Both the position numbers and the translations under genes were made by a program. Below are positions 1 through 49,712 of a stretch of 49,712 bases of DNA, one piece after another; within the stretch, counting starts at the first letter, position 1; every line of letters starts with the position of its first letter. The DNA is from Planctomycetota bacterium. GTDB lineage: Bacteria > Planctomycetota > Planctomycetia > Planctomycetales > Planctomycetaceae. The notes beneath the pieces were generated by a model. That model was not told the origin of the DNA. It saw only the letters and a program-made list of their open reading frames with translations, and did no database searches. The DNA is taken from assembly GCA_018242565.1 (NCBI GenBank), contig JAFEBR010000724.1, positions 1 to 49,712 on the forward strand, given 5' to 3'.

Positions 1-374
1 GAAAGTCGTGTTCACAAACTCATGCTACGGGATGCCTTGTTACGGACCGGGGCGATCAATTCGAGGTTGCAAAAACACCGAGAACGTAGGGGTTTTCCGG
101 GCAATCACAAAATCCGTTTTTGACCCAAAACAGGGGCGCGGGGGCGGCCGCACTCCAGACAACCGGAATCTCGCGCGTTTCTGACGAGAAAGGCGGTTTG
201 CGGTTCTTGTCTCCGAGTAGCCGATACACAGAATAACGATCTTGTCAGAATTCGTTTGATGAGTATTCTGTGCGCCGTTGTCACGCGAGTTTCCGGGGGT
301 GCGATCGTTTCGTGGGAGCGTTGTGGTTCCTTTACGATTCTCCGTAACGCGGCAATTCTCAGATTGGCGGTGGC
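1..374. other. Left-edge non-coding stretch
   Basis: I see no supportable gene here. It probably carries the leader and promoter of the sulfotransferase-like gene that follows, but no convincing -35/-10 pair stands out. Short open frames in it have no recognisable domain. Confidence 0.4.
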
Positions 375-998
375 ATGCGACATCATATCATCATCACTGG
401 CACTGGCCGGGCGGGCACCACGTTCCTCGTTCGGCTGTTTACTTATCTGGGGTTCGATACCGGATTCACGAAAAAGTCGGCCATCGATCCGGTTGCACAT
501 GCCGGACTGGAAACAGTCATTGAAGACTGGAATGCCCCGTACATCGTGAAACAGCCCCAGCTTTGTGAGCGGCTGGATACCATTATGGAGCGCGGGGATA
601 TCCTGATTGATCACGCGATCATTCCCCGGCGAGATCTGTTTGCCGCTGCCGAGAGCCGGCGCGTCAACGCGCGGCAAAACCCGAAGGTCACCCCCAGCGA
701 AGTCATTGGCGGAACATTCGGCACCGACAGCCTGGCAGTTGGCGACCAGGAAGCGGCGTTGCAACGGCTCGAAAAGAAGCTGTGGGACGCCATCAGCACC
801 TACCAGATTCCGTACACCGAATTGTGGTTTCCGGACGATTTCCAGGATGCCGAACGGCTGTTCCAGAAGCTGGGTCCCGTTTTCGACTGCGTCGCGGAAG
901 AGCAGGGGATTCGAGTGACTCCCGCCAAATTTCTCGCCACGCATAGCGAACTCTGGAATCCGAAACTCGTGCACAAGTACCAACCACCGGCTTCGTGA
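375..998 (+). CDS. Sulfotransferase-like P-loop protein
   Basis: A 207-residue protein whose first strand and loop, ITGTGRAGTTFLVRL (about residues 7-21), match the PAPS-binding P-loop of sulfotransferases (family pattern GxxRSGTT; here GRAGTT). The rest is short compared with typical 250-300 residue sulfotransferases and I do not recognise the canonical 3'-phosphate-binding region, so it may be a compact nucleotide-binding relative. ATG at 375 is the first codon that keeps the P-loop at the N-terminus. It stands alone and is convergent with the DUF1501 gene (49 bp gap). A role in sulfating a cell-surface sugar or lipid is an inference from the P-loop only. Confidence 0.7.
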   Translation: MRHHIIITGTGRAGTTFLVRLFTYLGFDTGFTKKSAIDPVAHAGLETVIEDWNAPYIVKQPQLCERLDTIMERGDILIDHAIIPRRDLFAAAESRRVNARQNPKVTPSEVIGGTFGTDSLAVGDQEAALQRLEKKLWDAISTYQIPYTELWFPDDFQDAERLFQKLGPVFDCVAEEQGIRVTPAKFLATHSELWNPKLVHKYQPPAS

Positions 999-1047
999 TC
1001 ACAACAACCGCGCGAACGGGTTTGTGGATCGGCGATCAACCGATCGC

Positions 1048-2544
1048 TTACGCCAGGACTTTCTGAATCACCTTGCGATTCCCTTCGACGCCGGTCAGGC
1101 GCTGGTCGAGTCCCTGGTAGAAGTAACTGAGCTGGGTGTGGTCGAGTCCCATCAGATGCAGAATCGTGGCGTGCAGATCGGACACGTGACACGGTTCTTC
1201 GACCGCACGGAAACCCAGTTCATCGGTGGACCCAATGGTCTGGCCACCTTTCACGCCGCCACCCGCTAACCACATGGTGAATCCATACCAGTCGTGGTCG
1301 CGACCGGGCTTGCCAACCCCTTCGCTGGTGGGGGTGCGTCCAAATTCGCCACCCCAGATCAGCAACGTGTCTTCCCACAATCCCGAGCGTTTCAGATCGT
1401 TGATCAGGGCGGCGATGGGCTGGTCGGTCTCTGCGGCATGCAACGTGTGATTCGCGATGCAGTTGTTGTGGCCATCCCACGTGTCTTCGATGTGTCCCCC
1501 CCCGGAATAGAGTTGGACGAATCGCACGCCCCGCTCGAGCAGTCGGCGGGTGATCAGGCATTTGCGACCGAAGTCGGACGTGACTTTTTCATCCAGGCCG
1601 TACATGCGGCGCGTCACGGGATCTTCGTTATCGAGATTCACCACCTCGGCGGCGGTCGTCTGCATCTGGTAGGCGAGTTCGTAGGTGTGAATCCGGGCGG
1701 CCAGTTCCGACTCGGCCGGTCGTTCGCGCAAGTGTTCGCGATTGAGCGTGGCCAGCAGATCGAGCGTTTCGCGCTGGGCGCGGGGAGTGACCCCGGCGGG
1801 GGTGGCCAAATCCAGCAACGGCGAGCCCACGCTGCGGAACAGGGTCCCCTGGTAGGCGGCGGGCATATAACCGGCCGTCCAGTTCGAGGCGCTGCCGATC
1901 GGTCCACCCCGTGGATCGGTCATGACAACAAAGCTGGGCAGGTTCTCGGTTTCGCTCCCCAGTCCATAACTCAGCCAGGAACCGAGCGAAGGCTTGCCAA
2001 TGGTGATCGCACCCGTATTCATTTGCAGACAGCCCGAGGCATGGGCGGCGGTGTCGGCATGCATCGAGCGGATGACGCACAAGTCGTCGGCATATTTTGA
2101 CAGGTGCGGATACAGACTGCTGATTTCGATGCCGCTCTGCCCGTATTTGCGAAATTCAAAGGGGGACGCCATGAGGTGCCCGACCGGGCGGCCATTGGAA
2201 CCCACCTGCAGGCCCGGCGCCGGCGCGTACGGCTTGCCGTCGAACTTTTTCAATTCCGGCTTGGGGTCAAACGTATCGACCTGGCTGGGGCCCCCGTTCA
2301 TAAACAGAAATACGGCCCGCTTGGCCCGCGCTGGGAGTTGGGGCACCTTGGGGGCCAACAGGTAATTGGCGGTCGCCGGGGCCGAATCGGCGGCGAGGGC
2401 TTGCCGGGTTAAAACCCCGTCGCGACTCAACAGGTCGAGCAAGGCCAAACCGGCAAACCCGCCGCCGACCTGCCAGAGAAACTCGCGACGCGTCTGGCCA
2501 CACGGCGTGCAATTGGGAATAAAGCGGTTCAGCGGTTCTTGCAT
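1048..2544 (-). CDS. DUF1501 secreted protein with Tat signal
   Basis: A 498-residue member of the DUF1501 family (alkaline phosphatase/sulfatase-like fold), which is greatly expanded in Planctomycetota. The N-terminus has a twin-arginine motif, RREFLWQVGGGFAGLALL (residues about 19-36), so export is probably by Tat. Family landmarks include GCLQMNTGAITIGKPSLGSW, the metal-site-like stretches GGGHIEDTWDGHNN and WGGEFGRTP, and RDHDWYGFTMWLAGGG. DUF1501 genes usually sit directly beside a DUF1549/DUF1553 cytochrome-like gene; none is adjacent here, the only such gene being at the far end of the window. Substrate is unknown. Confidence 0.93.
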   Translation of the reverse strand: MQEPLNRFIPNCTPCGQTRREFLWQVGGGFAGLALLDLLSRDGVLTRQALAADSAPATANYLLAPKVPQLPARAKRAVFLFMNGGPSQVDTFDPKPELKKFDGKPYAPAPGLQVGSNGRPVGHLMASPFEFRKYGQSGIEISSLYPHLSKYADDLCVIRSMHADTAAHASGCLQMNTGAITIGKPSLGSWLSYGLGSETENLPSFVVMTDPRGGPIGSASNWTAGYMPAAYQGTLFRSVGSPLLDLATPAGVTPRAQRETLDLLATLNREHLRERPAESELAARIHTYELAYQMQTTAAEVVNLDNEDPVTRRMYGLDEKVTSDFGRKCLITRRLLERGVRFVQLYSGGGHIEDTWDGHNNCIANHTLHAAETDQPIAALINDLKRSGLWEDTLLIWGGEFGRTPTSEGVGKPGRDHDWYGFTMWLAGGGVKGGQTIGSTDELGFRAVEEPCHVSDLHATILHLMGLDHTQLSYFYQGLDQRLTGVEGNRKVIQKVLA

Positions 2545-3164
2545 GTTGAGCGTTCCACAGGCAAATCACATTCGAAGTTGAGCGAACACCCCATTATCGC
2601 AGACCACTCCCGCCGCGGGCAACCTCATTACCCCTGTGCTGGACGGCTGGACGGCGGGTGTGCGTCATGAAAATGGGTCGATGTTCAGGGGCAATCAGCA
2701 GGCGCGTATGGAATCCAGAAAACCGAACAGGATTCCTCAGAGAGAATGAGCTTTTCGATTGTGCCGAAGACTTTGGTGTCACAGCACGTCGGCGCGGGAC
2801 AGCGGCATCGCAATCTTCGCCGGGGAATCTCGTCCCGTTGGGACTTTGGAACGGGGTGGGTGGCTGGGCCCCAGGGCTGGGCGCCCAGGGCTTTCGAATC
2901 TCGCCCGCTTCGGGGCTTTTTGGCGACCTCGCGCCAGCCGACACCGACTTTCTCTTTCGCTCGGCGAGCGGGAAACACAGATCTCGAAGAATCTGCGGGT
3001 GCGTTGCCAATCGTGGGTGGCATTGGCGCAGGGCCGGTGCAGCGAACCCAGCGAACGGAAGCACCACAGCACGGCAACTCGGAATTTCGGCGCGGGCCTG
3101 CGCAGGCACACGACGGGGCGAACGCATTTCGGGAATCGTCGTCATTCCGCGGTTGCCGACCGCT
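2545..3164. other. 620-bp gap with tandem palindromes, no gene
   Basis: No open frame here has a recognisable family; several overlapping frames on both strands are typical of GC-rich shadow frames. At 2864-2888 two near-perfect palindromes lie in tandem (CTGGGCCCCAG then CTGGGCGCCCAG). CCCGTT about 30 bp to the left is matched by AACGGG. The stretch may be a decayed gene or structured non-coding DNA; I cannot say more from sequence alone. Confidence 0.35.
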
Positions 3165-3788
3165 CTATTCCGGGTCAGACCACCGATCGGCGGCAATGAG
3201 CAACTCCGAAAGACGCAGTTCGAATCCGGGAAGCAGTTCCGGTCGGAAGACTTCTCCTTCGTGAACGACCAATTCAACCTTCTGGCCCGCCCGTTGTCCG
3301 TAGGCCGTCAACGATCGGGAAAACCGATCGATCACCCAATATTCGAGAACGCCCGCGGCCAGATATTCATCACGCTTCTCGATGTAGTCTCGCCGCCAGG
3401 CTCGTTTGCCAGCGGAAACGAATTCGACGACGATTGTGGGCAGATCTCGCTGAGGATTACTGCGGCGACCAGCGACAACCGTCCAGATCACCCGATCTGC
3501 ACGACGACGATTTCCGCCGGTACCCACGTAGTGTTCGAACACGGTTTCCACCAGTGCGCTACCGTGCGATGGGTTGCGCCGGTAATCCCAGAGCCAGAAG
3601 CCGAGTAAATCATTGGGAGATCTTTCGGCAGGCCCGGCCAATGGCGTCGCAACCAGCACTCCGTGAATCAATTCAAAATTGAAGTTGTCGTCGTAGTCCG
3701 AGATCGCGTCAAATTCCTCGGGCGTCATCGACAACCCGGCCGCCTCGGGAGTCAGCCGGCCAAAGGCGGGAGATTGAACGATGCTCAT
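3165..3788 (-). CDS. Uma2 family (DUF820) nuclease-like protein
   Basis: A 207-residue member of the Uma2 family, a PD-(D/E)XK restriction-endonuclease-like fold common in cyanobacteria and planctomycetes, function generally unknown. Seen: an N-terminal region FELIHGVLVATP containing the conserved E-x-x-x-G, then the core D-x-x-x-x-x (RRADRVIWTVV), IVVEFVSAGKRAWRRD with the catalytic-type E-x-hydrophobic-x-S motif, and EYLAAGVLEYWVID. The start at 3788 (MSIVQSP) is preceded by GAGG at a 6-base spacing; an in-frame TTG four codons upstream is less likely. The protein stands alone in the leftward gene set. Confidence 0.88.
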   Translation of the reverse strand: MSIVQSPAFGRLTPEAAGLSMTPEEFDAISDYDDNFNFELIHGVLVATPLAGPAERSPNDLLGFWLWDYRRNPSHGSALVETVFEHYVGTGGNRRRADRVIWTVVAGRRSNPQRDLPTIVVEFVSAGKRAWRRDYIEKRDEYLAAGVLEYWVIDRFSRSLTAYGQRAGQKVELVVHEGEVFRPELLPGFELRLSELLIAADRWSDPE

Positions 3789-3876
3789 GACAAACCTCAA
3801 CCACGGTCAGTAACGATCAAATTCGACTGATGTCATTCATACTCTCGGCAGATTCCCTTTTGAAATGCCATTCTTG

Positions 3877-4743
3877 TTACGTCTTCCGCTTCTTCACCAA
3901 CGCGCGCAACGTCGCCATGTTGATGGCATCCAAATCATCGCGCTCGTCGTCTTCCTTGGGAGTTTCGAGGTACATCGGCACCTTGGCAAACCGGCGGTCG
4001 TTGAGCAGGTGCCGGAAAGGCTCCAGACCGAGCTTGCCCGCTCCGATTTTGGCATGGCGATCGACCCGGCTTCCCAGTTCGCGAACGCTGTCGTTCAGAT
4101 GAAAGGCCTTGATGCGTTCGATTCCGACCAGGCGATCGAATTCCTGCATGGTGGCTTTGTACTCCGCCGCCTCGATGAGCGGATAACCGGCCGCGAAGAT
4201 ATGGCACGTATCGACGCAGACACCCACGCGCTCGGACGCGGCGACCGAGTCGGCAATCTGGGCGATGTGCTCGAAGCGATGGCCCAGGTTGCTCCCCTGC
4301 CCGGCCGTCGTTTCCAGCAGCGTCAACGTCTGGAAACCTGCCGTGCGGCGGTGGGCTTCATCCAGTGCTGCCACGATTCGCGCGAGCCCGGCGGCTTCGG
4401 TCGAATCGACAAACGACCCGGGATGCATCACGACGCCGAGCAAACCGAGCGCTTCGGCCCGTTCGAGTTCAATCACGAAGGCGTCGAGCGATTTTTGCCA
4501 GAGCGCGTCATCGGGGCTGGCCAGGTTGATGAGGTAGCTGTCGTGGGCCACGGGGTATTTGATCCCGGTCGCTTTCAATGCCGCCTGAAAATCGTCGATT
4601 TCCGATTGCGCCAGAGGCTTGGCCTTCCACTGGTTGTTGTTCTTGGTGAACAACTGCACGACATCCATCTGCAGGGCCGCCGCCGCTTCCACGGCTTTGT
4701 AGTATCCCCCGGCTATCGACATGTGAGCGCCGAGCAACGGCAT
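3877..4743 (-). CDS. nfo: Deoxyribonuclease IV (AP endonuclease)
   Basis: A 288-residue endonuclease IV, the usual length. It nicks DNA 5' to abasic sites in base-excision repair using a three-zinc centre in a TIM barrel. Family motifs in order: GAHMSIAGGYYKA at the N-terminus, VMHPGSFVDS, LLETTAGQG (metal-binding Glu), VCVDTCHIFAAGYP (Asp and His ligands), AFHLNDS, and an R-H-x-x-I-G segment (DRHAKIGAG) followed by LETPKE. All expected metal-ligand positions that I can place are present. It is leftward, 88 bp ahead of the Uma2 start. Confidence 0.96.
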   Translation of the reverse strand: MPLLGAHMSIAGGYYKAVEAAAALQMDVVQLFTKNNNQWKAKPLAQSEIDDFQAALKATGIKYPVAHDSYLINLASPDDALWQKSLDAFVIELERAEALGLLGVVMHPGSFVDSTEAAGLARIVAALDEAHRRTAGFQTLTLLETTAGQGSNLGHRFEHIAQIADSVAASERVGVCVDTCHIFAAGYPLIEAAEYKATMQEFDRLVGIERIKAFHLNDSVRELGSRVDRHAKIGAGKLGLEPFRHLLNDRRFAKVPMYLETPKEDDERDDLDAINMATLRALVKKRKT

Positions 4744-4912
4744 AGTTCACTCGCTTTGTTAACTGATCCAAAAATTCGAACTCCATGGTCCCGATCGCTT
4801 CCGGATCGGATTTCCGCCGAAGTATCGCAACTCGGGTGCAATTGATCCAGTGGATGCCGTTCGCCAATCAGGCCTGACGCTGGCAGCATCAGCTACCTGA
4901 CCTGCATCGCTT

Positions 4913-5527
4913 TCATTTGGTGGCAGCGCCGCGATACATGTAGCAATGCGTGCGGGGGAACAGGTCGAGAGAGAACTCTGCCAGTTCGATGGCGGAAAAA
5001 GGCTGCTGCTGCACCAGAGCCGCAATGTTCCGGTCGAGGTGACAACCATCGGCCAGACATTTTTCGAGCCAGTTCAGGCGTTTCTGCCACTTCTGAATGC
5101 TTGGTTCCGGACTGAGACCATGTTCCAGGAACAAGAACTGTCCCCCCGGTTTGAGGACTCGGTAGACCTCAGAGAGTGCCTGCTCGACCTGGACGATGCT
5201 GCATAAAGTCCAGGTGCTGATGACGCAGTCGAAGCGCTCGCTAGGAAACGGGAGCCGTTCACAATCGAGAACTTGCGTTTCGACTTTGATCTGCGACCGG
5301 GCGATGCGCGCTGTCGCCTTGCGTTGCATGCCCGCATTGGCATCGATGGTGGTCAAGTGACGGACATGCGGCGGATAGTGGGGCAGGTTGAGCCCCGTGC
5401 CAAACCCGATTTCGAGGATCTCGCCACGGGCCGCTGCGAGTGTGTCCCGACGATAGGGCGTCAGGAATTCCTGTTTCATCAGGAAATCACACAGGCATGG
5501 AAACACAAACCGCGAATACAACCCCAC
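4913..5527 (-). CDS. Class I SAM-dependent methyltransferase
   Basis: A 204-residue methyltransferase of the Methyltransf_11 type. Motif I is ILEIGFGTGLNLPHY, followed by the acidic strand TTIDANAGM, motif IV FDCVISTWTLCSI and the post-motif RVLKPGGQFLFLEHG. The N-terminus GLYSRFVFPCLCDFLMK matches the conserved start of this group, so I choose GTG at 5527, preceded by GGGAG, rather than the internal ATG at 5479. The same frame stays open far upstream, but that part overlaps DUF4126 in another frame. The DUF4126 gene ends 14 bp upstream, so the two are probably cotranscribed. Substrate (phospholipid, quinone or other) is not evident. Confidence 0.9.
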   Translation of the reverse strand: MGLYSRFVFPCLCDFLMKQEFLTPYRRDTLAAARGEILEIGFGTGLNLPHYPPHVRHLTTIDANAGMQRKATARIARSQIKVETQVLDCERLPFPSERFDCVISTWTLCSIVQVEQALSEVYRVLKPGGQFLFLEHGLSPEPSIQKWQKRLNWLEKCLADGCHLDRNIAALVQQQPFSAIELAEFSLDLFPRTHCYMYRGAATK

Positions 5528-5541
5528 AACCGCTCTCCCGC

Positions 5542-6117
5542 TTAGCCCCGGGCGGCTTCGAGCCGGCGGGCCCGTCGCCGCAGTAAGATCCACAGCACCC
5601 CACCGGCCATGAGGACGAGCAACAGCCCGGCCACAATCGGAACGACGATGGCCAGAACCGACAGGAACAGCGACAGCATCCATTCGATCGTCGAGACGAC
5701 GAAATTCCCCAAGCCGCCGGTGGTGACGGTCGAGGTGCCACGAACGAGCACCGTCGAACTTTGTACGGCCGCCGCGATACCACCCCCCGCGATGATGGCG
5801 GTGGACCATTGAAGCAGAGGACTCATCTCGGAAACACAGGCCGCTGTGGCAATGATCCCGGCCACCACCGACGACGGCGTGGCGATCGTATCGAGCAGAT
5901 GGTCGATCCAGGGGATATAGAAGGCGATGATTTCGATGACCGTCGCCACTCCAAACGCGCTGAGGGCCGGCCAGCTTCCGATCCAGTGCCAGTTCTCTGC
6001 CACGCTGAGTTGCCCGGCTTTCACAGCGACGCTCATCACGAACATCGGTACAAAAACGCGAAAGCCGCAGGACGCGGCCAAGCCGATACCGACGATGATC
6101 CCAAGCACTGTTTCCAT
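5542..6117 (-). CDS. DUF4126 membrane protein
   Basis: A 191-residue multi-pass inner-membrane protein matching DUF4126. The start METVLGIIVGIGLAASCGFR and FVPMFVMSVA are characteristic of the family, followed by FYIPWIDHLLDTIATPSSV, AGIIATAACV, a Gly/Ala-rich helix and a long C-terminal hydrophobic helix before a basic tail. I count about five or six membrane segments. ATG at 6117 fits the family start; an upstream in-frame ATG would add 23 non-conserved residues. Function is unknown. It leads a two-gene unit with the methyltransferase. Confidence 0.88.
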   Translation of the reverse strand: METVLGIIVGIGLAASCGFRVFVPMFVMSVAVKAGQLSVAENWHWIGSWPALSAFGVATVIEIIAFYIPWIDHLLDTIATPSSVVAGIIATAACVSEMSPLLQWSTAIIAGGGIAAAVQSSTVLVRGTSTVTTGGLGNFVVSTIEWMLSLFLSVLAIVVPIVAGLLLVLMAGGVLWILLRRRARRLEAARG

Positions 6118-6316
6118 GTGGAGTTGTCCACCAGGTTCCAAGCCGATCACGAACAGCCAACAACGCCCCGTATTCTGCCGCTGCAAGCCCGCCTGTGTCC
6201 AGCAGGCTCAGAATCAAACCAGCCTTCACGATGTATGCAGAAGACTGGGACCGGAGGTACGCATCGGGACATCGCGGCCTGGTTCGATCAGTGCGACAAG
6301 TGGATACGACAAGACC

Positions 6317-7762
6317 TCAACCGCGTACGGCGAGTTTGAGTCGCATCAACTGCTCTTCTTCTTTCGAGCGATATCGCGGTTCGCGGGGGGCAGCCACCGG
6401 AGCCCGCGATTCGATCCGCGTCACGCGATCGGTGGCGATCCATTTCCTGCGAATCTGCCAAAGCAGGGTCATGTAGACGACCATGCCGGCGACGCAACAG
6501 ACCGCCATGGGGAGACCTGCCTTGCGCCCCAGTGGCTCTCCGACCAGGCCGGGGGGAGAGGTTACGATATCATCGAGTTCCGGATGGACATGACGAGCAA
6601 CCGTCAATTCCTTGCGCGATTGTTCCAACTCATTCTGCAGACCGGCCAGGTTCTGCTGAGCCAGCGCCAGTTTCGCTGCCAGTTCGTCCTGACTCTGCAG
6701 GCGCTGGCGGGCGACCTGCAGTTTCTGAACGAGTTCGTCTTCGGCCTGTTCGCACTGCGTTGATTCGGTTTCAAAGGCGGTCAGCACGATTGTCGCAGGG
6801 GACTGTCCGGCCTGGCGACCCGCCTGGTGGGGATCGTCGAGCGGAAAGCTGGCCAGTTGTTGCTCAAGGTCGCTGATCTTCGTGTTGAGTTCCTGCATCT
6901 TCGGATGGTTTTTGCCGTACTTCTTCGACCAACTCAGGCGACGACCGATCTGTCGTTGCAATTCGTCCTGCACCTTGGTGAGGTTCAGGCGATCGAGGAT
7001 TCGAGTCCGGGCGGAAACGTCGGCGATCCGGGTGGCGACGGTTTCTGGCGGGACGAGATTTTCAACATCCTGCCGGGCGGCAGCCAGACGCACCAGCGAA
7101 CTCTGGTGTGCGGCACGCACGCGTTCCCGTTCGATTTCCAGTTCGGCGATTTCCTGGCCCTGGTCTGCCTCCTGGTACATTTTGTTCAGCCGACGGGTCA
7201 ACCGGTTGATGACGCGCTTCTGCGAATCGGTCGCCGCACTCAGTTTTTCAATCCGGGCTTTCAGTTCGGCCTGGACTCCGTCTTCGCCCATCAGGTCATC
7301 ATCGACCGGTTCGGCCCGGCGGATCGTGAGGTAGGCATCGACGATGGCCTGGGTCAGTTGCACGGCTTCGGCTGAATCGGGGGCGCTGCAGCGGATGCTG
7401 ATCTCGCCAGGCCGGCCCGTGAGGGGCTGTTTGACCCGCGTGTGTTCCACGAGGTAATCCGCCATCGATTCGAACTGCGACGATTCGGGAATGGTCATTC
7501 CCCGTTCGTGCAGCAAGGTCACCGCCGCTGACAGGAGTTCGGGTGACAAAAATTCTGCTTCGGTCACCCGGGGGGGACGCGGGACATCGACGTCGGAATC
7601 GGATTCCGGCGTAGCGGCGTCAGCCGAGGCCGACTCGGGCAGCAGCAGACGGGCGCCGGCTTCAAACTGAGCTTCGGCCATGGTCTGCCAGAGCCAGGCC
7701 GAGGCCAGCGACAAACCCAGGCACGACAGTGCCACCGAAAACGCGACGAGGCCACGTTTCAT
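6317..7762 (-). CDS. Wzz/GumC-like polysaccharide chain-length protein
   Basis: A 481-residue inner-membrane protein with the layout of polysaccharide co-polymerases: N-terminal membrane helix (residues about 5-25), a Wzz-like periplasmic domain, a long coiled coil (about 170-410, e.g. KISDLEQQLASFP) and a C-terminal membrane helix MAVCCVAGMVVYMTLLWQI, then a basic tail. The bacterial tyrosine-kinase domain found in Wzc is absent. It should act with the Wza-like lipoprotein to control chain length and export of an exopolysaccharide. Its ATG shares one base with the stop of the upstream gene (TGATG), so translation is probably coupled. No polymerase or glycosyltransferase lies beside it. Confidence 0.85.
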   Translation of the reverse strand: MKRGLVAFSVALSCLGLSLASAWLWQTMAEAQFEAGARLLLPESASADAATPESDSDVDVPRPPRVTEAEFLSPELLSAAVTLLHERGMTIPESSQFESMADYLVEHTRVKQPLTGRPGEISIRCSAPDSAEAVQLTQAIVDAYLTIRRAEPVDDDLMGEDGVQAELKARIEKLSAATDSQKRVINRLTRRLNKMYQEADQGQEIAELEIERERVRAAHQSSLVRLAAARQDVENLVPPETVATRIADVSARTRILDRLNLTKVQDELQRQIGRRLSWSKKYGKNHPKMQELNTKISDLEQQLASFPLDDPHQAGRQAGQSPATIVLTAFETESTQCEQAEDELVQKLQVARQRLQSQDELAAKLALAQQNLAGLQNELEQSRKELTVARHVHPELDDIVTSPPGLVGEPLGRKAGLPMAVCCVAGMVVYMTLLWQIRRKWIATDRVTRIESRAPVAAPREPRYRSKEEEQLMRLKLAVRG

Positions 7763-9204
7763 CAGGGTTTGCTCCAGACGTTGCGGACGACGCGTTTGAT
7801 CTTGCTGCCGGTGGTGGGCTCGATATGCAGTTCATCGCCGGGTTCGACCAAGGGCGAGGCGGTCGGATGCTCGGCGTAGGCCGGCACACTCACCTGCCAG
7901 TGGCGGGCGGAGTGGCCTTCGGTCGCCGGTCGCGACACCGTGATCTTGACGGGTGTTTCAACATCTTGAACGCCTCCGGCCAGTTCGATGGCCTGCCAGA
8001 CGTTCAGACTGCGGCCTGGCGGCAAAGGATATTCTCCGGGCCGCATGACGATGCCGCTCATCCGCAACGGTTGGGCGGCCGGTTTGACCGTGACCACATC
8101 TCCTTCCGACAGTTCGATGGCTTTCAGCCCATCGCGATCGCGGGCCAGTGACACGTCGTACCAGACGGTGTCGGGTTCCGGGGCAGACCGCGACGCATGG
8201 TGCGTGGGCAGGTGCCGCGCTGCCATTTCGGTGGGGGTCTCTGCACTCGCCGCCACGCCACGCACCGTTGGTTCCGAATTGTGGAACGCGGCTGGGGCCT
8301 GACCGGGCGAGTCGTCGCCGTCCGATTCGGTATGGGGGACAGAGAACAGTCCGCGTGCCCGCAGGGCCGACGCGTCGGGCGCCGGAGCGACCTGGGATAC
8401 GCTCACATCTTCAGCCATATTCGCGCGTTGAGCGGGTTTCTGATCAAGACGCGGTGCAGTTTCTTCGGGCCTGGTCAGTGCTGGATCGACCGCTGACTGG
8501 GGAGGGTGCGACCGCCCGGATGGGTCAAACGAGAGTGAATCGTCGGCCCTGTCGCCGAGGTGTCCGGCACGGCGTTCGTGACTTCCCGCGGGTTCGGCCT
8601 TGCTGGAATTCGGGGCCCGCGTGATGGCGACCTGCGTTCCGGCCATTTTAGAGAGTCCGCCCGCCGAGAGAATCGCGGCGTAGGCACTGCGATCGGCGCG
8701 GTTCAGTTCTACATACCCGGGGCGATTCACGGCCCCTTTCACGTGCACCTTGACGGTCGCGGCATCGAGACTGCGGACAATGACTCGCGGGTCCAGCAGA
8801 AATTCGCCCTGGTGATAGCCTTCCACCAGTGCCGCCTCGACCTGGGGAATGGTTCGATTCTCGACACTGACCTGTCCCAATAAGGGGACTTCGATCTGCA
8901 GATTTTCGGAAACGCGGACGGGAAACGTGTGGGGCCGACCGGGCTCATACAGGTCCCAGACGGTGACTTCCAGCACGTTTTGCGGGGCCACGGTCGCTGG
9001 ACCGTTCGCCGGTTTGATCTCTTCGACGTCAAAACCCGGTGAAACTTCGATGGGCTGGCTGACCCAGTTGGTAAGCAGGGCTAACGGGGTCGAGCGATTC
9101 GACGAGGAATTGGCGGTCTCCATGAGCGAACATCCCGTGCCGCCGGCACACAGGGCCAGGGCCAAGAGAGATCGGCACACGGTCAACAGACGCAGTTTCC
9201 GCAT
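7762..9204 (-). CDS. Wza-like polysaccharide export lipoprotein
   Basis: A 480-residue outer-membrane polysaccharide export protein. The N-terminus is a signal peptide with a lipobox-like GGTGCS (Cys about 25). A Poly_export domain follows (VLEVTVWDLYEPG, FPVRVSENLQIEVPLLGQV), then an SLBB domain (VHVKGAVNRPGYVELN), a long low-complexity hydrophilic insert of roughly 150 residues, and a second SLBB domain (MSGIVMRPGEYPLPPG). The insert between the SLBB domains is unusual compared with E. coli Wza. It is expected to form the outer-membrane exit for a polysaccharide, paired with the coupled Wzz-like gene downstream. Confidence 0.9.
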   Translation of the reverse strand: MRKLRLLTVCRSLLALALCAGGTGCSLMETANSSSNRSTPLALLTNWVSQPIEVSPGFDVEEIKPANGPATVAPQNVLEVTVWDLYEPGRPHTFPVRVSENLQIEVPLLGQVSVENRTIPQVEAALVEGYHQGEFLLDPRVIVRSLDAATVKVHVKGAVNRPGYVELNRADRSAYAAILSAGGLSKMAGTQVAITRAPNSSKAEPAGSHERRAGHLGDRADDSLSFDPSGRSHPPQSAVDPALTRPEETAPRLDQKPAQRANMAEDVSVSQVAPAPDASALRARGLFSVPHTESDGDDSPGQAPAAFHNSEPTVRGVAASAETPTEMAARHLPTHHASRSAPEPDTVWYDVSLARDRDGLKAIELSEGDVVTVKPAAQPLRMSGIVMRPGEYPLPPGRSLNVWQAIELAGGVQDVETPVKITVSRPATEGHSARHWQVSVPAYAEHPTASPLVEPGDELHIEPTTGSKIKRVVRNVWSKP

Positions 9205-10082
9205 CGATCGAAATCCAGGGAAATTCGAACCGGGTGAAGGTGGTTGATTCGTTGGGGCCCGATCAACAGGCCATCGACCGCCAGGTCGGGATCAAACCCA
9301 ACGGCAGAGCCGAGTCGACTGGTAAAATTGGGAAAATGACAGGGGGTGGGAGAGGGAACCTGACGTTGCCATTGAGCAGTCTGCGGGTTGTGAATCCGCA
9401 AGCTGCGACGGCATTCATCAGGGCATGGGCTGATACTCAAAAACGGGCGGCAGGTCAATATGAATGAATCCGACCCGAATGGTTGACCACCGTGGGTTGT
9501 CTGGTAGTATAGGTGTGCGTAAACCCTGTATTTCACATGAGGGGTTCCGGGTGGTCAGCCTTCCGGAGAGCGAAATCGAACGCACCGCAAGGTCCGTTCC
9601 CGTTTTGTGTAGTTACGATCAAGGTTTTGTGGGGAAGCCGAGATGCAGAACGATCATATGACCTTGCCCTGTGTGGCGTATGTTCTGCAACTCATCCGAC
9701 GCTGTCTGGCACAGGTCGGAGGCTGGTTCGTGTTTCCGCAGTCGTCCCTGGGGTGGTTTGGCCTGGGGGCGTTCTCGCTGAGCGCCGATCTCGATTCTGC
9801 ACGGTTGGATGTTGTCTCGCGATCACTTCTATGGAACTGCGGCTCATCTGAGCGGCGGGCTGTTCCCGTGGTGGTCCGTTCCCGGATTTGTGCGCCCGTC
9901 CACACGCGTTGGCGCGGAGGTCCCCCCGAGACACTTCCCCGCTGGGACCACTAGCCGCCGTTCGTAACAACACAAGGCCGCTCTTCGGCTGAACAGGTTC
10001 GCTGGACGCTTCCAGGCGTTTCGGGCCTCTGCCAGGCCATTTCGATTCCTCGCATGCGCTGGCGATAAAAGGAATCCTGGTT
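9205..10082. other. 878-bp intergenic region upstream of rny
   Basis: A divergent spacer between the polysaccharide-export operon (leftward) and rny (rightward). Open frames up to about 100 codons occur on both strands, but none has a recognisable domain. A promoter-like sequence at 9483-9510 points toward rny. The remainder may be a long leader for rny; no riboswitch class was recognised. Confidence 0.4.
9483..9510 (+). promoter_or_regulatory. Candidate sigma-70 promoter for rny
   Basis: TTGACC (9483-9488) and TAGTAT (9505-9510) are separated by 16 bases. The -35 matches five of six consensus bases and the -10 four of six. It would give a leader of more than 500 bases before rny. This is pattern matching only. 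Confidence 0.3.
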
Positions 10083-11630
10083 ATGGGCGATTTTGGCATT
10101 ATAGTCGCGCTGCTGACTCTCGTCGGGGGCGTCGCAGTCGGATGGTTTCTCGAACGCTACATCCGTGGCACGGCGTACAAGACCCGCGATGAGATTCTGG
10201 CCCAGGCCCAGCGCGACGCCGACAGCATCAAGAAGGCCCAGGAACTCTCGGGCAAAGAAGAACTGCTCGCCCGCCGTGAAGAACTCGAAAAGGGCATTAA
10301 CCAGATTCGCGACGAATTGCGCGATCAGGAGCGCCGACTCGATCGGCGGGAATCGAACCTCGACGAGCAACAGCAGGACATCACCAAAAAAGAGCGGATG
10401 CTCGAGCTGACCCAGAAGAAGCTGGCGGAACGGACGGAAGCGGTCGAAGCACGCGACGTCGAGCTCCAGCAGGTTTTGAAACAGCAGCAGGATCAACTCT
10501 ACAAGATCAGCGGCATGTCGGCCCAGGCCGCGCAAGACATGCTGCTGTCGCGGCTGTCGCAGGAACTGCGCAATGAAACGGGCGCGATCATCCTCAAGCA
10601 CGAGCAGGAACTGAAAGCCAATTGTGACCGGCTGGCACGGGAAATCATCGGCATGTCGGTGCAGCGTTACGCGGCCAGCCACACGTCCGAAACCACGGTC
10701 TCGTCGGTCGATATTCCCAGCGACGAGATGAAGGGGCGGATCATCGGCCGCGAAGGTCGGAATATCCGGGCCTTCGAAAAAGCCACGGGTGTCGATGTGA
10801 TCGTCGACGATACGCCCGGTGTGGTCATCGTCTCGGCGTTTGATGCGGTCCGTCGTGAGACGGCCAAGCTGGCGCTGGTGAAGCTCATTCAAGACGGTCG
10901 CATCCATCCCTCGCGGATTGAAGAAATCGTCGTTGAGACGCAAAAGGAAATGGAAGCCCATGTCCGCCGGCTCGGACAGGAAGGGGCCCAGGAAGCGGGG
11001 GTACACGGACTGCACGAGAAACTCATCGACCTGATGGGACGACTGAGCTTCCGTACCAGTTACAGCCAGAACGTGTTGCGGCATTCAATTGAAGTCTCGT
11101 TCCTGACGGGCATGCTCGCCGAGCAACTGGGACTCGATGGCAACATGGCCCGGCGGTGCGGCTTCCTGCACGACATCGGCAAGGCAGCCGATCACGAGAT
11201 GGAAGGTGGCCACCCGGCAGTCGGTGCCGAACTGCTCAAGCGGTATGGCGAATGCCCGGAAGTTGTCCATGCGGCGCTGGGACATCACGACGACATTCGT
11301 GTCGACTACATCTACACCGTGCTGGTGGCCGCTGCCGATGCCATCTCGGCCGCGAGACCGGGTGCCCGCCGCGAGACCCTCGAAAAGTACGCCAAACGGC
11401 TGGAAGAACTCGAAACGCTGGCGTGTGGCTTCCCGGGGGTTGAACAGGCCTTCGCCGTCCAGGCCGGACGCGAAATCCGGATCGTTGTGAACCCCCGCCA
11501 GGTGAACGACCGCGAAGCGGCCCGCATGGCCCGCGACATCGCCAAGGCGATCGAGCAGGCGCTGACCTACCCCGGCGAGATCAAGGTGAATGTGCTCCGC
11601 GAGACTCGGCACATCGAAGTGGCGAAGTAG
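10083..11630 (+). CDS. rny: Ribonuclease Y
   Basis: A 515-residue RNase Y, the membrane-anchored endoribonuclease that initiates mRNA decay. Domains in order: N-terminal membrane helix (residues 5-23), long charged coiled coil (about 35-195), KH RNA-binding domain with [15 protein letters not shown] (about 218-232), and HD domain with [10 protein letters not shown] (331-340) and the metal-binding pair [12 protein letters not shown] (His363-Asp364). Length and order match the family. ATG at 10083 is preceded by AAAGGA at a 9-base spacing. It is convergent with the NtrC-type regulator; a hairpin lies between them. pnp, encoding another RNA-decay enzyme, is about 2.7 kb away on the other strand. 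Confidence 0.97.
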
Positions 11631-11674
11631 GATCGCCATGGCTGCTCACGGTGCGGCATGACCGCGAGGATGAC

Positions 11675-11698
11675 GCCGGGGAGGCACTTCTTCCCGGC
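11675..11698. terminator. Hairpin between convergent rny and regulator genes
   Basis: GCCGGGGAG and CTTCCCGGC form a 9-bp stem with one G-T pair and a 6-base loop. There is no clear U tract on either side, so intrinsic termination is only possible, not shown. The position between two convergent genes fits. Confidence 0.35.
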
Positions 11699-11748
11699 GA
11701 TTCCCGGGCAGGTTCAATTTCCTAACACGGCCAGGTCGGCTGGGTGGC

Positions 11749-13167
11749 TTACGTCAGGCCCCATTCCTTGATCTTGCGATACAACGTGCGTTCGCCGATG
11801 CCCAGCATGGTCGCCGCTTCTTCGCGGTTCCCCTGGGTGATCTCGAGCGCCTTCTGGATGTAGTACTTTTCGACCGTTTCCAGTGGCTGGCCGACGAGAT
11901 CATCGGCACCGGTGGCGACTGTCAGCAGGCGCCCCGCGTCGGCACGTTCGGGATGCAACGGCGGGATGTCTTCGGGCAGATCATCGACGTCGAGTAACCC
12001 GTCAAGATCCACCACCAGCATCCGCTCGACGGTGTTACGCAACTGCCGAATGTTGCCGGGCCAGTCGTAAGCCGTCATGGCCCCGCGGGCGGCTTTGGAA
12101 AAACCGGTGACCTGTTTGCCATGGCGGGCTGACATCTCTTTGAGGAAGTGATCCATCAACAGGGGGATGTCATTTTTGCGTTCGCGCAAGGGGGGCAACA
12201 CAATGTTGACGACATTCAAGCGGTAGAACAGGTCTTTCCGAAACGTGCCCTTGGCGACCATGTCTTTCAGGTCGGCGTTGGTCGCAGCGATGAGCCGGAC
12301 GTTGACCTTCACCGGTTCATTGGCCCCCACGCGCGTGATCTGCCCGTCTTCCAGCACGCGCAACAGTTTGATCTGCGTGTTCATGGGCATTTCGCCCACT
12401 TCGTCGAGGAACAGCGTGCCCCCGTTGGCGTATTCAAATTGCCCGACGCGCCGCCGCTCGGCACCGGTGAACGAGCCCTTTTCGTGGCCGAACAATTCAC
12501 TTTCGAGAATGCTCTCGGACAGAGCCGAGATATTGAGCGGCACAAATGGTTTGCTCTTACGCCGACTGTTCTGATGCAGGGCCCGGGCCGCGAGATCCTT
12601 GCCGGTCCCGTTTTCACCCTGAATCAACACGGTACTGTCGGTGGGGGCGATCTGCTGCAGCAGGGAAATCACCCGATGCATCTGCGGACTGTTGCCCACC
12701 ACCCCTTCGAAACCGAATTTCTCATCGAGTCGACGGTTGAGTTCAGCCGTCTGGCGAATCAGCCGCAGACGCTCTGAGGCCTTGTCGACGGCCGTTCGCA
12801 GTTCATGAATATCCAGCGGCTTGGTGAGGTAGGTGTAGGCCCCGTGCTGCATCGCCGTGACGGCCGAGTTGATCGAACCGTGCCCCGTCAGCAGGATGAC
12901 TTCGGCATCGGGCAGTTCTTCTTTGGTCTTGCGCAGAATCGCGAGACCATCGACATCGGACATTTTCAGGTCGGTAATGACAATGTCGAAGGCATCGCTC
13001 TCGATCAGCGAGGCACCCCGTGCGCCGGTGTTGGCCACCGTGCATTCGTACCGGCCCTGTCGCTCGAGACTTTCGGCCACGGCCTCGGCGTGCGCTTCGT
13101 CGTCATCGACGATGAGCACACGCACCGGAGTCGGCGGGATGTCGGGAGTTTTCTCGGGCACTGTCAT
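11749..13167 (-). CDS. NtrC-family sigma-54 response regulator
   Basis: A 472-residue two-component regulator. Receiver domain: acidic pocket LIVDDDEAH (about 18-26), phosphorylation site Asp66 in DIVITDLKM, and Lys116 in TKP. AAA+ sigma-54 activation domain: Walker A GENGTGKD (about 184-191), GSFTGA (231-236) in place of the usual GAFTGA loop, Walker B LFLDE (about 252-256). A Fis-type helix-turn-helix ends the protein ([20 protein letters not shown]). I chose ATG 13167 because the receiver fold begins shortly after it; an in-frame ATG at 13236 would add 23 unrelated residues. It follows the histidine kinase gene in the same direction and probably receives phosphate from it. Confidence 0.94.
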
Positions 13168-13320
13168 AGGCTGATGATGATCTTGTCTCTCGGGCCACAG
13201 CCCCCGGTGTGCGGTCGGACTGCAAGCCACTTCCATGCGTTCCGAACCCGGGGTTCGGTGCCCTGCCGCTGACGTTCTGCTGCCGGAGGTCTGGCGCTGG
13301 GCACGTCGCGGCAGATCTCA

Positions 13321-14058
13321 CTACAAGACATTAGGCATTTTTACGGCTGGCGGCAACGAAATCGTGAATTGTGTGCCGCGCCCCGGGGCGCTGTCGACCA
13401 GGACACGGCCTTCGTGCGCTTCGACGATACGCTTGACGGTGGGAAGTCCCAAACCGCTCCCCGATGATTTCGTGGACCAGAACACTTCAAAAATCCGCGA
13501 CAGCGTCTTTTCATCCATGCCGCAGCCGTTGTCGATCATCTCAAGTTCGACGCGGCCTTCGCGCACGCGGGTTTGGATCTCGACCAACCCACCTCGCGGC
13601 ATGGCCTGCTGGGCGTTGATCGCCAGGTTCAACAGGACCTGGCGGAACAGACCCGCATCGAGGTTCACCTCGGGGAGGTCGGCTCCCAGATGGGGGCTGA
13701 TTTCGATGCCATTCGCATTGGCTTCGGGCTGGTAAAATTCCAGGAATTCGCGGACTACCTGGTTCAAATCGCAGGGAGTCAGATCGGGCTGACCGGCCCG
13801 GGCGAATTTCAGAAAGTCTTCGAGAATGCCCCCCATGCGGCGGCATTCCTGCTGCAGCGACAAGAGTTTCTTGAGGATGCGGCGGTCGCGAGCCGAGTCG
13901 CCTTCAGAGACGTCCTCGATCAACAGTTCGAGATTCAAACTGATGGTCGAAAGGGGATTTTTGATTTCGTGGGCGAGGCCACCGGCGAGCGCGGCGATTT
14001 CGGCGAACTGAGCGAGCAGCCGTTCCCGTTCGTCTTTTGGCAGAGAGTCACCGGCCAT
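13321..14058 (-). CDS. Soluble NtrB-like histidine kinase
   Basis: A 245-residue histidine kinase. The HisKA helix holds GLAHEIKNPLSTIS with phospho-acceptor His30. The ATPase part has NLAINAQQAMP (N box), IDNGCGMD (G1), FEVFWSTKSSGSGLGL (F and G2 boxes). Only about 25 residues precede the H box: there is no membrane helix, PAS or GAF domain, so any signal must come through protein partners. It is transcribed together with the sigma-54 regulator downstream (about 150 bp gap), the expected partner. The intergenic stretch includes a small hairpin, CCGAACC/GGTTCGG at 13242-13258. Confidence 0.93.
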   Translation of the reverse strand: MAGDSLPKDERERLLAQFAEIAALAGGLAHEIKNPLSTISLNLELLIEDVSEGDSARDRRILKKLLSLQQECRRMGGILEDFLKFARAGQPDLTPCDLNQVVREFLEFYQPEANANGIEISPHLGADLPEVNLDAGLFRQVLLNLAINAQQAMPRGGLVEIQTRVREGRVELEMIDNGCGMDEKTLSRIFEVFWSTKSSGSGLGLPTVKRIVEAHEGRVLVDSAPGRGTQFTISLPPAVKMPNVL

Positions 14059-14294
14059 TTGGATCGTGGTTCTCGAGAATCGCGGATTCCACTACAGCGG
14101 GTCGTGACATCAGCCCGTGCCGTGCACCACGGCCCACAGGCCAAATTGAGGGTGATCGGGCCGCCAACAGGGGCCAATATGAACGCGTTTGAATCTGGCC
14201 CGCCAATTTTGCACATGTCCACAGGGTCGCCTGCGCAGGCGACGCCGCAGAGCGATTTTGTGTGCGGTTACAGCTCTTCACAGCCATCGCGAGC

Positions 14295-14326
14295 AACGGG
14301 CAGAGAATGTTGGGTCTCTGCCCGTT
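14295..14326 (-). terminator. Strong hairpin just after pnp
   Basis: AACGGGCAGAGA and TCTCTGCCCGTT form a perfect 12-bp stem with an 8-base loop, 17 bases past the pnp stop. No U tract follows on the leftward strand. It probably protects the rpsO-pnp transcript 3' end or terminates it with help from another factor. Confidence 0.55.
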
Positions 14327-14342
14327 GTGCGAAATGCCAGAG

Positions 14343-16478
14343 TCAGCTCGCGGGCGAGGCTTCCGGTTCGGAACTTGCCTGTTCCGCCAAAACCGCCTTG
14401 CGAGACAGCTTCACGCGATTCTGGTCGTCGACAGCGATCACTTTGACCTGCATTCTGTCGCCTTCTTTACAGACATCGCTGACCGATTTCACGTAGCCGT
14501 CAGACAGTTCGCTGATATGACACAGCCCGTCTTTACCCGGCACGATTTCGATGAAGGCACCGAAGTCCTTAATCGAACTGACGGTCCCGTTGTAGATCTT
14601 GCCGACCTTGATTTCTTCGGTCAGGGCTTCGACGCGAGCCAGAGCGTCGTCGACGCCGGCTTGATTCGCACCAGAGATCGTGACGGTCCCGTCGTCGGTC
14701 ACGTCAACCGTCGACTTGGTTTCTTCCTGAATCAGGCGAATCGTTTTGCCGCCCGGGCCGATCAGCAGGCCAATTTTCTGCGGATCGATTTTCGTGCGGA
14801 CCAGTCGCGGAGCGTTCGCCGAGATTTCTTTCTTCGGACGGGAAATCGCCGACAGCATCGATCGCAGCAGGTCGAGCCGAGCAGCTTTGGCCTGGGCCAG
14901 AGTGCCGCGGATGATCTCTTCGTTGATGCCATCGATCTTGAGGTCGAGCTGAATGCCCGTGACCCCTTTACCGGTCCCGGCGATTTTGAAGTCCATATCG
15001 CCGTAGTGATCTTCGTCGCCGATGATGTCGGTCAGCAGCACGAACCGATCGGCTTCTTTAACGAGACCGATCGAGATTCCGGCGACCGGTTGCTTGATCG
15101 GCACACCGGCTTCCATCAACCCGAGGGTCGCACCGCAGACGCTGGCCATCGAACTGGAACCGTTCGATTCCATGATGTCAGAGATCACGCGGATCGTGTA
15201 GGGGAACTTTTCGGCGGCAGGCAGCACGCGTTCAACCGAGCGTTCGGCCAAGGCACCGTGCCCCATTTCCCGGCGACCGGGACCGCGGATCGGACGACAT
15301 TCACCCACCGAGTACGGGGGGAAGTAATAATCGAGCATGAACCGCTTGTTGTACTCTTCGAACAGGCCATCGACCCGTTGTTCGTCGCGAACGGTACCCA
15401 GCGTAACGGTCACGAGGGCCTGCGTTTCGCCACGGGTGAAGACGGCCGAGCCGTGCACGCGGGGCAGCACACCGACCTGGCAGGCGACCGGACGCAAATC
15501 GGTGGTCTTGCGACCATCGGGACGGCTGCCTTCGAGGGCCAGATCACGGACGATGCGATATTCGAGATCGTGCATGGCGGCGTCGAACTGCGCCAGGGTC
15601 GCCCCCTCGGCAGTCACTTCGGCACCATTCGGGAACAGCTTTTCTTTCCACTGCGCTTTGACGGCGTTCACAGCTTCGGCACGTTCGTGCTTGCCCGAAG
15701 TGGTCTTGGCGGCGCGGAACTGGGTGTAGGCTTCGGCCTTGAGGAAGGCCACCAGCGGATTGACAGCCGGCTGCGGATGCGGAGTCTTGACGACACCCGT
15801 TTTCTGCACCAATTCCTGCTGCAGTTCGCAAATCTGCTGAATGGCGCGATGTCCGAACATCAGGGCGTCGGCCATCTGATCTTCAGGCAACTGATCGCCA
15901 AAACCTTCGATCATCAGCACCGATTTGTCGGTACCGGCGACCACCAGGTCGAGGGCGCTCGTGGCCAGTTCCTGCTGCTTGGGCATCAGGGTGAACTGGT
16001 CGTTTGCCAGACCCACGCGGACAGCCGAGAGGGGGCCCTGGAACGGAATCCCCGTGGCGACCATGAGAGCCGCACTGGCGCCAATGATGGCCAGCACATC
16101 AGGATCGTTCTCGCCATCGCAGGCCAGAACGTTGGCCATGATCTGAACTTCGTCGAAATAACCTTCCGGGAACAAAGGTCGCACCGGACGATCAACCAGA
16201 CGGCTGGTCAGAACTTCTTTCAGCGTCGGGCGGCCTTCACGCTTAATGAAGCCCCCGGGAAACTTTCCCGCTGCCGCTGACCGTTCACGATAATCGACAG
16301 TCAACGGAAAAAAATCGATACCGGCGCGGGGCGGGCCGCATTGAGCAGCCACGAAGACGACCGTCTCGCCGTATTGCACGGTGACGGCCCCACTGGCCTG
16401 TTTCGCCCACTCTCCGGTTGTAATTTTAAGCTGCCGTCCCCCTACTTCCCGTTCTACGGATACTTTCACTATGTGCAC
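14343..16478 (-). CDS. pnp: Polynucleotide phosphorylase
   Basis: A 711-residue PNPase, the 3'-5' phosphorolytic exoribonuclease of mRNA decay. Two RNase PH-like domains (about 10-230 and 300-540) are joined by the alpha-helical linker; seen are [55 protein letters not shown], and [20 protein letters not shown] with the catalytic acidic residues. A KH domain ([20 protein letters not shown]) and an S1 domain ([20 protein letters not shown]) complete it. The start at 16478 is 35 bp downstream of rpsO, the classic rpsO-pnp order, and the two genes are almost certainly cotranscribed. The C-terminus is short with no long tail. Confidence 0.98.
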
Positions 16479-16513
16479 CTGAAAAATTATGAACTAAGTC
16501 GCGGCGCTGCTCG

Positions 16514-16783
16514 CTACTTGCGAAGGGACAGCCGCCCGATGATCTCTAAATAGCTTTCTTGATTGTGCCGACGAAGATAGTCGAGCAAACGACGACGGCG
16601 CGAGACCAGCATCAACAACCCACGGCGGCTGGCGTGGTCTTTCGAATGAGTGGCGAAGTGGCCTGCCAATTCGTTAATGCGGTGCGTGAGCATCGCAATC
16701 TGCACTTCTGGAGACCCGGTGTCTCCCTCTTTCCGACGAAACTGATGAATGATTTCTGTTTTGCGTTCGCGCGTAATCGACAT
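16514..16783 (-). CDS. rpsO: 30S ribosomal protein S15
   Basis: An 89-residue S15 of normal length. Diagnostic stretches: [39 protein letters not shown], and [17 protein letters not shown]. It binds 16S rRNA early in assembly of the small subunit platform. It is the first gene of the rpsO-pnp operon. A promoter-like sequence lies 48-75 bp upstream. In other bacteria S15 represses its own mRNA; I did not identify such a structure here. Confidence 0.98.
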
Positions 16784-16830
16784 TCTTTACGTCCTGCCTA
16801 TGATCCGTTCAGCCATTTAGAGATTTAAAC

Positions 16831-16858
16831 ACTCTATCAATACTCGCGGATTATTCAA
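16831..16858 (-). promoter_or_regulatory. Candidate sigma-70 promoter for rpsO-pnp
   Basis: On the minus strand TTGAAT (plus 16853-16858) and TAGAGT (plus 16831-16836) are separated by 16 bases, giving a start point about 40 bases before rpsO. A second TTGATA overlaps the -10 region and could define an alternative promoter. Confidence 0.4.
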
Positions 16859-16935
16859 CGCCAAAGCCCTGTCAAACCTGCGGTTCCCCAGAAATCGTCG
16901 GATCAGGGATTTTGACTTTCAAGATGTCCCGGAAC

Positions 16936-16952
16936 TTGGCACAATAAAAGCT
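16936..16952 (+). promoter_or_regulatory. Sigma-54-like promoter for the GspE-type gene
   Basis: TTGGCACAATAAAAGCT matches the sigma-54 layout: a perfect -24 half (TTGGCAC), GG and GC exactly 10 bases apart, but AAGCT instead of TTGCT at -12. Predicted start is near 16963, 60 bases before the GTG of the ATPase gene. A sigma-54 activator is encoded 4 kb away. Confidence 0.45.
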
Positions 16953-17022
16953 CCGATTTTTCTGGTCTTGCGGGCCTGACGGAGTCCTGCATCCCCCTGA
17001 ACCCGCACGAGGAGCGCACGCT

Positions 17023-18897
17023 GTGAGGCCGAGGGCATTAATCGCAACGGGCGTCCTGATTCTGGTGGTTGGCGGGTCATCTCTGGCATTGGCCCAAGAC
17101 CGAATTACCCGTGGGACTGCCGCCCCGGCACCGGCCGCGGGAGCTCCCGCCGACTCGGCCGGAACCCCCGCAACGGCCCCCGCCGGCGGATTGTCGGCAC
17201 CGGTCGAGGTCATCCCGGCGGATGCTTTCCCCCGCAGCCCCACCGGCTTTTTTCGGGGAAATTCCAAAGGAAGCAATGGCTCAGGCTTTTACATCAACCT
17301 CTGGGGCCTGATTCCCGTCATCGGCCTGTTTCTGCTGTGGGTCCATACCACCAACTGGGCCGACGATGACGCACAAGGTCTCAAAATCAACCACGAATTC
17401 TGGAACTGCCTGCTGATTCTGGTGGGAGCCGCCGGGTTCGTCGCCGTGCTGGCTTTACCCTCGTTTTTTCTGGGATTCATTACCCTGTTGACGGCGTACG
17501 CCCTGCCCATCGGCCTGTATGTGCGCGAGCGCAATGACCGGGTGCCCGATGCGGCGAGAGTGATGACCCCCAAACACATCCAGGGACTCGTCATTCGCGG
17601 CCTGGCCAAAATCGGGATTCATATCGCCGTCTCGAAAGGGGGCCGCGACTCGGCACTGGGACCGCCGATCCGGTTCATTGGCAAATCCGATGGCAAGGGG
17701 AACGATGGAGGCCGCTCGAAACAGGCGGAAAAGTCGCGCGGATTCGTGTCGGCCAAGGAACTCGTGTACGACGCCATTATGCGGCGGGCGACCGATATTC
17801 ACCTGGAGCCGAAGGAAGACGAGTACTCCGTCCGCTACCGTATCGACGGTGTGATGTACCCGGCCGAGCCGTTCGATCGCGCGATGGGCGAGTCGATCGT
17901 CAACATCTTCAAGGTGCTGGGGGCGATGGACATCACCGAGAAGCGCAAATCGCAAGACGGTTCATTCCGCGCCCAGCTCGAAAAACGAGTCATCGACTTT
18001 CGTGCCGCGACCCAGGGAACCGGTTCGGGCGAAAAGATCAGTCTGCGTATTCTCGACCAGGCCAACTCGGTCAGCAAGCTTGAGCAACTCAACATGCGCA
18101 AGCAGATGCTCGAGCAGTTGCGCGAAATCATTCACCAGCCCCACGGGCTGTTCCTCTCATGCGGTCCCACAGGTGCCGGTAAGTCGACCACGCTCTATGC
18201 CGCGTTGAACGACATCGATGCGTATCAGCAGAATATCATCACGGTCGAAGACCCGGTCGAATACAAGATTGCCAATGTCACCCAGATCGAAGTGAACACC
18301 AAGTCGGGGAACACATTCGGCAACTCGCTGCGGAGTATTCTGCGGCAGGACCCCGACGTGGTCATGATCGGCGAAATTCGTGACGCCGAGACGGCGAAAA
18401 TCGCCTGTCAGGCGGCGAATACCGGGCACATGGTGTTTTCCACAGTCCACGCGAACGACACGATCAGCGCGTTGTACCGCGTGATCGACCTGGGGGTGGA
18501 ACCGTTCCTGCTCTCATCGGCGCTGTCGGGCATTCTGGGGCAGCGCCTGGTCCGACGGCTGTGCGAAGAATGCAAAGAGAAGTACGTCCCCAAACCCGAA
18601 CTTCTCAAGCAGGCGGGACTGCCCGCGGACAAGGTCGAGGCGTTCTACAGGCCACCCACCAACGCCGAAAGCCCCTGTCCGAACTGCAGCGGCCTGGGCT
18701 ATCGCGGACGGTTGGGTGTGTTTGAACTGTTTACGATCAACGAACGGCTCCGCGACATGATTCGCGAAGGCAAACCGGTCGCCGAGATTCGTTCGGAAGC
18801 CCGTAAAAACGGCATGCTGTACATGAAAGAAGAAGGCCTGCGACTGGTGGTGAAAGGGCTGACCTCGATTCAGGAACTGCAGGCTAACGTCAAGTAG
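17023..18897 (+). CDS. Membrane-anchored GspE/PilB-type secretion ATPase
   Basis: A 624-residue type II secretion/type IV pilus assembly ATPase. The C-terminal engine is complete: N2-like DIHLEPKEDEYSVRYRIDG (259-277), Walker A GPTGAGKST (381-389), Asp box ITVEDPVEY (406-414), Walker B VVMIGEIRDAETA (446-458), His box STVHANDT (473-480) and a four-Cys zinc site (C514, C517, C552, C555). The N-terminal 170 residues are odd: a signal-peptide-like helix (4-24), a Pro/Ala-rich stretch, and about three membrane helices (93-108 and 128-167). Family ATPases are normally soluble. Start is GTG. A CvpA-like gene follows 52 bp later. Confidence 0.92.
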   Translation: MRPRALIATGVLILVVGGSSLALAQDRITRGTAAPAPAAGAPADSAGTPATAPAGGLSAPVEVIPADAFPRSPTGFFRGNSKGSNGSGFYINLWGLIPVIGLFLLWVHTTNWADDDAQGLKINHEFWNCLLILVGAAGFVAVLALPSFFLGFITLLTAYALPIGLYVRERNDRVPDAARVMTPKHIQGLVIRGLAKIGIHIAVSKGGRDSALGPPIRFIGKSDGKGNDGGRSKQAEKSRGFVSAKELVYDAIMRRATDIHLEPKEDEYSVRYRIDGVMYPAEPFDRAMGESIVNIFKVLGAMDITEKRKSQDGSFRAQLEKRVIDFRAATQGTGSGEKISLRILDQANSVSKLEQLNMRKQMLEQLREIIHQPHGLFLSCGPTGAGKSTTLYAALNDIDAYQQNIITVEDPVEYKIANVTQIEVNTKSGNTFGNSLRSILRQDPDVVMIGEIRDAETAKIACQAANTGHMVFSTVHANDTISALYRVIDLGVEPFLLSSALSGILGQRLVRRLCEECKEKYVPKPELLKQAGLPADKVEAFYRPPTNAESPCPNCSGLGYRGRLGVFELFTINERLRDMIREGKPVAEIRSEARKNGMLYMKEEGLRLVVKGLTSIQELQANVK

Positions 18898-18949
18898 CAT
18901 TGGTCACTGCCCGAACCCCGCTGCGGGTCGCGGTAGACAAGGATTTGCA

Positions 18950-19645
18950 ATGGAAGTCGTGTTCGGAGTGATCCTGGTCGCGATCGTGGCGGGCGTCACC
19001 TGGTGTGTCTCCGCCGAGGGGGCCTGGGGTTCGGTGCTGACCTTCCTGGCGGTCCTGTTCGCCGGCCTGTTGACGATGAACTTTTTCGAACCCACCGCCA
19101 GCCTGCTCGACAGTTTTGGTTCGTGGATGGAAGACTACTCGGATCTGACGGCGTTTCTGGGGCTGTTCGCGCTGTTCACCTTCTTGTTGCGCCTGGCGAC
19201 CGACAATATTTCACCTTCGGATGTCGAACTCGACGGACGCATTCAGCAGGTCGTGCGCTGGCTGTTTGGCCTGGCGACCGGTTATCTGACGATGGCCATT
19301 CTGCTGACGGCCCTGCACACGGCCCCGCTGCCGCGGAGTTTTCTGGGGTTCAAACCCGAAGGCCTGAACTTCTTCGAGATTTCCGCACCAGATCGGCAGT
19401 GGCTGGGCTTTACGCAGCACGTGTCCGAAAAAGTGCTGGTCACCGGCAAGATCTTTGACGGTCCGAAATACGCCATGCCGCCCGATTCGAATGACGTGCG
19501 CGTCTGGTCGTCGTTCCCGATCCGATATGCGACCCGGCGGATCGACTACGCGGCCGGTCGGCGGACCTCCGCCTCGGGAGGTGGTCTCGGCCCCGCTCCT
19601 GGCGTGGCGCCGGCACCCGCAGGCGGTACTCCGGCCGGGTTCTGA
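18950..19645 (+). CDS. CvpA-like membrane protein
   Basis: A 231-residue membrane protein that resembles the CvpA family: an initial helix MEVVFGVILVAIVAGVTW, a second helix VLTFLAVLFAGLLTM, FFEPTASLLDSF, then FLGLFALFTFLLRLA and WLFGLATGYLTMAILLTAL. About four membrane helices occupy residues 1-125; the C-terminal 100 residues are soluble and end in a Gly/Pro/Ala-rich tail. CvpA proteins have been linked to colicin V production and envelope homeostasis, but no specific role can be assigned. It lies 52 bp after the secretion-type ATPase and is probably in the same transcript. Confidence 0.7.
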   Translation: MEVVFGVILVAIVAGVTWCVSAEGAWGSVLTFLAVLFAGLLTMNFFEPTASLLDSFGSWMEDYSDLTAFLGLFALFTFLLRLATDNISPSDVELDGRIQQVVRWLFGLATGYLTMAILLTALHTAPLPRSFLGFKPEGLNFFEISAPDRQWLGFTQHVSEKVLVTGKIFDGPKYAMPPDSNDVRVWSSFPIRYATRRIDYAAGRRTSASGGGLGPAPGVAPAPAGGTPAGF

Positions 19646-19698
19646 GCAGGCTCGGGTTTCGCCCCCGCAGACTCAGAGGCTGGCAATCTCAGCCGTGG

Positions 19699-20754
19699 CT
19701 ACGAACCACCCCAGTGGATTCCCAGCATCAGCGAGTTGAGACCACTGCCGATTCCCAGCAGGGCCAGATTGTCGCCGGCGGCGACATGCCCGCGTTCGAT
19801 GCCCAGCGCGGCCGTTAAGGGCAAAGCGGCGGCACCCGTGTTTCCCAGGAACTCGACCGTCGCGAAATCGAGCTTTGTATCGAGCCCCAGTTTTTCGTAG
19901 AGCAGCTTACGATGCGCACGGCCAACCTGGTGCGTGAACGTGCGCTGCACGTCGGCGTTGGTCCAGCCCAGAACTTTCTTGGTCGCTTCCCAGGTTTGAG
20001 CGGCCAGGCCTACACCCGCATGCAACAATGCCTCGGAATCGGTCTGCATGCGGGGCCGGTCGTCGCCATGCGTGTGCGACGCCACCCCTCCGGCACATAG
20101 TTCGTGAGCCGAGGTGTCTGCCTGAAAGACTCCACCCAACAGGCGGTTTCCGGTCTGACTCAACTTGCGATCGCACAACAGCACGGCGGCCGAACCCGAG
20201 CCGATCGTCAGCGAAGCGAAGGCCAGTTTGACATCCTGTTTCGTCAGCCGGGGATCGTTGAGCAATGAGTCGATCGTTCCCTCGACCAGATCCCGGCCCA
20301 TTTCTGTTCCGACGACCAGTGCGGCACGAATCTGCCCCAGTTCAATCATATTGGCCGCGAGGATCATGCCGTTCAGAATACCCAGGCAGGCATTGCTGAC
20401 ATCCAGCACGAGAGCCGAACCGGGCAGGTTCAGCGCGTGATGGACACCACTGGCGGTGGCGGGTTCCAACTGATCACGGCAGACCGAGCCATGAATGAGG
20501 CAGCCGATGTGCTGGCGATCGAAACGAGTCGCGTCCAGCAAACGCTCGCCGGTTTGCGAGCTGATCGTCCCGGGCAGAACGCCGCGATCCCAGAATCGGC
20601 GTTCGTGAATTCCGGTCATCAGTTCCAGACGACCGGCGGGCAGATGGAACCGGTCGTACACCGGTGCCAGACGCGCTTCAATTTCCGCGGAGGTGACAAC
20701 GTGCGGAGGCAGACTGTATGCGAATGCCTCGACGCAAACGTGCTGATAACGCAT
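19699..20754 (-). CDS. OleA-like beta-ketoacyl synthase III (thiolase fold)
   Basis: A 351-residue FabH-superfamily enzyme with an intact Cys-His-Asn triad: Cys123 ([11 protein letters not shown]), His275 (FTHQVGRAH) and Asn305 ([10 protein letters not shown]). The sequence resembles OleA, which joins two fatty-acyl-CoAs head-to-head, more than Fab[31 protein letters not shown] and [10 protein letters not shown]. From memory, OleA carries a special Glu 26 residues before the Cys; here Glu97 is exactly 26 before Cys123. The usual partners OleB, OleC and OleD are not in the window. It is 12 bp downstream of a small conserved-looking gene, probably cotranscribed. Confidence 0.85.
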
Positions 20755-20766
20755 GCGGCAACAGGA

Positions 20767-20976
20767 TCAGGCTCGAGCGCGTGCGGGAGTGGCCTGAGTC
20801 GGATCGAGTTGACCCATCAGGTCGGCAATGACGCGCAGGTCGGCGTCGCGCTGTTCATTCTGGGGATTCTGCGGTTCGCGGAATTCATAGCGCCGCGAAG
20901 AACGGATGTATCGCAGACCTTCCAGAACGAGGTCACGTTGTTGCTGCGTTAATTCTAGTGTCATAAGTTCGCTCAT
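20767..20976 (-). CDS. Small uncharacterised protein upstream of OleA-like gene
   Basis: A 69-residue hydrophilic protein of unknown function: MSELMTLELTQQQRDLVLEG, then an RYIRSSRRYEFR segment and a predicted helix DADLRVIADLMGQLD. No signal peptide, membrane helix or catalytic motif is seen. The start could be ATG 20976 or ATG 20964 four codons later; both remove an upstream extension that looks non-coding. It ends 12 bp before the OleA-like gene, so the two are probably one transcript. The helix-rich charged sequence is consistent with a small accessory or regulatory protein, which is inference only. Confidence 0.6.
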   Translation of the reverse strand: MSELMTLELTQQQRDLVLEGLRYIRSSRRYEFREPQNPQNEQRDADLRVIADLMGQLDPTQATPARARA

Positions 20977-21383
20977 GATCTCAGGCGGTCTCGCGCGCAC
21001 GAAAAAGCAGTTTTCCTGAAGAACCGTTCGCCCTCATGACGATTCCGGCAAACTCCATGTTACGCTGGCAGCGACCAGTTCTCAACCAGATTTATGATAC
21101 CCGGGTTAAGAACTAACCGCAAACACTCTCCTTGTCTATCGAACCAGACCGGTCTCGAGCTTTGCCTTTCAGAACTGATCCCGCAGCGCCCCTACGGCCC
21201 GCGTTTCCCATGCGACCCCAGAATCAAGCAAGCCCGGTTGCCCAACCGCAACCGGGCTGTTTCACTTGATTGTCTCGATCGTCAGGTCCGCATTTCACCG
21301 CATGTTAAGCCTGAACGCTGCGACTGGTCCCCTGGGTAAACCCCGTGCGGACGACGACCGTTCGCCGAGATTCGACACCGCAG
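20977..21383. other. Spacer with one terminator hairpin
   Basis: About 400 bp between two leftward genes. Apart from the hairpin at 21231-21258 I see no gene or recognisable element. It should hold the promoter for the small gene and the OleA-like gene, but no clear boxes were found. Confidence 0.4.
21231..21258 (-). terminator. Terminator hairpin after Gly/Tyr-rich gene
   Basis: AGCCCGGTTG and CAACCGGGCT form a perfect 10-bp stem with an 8-base loop. On the leftward strand it is followed by TTGCTTGATT, moderately T-rich. It lies about 125 bp past the stop at 21384. On the other strand GTTTC follows, so it may work both ways. Confidence 0.6.
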
Positions 21384-21686
21384 TTACCAGCGGTAATAGC
21401 CGAATCCGTAGGCTGGATAAGGAGCCGGCACGCCATAGACCGGACCGACGCCAAACCCCACACCCGGCGCCGCGATTCCGAAACCAGGTGTCGTCACAAT
21501 CACCCCCGGAGCGTACGGCCGGTAATACGGGCGATATCCGTAAGGCCGGTAACCGCCGTGGTAGTAACCACCACCGTGATACCGGTAACCACCCCCATAA
21601 CCATGGGCCTCGGCGGTCGAGGTCACCGCTCCGCTCAACAACAGACCGCCAGCAACCAACGCCAGTGTCATCAGGACGCGTTTCAT
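21384..21686 (-). CDS. Gly/Tyr-rich small secreted protein
   Basis: A 100-residue protein with a clear signal peptide (MKRVLMTLALVAGGLLLSGA, cleavage probably after AEA near residue 27). The mature part is built of Gly, Tyr, Pro, His and Arg: GYGGGYRYHGGGYYHGG, then YRPYGYRPYYRPY, then GFGIAAPGVGFGVGPVYG. No catalytic motif is present. Such compositions occur in structural or surface proteins. A very good Shine-Dalgarno (AAGGAG, 8-base spacing) suggests high expression. It is divergent from the zinc peptidase and ends before a terminator hairpin. Confidence 0.8.
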   Translation of the reverse strand: MKRVLMTLALVAGGLLLSGAVTSTAEAHGYGGGYRYHGGGYYHGGYRPYGYRPYYRPYAPGVIVTTPGFGIAAPGVGFGVGPVYGVPAPYPAYGFGYYRW

Positions 21687-22178
21687 GATTTGTTCTCCTT
21701 ACTCTTCAAACTGTTTGTTTACCGGGGACGTTTCCGCTGCCTGGTGGAAAAATTCTGAATGACTTGTGTTGGTCACTCGCGTCTCCACGGGACACAGAAA
21801 ATGCAAGGTGCGTGCCAGATCTCAAAACGGGCAGGCTGGAATTCCACAAACCGCAGCGAATCAACACCTTATGGAATTTGCGAAGAATCGGCATTGGTTT
21901 CACGACCCGGTGCCGCGAGTGAAACTGAGTTCAAACGCGCCATCAAAATGATCCCATTCACCCGTAATACGATTCGGGTATGATTCCAGCAGATGATGCT
22001 GGTCTGGGATGCGCGTCGCGGGTAAAACGACCATTCGCTGATCCACGTCGTGCCGGGAAAGGTCAATAACCCCATCGCGACAGCGAAGCAGGTACAGTCC
22101 ACTCGCGGGAGCAGTTCAATCAGATACGTCCGTCCCGGGATTTGTTCCGGAGACCTTTCCTTTCAGGATGGCAGTGCG
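21687..22178. other. Divergent intergenic region, no gene
   Basis: About 490 bp between the divergent Gly/Tyr-rich gene and the zinc peptidase. It contains a -10-like TATGAT at 21979-21984 pointing right, with no good -35. Open frames are short and have no recognisable product. Confidence 0.35.
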
Positions 22179-22868
22179 ATGTTCTTCGATCCGAAGTATT
22201 TTCTGTTTCTATCACCGGCCCTGCTCTTGATGGCCTGGGCCCAGTGGCGTGTCAAAAGCAGCTATGGTCGGGCGATGCAGATGCCCGCGCAAATGAGCGG
22301 TTTTGATGCGGCCCGCTACATCCTCGATCAGGCCGGCTTGCAACATATTCCCGTGGAGCCCACCCAGGGCGAACTGAGCGACCATTACGATCCCCGTTCG
22401 CAGACCGTGCGCCTCAGTACCAACGTGTATTACGGGCGAACGCTGGGCGCAGTCGGCATCGCGGCCCATGAAGTCGGGCACGCGCTGCAGCATGCACAGG
22501 GCTATCTACCGCTGGGCATCCGCAATCTGGCCGTACCGGCCGCCCAGTTCGGCCCTCAGGTGTTCATGGTCCTGCTGTTCCTGGGGATGCTGCTGGGGAG
22601 CATGAAGCTGATCATTCTGGGACTGGTGGCCTACAGCGGGATCGTGTTGTTCCAACTGGTCAACCTGCCCGTGGAGTTCGACGCCAGTAACCGCGCCAAA
22701 CGAATTCTGGCCGATCTGAACATCGTAGACGCCAACGGCTCAGTTGTGGTACGCGATGTACTGAACGCCGCTGGCTGGACCTACGTCGCGGCCACTTTGC
22801 AGGCGTTTCTGACACTGCTGTATTACGTCAGCGTCTTCACCGGAGGCCAGCGGCGCAACCGCGAGTAA
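22179..22868 (+). CDS. Zinc metallopeptidase, YugP-type
   Basis: A 229-residue membrane peptidase of the Zn_peptidase_2 (DUF2268-unrelated, YugP-like) family. The N-terminal helix FLFLSPALLLMAWAQW (8-23) is followed by the family signature for SGFDAARYILDQAGL, DHYDPRSQTVRLS, and the catalytic IAAHEVGHALQHAQGY with HEVGH at 97-101. Two or three further membrane helices span 115-165 and 195-220, with the conserved NLPVEFDASNRAKRIL between them. ATG 22179 gives the typical family N-terminus; the frame is open further upstream but without similarity. Substrate is unknown. Confidence 0.93.
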   Translation: MFFDPKYFLFLSPALLLMAWAQWRVKSSYGRAMQMPAQMSGFDAARYILDQAGLQHIPVEPTQGELSDHYDPRSQTVRLSTNVYYGRTLGAVGIAAHEVGHALQHAQGYLPLGIRNLAVPAAQFGPQVFMVLLFLGMLLGSMKLIILGLVAYSGIVLFQLVNLPVEFDASNRAKRILADLNIVDANGSVVVRDVLNAAGWTYVAATLQAFLTLLYYVSVFTGGQRRNRE

Positions 22869-22937
22869 GCGCATCGCGGTCTCTGCTGGTGCTGACGCGC
22901 GGCGTGCCCGGCCATCCGCCGCACAGCCTGGGGTTGA

Positions 22938-24290
22938 TTAGAAACCCAGACCGACGCCATCGAGCACCGAAGTGCCCACGGTTCCGTCCTTGATTTCAAA
23001 CATGGACGGGTATTGCACCTTCCAACGGCGGTTCGCCGACGGGCAATACTGCCGGCCATTGCCTTCGATCGCAGCGATTCCGGGAATGCGGGCGGCGAGG
23101 CTGGCCGAGTGCAGGAAGGAGAATCCCGGACAGGTCAAGTCCTGCACGCACATGAACATACCGAACTTCTGCCCGGCGGCTGCCAGGATCAGCGAATCGC
23201 TTTGACCTTTGCAGGCCTTGAGGGCGATACCGCTGTAACCGAGGTCGCGGGCCATCAGCAGGCTGTCATAATCGACAAGTGATTCGTCGATGACCACGGG
23301 CTTCAGCTTCGCTGCCTCGTGCATCTTGTTTTCGGGGTGCGCTTTCAGATCGCGGTGCGTCGGCTGTTCGATGTACTGCACGCGGTCATACGCCTGGGGC
23401 GCCCCTTCCTGGACCTTCTTCAGGAAATCGAGGACGTAGTCGACGTTCGCGCATTTTTCGTTGAAATCGAGCGAGTAGAACCACTCGCGGCAACCCCGGG
23501 CGGTCTGGGCTTCGACGGCGACCTTTTCAACAGACAGCACTCGATTCACATCCCACGCGAGATCGTCGCCAGCCAGCTTGATCTTCAGGTGCGTGAGGCC
23601 GTTGTATTTGATCCACTCGCCGAGCGTCTCGGGGAGACCATCGCCCACCTTCTTTTCGATATCTGCCGGCGTCAGCGGATCGAGCGCGCCGACCAGGTGA
23701 TACAACGGCATCTTGGGCTTCGGATCACGGAGGGTGTACTTATCGAGGTATTCCCCCTTGAACGACTTGTCGAGGTAATTCGACAAGTCATGGTTCATGT
23801 ACGTCTGCGACAGCGTGTTGAAACTGTTCTTGGCATGCACGCGTCCGTAGGCATCGTGCAGCGCGGCATCGAGGGGGCTGGCCGCGACGAGTTGTGCCAG
23901 GTAAGGCATCGCCTCGGGCAGATTCTGCTTCTGGGCCTGCAGTTTCGCCAGGTGCTCGAACTCGCCTTTGAACTGTTCGGTGATATCGAGCGGGTGCGCG
24001 TAGTCGGGATAGTCGGCGGCCAGTTCGACCACTTCGCTGGCGAACTGCTTCATCACCTCTTCGCCTTTATCGACCGGCACCTGAGCCGAGGGCCAGGCCC
24101 ACACCGCGGCGGCCGGCATGCTGCCGAACCCCGTTTCCTGCTTCTTGTTTCGCGTCTCGACTCGAACTTCGACGTTGATCAGCGTGGCCTTGTCCATCAC
24201 GCGACCCCCGAATTTGATCGGGCACCGAAACTGAATGGGTTCGAAGGTACATCGGGCCTCAAGGATGGTGATGTCTGTGGCTTTCGGCAT
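22938..24290 (-). CDS. Enolase-superfamily enzyme, MLE-like
   Basis: A 450-residue mandelate racemase/muconate-lactonizing-type enzyme. Barrel residues can be placed: K236-x-K238 (THLKIKLAG), Asp275 (SLDFNEK), Glu308 (YIEQPT), Asp335 (VVIDESLVD), and Lys358/Lys361 (GIALKACKGQ). The KxK, D-x-N, E, D, K set is that of the MLE subgroup, which includes muconate cycloisomerase, o-succinylbenzoate synthase and dipeptide epimerases. At 450 residues it is longer than the usual 350-380. It is divergent from a POT-type peptide transporter, which favours but does not prove a dipeptide-related substrate. ATG 24290 was chosen; the frame extends 22 codons upstream without similarity. Confidence 0.85.
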   Translation of the reverse strand: MPKATDITILEARCTFEPIQFRCPIKFGGRVMDKATLINVEVRVETRNKKQETGFGSMPAAAVWAWPSAQVPVDKGEEVMKQFASEVVELAADYPDYAHPLDITEQFKGEFEHLAKLQAQKQNLPEAMPYLAQLVAASPLDAALHDAYGRVHAKNSFNTLSQTYMNHDLSNYLDKSFKGEYLDKYTLRDPKPKMPLYHLVGALDPLTPADIEKKVGDGLPETLGEWIKYNGLTHLKIKLAGDDLAWDVNRVLSVEKVAVEAQTARGCREWFYSLDFNEKCANVDYVLDFLKKVQEGAPQAYDRVQYIEQPTHRDLKAHPENKMHEAAKLKPVVIDESLVDYDSLLMARDLGYSGIALKACKGQSDSLILAAAGQKFGMFMCVQDLTCPGFSFLHSASLAARIPGIAAIEGNGRQYCPSANRRWKVQYPSMFEIKDGTVGTSVLDGVGLGF

Positions 24291-24754
24291 GATCTGCGAG
24301 ACAGGAGAAACGGTCGAAACAGCGCACGCTCGAGGTGCACCCCCGAGCGTGCGCAAATGTTACACGGAAGCGGGCAATTGAATCAAGAAAAATACCCGAA
24401 TCCCCGTGCCGGACCACCGGTGAACACCCGCCGAAATCGCCCGCCGAGCGGTGTGCCGATTGAACGGTTCGTGGCATCGAGGCGTCACGGCACAGCGTAC
24501 TTGCCACCCAGGCAGCCGACTTTTTGCATTCGAAATGGGCTGTGACCTGGGGGCGACTGCGGAACGAACTGCTCGCATTCTTGCCACTTTTTCTCGGGAA
24601 ATTGCCCGAAAATCTGGGTCCGGGGGGCAACCCGCCGGCACGTGCGGCGGTACCGCCTGCCACGTGCCGATCGGTCAAAAACCCCGGAAAACGGCTTCGT
24701 TTGACAAACCAGAGAGTTGCTCTTTCCGCGGCAGGCGGTTAAACCAGCAAAACC
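24291..24754. other. Divergent promoter region of enolase-like and POT genes
   Basis: 464 bp between the divergent genes. No open frame is supportable. It holds a 34-bp interrupted palindrome (24636-24669) close to the transporter start and presumably the promoters of both genes, although no clear boxes are visible. Confidence 0.4.
24636..24669. promoter_or_regulatory. 34-bp palindrome upstream of POT transporter
   Basis: Outer arms CGGCACGTG (24636-24644) and CACGTGCCG (24661-24669) enclose a perfect 12-bp palindrome GGCGGTACCGCC (24646-24657). It ends 85 bp before the transporter ATG. It could be a two-part operator or a leader RNA hairpin; no U tract follows. Confidence 0.45.
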
Positions 24755-26173
24755 ATGTCGAATCATACCTATCGTACCGCCCCTGTAGCGACCACCGGCA
24801 TGCCCCCCGGCATTCCGAACATCATCGGCAACGAAGCCGCCGAGCGATTCAGTTTCTATGGGATGAAGGCCATTCTGACCGTCTTCATGACCAAGTTTCT
24901 GGTCGATGCGGCCGGGCAACTCGACCTGATGTCGGAATCCCAGGCGAAATCGTATTACCACCTGTTCGTCGCGTCAGCGTATTTTTTCCCGGTGATCGGG
25001 GCCATTGTCGCCGACGTCTGGTTCGGCAAATACAACACGATTATCGCTTTGTCGCTGGTGTACTGTCTGGGTCACCTGGCATTGGCGCTCGATGAAACCC
25101 GACTCGGGTTATTTGCCGGCCTGGCGTTGATTGCCATCGGATCGGGGGGCATCAAACCCTGCGTTTCGGCTCACGTCGGCGACCAATTCGGCCAGTCGAA
25201 CGCGCACCTGATTTCCAAAGTGTTTGGCTGGTTCTATTTCTCGATCAATTTCGGGTCGTTTTTTTCGCAGATCCTGACCCCCTGGCTGCTGGAAGGATTT
25301 CCGGAATGGCTCGTCAGCACACTGTCGATTGAATCCGCGGAAGCAAAGGCCCGCTGGTTGAAAATCGGGCCCCACGTCGCGTTCGGCGTCCCGGGCATCC
25401 TGATGCTCATCGCCACGATCATTTTCTGGGTCGGCCGCAATAAGTATGCACACATCCCCGCGCAGGGCACGGCGAAAGTTTTCGGCGCCCTCAAGGGTGG
25501 TGGCTGGAAGATTCTGCTGAAACTGGTCCCGGTCTACCTGCCGATTTCGGTCTTCTGGGCGCTCTACGATCAAACGGGTTCCTCGTGGGTCTTGCAGGCC
25601 GACAAGATGAACCGCGACTGGCTGGGCCACAACTGGCTCGCCTCGCAGGTCCAGGCGATTAACCCGCTGTTGATCCTGATCACCGTGCCGCTGTTCTCGT
25701 ACGTGGTCTACCCGGCGCTCGGCAAGGTCGTGCGTCTCACCTCAGTCCGTAAGATCACCGTGGGACTGTTCCTGACGGTGGTCGCGTTCTCGATCTGCTC
25801 GTTCGCCCAGGAACGGATTGACGCCGGCGAGCACCCCAGCATCGCCTGGCAGGTGGCCGCCTTCTTCGTGCTCACGGTCGCCGAAGTGCTCGTTTCGACC
25901 ACCGGCCTGGAATTCTCGTACACCCAGGCGCCACGAGAGCTGAAATCGTTCGTGATGTCGATGTGGCTGCTGTCGGTCTCGGCCGGCAACGTGATCGCCG
26001 GTTTCGTCAATAAGTTCATCCAGAACGACGACGGCACTTTGAAACTCAACGGTGCCGAGTACTTCTGGTTCTTTACCAAGCTCATGGTCGGCGCGGCGGT
26101 CGCCTTCCTGATCGTCTCGTTCTTCTACACCGAAAAGACCTACATTCAGGAAGAACAGGCCGCCACCCACTAG
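24755..26173 (+). CDS. POT/PTR family proton-coupled peptide transporter
   Basis: A 472-residue major-facilitator transporter of the proton-dependent oligopeptide (POT) family. The first helix carries the signature NEAAERFSFYGMKAIL, matching ExxERFxYYG with the proton-coupling Glu-Arg pair. About 12-14 membrane helices follow, including ALIAIGSGGIKPCVSAHVGD (the second POT signature) and VSTTGLEFSYTQAP. It imports di- or tripeptides with protons. Its TAG stop is followed at once by the ATG of the CoA-transferase gene, so the two are cotranscribed. The MLE-like gene lies divergently upstream, separated by a palindrome-bearing region. Confidence 0.95.
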   Translation: MSNHTYRTAPVATTGMPPGIPNIIGNEAAERFSFYGMKAILTVFMTKFLVDAAGQLDLMSESQAKSYYHLFVASAYFFPVIGAIVADVWFGKYNTIIALSLVYCLGHLALALDETRLGLFAGLALIAIGSGGIKPCVSAHVGDQFGQSNAHLISKVFGWFYFSINFGSFFSQILTPWLLEGFPEWLVSTLSIESAEAKARWLKIGPHVAFGVPGILMLIATIIFWVGRNKYAHIPAQGTAKVFGALKGGGWKILLKLVPVYLPISVFWALYDQTGSSWVLQADKMNRDWLGHNWLASQVQAINPLLILITVPLFSYVVYPALGKVVRLTSVRKITVGLFLTVVAFSICSFAQERIDAGEHPSIAWQVAAFFVLTVAEVLVSTTGLEFSYTQAPRELKSFVMSMWLLSVSAGNVIAGFVNKFIQNDDGTLKLNGAEYFWFFTKLMVGAAVAFLIVSFFYTEKTYIQEEQAATH

Positions 26174-27715
26174 ATGTTTCCGCGCGACTCCAAGCTCTGT
26201 ACGGCGGATGAGGCGGTCGCCCGGATCACAGACGGCCAAACCGTGGCCTGCGGCGGATTCGTGGGGGCCGGCCACCCGGAAGCCCTCACGGCGGCGCTCG
26301 AACGGCGGTTTCTGCGCGACGGACAGCCGCGCGGGCTGACTTTGATCTACGGGGCTGGCCAGGGAGACTGGAAAACCCGCGGCCTCAACCATCTGGCCCA
26401 TGAAGGCCTGCTGGCCCGCGCCATCGGCGGCCACTGGAGTCTCGCCCCCGGCCTGGGTCGCCTGGCCCTCGACGGCAAAATCGCCGCCTACAATTTCCCC
26501 CAGGGGGTCATCTGCCAGTTGTTCCGCGACATCGCGGCGGGCCGCCCGGGCTGTATTACCCAAGTTGGCCTGGGGACGTTCATCGATCCCGCCGAGCGCG
26601 GAGGCCGGCTGAATGACCGCACGCCGCCGGGACTGGTCGAACGCCTCGAACTCGGCGGCAAGACCTGGCTGTGGTACAAAGCGCTGCCGATTCACATCGC
26701 CCTGATTCGAGCCACCGCGGCCGATCCGTGGGGTAATCTGCTGATGGATGACGAGGCGCTCATCGGCGAAGTTCTGCCGATCGCGCAGGCCGCCCACAAC
26801 TGTGGCGGAATTGTGCTGGCCCAGGTGAAACGCCTGGTCGATCAGCCAGCCATTCCCCAGCATGTGCGGGTTCCCGGTGCGCTCGTCGACGCGATCGTGG
26901 TCGCCGCTCCGCATGAGCACGACCAGACTTTCGCGGTCCATCAGGATCCCGATTTCTGTACACCCGCCCCGCTCGACCTGCAGCTGCCCGAACTGGGCCC
27001 CTGGGAAGGGGACGAACGGCGGATCATCGCCGGCCGGGCCCACGATGAACTCGCCGATGGTGCGATCGCCAACCTGGGCATCGGCATGCCCGAAGGGGTG
27101 GGGCGCATCGCCGCCGAGACCGGTCGTCTCGCCCGCGTCACGCTGACGCTGGAAAGCGGACCGTTTGGCGGCATTCCCGCGACCGGCCTCAGCTTCGGGG
27201 CCTCACGGTTTCCACAGGCCATTATCGATCAGCCGGCCCAGTTCGATTTCTACGACGGTCGCGGCCTCGATTATGCCGCACTCGGTGCGGCCCAGATCGA
27301 CGCAGCCGGCAACGTCAACGTCTGCAAATTCGGCACTCGATTTGCCGGCGTGGGGGGCTTTGTCAACATCTCGCAATCGGCCCGCCGTCTGATTTTCTGC
27401 GGCACGCTGACGGCCGGCGGACTGGCCGTCTCGACCGCCGCCGGTCGCCTGGTCATCGACCGCGAAGGGACAGTCAAAAAGTTTGTCCGGCAGGTCGAAC
27501 TCGTGTCGTTCAGCGCAGCCCGCAGCCGTGAAATCGGCCAGGAAGTACTGTACGTCACCGAACGCGCCGTGTTTCGGTTGTGTGCCGAGGGGCTGGAATT
27601 GATCGAAGTCGCTCCGGGCATCGAAATCGAACGGGACGTGGTAGGGCACATGGAATTCCGGCCCCTCATCCGCGACGTGCGCCCCATGCGGGCCGACCTG
27701 TTTGCATCCCCATAA
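26174..27715 (+). CDS. Fused alpha-beta acyl-CoA:acetate/3-ketoacid CoA-transferase
   Basis: A 513-residue family I CoA-transferase with both subunits in one chain, as in YdiF and propionate CoA-transferase. The N-terminal half has [20 protein letters not shown] and LGTFIDP; the C-terminal half has [14 protein letters not shown] and the catalytic Glu327 in [13 protein letters not shown]. It moves CoA between short-chain acyl-CoAs and a carboxylate. ATG directly follows the transporter stop (TAGATG), indicating a two-gene transcript with translational coupling. The pairing with a peptide transporter suggests use of amino-acid-derived acids, which is inference. Confidence 0.93.
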
Positions 27716-27723
27716 AAACCGCA

Positions 27724-27800
27724 GAGGGAGGGTTGCCGACCCTGGTCTGGTCTGCCGCATTGTGAGGCGGCTGCCAGACCCCGATCGTCAACACTCCCTC
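27724..27800. terminator. Large convergent stem-loop
   Basis: Nested arms: GAGGGAG/CTCCCTC (27724-27730, 27794-27800), GTTG/CAAC, GGTCTGG/CCAGACC (27744-27750, 27774-27780) and GCCGC/GCGGC around an 8-base loop. It fills the gap between the convergent CoA-transferase and DUF1571 genes and probably ends transcription from both sides, though U tracts are weak. Confidence 0.55.
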
Positions 27801-27840
27801 GCAAACGTGTCCGGTTCAGTTCCGGTGCACCAGCGGCGTA

Positions 27841-28896
27841 TTATCGGCGGAACGTGTACTCGGTGTTGGCCTTGTCGAAGGCCACATCAGGCAGGCGTTC
27901 ATCGACGCGGATGTCGGTGTAGCCGTAGTATTCGATCAGCGTCGCTTCATCGAGAGCCGCGGCGTCGCTGAACTCGGCTCCTTTTTCAGGCCACCCGAAA
28001 TTCCGGACGCAGATCGGCAGTGACAGTTCGCGATCGATGTAGGTAATCGACTTGCGGTAGGTCGGTTCAACTTCCGGCGATTCGTATTCGACGCTCCAGC
28101 AGTCACACACGCGACCCATGAATTTCTGATCGGCGTGCATCTCCCAGCGGACGCCCGATTTCATGGCCATGTCACGCTTGCGGTACTTCAGAATCTTCTC
28201 GGCCAGTTGCAGCAAACCGGCTTCGGTCACCGGATGCCGCGATTCCGCCATCGCCAGCGAGCCGGTCGGTTCCAGTTTCATCAACGGCAGCTTCTTCTTG
28301 ATGCCCCCCAGGCGGACCAGCATCTTGTCGTCGTACTGGCCATCGACCAGCAGCACTTCGCGGCCGACGTCGCCCCCTTCGACCCACTTCATGTAGACGC
28401 TGAAGGGTTTGTGACGCAGCTTGAATTCCATCGACTGCAGTTCCTGCAGGTCACCGCCGTCCAGTTTTTCCTGCTTCACGAAAGTCGCCGTGTAATCGGG
28501 AATCTGCTCGATGCGGTGCTTGCCCAGTTCGAGCAGAGCCACGTGCAGTTGCAGCGCGAGTTTACTGCCACGAATCGCCGACTGAATCTGGCGGTTGAGG
28601 TCAGCCGCGGAGACGTTGCCCGTGCCCCCGGCACTGGCCACGAGATCACCCGCAGATGAGCTGGGCAGATTCGACAGCAGTTGCGGGGCGCTCTTGGCGG
28701 AGTTATCGAGTCCGGCTCCCGCCGGTTTCGTCCGGAAGGTCAGGAACAAAACGCCCAGCGCCAGGGCCCCAATCAACCCGGCCAGGCAGTTTTGCCGCGA
28801 CGTTCCGGGCGGAATCCACATGCGTTTACGGAGACTCCAGATTGAACTGAGGCAGGGCCGACAGCGATTCTGCCAGACATTCTTGAGGCGCTTCAT
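27841..28896 (-). CDS. DUF1571 exported protein
   Basis: A 351-residue protein of the DUF1571 family, common in Planctomycetota and of unknown function. Seen: basic N-terminus, an uncleaved or signal-type helix CLAGLIGALALGVLFLTF (about 38-55), a linker, then the domain with DYTATFVKQEKLDGG, KPFSVYMKWVEGGDVGREVL, the Cys pair VCDCWSVEYESP, and YIDRELSLPICVRNFGWP. The domain probably sits outside the cytoplasm. ATG 28896 has AAGGA about 10 bases upstream; the frame is open for 64 more codons with no similarity. It is convergent with the CoA-transferase gene and divergent from hemH. Confidence 0.87.
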   Translation of the reverse strand: MKRLKNVWQNRCRPCLSSIWSLRKRMWIPPGTSRQNCLAGLIGALALGVLFLTFRTKPAGAGLDNSAKSAPQLLSNLPSSSAGDLVASAGGTGNVSAADLNRQIQSAIRGSKLALQLHVALLELGKHRIEQIPDYTATFVKQEKLDGGDLQELQSMEFKLRHKPFSVYMKWVEGGDVGREVLLVDGQYDDKMLVRLGGIKKKLPLMKLEPTGSLAMAESRHPVTEAGLLQLAEKILKYRKRDMAMKSGVRWEMHADQKFMGRVCDCWSVEYESPEVEPTYRKSITYIDRELSLPICVRNFGWPEKGAEFSDAAALDEATLIEYYGYTDIRVDERLPDVAFDKANTEYTFRR

Positions 28897-29400
28897 GGCA
28901 CGTCCGTCCTTCGCCCCGGGGTCAACGGCGGTTGGTTGCCGGGGGTGTAAGAATTGTTTCGCTACTGCAAACGTCGCTCTCGAGCTGCCGAAGCGATGTC
29001 CATCCGCAGGCGCTGCAATCCGCTTCGTCTTAACGCAGAGCGCAGTCACCATAATGGTCGGAATCAGCACCATCTGAATCGCAACCAATCGTCACGGCGC
29101 GGCATAAGCGGTGCGCACAGACCGTCCGCCCCACCGGGAATCGAGTGTTTCTGACAGAGGCGCCACAACCCCACCATCCCGCACAATCGATACCGCGGAA
29201 TTAACCCGGGCAGAGCCACTTCGTGCCTCGTCCCAGATGATCCGGAGCGCCTGGATTCACCCCCACCTTTCGGCATTGGGCCGGCCCTGCGGAAGCCGGC
29301 AAATTCGCCACGTCTGCTATAATCTCCCGAGCGTTCTGGCCCCACTCCCGCTCGTCGTCGCGGGGCCGATCTTTTCGTTCCGCACTCTGAACCTCGATTG
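28897..29400. other. Divergent region between DUF1571 and hemH
   Basis: About 500 bp without a supportable gene. It contains the extended -10 promoter of hemH near its right end. No promoter boxes were recognised for the leftward DUF1571 gene. Confidence 0.4.
29315..29323 (+). promoter_or_regulatory. Extended -10 promoter for hemH
   Basis: TGCTATAAT is a perfect extended -10 element (TGnTATAAT). No good -35 lies 17 bases upstream, as is usual for extended -10 promoters. Predicted start near 29330, giving a 70-base leader before hemH. Confidence 0.6.
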
Positions 29401-30435
29401 ATGACCGCAGCATTGCCTCCGTACGACGCCATTCTTGTCCTGGGATTTGGCGGACCCGAAAAACCCGATGATGTCATTCCCTTCCTGGAAAATGTGTTGC
29501 GCGGACGGAACGTGCCGCGCGAACGCTTACTGGAAGTCGCGGCTCACTACGATCACTTCGGGGGCAAAAGTCCAATCAACGACCAGATGCGCGAATTGAT
29601 CGCCGCCCTGCGCCCGGAACTGGATGCCCGCGGAATTCAACTCCCGATCTATTGGGGCAACCGCAACTGGCACCCCATGCTGGCCGACACGCTCCAAGAA
29701 ATGGCCGAGGCCGGAGTGAAGCGCGCCATTGCCTATGTCACCAGCGCGTATTCGTCCTACTCGGGCTGCCGGCAGTACCGCGAAGACATTCTGCGGGCTC
29801 AGGCCGTCGTCGGCACCGCCGCCCCGCAGGTCGAAAAACTCCGCGCGTTCTTCAACCACCCCCGATTCATTACGGCCAATATCGACCAGTTGCGACGTGC
29901 GCGAGCCCAGACGGCGACTGATGCCGCGACAGTGCCGGTGGTTTTCACGGCTCACAGCATTCCCTCGTCGATGGCGAACTCCTGCGATTATGAACGCCAG
30001 TTGCGCGAAACGTGCCGGCTGACGGCGGAAGGAGCGGGCCTGCCCGCCGATCGCTGGCAACTCGTCTATCAGAGCCGCTCGGGCCGGCCGCAAGACCCCT
30101 GGCTGGAACCGGACATCCTCGATCACCTGCGCGCCATCCGCCAGCAGGGAGTTGGCGAGGTGATCGTGATGCCGATTGGGTTTCTGTCGGATCACATGGA
30201 AGTGCTCTACGACCTCGACTACGAGGCCCAGGCGATCGCCGAGGGCATCAATCTGAAAATGGTCCGCGCCGCCACCGTCGGCACACATCCCGAGTTCATC
30301 GGCATGATTGTCGATCTGATCCAGGAACGGGTCTCGGGCCAACTCGAGCGCCTGGCGATCGGCGACTACCCCGCCCGCCCCGATGTCTGCCCCCTCGACT
30401 GCTGCCCCGCCCCCGCCCGCCCGCCGGGGCGGTAA
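29401..30435 (+). CDS. hemH: Ferrochelatase
   Basis: A 344-residue ferrochelatase, which inserts ferrous iron into a porphyrin at the end of heme synthesis. Motifs: AILVLGFGGPEKPDDVIPFL at the N-terminus, HYDHFGGKSPINDQ, AYVTSAYSSYSGCRQY, the metal-binding His in VVFTAHSIPSSM, YQSRSGRPQDPWLEPDI (family: QS..G...WL.P), and VIVMPIGFLSDHMEVLYDLD with the second acidic/His site. Whether it prefers protoporphyrin or coproporphyrin cannot be told. ATG 29401 is chosen over the TTG one codon earlier. It stands alone behind an extended -10 promoter; no other heme gene is near. Confidence 0.96.
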   Translation: MTAALPPYDAILVLGFGGPEKPDDVIPFLENVLRGRNVPRERLLEVAAHYDHFGGKSPINDQMRELIAALRPELDARGIQLPIYWGNRNWHPMLADTLQEMAEAGVKRAIAYVTSAYSSYSGCRQYREDILRAQAVVGTAAPQVEKLRAFFNHPRFITANIDQLRRARAQTATDAATVPVVFTAHSIPSSMANSCDYERQLRETCRLTAEGAGLPADRWQLVYQSRSGRPQDPWLEPDILDHLRAIRQQGVGEVIVMPIGFLSDHMEVLYDLDYEAQAIAEGINLKMVRAATVGTHPEFIGMIVDLIQERVSGQLERLAIGDYPARPDVCPLDCCPAPARPPGR

Positions 30436-30621
30436 CAGACAGTTCACTAAACAGACAACGCACGCGCGCTGTCCCGACCACCTTCCGCCCTCTGGGATGG
30501 TCGAGGTGAATTGCACCGTCGTGCCCATCGGCATTGCCAGGGGCGACATGCGACCGGCCTACCGCAGCGGTGCTTCTTCAGCGCATCATCCCAAACCGCG
30601 CGCTGACCCTGCCCATCAACT

Positions 30622-30663
30622 TCTCCCCTCTCCCATTTTGGGGAGAGGGGTCGGGGGAGAGGG
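30622..30663 (+). repeat. CCCTCTCCC hairpin repeat, copy 1
   Basis: A 42-bp element with a perfect 10-bp stem (CCCCTCTCCC 30625-30634 with GGGAGAGGGG 30641-30650), then TCGGGGGAGAGGG. Copy 2 is nearly the same sequence in reverse orientation about 165 bp away. Similar elements recur in many GC-rich environmental bacteria. Confidence 0.8.
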
Positions 30664-30827
30664 CCGGATCAGCCCTACGGATTGGCAAACAGCGGCGTTT
30701 CCGCACATTGGCCCGCGTCACTACGAGCAGTACCTCGGCCCACGGTTTCTGTTTGTGGACACGTGACAATCCCTGACAGGCAGGACCAGGTAGCGATGTT
30801 GAAGGTCATGCAGGCGATGTCTAAAGC

Positions 30828-30868
30828 GCCCTCTCCCCTAACCCCTCTCCCCAAATGGGAGAGGGGGA
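30828..30868 (-). repeat. CCCTCTCCC hairpin repeat, copy 2 (inverted)
   Basis: Reverse-oriented partner of the repeat at 30622-30663. Its stem is CCCCTCTCCC (30842-30851) with GGGAGAGGGG (30857-30866). By hand alignment the two copies differ at only a few positions over about 40 bp, including one base in the loop. The pair resembles a REP/BIME-type arrangement. Confidence 0.8.
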
Positions 30869-31012
30869 CAGTTATTAGGTGGGTGGCGTCTGCTGGTGCT
30901 TCGTGAATACTCCCTTGCCAGGCAGCATTGACGGTCGCAGTCGTATGCTGGTGCCAGCATCCTGTGAATTCCCCGAATTGAGTTGGCGCGCACTGGGGGT
31001 GCTGCGGTGCCG

Positions 31013-31232
31013 CCGCAGAAACGCCGGGTTGAGTTTCACCCCCGGACCGCTGGCGCCCCCCACGACACCTCTCTGGGTCTCGGCGATAATCACCACATCG
31101 CACAGCGTATCGAACATGTTGGCCAGCGGAACATAGCGGGCCCCGGTCGCCTGCGCCAGGCGCTGGGCTTCCCCAGCGTCGGCCGCGGCGACGCTGAACA
31201 GTCCCTTCCGCTGCTGAACTCCGACGGTGACA
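31013..31232 (-). pseudogene. Fragment of an aroDE-like gene
   Basis: A 220-bp stretch aligns by eye at roughly 90% identity with 38502-38727 of the complete aroDE-like gene, in the same orientation. It corresponds to that protein's residues from about 356 to 429 (Rossmann part of the shikimate-dehydrogenase domain). A 6-base, in-frame deletion removes two codons, and the remaining frame reads through as protein (ARYVPLANMFDTLCDVVIIA). Similarity stops abruptly at both ends: right next to the stop codon of the neighbouring secreted-protein gene, and at GCCGCAGAA on the left. There is no start and no rest of the gene. Confidence 0.88.
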
Positions 31233-31238
31233 GGCGGA

Positions 31239-32777
31239 TTACGGGGGCCATTCGACCAGGGCCAGATCGTCGAACCAGGCCTGGCCGGTTACGGTGCTGG
31301 CGTTGAATCCCAGTCTGGCGCAGACTTTCAATGTGGTCTTGTCTTCCGATCCAAACACCATCGCGACCCACGTCCAATCGTGATCGCCCACGAGCGATGT
31401 CGTCTTGATCGACACGCCCTCCACGCACAATACTGCGCCGGTGGTGCCTCCTGGCTCGCGGAGTTGTACGTCCCGCGTCTTAATCCACCCGCATAAGACA
31501 TAGCGCGTCTTCGGCTTAACCTTGACCTTCTGCTCAAACCGAGCATCGTTCTGCACGCGACACTCGATTGTGAGCGAGCGTTGGCCGTCGTGGGACACGT
31601 CCGGGACGGCCAGCATTCGCCGTGCCTCCGCGGTGAACGCCTGTGGGTGCCAGGCCCGCTTCGACTCCTCGAACGAGCCATCGACCAGCAGGTTCGTTTG
31701 TTTGAGATTCGCCGTCAGAAATTCCGGATGCATGGCCACGAGCGGAGGCGGAGCCTCGTCAACAGGTAACGACAACAGCACCTTCAGAGGCGAGATGTCG
31801 CCGGCTTTCCAGTCGACCTGTGCGAGTGCCTGGCGGACTTTATCTGGTACCGGGAACCGCCAGCGATCGACGAAAACGGGAGTCAGGTCCTGCCCCGCAG
31901 CGCATGACGCGCAGATGATCCAGGACCAGGCCTGCAACTTCGGGTTACTCGTTTCCGGGCAGTCGAAAATGTGACTGTAAAACTTCGCCACCCACTCATT
32001 GCCGCCGTAATCCCGGCGAAGTTTCAGCATCACCGAGGCATACATGCAATTGATGTCGGTCAACGGGACAGGCCGTCCCTGCGCATTGAGCACCTTGTCT
32101 CCCTGACGACCGGCCGAGGTAAAGGTCTGCAAGTAATCCTGAGACGATTTGGAGTAGAGATCTTCGGCACGTTCAATCGCGTCACGGACTTTTTGATCTT
32201 CGTCGACACATCCCAGAGTGTCCATGCACACATTTCGCATGAAGACCGCGAACCCTGTGAGCCACAGATTCCGGTGGCCGAACGTGTGCCAGTTGCGACC
32301 GAACTCGTAGAAGTAATAGTGCTGAAAGACCTTGGGGTTCTTTCGGACGTGCGCATAGTCACCATTTCCATAGAAGCCGGCGATCTCGACCCGCGTCGCG
32401 CCGATGCTGCCACAGCCCAGGCCACAGGTGTAACTGGGATCCGGGACCATCGCGACGGTCACTTTGCCATTGTGCAAGTTGTAATTTGATGGCGGATATT
32501 TGACGAGCTGGCTGTAAAGCTCCCAGCCCGCATCGAGTCGGTCGACGAAGATCTGCATGATGGCCGGGTCGAGATCTTTCGTTGTCGTGAGGACAACAAC
32601 CCGCTTCCCCTCCCACGGAATGAGCTGCGTCGACGTGCCCTTCTGTTTCCAGATTTCGGGACGCATGGGACGATACGCAACCGGTTCACCCGGCTGAATG
32701 GGCGCCGACAGCAACTGACCCGGGACAAGATGCCAGACCGCGGTCAGAATCAATCCGAAAGCGAAAGACCTTGGCAT
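31239..32777 (-). CDS. Secreted protein with C-terminal carbohydrate-binding-like domain
   Basis: A 512-residue exported protein I do not recognise as a whole. A signal peptide (MPRSFAFGLILTAVWHLVPG) is followed by a central domain with TCGLGCGSIGATRVEIAGFY and YYFYEFGRNWHTF (about 154-166). The latter, with LWLTGFAVFM following, is placed like the HExxH...E site of a gluzincin peptidase, but both His are replaced (YEFGR), so it would be inactive as a zinc enzyme. From about 375, NLLVDGSFEES, YVLCGWIKTRDVQ and AWFDDLALVEW form a jelly-roll carbohydrate-binding domain (CBM_4_9 style). ATG 32777 has GGAGG seven bases upstream. It ends at the aroDE-like fragment. Confidence 0.75.
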   Translation of the reverse strand: MPRSFAFGLILTAVWHLVPGQLLSAPIQPGEPVAYRPMRPEIWKQKGTSTQLIPWEGKRVVVLTTTKDLDPAIMQIFVDRLDAGWELYSQLVKYPPSNYNLHNGKVTVAMVPDPSYTCGLGCGSIGATRVEIAGFYGNGDYAHVRKNPKVFQHYYFYEFGRNWHTFGHRNLWLTGFAVFMRNVCMDTLGCVDEDQKVRDAIERAEDLYSKSSQDYLQTFTSAGRQGDKVLNAQGRPVPLTDINCMYASVMLKLRRDYGGNEWVAKFYSHIFDCPETSNPKLQAWSWIICASCAAGQDLTPVFVDRWRFPVPDKVRQALAQVDWKAGDISPLKVLLSLPVDEAPPPLVAMHPEFLTANLKQTNLLVDGSFEESKRAWHPQAFTAEARRMLAVPDVSHDGQRSLTIECRVQNDARFEQKVKVKPKTRYVLCGWIKTRDVQLREPGGTTGAVLCVEGVSIKTTSLVGDHDWTWVAMVFGSEDKTTLKVCARLGFNASTVTGQAWFDDLALVEWPP

Positions 32778-33059
32778 GTTCCACCCTCCAGCAGACTGCG
32801 TTCGGGACTGTTTTGGAGTACTGGCAAATCCCTTGTAGCCGCGCGAAATGACTTTTTCAAACAAAATCAATCTGGGGGCACAGCAATTCCGGCGATTCGC
32901 GCCTGGCTCAACGACTCATCGCGGGGCGTGTCGTGAGACCCAGCTCACAGAAGAGAGAGGGCGATACCCAAAAAGCACGGCGTGCCCACCAAGGTCGTTT
33001 CGCGAACTGCAGGAGATAAATTGTGTTTCCGGATATCGCGCCGGCGCCGAGATCGGCTC

Positions 33060-36000
33060 TCAAGGTGTTCCTGGGTGGATCAATTGCTCAGCCTCGCGTC
33101 GCAATTGTTCGACTTCAGCTTTCTCGGTCCAGGCCGCCTTCGGATTAGCCTCTGTCCATGCCGCGGCCAGTGCCAGATTCTGTCGCGCGGCATCGGGGTT
33201 CCCGAGTCGGTGCTGAATCATCGCCAGAAACAAGTAATCCCAGGCGACCAGTGGGAAAATCTTGGCCGAGTCTTCGAAATGAGACAGCGCTGCCGAATAA
33301 TCCCCCAGGCGATAGCGGACGGCGCCCGTCACACGCTCTTTGCCGAGACTCTCGCGGGCGACGTGGTTCAGTTGCTTCAGCGTCGCCAGAGTCGAAGGCT
33401 GCCATTGATCCAATGGAAGCACTGTGTACAAGACCCGCAAAGCGACACCCTCTTCGTTGATCTGGGCGAAATGCCGTAACACATCCCGGCATGTCTCACG
33501 CCAGCGGTCGAATCGACCTGCGACCAGCTCGGCATCGACGGCGAGATACCAGGCGCGAGCATCGTCTGGATCCTGCCGAATCACGGCCACAAAGTCGGCG
33601 ATTCCATTCGACAACTCTCCGGTTCTTATCCGGTACTCCCCCCGACCCAGTAACGCGCCGGTGTTCGTCGAATCGCTTCGCAAAACGGTGCTGAAATCTT
33701 CGATCGCCTGCACCAGATTGCCTTCGTAAAGGGCTTCCTGTCCATGCTGCACGTAAATGGGGGCGTAACGCGGCAGGATCGCCAAATCAAACGCCACCAG
33801 TTCATCATAGGTGAAATCACGCCCGACCTCGCGCAACACCCGGCTGAGCAGGCGCGGTGCATTGAGATCCCATAGATGAACACGGCGCTGCGGACTCTGA
33901 TCGATCGTCACCAGCCAGGATTCGTCTCCACTGAAGGCCGCATTATTGAAATGGCTGGGCAGATTCTGCGAGAGTTCGTGGAAACGCAGATCGAGCAGCA
34001 TCGCGGAGGGTTCCGACGGCTTTGCCAGATCCCAGAGCCGGACCGACTTTTCCGGTTCGTCGGAGTAAGCGAAATCGCTGTCACTGAAGAGAAACGTACC
34101 GGCACCCATGACGAGCCGTTGTCCCTGGGGACCGAACAGCATGCGCGGCGACAGATAGTCACTGCGCAAGATCGACAACAACTGCGGCGCCTGGCTGGGC
34201 ATTACCGCAAACAGTCGCACATTTTTGTCAAATGTCCCCACGGCCAACAGGCGGCTGTCGGGGCTGAATTTCATAGAACAAACCAGCCAACGATCGGCAT
34301 TGGCGATCGGTAACACGCCGGCTGCCTGCTGTGGAGTGTGCAGGTCCCAAATCCGAACCGTTCTGCCCCCAGCAACCAACCAGCGTGAATCAGGGCTGAT
34401 GGCCAACATAGGGGCATCATAATTCAAGTCCTCCACGGCCAGTGTCAGTTTTCTGCCGGCAGGCTCGTCACCCCCCAGGTCATACAGATCGAGAATCCAT
34501 TTCCCGGTCCCACTCTCCGGTTGATCGGTGCGGACCTGTTGGTTTAAGATCGCCAGCCAGCGATTGTCTCGACTCATGACGTGGCGGGTGATTGATCCGT
34601 CGGTCGTCTCCAAGAGCCGCGGGTCTAACTCAGGATGCGGTTTCTCTAAATCCCATAATGTCATGCGCCGGCACACGGGGGCGGTGCGCTGGGGAACTAT
34701 TTCCGACCGCCAGGTCACGAGCCAGCGACCGCCGGGACTCACCCGTGCCAACGACTTTTCAACGAGTGCCAGCATGCTGCCGGCGGGATCGGTTGCTTCG
34801 AGATTCCAAAGCAGGACCTCCTGTTCGTTGTAAAACTGCGATCCCGCCACGAGCCAACGATCTTTTCCGCCAAAAACGACGAACTCAGGCTCCCCGGCAT
34901 TGGGCATCCGCAACGGCTTCCAGGCGTCTTTGCCGAATTGCAGGTCATGGACGATGAGTCCCTGTGCAGTTCGAGCCACCAGCCGACGTCCATCGGAACT
35001 GAATGCCAAGGGTACGTTGGGGGGCTCGTCCGCCTCCTTACGTGACGTCACAGGCTGATTTGTTTCGCTGACCAGACGTGCGTCACCCTCGGTGGTCTCC
35101 TCGATCGACCACACCTGCGGTTCGTCGTTCTGCAGATCCCACAGACCCAGTCGGCCATCGGGCCGACAACACGCTAGCCACCGTTGATCGGGACTCATCA
35201 CTAACTCCGGTGCCGCCGCCGGCAAGGTTCCCAGCTCAATCGGGGCGATGGCTGTCCGAGGCATGGAGAGGTTCCATAGTCGCGGAATTGAGCCAGAATC
35301 CGAGGTGAAAAGCCAACGGCTGTCCGGGCTGATGGTTAGCGATGAAATAACCCCTTCAATTCCCCCCAGGACCTGTGCCGTCGTGGCGGGGTCTGGTGCT
35401 TGCAGATTCCAACGGCGGATCGAAACGGAATCGTAACTGACGAGCCATTGCTGGTCGGCACTGATGGCGAAATCTGGAAACTGAGTCTCGTGACCTGACA
35501 AAGCGGTAGCGCCCGAAGTGGCGGTGGAAATGGGTAATGAACGGATCCGAATCACCGAGCCGTCGGCGTAAACGCAACTTTTGCTGTCCGGTGTGAATTG
35601 AATTCGCACGACACGATTGGGCAATACGACAACACTGGCGGCCACATCGGCAACCTGCAGGTCGTAGACTCGAGTTTCGGCCCCCTGCGTAACCAGCCAG
35701 CGACTGTCAGGGCTAACTGTCATTGCATAGATCGAATCCGATTGAGGCGACAAAACTTGCGGATTTGCCGTCGGGTCTGCCGACTCCAATGAGTACAAGG
35801 TGGGGAATTTCCCGTTAATCACCAGCGCACGATCATCTGGACTGATGGCCACGACGTCGCCACTCGTCTGCTCGTTCAGGGGAAACACCTGGACACTGCT
35901 CTGAGGATCCGGACTCTGTAGATTCCACAGGCGCACGGTATGGTCTTGGGCCGCGGACACGAGCCAGTGGCCGTCGGCAGTGTTCGCCAGTTCTTCGATA

Positions 36001-38213
36001 TATGCCGAGTGACCATGCAGTTCGATGTGGCTCTCGGCAGGTTGCGGACTCGACAGATCCCAAAGGTGAATCACATGATCGACGCTGGTTGTCATGAGCC
36101 AGCGCGGGCTCTTCCCAATTCTATTGAAGGCCTGGAAACAACCGCGACTGCCACTCAGGACGACTGGATCGTCAAGGGAGGGGGCGCCGGTCAGATCCCA
36201 CAGTTGGGCCGAATCGTCGTAGGTGCCGATGACGAGCGAGCGACTGTCCCGACTGAAAGCCAGGCCGGACAATTGCTGACCGTTGGTTGGTACAATCGCA
36301 GGCTCAATCGTCGGATCGGAAATCGATAAATCCCAGAGTCGCGCCATTCCCTGCTGTACGGTGGCCAGCCAGCGGCCATCAGGACTGAATACGGACAGAC
36401 TCGCACCTCCCCCTTGCAAGACTTGGCCACCCAGTGACTGACAGGCATCAAATAGCTCTTCCAGTGCGCGGGGACTGACAGGCTCGCCAAATGTGCTGGT
36501 GGCCTCAGCAGCGGCAATCGCTAACAGCGCACTTCGCTGTGGGAATCGAGGCCGCATCAGCCGCGACAGCGCCGCCAGCCGTTCGGCAGTCGCGATATGC
36601 AGTTGTCGCTCGGCGGCGATATGCGCACGCCGCTCGGCTTGTGCCACTTCCGACTTCTCTTCGGCCAGTCGATTCTTTTCTTCAGCCAGCTTTTCGGCCC
36701 TTGTCCTGGCGTCGGCTTCCCGGCTGGCCGACTGGATCGCGTCTCGGCGCGATTGATTGATAATCACGGCAGCCAAAAGCGAGACGACGGCGACCAATAC
36801 AATCGCCACTGCTCCTGTGCGCACATACCCGCGGTGCCTGCGCGCAAAACGACTGGCGCGCTCCGCCAACGTATCCGGTGCGGCAGCGATCGGTTCGTCG
36901 GCCAGCCAGTGCTCAAGATCATCAGCCAGGGCCCGTGCCGACGGATACCGTTGAGACGGCAGGAGTGCCATCGCTTTCAGACAGATCGCTTCCAGACCGC
37001 GGGGCACGTCGGCGACCACATCTCGTGGCCGGGGAAAACTGCCCCGCTGGACTTTGGACAGAATGATCTCGAGCTGGTCTTTTTCAAACGGCGGTCGGCC
37101 GCACAGAATGTGGTAGAGGGTCGCCCCCAGGCTGTACACATCACTCGTGGGCCCTAGATCACCCAATTGACCCACCGCCTGTTCGGGACTCATATATGAC
37201 GGAGTCCCGATCGCCGAACCCGGTTGCGTTTGTCCGCTGCTGCTCAGCGCCGACGCTGGCTGCAGCGACAGTTCTTCCGACAGAATTTCTTTGCGTCCGA
37301 CAGCCTTGGCGAGGCCCCAGTCGACGACCAGCGTCTCGCCGTATTTGCCGACCATGATGTTGCCCGGCTTGAGATCACGGTGCAGCACACCCCGGCTGTG
37401 GGCATATTCCATGGCCTGACAGACATCGATGAATCGCCCCAGCAGCTGACGCAATTCCAGCAGGCGTAATCCCAGCTTGTGACGGTTCGGATTGTCGGCC
37501 CGATGGTACGCTTCCAGCGCGTCTTTCAGGCTGTCTCCCTTGATGAACCGCATCGCGTAATACGGTCGGCCCGCCGCATCCTGCCCCAGTGCGTAGACGG
37601 GGACAATTCCCGGATGCTCCAGGCCGCCGGTAATTTCTGCTTCCAGGACGAACCGCTCGCGACTGATTTCATGATCCGCATGTTTAGGCTGGATCTCTTT
37701 CAGAGCCACTTCCCGGTGGAGTTCGGAATCATAGGCGACAGAGACCTGGCCGAGTCCCCCTTTGGCATGTGGACGCAGGATCCGGAACCGGCCATGCGAG
37801 TTCGTGCTGGGATCGATGCGCGGCGATGTCTGGTAGGGATCGTCGGACCGGGAATCAGGCACGATGAACGTCAGACTGGCTTGCAGATCGGAATCGGCGA
37901 GTCGTTCAAGGTCAGGACGTAGCTCGGGGCTGGGACTGAGCGCCGCCAGACTTTTTTCCGGATCCCCTTGATGCTTCTTCAAAAACCGATCGACCAGCGT
38001 TTGCAGCGCCGTTCGGTCATCTGGCAAGAGGGCCTGTCGCTGTTCGAGAATTTCAGCCAGAGACTGGGACTTATTCATTACCCAGACATCGAACGCGGCG
38101 ACCAGTTGTTCGCGCGTAATGAAATTGCTTTGCAAAGCAATGATGCCGAACAAGAGCTGTGAGTTGGCGAGAAAGCCATCTGACCCGAAATTCTGTGCTG
38201 GCTGACTCGCCAT
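33060..38213 (-). CDS. Giant Ser/Thr kinase with WD40 and TPR domains
   Basis: A 1717-residue membrane kinase. Order: an N-terminal module typical of planctomycete kinases (1-110, LLFGIIALQSNFITREQLVA, EKSLAALS); kinase domain (about 140-440) with a glycine loop AKGGLGQV (150-157), Lys172 (VALKEI), HRDLKPGN (278-285), DWG instead of DFG (VDWGLAK, 297-303) and SPEQ; a membrane helix (466-486); a charged coiled coil (490-550); many WD40 repeats (about 590-1470, e.g. SPDSRWLVT, RLWDL); and a TPR-like helical tail (about 1490-1717). The kinase is cytoplasmic and the propellers should lie across the membrane. A signalling role is clear, the ligand is not. It lies inside the block flanked by aroDE-like copies. 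Confidence 0.93.
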   Translation of the reverse strand: MASQPAQNFGSDGFLANSQLLFGIIALQSNFITREQLVAAFDVWVMNKSQSLAEILEQRQALLPDDRTALQTLVDRFLKKHQGDPEKSLAALSPSPELRPDLERLADSDLQASLTFIVPDSRSDDPYQTSPRIDPSTNSHGRFRILRPHAKGGLGQVSVAYDSELHREVALKEIQPKHADHEISRERFVLEAEITGGLEHPGIVPVYALGQDAAGRPYYAMRFIKGDSLKDALEAYHRADNPNRHKLGLRLLELRQLLGRFIDVCQAMEYAHSRGVLHRDLKPGNIMVGKYGETLVVDWGLAKAVGRKEILSEELSLQPASALSSSGQTQPGSAIGTPSYMSPEQAVGQLGDLGPTSDVYSLGATLYHILCGRPPFEKDQLEIILSKVQRGSFPRPRDVVADVPRGLEAICLKAMALLPSQRYPSARALADDLEHWLADEPIAAAPDTLAERASRFARRHRGYVRTGAVAIVLVAVVSLLAAVIINQSRRDAIQSASREADARTRAEKLAEEKNRLAEEKSEVAQAERRAHIAAERQLHIATAERLAALSRLMRPRFPQRSALLAIAAAEATSTFGEPVSPRALEELFDACQSLGGQVLQGGGASLSVFSPDGRWLATVQQGMARLWDLSISDPTIEPAIVPTNGQQLSGLAFSRDSRSLVIGTYDDSAQLWDLTGAPSLDDPVVLSGSRGCFQAFNRIGKSPRWLMTTSVDHVIHLWDLSSPQPAESHIELHGHSAYIEELANTADGHWLVSAAQDHTVRLWNLQSPDPQSSVQVFPLNEQTSGDVVAISPDDRALVINGKFPTLYSLESADPTANPQVLSPQSDSIYAMTVSPDSRWLVTQGAETRVYDLQVADVAASVVVLPNRVVRIQFTPDSKSCVYADGSVIRIRSLPISTATSGATALSGHETQFPDFAISADQQWLVSYDSVSIRRWNLQAPDPATTAQVLGGIEGVISSLTISPDSRWLFTSDSGSIPRLWNLSMPRTAIAPIELGTLPAAAPELVMSPDQRWLACCRPDGRLGLWDLQNDEPQVWSIEETTEGDARLVSETNQPVTSRKEADEPPNVPLAFSSDGRRLVARTAQGLIVHDLQFGKDAWKPLRMPNAGEPEFVVFGGKDRWLVAGSQFYNEQEVLLWNLEATDPAGSMLALVEKSLARVSPGGRWLVTWRSEIVPQRTAPVCRRMTLWDLEKPHPELDPRLLETTDGSITRHVMSRDNRWLAILNQQVRTDQPESGTGKWILDLYDLGGDEPAGRKLTLAVEDLNYDAPMLAISPDSRWLVAGGRTVRIWDLHTPQQAAGVLPIANADRWLVCSMKFSPDSRLLAVGTFDKNVRLFAVMPSQAPQLLSILRSDYLSPRMLFGPQGQRLVMGAGTFLFSDSDFAYSDEPEKSVRLWDLAKPSEPSAMLLDLRFHELSQNLPSHFNNAAFSGDESWLVTIDQSPQRRVHLWDLNAPRLLSRVLREVGRDFTYDELVAFDLAILPRYAPIYVQHGQEALYEGNLVQAIEDFSTVLRSDSTNTGALLGRGEYRIRTGELSNGIADFVAVIRQDPDDARAWYLAVDAELVAGRFDRWRETCRDVLRHFAQINEEGVALRVLYTVLPLDQWQPSTLATLKQLNHVARESLGKERVTGAVRYRLGDYSAALSHFEDSAKIFPLVAWDYLFLAMIQHRLGNPDAARQNLALAAAWTEANPKAAWTEKAEVEQLRREAEQLIHPGTP

Positions 38214-38310
38214 GGAGAGCTCTCAGATCTGTTCAGAATCGATTCCGCGCTGCTGACGATGCCTGCCAGTCATCTTAAATAGCCGATTCGCGTTCCTGTC
38301 GCGCGTCGGG

Positions 38311-39789
38311 TTACAACTGGCCAAGCGCTTGTTCCACGAGTTCCGGTTGCAGGTCTTTGCCGGTGATCGTCTTGAAGACGGTGCTGATGTGCGCGCCGAA
38401 GATCTGGGGGGGCGGCACAATCTTGCAGCCCCGTTCACGGGCTTCGCGCAGCAACTCGGTGTCTCCGATCGGATTCGTCAGATCGGTGACATACATATTC
38501 GGCCGCAGAAACGCCGGGTTGAGTTTCACCCCCGGGCCGCTGGCCCCTCCTACGACACCGCTCTGGGCCTGGGCCTCAGCGATAATCACCACGTCGCACA
38601 GCGTATCGTACATGTTGGCCAGCGGCACATAGCGGGCCCCGGTCGCCTGCGCCAGGCGCTGGGCTTCGCCATCGTCGGCCGCGGTGACGCTGAGCAGTCC
38701 CTTCCGCTTCTGAACCCCCACGGCGACACTTCGCGCCATGCCTCCGGCCCCGATCACAAACACGCTCCGCCGGTCGAGCGGACGGTCTTCGGGAGTTTTC
38801 GCCCCCAACGCATGCTCGATCACGCGCAGCACGCTCTTCCAGGCTACATTGTAGGCGTTCCAGCCGTCGGGCTGCTTAACGACCACGTCGGCATATTGTG
38901 CCTTGCGAGCCGCTTCTTCGATTTCCGTGGCGAGGTTCAGCGCCCGTTCACAGAACTCAGGGTTCCCCAGCAGAACATTGATGTTCAGCACGTCGAGCAT
39001 CTGGTTGATCTTGTCCGAGACCCCCAGTTCCAACTGCAGACAGCGAATGTTGAGCTTCTGCGAGGCAAAGCCCGCATTCAACAACCGGACCGCCGCGCTC
39101 TCGGCGGGTCCAAAACCGGCCACGGCCACAAACCGCGTCTGCGGTCCGATGTCTTTATAATGGTAGATTTCTTCCAGGTCGGTGACGGTGGCCTGACCTT
39201 CGTGCGCTTCGAGCCCGCGTTCCAGAGCGGCGTAAATCCAGGGGGCCCCGTATTTCAAACCCAGCAGCGAAAACATGACGCCGGGTTTCCCCAAGCCCAT
39301 GCCCACCACGGGAATATTGCGCTTCTTGCTGATCGTGGCCAAGAGCGGCCAGGCCGCATCGAGCGTGGGGGTCGGCCCCACGAACTTCACCACATCGGCC
39401 TTGGCGGCAATCGCCCGTTCGATGATCGGTTCCAGATTCGTGAGGGGCTTGTTCAAGCTCGTGTAGCTCACGACGCGCTTGGTGTTGCCGAAGCGCGGCA
39501 CCTGGTCGGCGACATCGAGTTCCAGCTCGATATAGGCCGGCCCGCAGATGATGGCCGTGCGCAACTGAATCAGCCGTTCTTCCTCGCTGCCGTCCCAGTT
39601 GCCCCCATCTTCCCGCCGACGGCAGGATACCAACAACGGCTTGCTGATCCCTTCCATCATCTCTTTGAGGTCGGGTTCTTTCCCCAGGCGATCGAGCCGA
39701 AATTCAATCAGGTCGCATTGCGGTGCGGCGTTGAACAGATCGACTTTGCCCAGCCGGCGGGATTCAGGAGCAACGGCAATGCACAACAT
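38311..39789 (-). CDS. AroDE-like fusion with lost catalytic residues
   Basis: A 492-residue homologue of the fused type I 3-dehydroquinate dehydratase/shikimate dehydrogenase. In the first half the Schiff-base Lys135 (ADVVKFV) is kept, but the catalytic His of SYHD is Thr110 (VVSYTSLNK), and the substrate-binding Arg is Ser174 (VMFSLLGLKYGAP). In the second half the Rossmann loop VFVIGAGGMARS is intact. The SxSP, NVTIPHK and NTDG motifs of shikimate dehydrogenase are replaced (PAESAAV, INVLLGNPEF, AYNVAWKS), so the catalytic Lys and Asp are missing. It is probably a paralogue with a different role, not the pathway enzyme. ATG 39789 matches the family start. A 220-bp piece is duplicated at 31013-31232. 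Confidence 0.85.
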   Translation of the reverse strand: MLCIAVAPESRRLGKVDLFNAAPQCDLIEFRLDRLGKEPDLKEMMEGISKPLLVSCRRREDGGNWDGSEEERLIQLRTAIICGPAYIELELDVADQVPRFGNTKRVVSYTSLNKPLTNLEPIIERAIAAKADVVKFVGPTPTLDAAWPLLATISKKRNIPVVGMGLGKPGVMFSLLGLKYGAPWIYAALERGLEAHEGQATVTDLEEIYHYKDIGPQTRFVAVAGFGPAESAAVRLLNAGFASQKLNIRCLQLELGVSDKINQMLDVLNINVLLGNPEFCERALNLATEIEEAARKAQYADVVVKQPDGWNAYNVAWKSVLRVIEHALGAKTPEDRPLDRRSVFVIGAGGMARSVAVGVQKRKGLLSVTAADDGEAQRLAQATGARYVPLANMYDTLCDVVIIAEAQAQSGVVGGASGPGVKLNPAFLRPNMYVTDLTNPIGDTELLREARERGCKIVPPPQIFGAHISTVFKTITGKDLQPELVEQALGQL

Positions 39790-39842
39790 AACGTCAGTAG
39801 ACCTTCCCAAGAGACCCGGAACGAATTGCCAGCCACACAATT

Positions 39843-39870
39843 CCGGTCGGCCCGCCAGGCGGGCGACCGG
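39843..39870 (-). terminator. GC-rich hairpin after CehA-like gene
   Basis: CCGGTCGGCCCGCC and GGCGGGCGACCGG pair over 13 bp with one bulged G and a very tight loop. It lies between the CehA-like stop (39944) and the aroDE-like start (39789), both leftward. On the leftward strand AATTGTGTGG follows, only weakly T-rich. Confidence 0.5.
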
Positions 39871-39943
39871 AGACCTTCTTCCTTACTTCAACAGCGAATA
39901 CAGGTGTGACACGCTGCCTGTCGAGACCCAATCGACAGGGTAC

Positions 39944-42346
39944 TCAATCGTCGGTGGCCTGTTGAGCCACGGCGGTGTAAATCTCTTTCGCCCGATCGTA
40001 CGCAGCTTTCGCCGCGTCGCGTTCGGCGGCACGAATACTGCCGACCTTGGCTTTCCAGCAGGTTGACACGGCTTCGATACACCAATCCGCACTCTTCTTA
40101 CTGGCACGGACCGGCTGACCACCCACTTCGACCCAGACGGGGTTGGTATGCACCGACGGAAAGATTCGCACGGCGACCCAGCTCGACTTCTTGATCGGCA
40201 CGTCAAAATCCATGTGACCGACACGGCCGTCCGCCGTCACCTTACGCGTGGCAACAGGCACACCATTGACAATCACCTCCACCGGAACATCGCGGGTGTC
40301 ACCCTGACGCGCCCGTTCAAGATGCCAATACGGTTTCTGATCGAGCCGACGGTTGCGGATCGCCTCGGTCTCGGGAGTCGGCTTTTCGTTCGCCAGGAAC
40401 GCGGCGACATCGAAACTCACTTTGACCGTTCCCGGCTTGTCGATCTTCAGCGTGCTGATCTGCCCACCGGTCCCCGCTTCGCCGACAGCGACCTTGTCCA
40501 CCCGGAAATCCAGGATGTGGCTGAGCCCGTCGCCGCAGTAACTGCGGCCGTCTTTGAGCCCCTGCACCCAATTGTCGTAGTTCAACTCTTCGGTCGGGTC
40601 GAGCTTGACGTAAATGCGACCCAGGCCGACTTTATCGCCATAGATGCACGGAAAGTCGGTCTCGCCGCTGATGCGCGAGGTCATGCCGCAGTTCAGAGTG
40701 TGATACCAGATATTCAATTCCCAGATGACCGGGGTATCGACCGCCGAAATGAAATCGCAGGCCCCGTTGGCCGTGGTCACGATATACTCATTCGCGCCGA
40801 TGCCATCAAAACGGGGCATGGCATAGTCGGGCAGCTTATCGGCGGCTTTGCCGATCCAGCCAGCCGGCAGGCGGTTGTAATCGACCATTTGCCGTGAACC
40901 GTCGGGCATGACGTCGGGCAATTGCAGCCCCCAGCCCGAATGGCTGTAACCCACGACCCCTTTTTGTTTTTGGCCCCACTCCAGCACGGGCTGGGTCCAA
41001 CTGGGCCATTGTTCAATCAATTCGGTCCCCGGATAATCATCTTCCGTGAGCCGCAGCAGACACAGGTGCCCGGCATGCGACGACGGAAAGCCGCTGACTT
41101 CGACGTCGTACCGCATCAGGTAATTCGGCCGCGACAGAGCCGAGGTTTTTCCTTCAAAATACTGCTTCTGGGCGTACCAGCACGGTCCCCACGAGAGGAC
41201 ACAGCCCACATTCAGATCTTCACCGAGAATGTGCCGCATCATGTCGGCGGGCGTGACCCCTTCGGTGGGGTTTTCGTAGTGTGCACAGCCGGCGGCATGC
41301 ACATGGTGATCGCCCGAGAACCAACGGCGGTCGGCCGGATGAATCCAGCGATGCAGTTGAAATTCGGCAGGCTGACTGACAATGTTCTCGCGCACGATCA
41401 GCTTGTGGTTCTCGACCAGGTATTCAGGGCCACGCGCTACTTCGATGTTGTATTCGCCCGGAGGGAGGTGAATCGACTCGCCATCGCTGCGATAGATCTG
41501 GTTATGAAAAAAGAAATCGGGGGCCAGACGGCGGGCCGGGTTAGGATACACACGACCGTATTTATCGCGGATCACAAAAGCCGCCGTCGTGGGCTTGCCA
41601 TCGAAATCGCGAACCTTCAGAGCCACTTCGACAGCGGGCAGACATTGAAACAGAATCGGCACGGCGTTGCGAAAGCCAATGTCCTGGGTTCCCTGGCCGA
41701 CGTTGAATCCCAGTTTCGCTTCACGTTTACCGACTTCACGGCTGTAGAGTTGAATGATGCGGTATTCGAGCAACAGGCCGGACAACCGGGGTTTCAGGGG
41801 CTGCGCGTTGAACAGTGTGCCATCGAGCCAACGCTGCGGGACGTCGGTCGGTTTGACATCGATTTGCGGATCAGGACGCCCCGTGCTGCGCTTGAACAGC
41901 GGGGCCAGGTTGGGACTTTCGATCTTCAATTCGGGATTGATGCCCGCCTGGTTATGCACCTTGACCAGAAACGTGCGCCAGCCCTGCTGGATCAGTTCCT
42001 TTTTGGCCGGGCCTTCGACCACTGACACGCGGCTTTCGGCGTTGATGGTCACTCCCACCACGCACAGCGGGTCGAGAATTTTTTGAATCGCCAGAGACGA
42101 TTTGCGGGCGTCGGGTTCGTTGATGGCGCGCTGCAGGTCGTCGCGATCGGACTGACTGAGGGGGGCCCCGACGTAGTCGAGCGCTTCGATGAGCCGTTCG
42201 GTGGCCGCGGCCAGCGGTTGGGCTTCGACGTTTTCCACCTTGGGAAATTCGTCCGCCACAGACACCCGGGTGGCCGTCAAGATCAGGACCCACAGCCAGG
42301 CCCACCACCGGGGTGCTGATACGAGACGGTGCAGCGCAAGAACCAT
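39944..42346 (-). CDS. CehA/McbA-type metallohydrolase, secreted
   Basis: An 800-residue exported protein. The signal peptide covers WAWLWVLILTATRVSVADEF (about 15-34). A long N-terminal part contains a carboxypeptidase-regulatory-like stretch (VRDFDGKPTTAAFVIRDKYG, HLPPGEYNIEVARGPEY). The PHP-like hydrolase part begins with RWFSGDHHVHAAGCAHYENP, whose His-x-His-type ligands match the CehA/McbA family, and continues with VVGYSHSGWGLQLPD and NWVQGLKDGRSYCGDG. The C-terminus is beta-rich with a helical tail. McbA/CehA enzymes hydrolyse phosphate or carbamate esters; substrate here is unknown. ATG 42346 has GGGAG nine bases upstream; 39 upstream codons in frame look non-coding. Confidence 0.87.
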   Translation of the reverse strand: MVLALHRLVSAPRWWAWLWVLILTATRVSVADEFPKVENVEAQPLAAATERLIEALDYVGAPLSQSDRDDLQRAINEPDARKSSLAIQKILDPLCVVGVTINAESRVSVVEGPAKKELIQQGWRTFLVKVHNQAGINPELKIESPNLAPLFKRSTGRPDPQIDVKPTDVPQRWLDGTLFNAQPLKPRLSGLLLEYRIIQLYSREVGKREAKLGFNVGQGTQDIGFRNAVPILFQCLPAVEVALKVRDFDGKPTTAAFVIRDKYGRVYPNPARRLAPDFFFHNQIYRSDGESIHLPPGEYNIEVARGPEYLVENHKLIVRENIVSQPAEFQLHRWIHPADRRWFSGDHHVHAAGCAHYENPTEGVTPADMMRHILGEDLNVGCVLSWGPCWYAQKQYFEGKTSALSRPNYLMRYDVEVSGFPSSHAGHLCLLRLTEDDYPGTELIEQWPSWTQPVLEWGQKQKGVVGYSHSGWGLQLPDVMPDGSRQMVDYNRLPAGWIGKAADKLPDYAMPRFDGIGANEYIVTTANGACDFISAVDTPVIWELNIWYHTLNCGMTSRISGETDFPCIYGDKVGLGRIYVKLDPTEELNYDNWVQGLKDGRSYCGDGLSHILDFRVDKVAVGEAGTGGQISTLKIDKPGTVKVSFDVAAFLANEKPTPETEAIRNRRLDQKPYWHLERARQGDTRDVPVEVIVNGVPVATRKVTADGRVGHMDFDVPIKKSSWVAVRIFPSVHTNPVWVEVGGQPVRASKKSADWCIEAVSTCWKAKVGSIRAAERDAAKAAYDRAKEIYTAVAQQATDD

Positions 42347-42615
42347 GACGACAACTCCCGATTTACTGGAACCGGCGGACCTGGATCGAAGTCGGCGGGC
42401 GGACGACGCGCGAATGCCACGTCCACACGAGTCCCGGACTTCCTGGACATCTTTCGCATCCACATTGTCAGGCCACCTGCGACCATCGTCAAGCGACTGT
42501 GACTGGCCGCACCAGCGTCAGGGCCTGCCTGACGCGCGGTGGCGAAGCGGTGCCAGATGTCGCCGTGGAGGCATTTGAATTTTCTGGCCGTCACACAATT
42601 TCGGCAGTTGGCGCT

Positions 42616-42843
42616 TTATCGAGCGACCAAATACATGCCCACGACACCGAGGACAATACCGAAGAGTACGAGCGACGCGCCGATCAGCAGCAAGCAGAGG
42701 CTCGTCACCGTAGGGTACTGCGAGCCACAGTCATGCAGTCGACTCAACAGATCAAGATCGGATGAGTCATCAAAGAACTTCGCCGTGCGCACGGCTGGAC
42801 GACGCGACGCAAGCTTGTCGGCGATCGCTCTTAAGTTCGTCAT
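42616..42843 (-). CDS. Small one-helix membrane protein
   Basis: A 75-residue protein: a basic N-terminal half (MTNLRAIADKLASRRPAVRT, then DDSSDLDLLSRLHDCG) and one strong membrane helix at the end (LCLLLIGASLVLFGIVLGVV) finishing with YLVAR. No family is recognised. The start ATG 42843 lacks a good Shine-Dalgarno; an upstream in-frame ATG at 42876 is possible. Leftward, about 270 bp upstream of the CehA-like gene. A C-terminal hydrophobic anchor with a short charged head is typical of many uncharacterised small proteins, so it may be real but is not certain. Confidence 0.5.
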   Translation of the reverse strand: MTNLRAIADKLASRRPAVRTAKFFDDSSDLDLLSRLHDCGSQYPTVTSLCLLLIGASLVLFGIVLGVVGMYLVAR

Positions 42844-43175
42844 GCTCTTGAGTCTACCAGCGCGAACAAAATCCACGCCAGATGTCTCTGACTGGATTTT
42901 GGGGGGACAGCCCTGAATTCGGGGAAAGACTCACTTTGCGGTGGTCAGGCTGATTACCTGTACGGGCCTGATCAAGATCAATCAGGGGGGCCAACGGCCG
43001 GGCTGCTAACAACCGAGAGGTTTCATTCCCGTTGCCAGTCTGGTCGTGGGCGAACCTGATGACTGTCTATGCGGACGTCACAACTCTGCCAAGGCCGCGG
43101 TATAATCGAATCGGTTTTCACTGCGCCGGCTTATCGCAGCCCGCTTCAGCCTCGGTTCCAAATCCGGACAGGCCC
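42844..43175. other. Gap after the ECF sigma gene, no gene
   Basis: About 330 bp. It contains an inverted repeat CCTGAT/ATCAGG (42967-42986) and an isolated TATAAT at 43101-43106 facing right, without a -35 and with no gene downstream on that strand. Nothing else is recognisable. Confidence 0.35.
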
Positions 43176-43778
43176 TTACGCGTCACCCAACTGTTTTCGC
43201 AGTCGACGGAGGACTCGGCTTTTGGCCTGCCGGACGGCCATCGAGGTCATTGACAGTTCTTCTGCCACTCTGGTCGCGGACTGGCCCAGAACCGCCGTTT
43301 TCCAGAAGGCCTCCCACGTGTGTTCCTCGAGTTCCGGTCGGATCTGATCGAGCGCCCGCGAAATCAAGTTGGCTAAATCATTCGAATCAGTGGGAGGGCT
43401 GTCTCCGGCGGCATCGACGCACGGATCGGGAATCTCAGACAAGCGAGCGAGAGCCGTGCTGCCCCCGGTTCCGGCCGGCTCATTTCGTCGCCACCATTGT
43501 AAGATGGCATTGCGCGTGATCGTCCACACCCAGCCACGAAATGTCGCTCGCGGATGTGTCGGATCGAATTTCGCGATCCCACGATGCACGGCCAGAAAGA
43601 CTTCCTGGCCAATGTCCGCCCGCGCGGCAGCCTCCACGCCCAGTTGTCGGCACCAACTCTCGATCAACGGAGCGTAAAGGCTGACCAGGTCGGCCCACGC
43701 GAGGGCAGATCCCTCCTGAATGCGGGCCGCCAGACTCAAGCCGCTAGAACTCTCAGAGCTGGTAACTGTGGAAGGCAT
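43176..43778 (-). CDS. ECF RNA polymerase sigma factor
   Basis: A 200-residue ECF sigma factor with regions 2 and 4 only. Region 2 (about 27-95): DLVSLYAPLIESWCRQLG, ARADIGQEVFLAVHRGIAKF (DxxQEVF signature), and FRGWVWTITRNAILQWWRR, which holds the -10 recognition helix. Region 4 (about 138-195): WEAFWKTAVLGQSATRVAEE and MTSMAVRQAKSRVLRRLRKQ, the -35 helix-turn-helix. The start is ATG 43778; the frame extends 32 codons further without similarity. It is divergent from a kinase whose N-terminus has an anti-sigma zinc motif, the arrangement reported for planctomycete kinase-linked ECF groups. That protein is its likely regulator. Confidence 0.94.
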   Translation of the reverse strand: MPSTVTSSESSSGLSLAARIQEGSALAWADLVSLYAPLIESWCRQLGVEAAARADIGQEVFLAVHRGIAKFDPTHPRATFRGWVWTITRNAILQWWRRNEPAGTGGSTALARLSEIPDPCVDAAGDSPPTDSNDLANLISRALDQIRPELEEHTWEAFWKTAVLGQSATRVAEELSMTSMAVRQAKSRVLRRLRKQLGDA

Positions 43779-43887
43779 ATCGCCGAGTGTAAACCGGCGT
43801 CTGCAGTCTCCGCCAGCCAGGATTTCATCGCTGGAATGCCAACTTGGCCGGCGCGACGGAATGCCCTGGGCCAAGGGATCGCAGATT

Positions 43888-43900
43888 TACGTCGGACGTA
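43888..43900. promoter_or_regulatory. Inverted repeat between divergent sigma and kinase genes
   Basis: TACGTC-G-GACGTA, a 6-bp perfect inverted repeat, lies in the 288-bp divergent spacer between the ECF sigma and kinase-adaptor genes. It may be an operator; short enough to arise by chance. Confidence 0.25.
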
Positions 43901-44066
43901 CAAGCGGTCCATTTTGTCGCCACCGGCGCGTCACACCCCTGCATTGAACCTGTGAGTGGATAACAAAACCTCTGAGGCGGATGCGATTGGGGTGAGCGAA
44001 ACAGCCCACAAATGGTCTTGTTACAAGTTGTTGATGTCACAAAACATTCCAGATGGAAAACAAATC

Positions 44067-46697
44067 ATGGCCCAGCTCGATTGCCCGAATAACCAGACCT
44101 TGCGGAATTACCTGCTCGGCAAATGTTCCGACGTGCTGTCCGTGGAAATCGAAGGGCATTTGTCGCACTGCTCCGAGTGCGAAGCGACAATTTCTCAATT
44201 CGATTCGGCCGACGATACCCTGCTGCGACATTTACCGCTGGCACCAGCGGCAGCGACCTCTGAACCAGAGGATCCGCCGGGTTGGATCCACGAGTTGCGG
44301 CAGGAGCCGCCAGCGGAGGGCGGCGGCGACATGCGCCCTGACAACCTCGGCAGAATTCCTTCGACGGCCGAAGTCCACGAGATGCCCCCTTTGCCCGACG
44401 GCTGCGCCAATTACGAGTTGCTGGGAGTGTTGGGGCGAGGAGGCATGGGGGTCGTCTTTCTGGCACGCCATCGGCAGTTGAATCGCCGGGTCGCGCTCAA
44501 GGTCGTCCGTCCCGACGCCCTCTCCAGCAGAGAGGCACGGCAGATGTTTCAGCGGGAAATTCAGATTCTCGGTCAGCTCAATCATCCGGGAATCGTCATG
44601 GCGACCGACGCGGGAACGGTGGCGTCTGGGGCCTATCTGGTGATGGAACTGATCGAAGGAGCAGACCTCGGCCGGGTCGTCCGAGAGGGTGGCCCGCTGA
44701 CCGTTGAAGCTGCCTGTGCCGTCGGAAGGCAGGTGGCCGAGGCCCTCGCGGCAGCGCATGGCAGCGGGGCCATTCATCGCGACGTGAAGCCTTCAAACAT
44801 CATGGTCGATTTGAATGGCCGCGCGCGACTGCTGGATTTTGGCCTGGCGCACATGACCCTGATGATGCAACACAGCGGCGATACCTCGGTAGGCCGCCTG
44901 CTGGGAACGCTCGACTACATGGCCCCGGAACAGGCTGGTGGCCAGTGCCCGGTTGACTCGCGAGCCGATCTGTACAGCCTGGGGGCGACGCTGTTCTTCC
45001 TGCTCACGGGGCGCCCCCCGCACGGCTCGCGAAAGGGCCGCTCGATGTTGGAGCAGATTCGGGCCATTTCCCATGAAGATGCCGTGCCGGTCAGCTCGAT
45101 TCGTGTGGACGTGCCAATTGAACTCGACCGGCTCGTGGCATCGTTACTGTGCCGCGACCCCGAACGCCGTCCTCTGTCGGCTGCCGACGTAGCCGCCGTA
45201 CTCGCGCGTTGGGCGGGCGGGAACTTGGGGACTCGCGTGGCCGATCTTGTACCGCGCCTGCCCATTGCCGAGCAGACTGCAGCCGACAGCGTGGCAGCCA
45301 GGCAATCGTTTGTCGCGCTGTTGGGAACCGAAGCCCTGGGGCCGGCCAGCACGGCGGCACCGCCCGCGGTCCGTCCCGTGCGCGGGCGATTTTGGGGAAA
45401 GTGGACGGCTCTGGCCGCGTGGGCCGGAATCGTTCTGGGCGGTGTCACGATCTGGCTGAAGACTTCACAGGGAACCCTCAAGATCGAATCGGAAGTTGGC
45501 GACGTAACCGTCGAAGCCATTGACGAACGGAACCAGGTCCGCGAGTTGCAGATCAAACAGGGAAACAACGAGACGATCCTCGAAACCGGGACGTACCGCG
45601 TGCGACTGGCGGGAACGCACGATGGGATCGCGCTCGACCGCGACGTGATCCGATTGCATCGCGGGGACGCGACGGTGGCGAAGATTCTGCGCGTCGCCGA
45701 TGACGCCGGGGCAGATCGACCAGAGGGACATCGCCAGATCAGAATTGCCAACCCGGAAAGAAAGAACGTCACGATCCGTGAGAAATTTGTCTGCCAGATC
45801 CAGTCGCATCGCCACATCAAGGTCCGCGCCCTGGAGCGCGGGTATCTCGAGGAGATCCACCTCAAGGAAGGCCAGATGGTCAAGAAAGGCGATCTGCTGT
45901 TCAAAATTACTCCGATAATTCTTCAGGCCCGGCTCGACGTCGAGCTGGCCGAGCAACAACATGCCCAATTGCAGTACGACGCCACCAAGAGACTGTTCGA
46001 TCATAATGTCGTCAGTGCGGGGGAGTTGGGATTGCACGCGGCCAACCTGAAAAAGGCCGAGGCCAAAGTGGCGGAGGCCCGAGCTGAATTGAACTTTGCC
46101 AGTGTTCGAGCACCCTTTGACGGCTTGATTGGCAGACTGCAGCAACAGCAAGGCAGTCTTTCGAACGCGGGGGATGAGCTCACGACCTTGTCCGATAACA
46201 GCCTGATGTGGGTCTATTTCCATGTTCCCGAAGCCCGTTACCTCGAGTTCATGAGCGACGTGAATCAGCCGCGCGAGGATTTGCAAATCGAGCTCGTGCT
46301 GGCAAATGGTCGGAAGTATCAGCAGGCCGGGAAGATCAGCGCGATTGAGTCGGACTTCGACCACGAGAAAGGGAGTATCGCGTTCCGCGCTGATTTCCCG
46401 AACCCGGACCGGCTACTGCGTCATGGTCAGGCGGGCACTGTGTCGATCAGCCGAGAACTCAAGGACGCGATCGTCATACCGCAGCAGGCCACGTTCGAGA
46501 TTCTCCAAAAGCGGTACGTGTATGTCATCGACAAAGACCACGTAGCGCACCGGCGCGAAATTGTCGTCCAGAATGAACTTGACGACCGGTTGGTCGTCAA
46601 GCAGGGTTTGGATGCAGGAGACACCCTTGTGGTCGACGGAATCCGACAGGTTCGCGATGGCGGGAAGGTGGATCTGGGTGACGGGGCTACGCCCTGA
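44067..46697 (+). CDS. Anti-sigma/Ser-Thr kinase/periplasmic adaptor fusion
   Basis: An 876-residue fusion. Residues 1-50: zinc anti-sigma motif HxxxCxxC (His31, Cys35, Cys38; HLSHCSEC). 116-385: Ser/Thr kinase with GRGGMG (123-128), Lys145, HRDVKPSN (237-244), DFG (257-259) and APEQ, all catalytic residues present. 446-464: one membrane helix. 465-545: a beta domain seen after the helix in planctomycete kinases. 560-870: a complete HlyD/AcrA-type membrane fusion protein: lipoyl half IKVRALERGYLEEIHLKEGQ, coiled-coil hairpin (about 620-675), second lipoyl half SVRAPFDGLIGRLQ, beta barrel and membrane-proximal domain ending VVDGIRQVRDGGKV. ATG 44067 is chosen; 44034 is possible. No pump gene follows. 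Confidence 0.92.
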   Translation: MAQLDCPNNQTLRNYLLGKCSDVLSVEIEGHLSHCSECEATISQFDSADDTLLRHLPLAPAAATSEPEDPPGWIHELRQEPPAEGGGDMRPDNLGRIPSTAEVHEMPPLPDGCANYELLGVLGRGGMGVVFLARHRQLNRRVALKVVRPDALSSREARQMFQREIQILGQLNHPGIVMATDAGTVASGAYLVMELIEGADLGRVVREGGPLTVEAACAVGRQVAEALAAAHGSGAIHRDVKPSNIMVDLNGRARLLDFGLAHMTLMMQHSGDTSVGRLLGTLDYMAPEQAGGQCPVDSRADLYSLGATLFFLLTGRPPHGSRKGRSMLEQIRAISHEDAVPVSSIRVDVPIELDRLVASLLCRDPERRPLSAADVAAVLARWAGGNLGTRVADLVPRLPIAEQTAADSVAARQSFVALLGTEALGPASTAAPPAVRPVRGRFWGKWTALAAWAGIVLGGVTIWLKTSQGTLKIESEVGDVTVEAIDERNQVRELQIKQGNNETILETGTYRVRLAGTHDGIALDRDVIRLHRGDATVAKILRVADDAGADRPEGHRQIRIANPERKNVTIREKFVCQIQSHRHIKVRALERGYLEEIHLKEGQMVKKGDLLFKITPIILQARLDVELAEQQHAQLQYDATKRLFDHNVVSAGELGLHAANLKKAEAKVAEARAELNFASVRAPFDGLIGRLQQQQGSLSNAGDELTTLSDNSLMWVYFHVPEARYLEFMSDVNQPREDLQIELVLANGRKYQQAGKISAIESDFDHEKGSIAFRADFPNPDRLLRHGQAGTVSISRELKDAIVIPQQATFEILQKRYVYVIDKDHVAHRREIVVQNELDDRLVVKQGLDAGDTLVVDGIRQVRDGGKVDLGDGATP

Positions 46698-46719
46698 ATG
46701 CGCCTGACTCGGACCAGGG

Positions 46720-47196
46720 ATGGAAGTCGCACCATATCCAAATGGAGGATTGCGCAAACAGTTCTTTCTACAGCCAGGGAATCGAACTAAATTTGTTTAC
46801 GATGTGGCCTTCAACCCCGATGGCGAGCAGGTGGCGTCGGTCGCCTGGGACGGAACGTTGAGGCTGTGGAATGCGACGACGGGTCAGCAGACGCACCTTT
46901 CGAAACATGAATCGGTGATCTTGTCGGGCGTCTCTTACAGTCGCAACGGCCGGCGACTGGTGACGACTGAGAGGGCAGTCGGCGTGACCCTGTGGGATGT
47001 CGAATTCGGTCAAGCGATCAGGACCTTTTCAGCTCCTGTGAAGGAAGGTGACGTGCGCGCGGTTTTGAATCCCGACGGCACGATCATGGCGGTTGGATCG
47101 CATACGGGGATCGTGACTCTGTGGGATACAAACACGATCCAGGAGCTGGGCCAACTGCAGGGGCATGACGCGGGTCGATTTGTCCGGGACGTGTGA
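46720..47196 (+). CDS. WD40 propeller, first part (interrupted gene)
   Basis: A 158-codon frame holding WD40 blades 1-3 and the start of blade 4: VYDVAFNPDGEQVASVAWDG..LRLWN, SYSRNGRRLVTTE..VTLWD, VRAVLNPDGTIMAVGSH..VTLWD, then RFVRDV and TGA. The same frame continues without break after the stop with FTPDGKRLATAS, the natural continuation of blade 4, so a nonsense change (or sequence error) has cut one gene in two. It starts 22 bp after the kinase-adaptor stop and in a different frame. As written it could yield only a half propeller. No signal peptide or membrane helix is seen, so a cytoplasmic product is expected. Confidence 0.75.
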   Translation: MEVAPYPNGGLRKQFFLQPGNRTKFVYDVAFNPDGEQVASVAWDGTLRLWNATTGQQTHLSKHESVILSGVSYSRNGRRLVTTERAVGVTLWDVEFGQAIRTFSAPVKEGDVRAVLNPDGTIMAVGSHTGIVTLWDTNTIQELGQLQGHDAGRFVRDV

Positions 47197-47217
47197 TTTA
47201 CGCCGGATGGCAAGCGG

Positions 47218-47661
47218 TTGGCCACCGCCAGCCAGGATTCGACCATCCGCATCTGGGATGTCGCCACTCATACTTGCGAGATGACGATCGCCGCCCAAGA
47301 CTGTTATCGCATTACCTGCAGTGCCGACGGGAACCTGCTGGCCTGCAGTTGTGGCGACAAGACGGTTCGATTCTGGGAGATGACGTCGCCGGAGGAAATC
47401 GGAAAGGTCTACCTCGGAAGTACGGTCTATGGCCTGTCCTTCAGTCCCGACGGCACGCGGTTGGCAGCCGGTTGTGCGGACAATACCATTCGCATCCTCG
47501 ACGTAGCCACCCGCCAGGAAGTCGTCGAATTGCAGGGGCACTCAAATTTCGTGCATGCCGTGGCATTCAGCTCTGACGGAACGCGTCTGGTCTCAGGCTC
47601 CGGAGATCATACTGTCCGCATCTGGGATACCCTGCCTGCCTACAAGCGGGCGGGAAAGTAG
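47218..47661 (+). CDS. WD40 propeller, second part (interrupted gene)
   Basis: Continuation, in the same frame, of the propeller cut by TGA at 47194-47196. It carries the rest of blade 4 (RLATASQDSTIRIWD) and blades 5-7 (SADGNLLACSCGDKTVRFWE, SFSPDGTRLAAGCADNTIRI, AFSSDGTRLVSGSGDHTVRI), ending in a basic tail. Together with the first part it makes exactly seven blades, a full propeller. A TTG at 47218 is the first possible start, with no good Shine-Dalgarno, so independent translation is doubtful. WD40 propellers are commonly fused to planctomycete kinases; here the propeller is a separate gene after the kinase-adaptor. Confidence 0.7.
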   Translation: MATASQDSTIRIWDVATHTCEMTIAAQDCYRITCSADGNLLACSCGDKTVRFWEMTSPEEIGKVYLGSTVYGLSFSPDGTRLAAGCADNTIRILDVATRQEVVELQGHSNFVHAVAFSSDGTRLVSGSGDHTVRIWDTLPAYKRAGK

Positions 47662-47800
47662 CAGGAAGTTAAAAGGGAAGGCCGGTGCAGGTCGTGATTA
47701 GAGGCTGAATGGCAGAGAATGCCCGACGGACAACTGGCGCTGACACGTTGGAATCTTATCCCACGATTGTTTGAATCCGATGTCGAGGACGAAAATCAAG

Positions 47801-48334
47801 ATGGTGACACCACTTTTCAAGAAGTTGAACCTGGGAAATCAGACCCGCATCCACGTGTTGCAGGCGCCCGACAGTTTTGAACCGGCGCTCGCGGCATTGC
47901 CCGCTGTTCAGGTGGCCAGAAGAGTTACGGGGTCCGTCGAGTTTGCGCTGGCGTTTGTGATCACGCAGGCTGAACTCGATACTCTCAGCCAGAAACTCAT
48001 CCAGGCCACGACGGGCGATGCCACCTTGTGGTTCGTTTATCCGAAGCAGTCTTCAAAAAAGTACCGCTGCGAGTTTCACCGCGACTCGGGCTGGCACGTC
48101 CTGGGTGCCGCTGGTTTCGAACCAGTCCGCATGGTGGCGATTGATGAAGACTGGTCGGCGCTCCGCTTTCGGCGGACGGAATACGTCAAGAACATGACTC
48201 GCAATCCGGCCGGCGCCATTTCCGCGGCGGGTAAGAAGAAAGCCCGCGCGACGCGTCAATCGGCCCAATCGGCGAAGCCTGCAACCCCGTCGCCGGCTTC
48301 TGCAAAACGCCGGAAACGCAAATCGGCTGGCTGA
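47801..48334 (+). CDS. Conserved protein of unknown function, basic tail
   Basis: A 177-residue protein whose core resembles an uncharacterised family seen in several phyla: PLFKKLNLGNQTRIHVLQAP, DSFEPALAALPAVQV, FVITQAELDTL, TLWFVYPKQSSKKYRCEFHR, GFEPVRMVAIDEDWSALRFR. The core is globular alpha/beta without a signal peptide. The last 45 residues are rich in Lys, Arg, Ala and Ser (KKKARATRQSA, KRRKRKSAG), a histone-like composition that could bind nucleic acid or polyanions; this is inference. ATG 47801 gives the family-like start MVTPLF; ATG 47780 is an alternative. It lies 139 bp after the interrupted WD40 gene. Confidence 0.7.
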   Translation: MVTPLFKKLNLGNQTRIHVLQAPDSFEPALAALPAVQVARRVTGSVEFALAFVITQAELDTLSQKLIQATTGDATLWFVYPKQSSKKYRCEFHRDSGWHVLGAAGFEPVRMVAIDEDWSALRFRRTEYVKNMTRNPAGAISAAGKKKARATRQSAQSAKPATPSPASAKRRKRKSAG

Positions 48335-48591
48335 CAGCGGCAGAGAGTGACCCAATCCCCGGTTCGAAGTTGGGAGTGGGAATTCGCAGAGGGTGTTTCC
48401 CTGCAGTACCAGCCGGCCCCGGCGGATCGGGCTTGGGGCGATCAGCCGGTTTTGTATGGCGTCAGGCCGAGCGGGTCGTCATAATAAAGTTCGTTTATCC
48501 ATCCTTGATCAAAGTCTGGGAGCGGTTTGTCCAGACTTTCCTGCCTGCGTCACTCATGATGTCCCGTGACTCCTCTGCCTGGGAGAGCCCC

Positions 48592-49712
48592 GTGATTCGT
48601 TCGTTTCCATGTGGTTGTGTGTTTGTCCGAGCCTTTCGCTGCGGTGCGACCGCCATGCTGAGCTGGGTCGTCCTCGCCCCAGTGGCCTGGGCTGTCGATT
48701 TTCAGGTTTCGCCTCCCAAGATCAGCTTCGAACGGAATTTCGAGCAGGCGCAACTGCTGGTCACGGCTGTCGATGCAACCGGAGCGATCGGTCCTCGTGC
48801 CGACGATTTGACCACCCGCGCCACTTTTGTGTCATCGAATCCCGCGGTGGTCACGGTGACTCCGGCCGGTCGTCTGCTGGGAGTTGGCAATGGAGACGCC
48901 CAGATCACGGTGGCGGTCGAGGGCCACCAGAAAACGATCGAGGTGCACGTTGAGGGCATCCAGCCCGACCCGCCAATTAATTTCATCGAACAGGTGCTCC
49001 CCATTCTTTACAAAGCCGGCTGCAATGGCGGGGCCTGCCACGCCAGCCAGCATGGTAAAGGGGGATTCACGCTGTCGGTCATGGGCTACGATCCCGCGGC
49101 CGATCGCCAGGCGATTCTGCGTGATCGCATGCAACGCCGGGTGAACCTGTTGAACCCGGCCGACAGCCTGGTGCTGAAGAAACCGACGATGGCCATGCCG
49201 CATGGCGGCGGCAAACGTCTGGAAGTCGGCTCGAACGATTACAACATTCTGCAGGCGTGGATTGCCCGCGGGGCGCCCGAATCGAAACCCGATACCCGCA
49301 AGGTGACCAAGCTCATGGTCACCCCGGCGTCGCGCATCGGCCAGCCGGGAATGAAGCAGCAACTGCAGGTCCAGGCGTTGTACAGCGATGGCAAGACGCG
49401 CGATGTGACCGCCTGGGCACGCTTCGACAGTATGGATGAAGGCGTTCTCAATGTGTCTTCGGCAGGGGTCGTCTCGGCCATTGGCAAGGGCCAGGCCCCG
49501 ATCATGGTCCGGTACGAAGGCCAGGCGGAAATCGCCATGGTGGTGATTCCGTTTGGTGAATCGGTGAATCTGGCCGATTGGAAGAACAATAACTTCGTCG
49601 ATGAACTGGCCTCGGCCAAGTTTCGTGAATTGGGAATCGCGCCGTCGGGCCTCTGTGACGACGCGACCTTTTTACGCCGGGCTTATTTCGATGCCATCGG
49701 CACGCAACCCAC
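48592..49712 (+). CDS. DUF1549-family cytochrome-like protein, 5' part
   Basis: The gene runs off the right edge. From GTG 48592 (GGGAG seven bases upstream) the frame is open to the end, 373 codons. Seen: a signal peptide (TAMLSWVVLAPVAWA), a bacterial Ig-like domain (about 45-120), a cytochrome-like segment KAGCNGGACHASQHGKGG with a CX4CH motif and LVLKKPTMAMPHGGGKRLE, a second Ig-like domain (about 245-320), then the beginning of DUF1549 (FVDELASAKFRELGIAPSGL, DDATFLRRAYFDAIG). Full-length relatives also carry DUF1553 and are about 700-900 residues, usually next to a DUF1501 gene. In-frame ATG 48556 is an alternative start. Confidence 0.9.
   Translation, partial: MIRSFPCGCVFVRAFRCGATAMLSWVVLAPVAWAVDFQVSPPKISFERNFEQAQLLVTAVDATGAIGPRADDLTTRATFVSSNPAVVTVTPAGRLLGVGNGDAQITVAVEGHQKTIEVHVEGIQPDPPINFIEQVLPILYKAGCNGGACHASQHGKGGFTLSVMGYDPAADRQAILRDRMQRRVNLLNPADSLVLKKPTMAMPHGGGKRLEVGSNDYNILQAWIARGAPESKPDTRKVTKLMVTPASRIGQPGMKQQLQVQALYSDGKTRDVTAWARFDSMDEGVLNVSSAGVVSAIGKGQAPIMVRYEGQAEIAMVVIPFGESVNLADWKNNNFVDELASAKFRELGIAPSGLCDDATFLRRAYFDAIGTQP

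Follow-up and report, generated by a model that had tools for sequence, protein, structure and literature searches.

The 49,712-nucleotide stretch analysed here (the window) carries a divergent pair of genes, an ECF sigma factor gene on the minus strand and a large fusion gene on the plus strand. The sigma gene (43176..43778) encodes 200 residues from an ATG at 43778, with an additional TTG upstream at 43874, and its product was matched by Sigma70_r2 in Pfam (50 bits) and by TIGR02937 (63.6 bits against a cut-off of 42.9). The closest homologues of this sigma factor were in the genomes G018 (51%) and G084 (47%), in each case divergent from a gene for a related zinc-kinase. Between the sigma and fusion genes we found no ECF-type promoter (AAC...CGT); a GTGTGAC element 5' of the sigma gene (43930..43936, minus strand), common to all four members of the window sub-clade, is a weak candidate for a regulatory site. 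The fusion reading frame is open from 43956 (913 residues) with a natural start at the ATG at 44067, giving an 876-residue protein (44067..46697) in which a zinc anti-sigma domain, a Ser/Thr kinase, a probable transmembrane segment, a linker and an RND periplasmic adaptor follow one another. A preliminary description of this DNA had proposed the divergent pair and this order of parts; domain searches bore out the sigma factor, zinc motif, kinase and adaptor.

The N-terminal residues 1-48 (44067..44210, plus strand) form an anti-sigma-like domain with the motif H31-x3-C35-x2-C38, i.e., the Hx3Cx2C that spans helices 2-3, and G18, H31, C35 and C38 were invariant across 19 aligned N-termini. The fusion sequence alone scored below the cut-off for Pfam zf-HC2 (16.5 against 22.2), and an N-terminal profile built from 19 homologues matched the anti-sigma factors DdvA (8rlz) and ChrR (2q1z) with E-values of ~1.5e-6. 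Like these zinc class I anti-sigma factors, the fusion has a helical Hx3Cx2C domain and a gene adjoining that of its ECF; unlike them, it holds this domain in one chain with a catalytic kinase and an adaptor. The PknB-like kinase (residues 114-386; 44406..45224, plus strand) matched Pkinase PF00069 over residues 116-370 (163.9 bits, E-value 6e-48), aligned with the structure of PknB at a Z-score of 19.6, and retains the glycine loop (123-128), K145, E164, HRD (237-239) and DFG (257-259), so that the active-kinase signature of VAIK lysine, HRD and DFG is intact. The single membrane helix proposed earlier is probable at residues 446-464 (45402..45458, plus strand), where hydropathy reaches 1.62 and a basic stretch, RPVRGRFWGKW, precedes it; this call rests on hydrophobicity; the structure model is disordered at these residues and of low confidence over much of residues 385-553. 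Beyond it lies a beta-rich extracytoplasmic linker (residues 465-552; 45459..45722, plus strand) that is common to kinases with other C-terminal domains, e.g., it is 46% identical over 110 residues to that of a 1719-residue kinase in G018.

ECF groups linked to Ser/Thr kinases are known, and in ECF43 the DAED motif is replaced by the Ser/Thr-containing STTA (PMC8103513, PMC8999054). We considered whether the window sigma factor might be activated by direct phosphorylation in the manner of EcfP/PknT, with the zinc motif having only a structural part. The kinase gene adjoins the ECF gene as in that system, and the DAED region of the window sigma factor reads ARAD, one acidic residue short. However, this region contains no Ser or Thr that could be phosphorylated, most relatives of the sigma factor keep D-x-x-D there, and, unlike in EcfP/PknT, the kinase chain includes an anti-sigma-like zinc domain, whose motif is near-universal among the related kinases and whose profile matches solved anti-sigma factors. 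We regard ECF43-like activation as a rather unlikely explanation.

The C-terminal third of the chain (residues 556-870; 45732..46676, plus strand) is an RND periplasmic adaptor. TIGR01730 (RND_mfp) matched positions 3-320 of its 322 with 223.4 bits against a cut-off of 94.9, HlyD_D23 and HlyD_3 both exceeded their cut-offs, and the best PDB sequence matches were AcrA and MexA (E-value 2e-23). A model of residues 556-870 had pLDDT values mostly above 90 and contained membrane-proximal, barrel, lipoyl and hairpin domains in an AcrA-like fold, superposing on the AcrA structures 9a2v (Z-score 24.0, rmsd 7.1, 327 residues aligned) and 9tg4 (Z-score 23.0, rmsd 6.7, 320 residues aligned). The coiled-coil hairpin (residues 617-678; 45915..46100, plus strand) is modelled as helices 617-645 and 651-678. 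The hairpin tip of RND adaptors has an R-L-S motif, and in the fusion L643-x6-S650 is in place, with the arginine at L-4 missing, as it is in the stand-alone relatives. While the full domain set and fold are those of AcrA and MexA (~25% identity), the fusion differs from them in that the short N-terminal anchor or lipobox is absent, its place being taken by the zinc domain, kinase, transmembrane segment and linker, and in that no pump or channel gene is adjacent. Identity to pump-linked planctomycete adaptors was higher, at 50-62%. In an adaptor tree the branch length of the adaptor (0.44-0.52, against stand-alone medians of 0.31-0.38) was of stand-alone order, which argues against decay of the adaptor.

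Among the window proteins scanned there was no RND, outer-membrane-channel or ABC gene, and the whole contig (C947) gave no match to RND (ACR_tran) or OEP; the contig stops 3 kb downstream of the fusion, and the earlier remark that no pump lies next to it thus holds as far as the contig reaches. RND and outer-membrane channel genes are plentiful elsewhere in the same genome, which also has an HAE-1 pump with its adaptor (C1223) and a stand-alone paralogue 54% identical to the window adaptor. A WD40 open reading frame downstream was rejected as part of the receptor: the adaptor stop codon lies between, the frame starts at a 43-bp repeat, and it has an in-frame TGA. That repeat, which lies just 3' of the fusion and is shared with another contig (C65), the draft state of the genome (1252 contigs) and the occurrence of the exact protein in no other genome could all be read as signs of an assembly chimera, or of a chance in-frame fusion with no function. 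Yet the repeat sits past the fusion stop codon, the join shared no exact stretch as long as 20 bases with the retrieved loci of the same genome, and the best other DNA match over the join in this genome was 72% over 137 bp. Moreover, the arrangement recurs in G084 on an 876-kb contig, and the adaptor branch length resembles that of functional copies. A chimera or chance fusion is thus very improbable, and the kinase-adaptor join is no obvious assembly artefact.

The head of the window protein belongs to a family of zinc-kinase receptors, having an ECF neighbour, a kinase with the zinc motif, a transmembrane segment and a variable C-terminus. At 36 of 42 sampled sigma loci a kinase gene adjoined the sigma gene, and 34 of the 36 kinase proteins had Hx3Cx2C; their C-termini included WD40, LRR with or without LamG, FGE-sulfatase, TPR, CsgG, Tll0287, DJ-1 and DUF11 domains. 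Kinases with periplasmic WD40, TPR or FGE-sulfatase domains are among the planctomycete Ser/Thr kinase architectures described in PMC11032199, whose main text makes no mention of HlyD or efflux. Like the ECF-linked planctomycete kinases, the window protein has a cytoplasmic kinase, a single transmembrane segment, an extracytoplasmic C-terminus and a gene beside that of an ECF, and its family has in addition a common N-terminal zinc motif and beta-rich linker; unlike them, it has an RND periplasmic adaptor in the sensor position. A second kinase-adaptor fusion was found in G084, another planctomycete, in which a divergent ECF and zinc-kinase pair is followed, in the kinase chain, by three tandem adaptors without the coiled-coil hairpin. 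Junction and adaptor searches covering ~760 distinct genomes gave this as the only further case among the matches listed; one scan of genome contigs found no closer fusion, and we found no close orthologue of the exact window fusion. In a head tree the window head was sister (100/100) to one whose C-terminus is different, which requires the adaptor label to have changed at least twice, and the two adaptor-bearing heads were not sisters. The G084 fusion is strongly diverged as well as hairpinless, and the two fusions may therefore sense different things.

Two other kinds of regulator carried the same adaptor subfamily. It was fused directly to ECF sigma factors in five proteins from four genomes (L145, L263, L265, L268 and L269), two of which, those of G506 and G470, lack the hairpin, and to M56 peptidases of the BlaR1 type in four proteins from three genomes (L260, L261, L267 and L285), a BlaI gene adjoining the fusion in all three cases checked (L260, L261 and L267). 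In these genomes (G582, G499 and G759) the adaptor replaces the usual sensor of the peptidase; BlaR1/BlaI is a different signalling chassis from the window kinase, and none occurs in the window. Two additional candidates (L218 and L284) were set aside, their length probably being an artefact of stop-to-stop frames. Within short flanks of 1.5-8 kb, an RND pump gene adjoined stand-alone relatives at 14 of 18 loci, most of which had been picked by similarity and not at random, and fused adaptors at none of 11. Recruitment onto signalling heads has thus recurred, with loss of the pump neighbour, and the efflux adaptor seems to have been taken up several times as a sensor. The adaptor fusion had been marked as unfamiliar in the preliminary description, and we found no HlyD or RND adaptor fused to a Ser/Thr kinase, ECF or BlaR1 in the literature searched, which lay outside the main ECF classification and planctomycete surveys.

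One might suppose that the fusion still works in efflux, with its kinase regulating the pump and the sigma factor being secondary; the adaptor is complete with an intact hairpin, and the RND and channel genes elsewhere in the genome could be served by it. We consider this improbable, as what the ECF and BlaR1-type fusions share is transcriptional control and not pump phosphorylation, and fused forms without a hairpin would be unable to reach an outer-membrane channel. A stronger competitor, though one to which we give less credence than to the preferred reading set out below, is that the adaptor serves as a generic beta-rich extracytoplasmic domain binding a ligand or partner (metals, lipids, envelope debris) with no pump contact. 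No hairpin is left in the G084 kinase fusion or in two ECF fusions, the fused copies have no pump neighbour, and elsewhere in the family the binding domains are of unrelated kinds. A hairpinless repeat also keeps a fold like those of AcrA and BesA in structure comparisons, the BesA structure itself having been solved without a hairpin. Against this, the window adaptor is complete, hairpin included, and at 50-62% identity to pump-linked adaptors retains more than generic binding would need.

Our preferred reading, which we hold to be likely, is that the fusion is a one-chain receptor controlling the divergent ECF sigma factor, with the RND-type adaptor as its sensor; that the kinase controls the neighbouring sigma factor is probable. 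The adaptor would come from an HAE-1 RND pump lineage and would have been added to a pre-existing zinc-kinase head at the position where relatives carry WD40, LRR or other sensors. The zinc N-terminus would hold the sigma factor, the kinase would be the switch, and the single membrane helix would span the inner membrane. Efflux adaptors, which ordinarily assist in drug export from the cell, are regarded as structural ducts, and they form rings on pumps; we propose that assembly or disassembly of such a complex, which may include the stand-alone paralogue (54% identical) or carry substrate, could cluster or rearrange the kinase domains. Phosphorylation by the activated kinase may then fall on its own anti-sigma or linker region or on the sigma factor, which, once freed, would transcribe envelope or efflux genes. 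We infer the sensor role in the window protein from the domain swaps, the G084 case, the ECF and BlaR1 fusions and the missing pump neighbours, and likewise only suggest ring-driven activation, the direction of signalling and the identity of the signal. The preliminary description had taken export traffic or channel binding as that signal; its placing of the adaptor at the sensory end is thus supported, but the absence of the hairpin from the G084 kinase fusion and two ECF fusions argues against channel docking as the general signal, even though the docking hairpin is kept in the window protein itself.

More broadly, and tentatively, this adaptor lineage may be a repeatedly used, interchangeable sensor in Planctomycetota that is mounted on three unrelated chassis (zinc anti-sigma/kinase, the ECF itself and BlaR1/BlaI) and relays to transcription, via adaptor rings, how far efflux complexes are assembled or loaded with substrate, which would make it a new kind of receptor. 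One adaptor lineage apparently serves as the sensing part in three or more types of transcriptional regulator, and the fused adaptors without a pump gene, some also without a hairpin, are natural experiments on what an adaptor alone can sense. They would give concrete inputs for the large group of planctomycete ECF-kinase systems, few of whose signals are known, and would offer a direct test of whether a cell keeps watch on its own efflux machinery.

The preliminary description placed a Ser/Thr kinase and a periplasmic adaptor in one 876-residue chain, and our searches confirmed and extended this observation. The chain starts at ATG 44067, inside ORF 43956-46697(+); Pfam located Pkinase at residues 116-370 and both HlyD_D23 and HlyD_3 above cut-off in the C-terminal half, the NCBIfam RND adaptor model TIGR01730 gave a nearly full-length match of 223 bits (cut-off 94.9), and by sequence the C-terminal part had AcrA and MexA as its closest relatives in the PDB. 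The predicted structure had high confidence at residues 11-40, over most of the kinase and at 556-870, and by VIA-align its adaptor matched AcrA (Z 24.0, rmsd 7.1, 327 aligned) and its kinase PknB (Z 19.6, rmsd 3.9, 224 aligned). Residues 446-464, disordered in the model, are probably a membrane helix, judging from hydropathy, basic flanking residues and homologues. An assembly error joining two genes was also considered; we found no close second genomic copy of 45300-46200 (the best own-genome match, to a paralogous adaptor on contig C1223, was 72% over 137 bp) and no exact 20-mers shared with the fetched own-genome loci, GC3 was even across the gene (0.69-0.74), and a like arrangement exists in another planctomycete genome, G084.

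At 42 loci around the nearest homologues of the window sigma factor, a kinase gene adjoined the sigma gene at 36; among the 36 kinase proteins scanned, 34 had Hx3Cx2C near the N-terminus and most had a transmembrane segment after the kinase. A profile of these zinc N-termini matched the anti-sigma factors DdvA and ChrR. The sensors beyond the membrane are interchangeable: C-termini included WD40, LRR with or without LamG, FGE-sulfatase, TPR, CsgG, Tll0287-like, DJ-1, DUF11 and carboxypeptidase-regulatory-like domains as well as adaptors. In a tree of the zinc-kinase heads, that of the window was sister (100/100) to the head of a 1719-aa G018 kinase with a different C-terminus, so the adaptor-bearing heads of the window and G084 do not form a sister pair, and the tree requires a minimum of two changes. 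Extracytoplasmic domain swapping is therefore normal in this family, and the adaptor is an unusual choice. Planctomycete kinases with WD40, TPR and FGE-sulfatase domains in the periplasm are already in the literature (PMC11032199); the window fusion is an ECF-linked zinc-kinase carrying an efflux adaptor.

A second kinase (33060-38213(-), 1717 aa, WD40 and TPR repeats) is encoded 5 kb from the sigma gene. The element GTGTGAC, common to all four members of the window kinase sub-clade, precedes the sigma gene in the window (43930-43936) and in L141 (the G084 locus), L142 and L179; it is a candidate promoter or operator, weak once the search is allowed for. Directly downstream of the fusion, a seven-blade WD40 ORF (46749-47661(+)), broken by an in-frame TGA at 47194-47196, may be what is left of an earlier WD40 sensor domain or of an adjacent gene; its start is a 43-bp sequence also found on own-genome contig C65. 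There, at L237 (1467-1514 and 1709-4576), the same 22-mer, with only three copies in the genome, folds into a near-perfect hairpin; adjoining it are three tandem tyrosine recombinases, a RIT-like trio that neighbours an RHS-repeat gene.

The absence of an adjoining pump, also proposed earlier, held: contig C947, which is the window, had no RND or OEP matches, and the other window proteins scanned included no ABC or adaptor-dependent transporters, their only transporter being POT-family (24755-26173). Many RND pumps occur elsewhere in the genome, including an HAE-1 pump beside the stand-alone C1223 adaptor (54% identical). The window adaptor falls within a planctomycete subfamily with stand-alone members at 50-62% identity; an RND gene adjoined stand-alone members at 14 of 18 loci and fused ones at 0 of 11, a contrast to be read as a strong trend and not as a statistical result, since flank lengths were unequal and the stand-alone set was non-random.

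A search for further kinase-adaptor proteins yielded a second planctomycete case. On an 876-kb contig of G084, divergent from an ECF gene, a 1343-aa chain (L141 5818-9849) comprises zinc motif, kinase, transmembrane segment, linker and three tandem adaptor units without the coiled-coil hairpin; the model of the second unit matched AcrA (Z 20.4, rmsd 7.4, 286 aligned) and BesA (Z 18.4, rmsd 4.6, 251 aligned). The three units amount to a natural single-chain half ring; suggestively, two such chains might complete a ring of six units and so place two kinases side by side.

Checking long ORFs that carry the window-type adaptor revealed its repeated use with transcriptional regulators. Direct ECF-adaptor fusions occur in G086 (L145), G636 (L263), G470 (L265, L269) and G506 (L268), all five scoring over the Pfam cut-off for both Sigma70 region 2 and region 4 (region 2 only marginally in L145, 24.9 versus 24). 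M56 (BlaR1-type) peptidases fused to the adaptor are encoded in G582 (L260), G499 (L261) and G759 (L267), in all three cases directly downstream of a Penicillinase_R (BlaI) gene, and a second such fusion in G759 (L285) was identified by BLAST and sequence only; in these four the RND adaptor is the extracytoplasmic domain of the peptidase. A further hairpinless adaptor ORF at L267 710-1984(+), following an apparent M56 domain tail, is probably a truncated M56-adaptor gene. Fused copies required five label changes on the adaptor tree, two of them forced by well-supported branches, a pattern consistent with repeated recruitment.

Sequence and comparison establish the components of the fusion and their order, its pairing with an ECF gene and the zinc motif across the family. 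RND adaptors assemble as rings on pumps, and dimerisation activates PknB-like kinases. The adaptor may be read as the input of the window receptor: ring formation or occupancy would rearrange the kinases, and the sigma factor would be freed by phosphorylation, either its own or that of the anti-sigma/linker region; a mixed ring with the C1223 adaptor is possible. The evidence gives good support in outline to this sensor role, proposed in the preliminary description, but not to any specific signal. Docking of an outer-membrane channel, which it had put forward as a signal, is disfavoured as a general one because fused forms without a hairpin exist (among the ECF fusions, L268 and L269), although the window fusion itself retains the hairpin and L643/S650. 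An ECF43-type phospho-switch in the sigma factor (PMC8103513, PMC8999054) is likewise disfavoured, since its DAED region has the sequence ARAD, with neither Ser nor Thr, and in most relatives this region retains acidic residues. The wider pattern, likely to surprise specialists most, is that one efflux adaptor lineage serves three signalling chassis, zinc-kinase, ECF and BlaR1-type M56; we found no report of this pattern in the literature searched (key ECF classifications and planctomycete surveys lay outside it).
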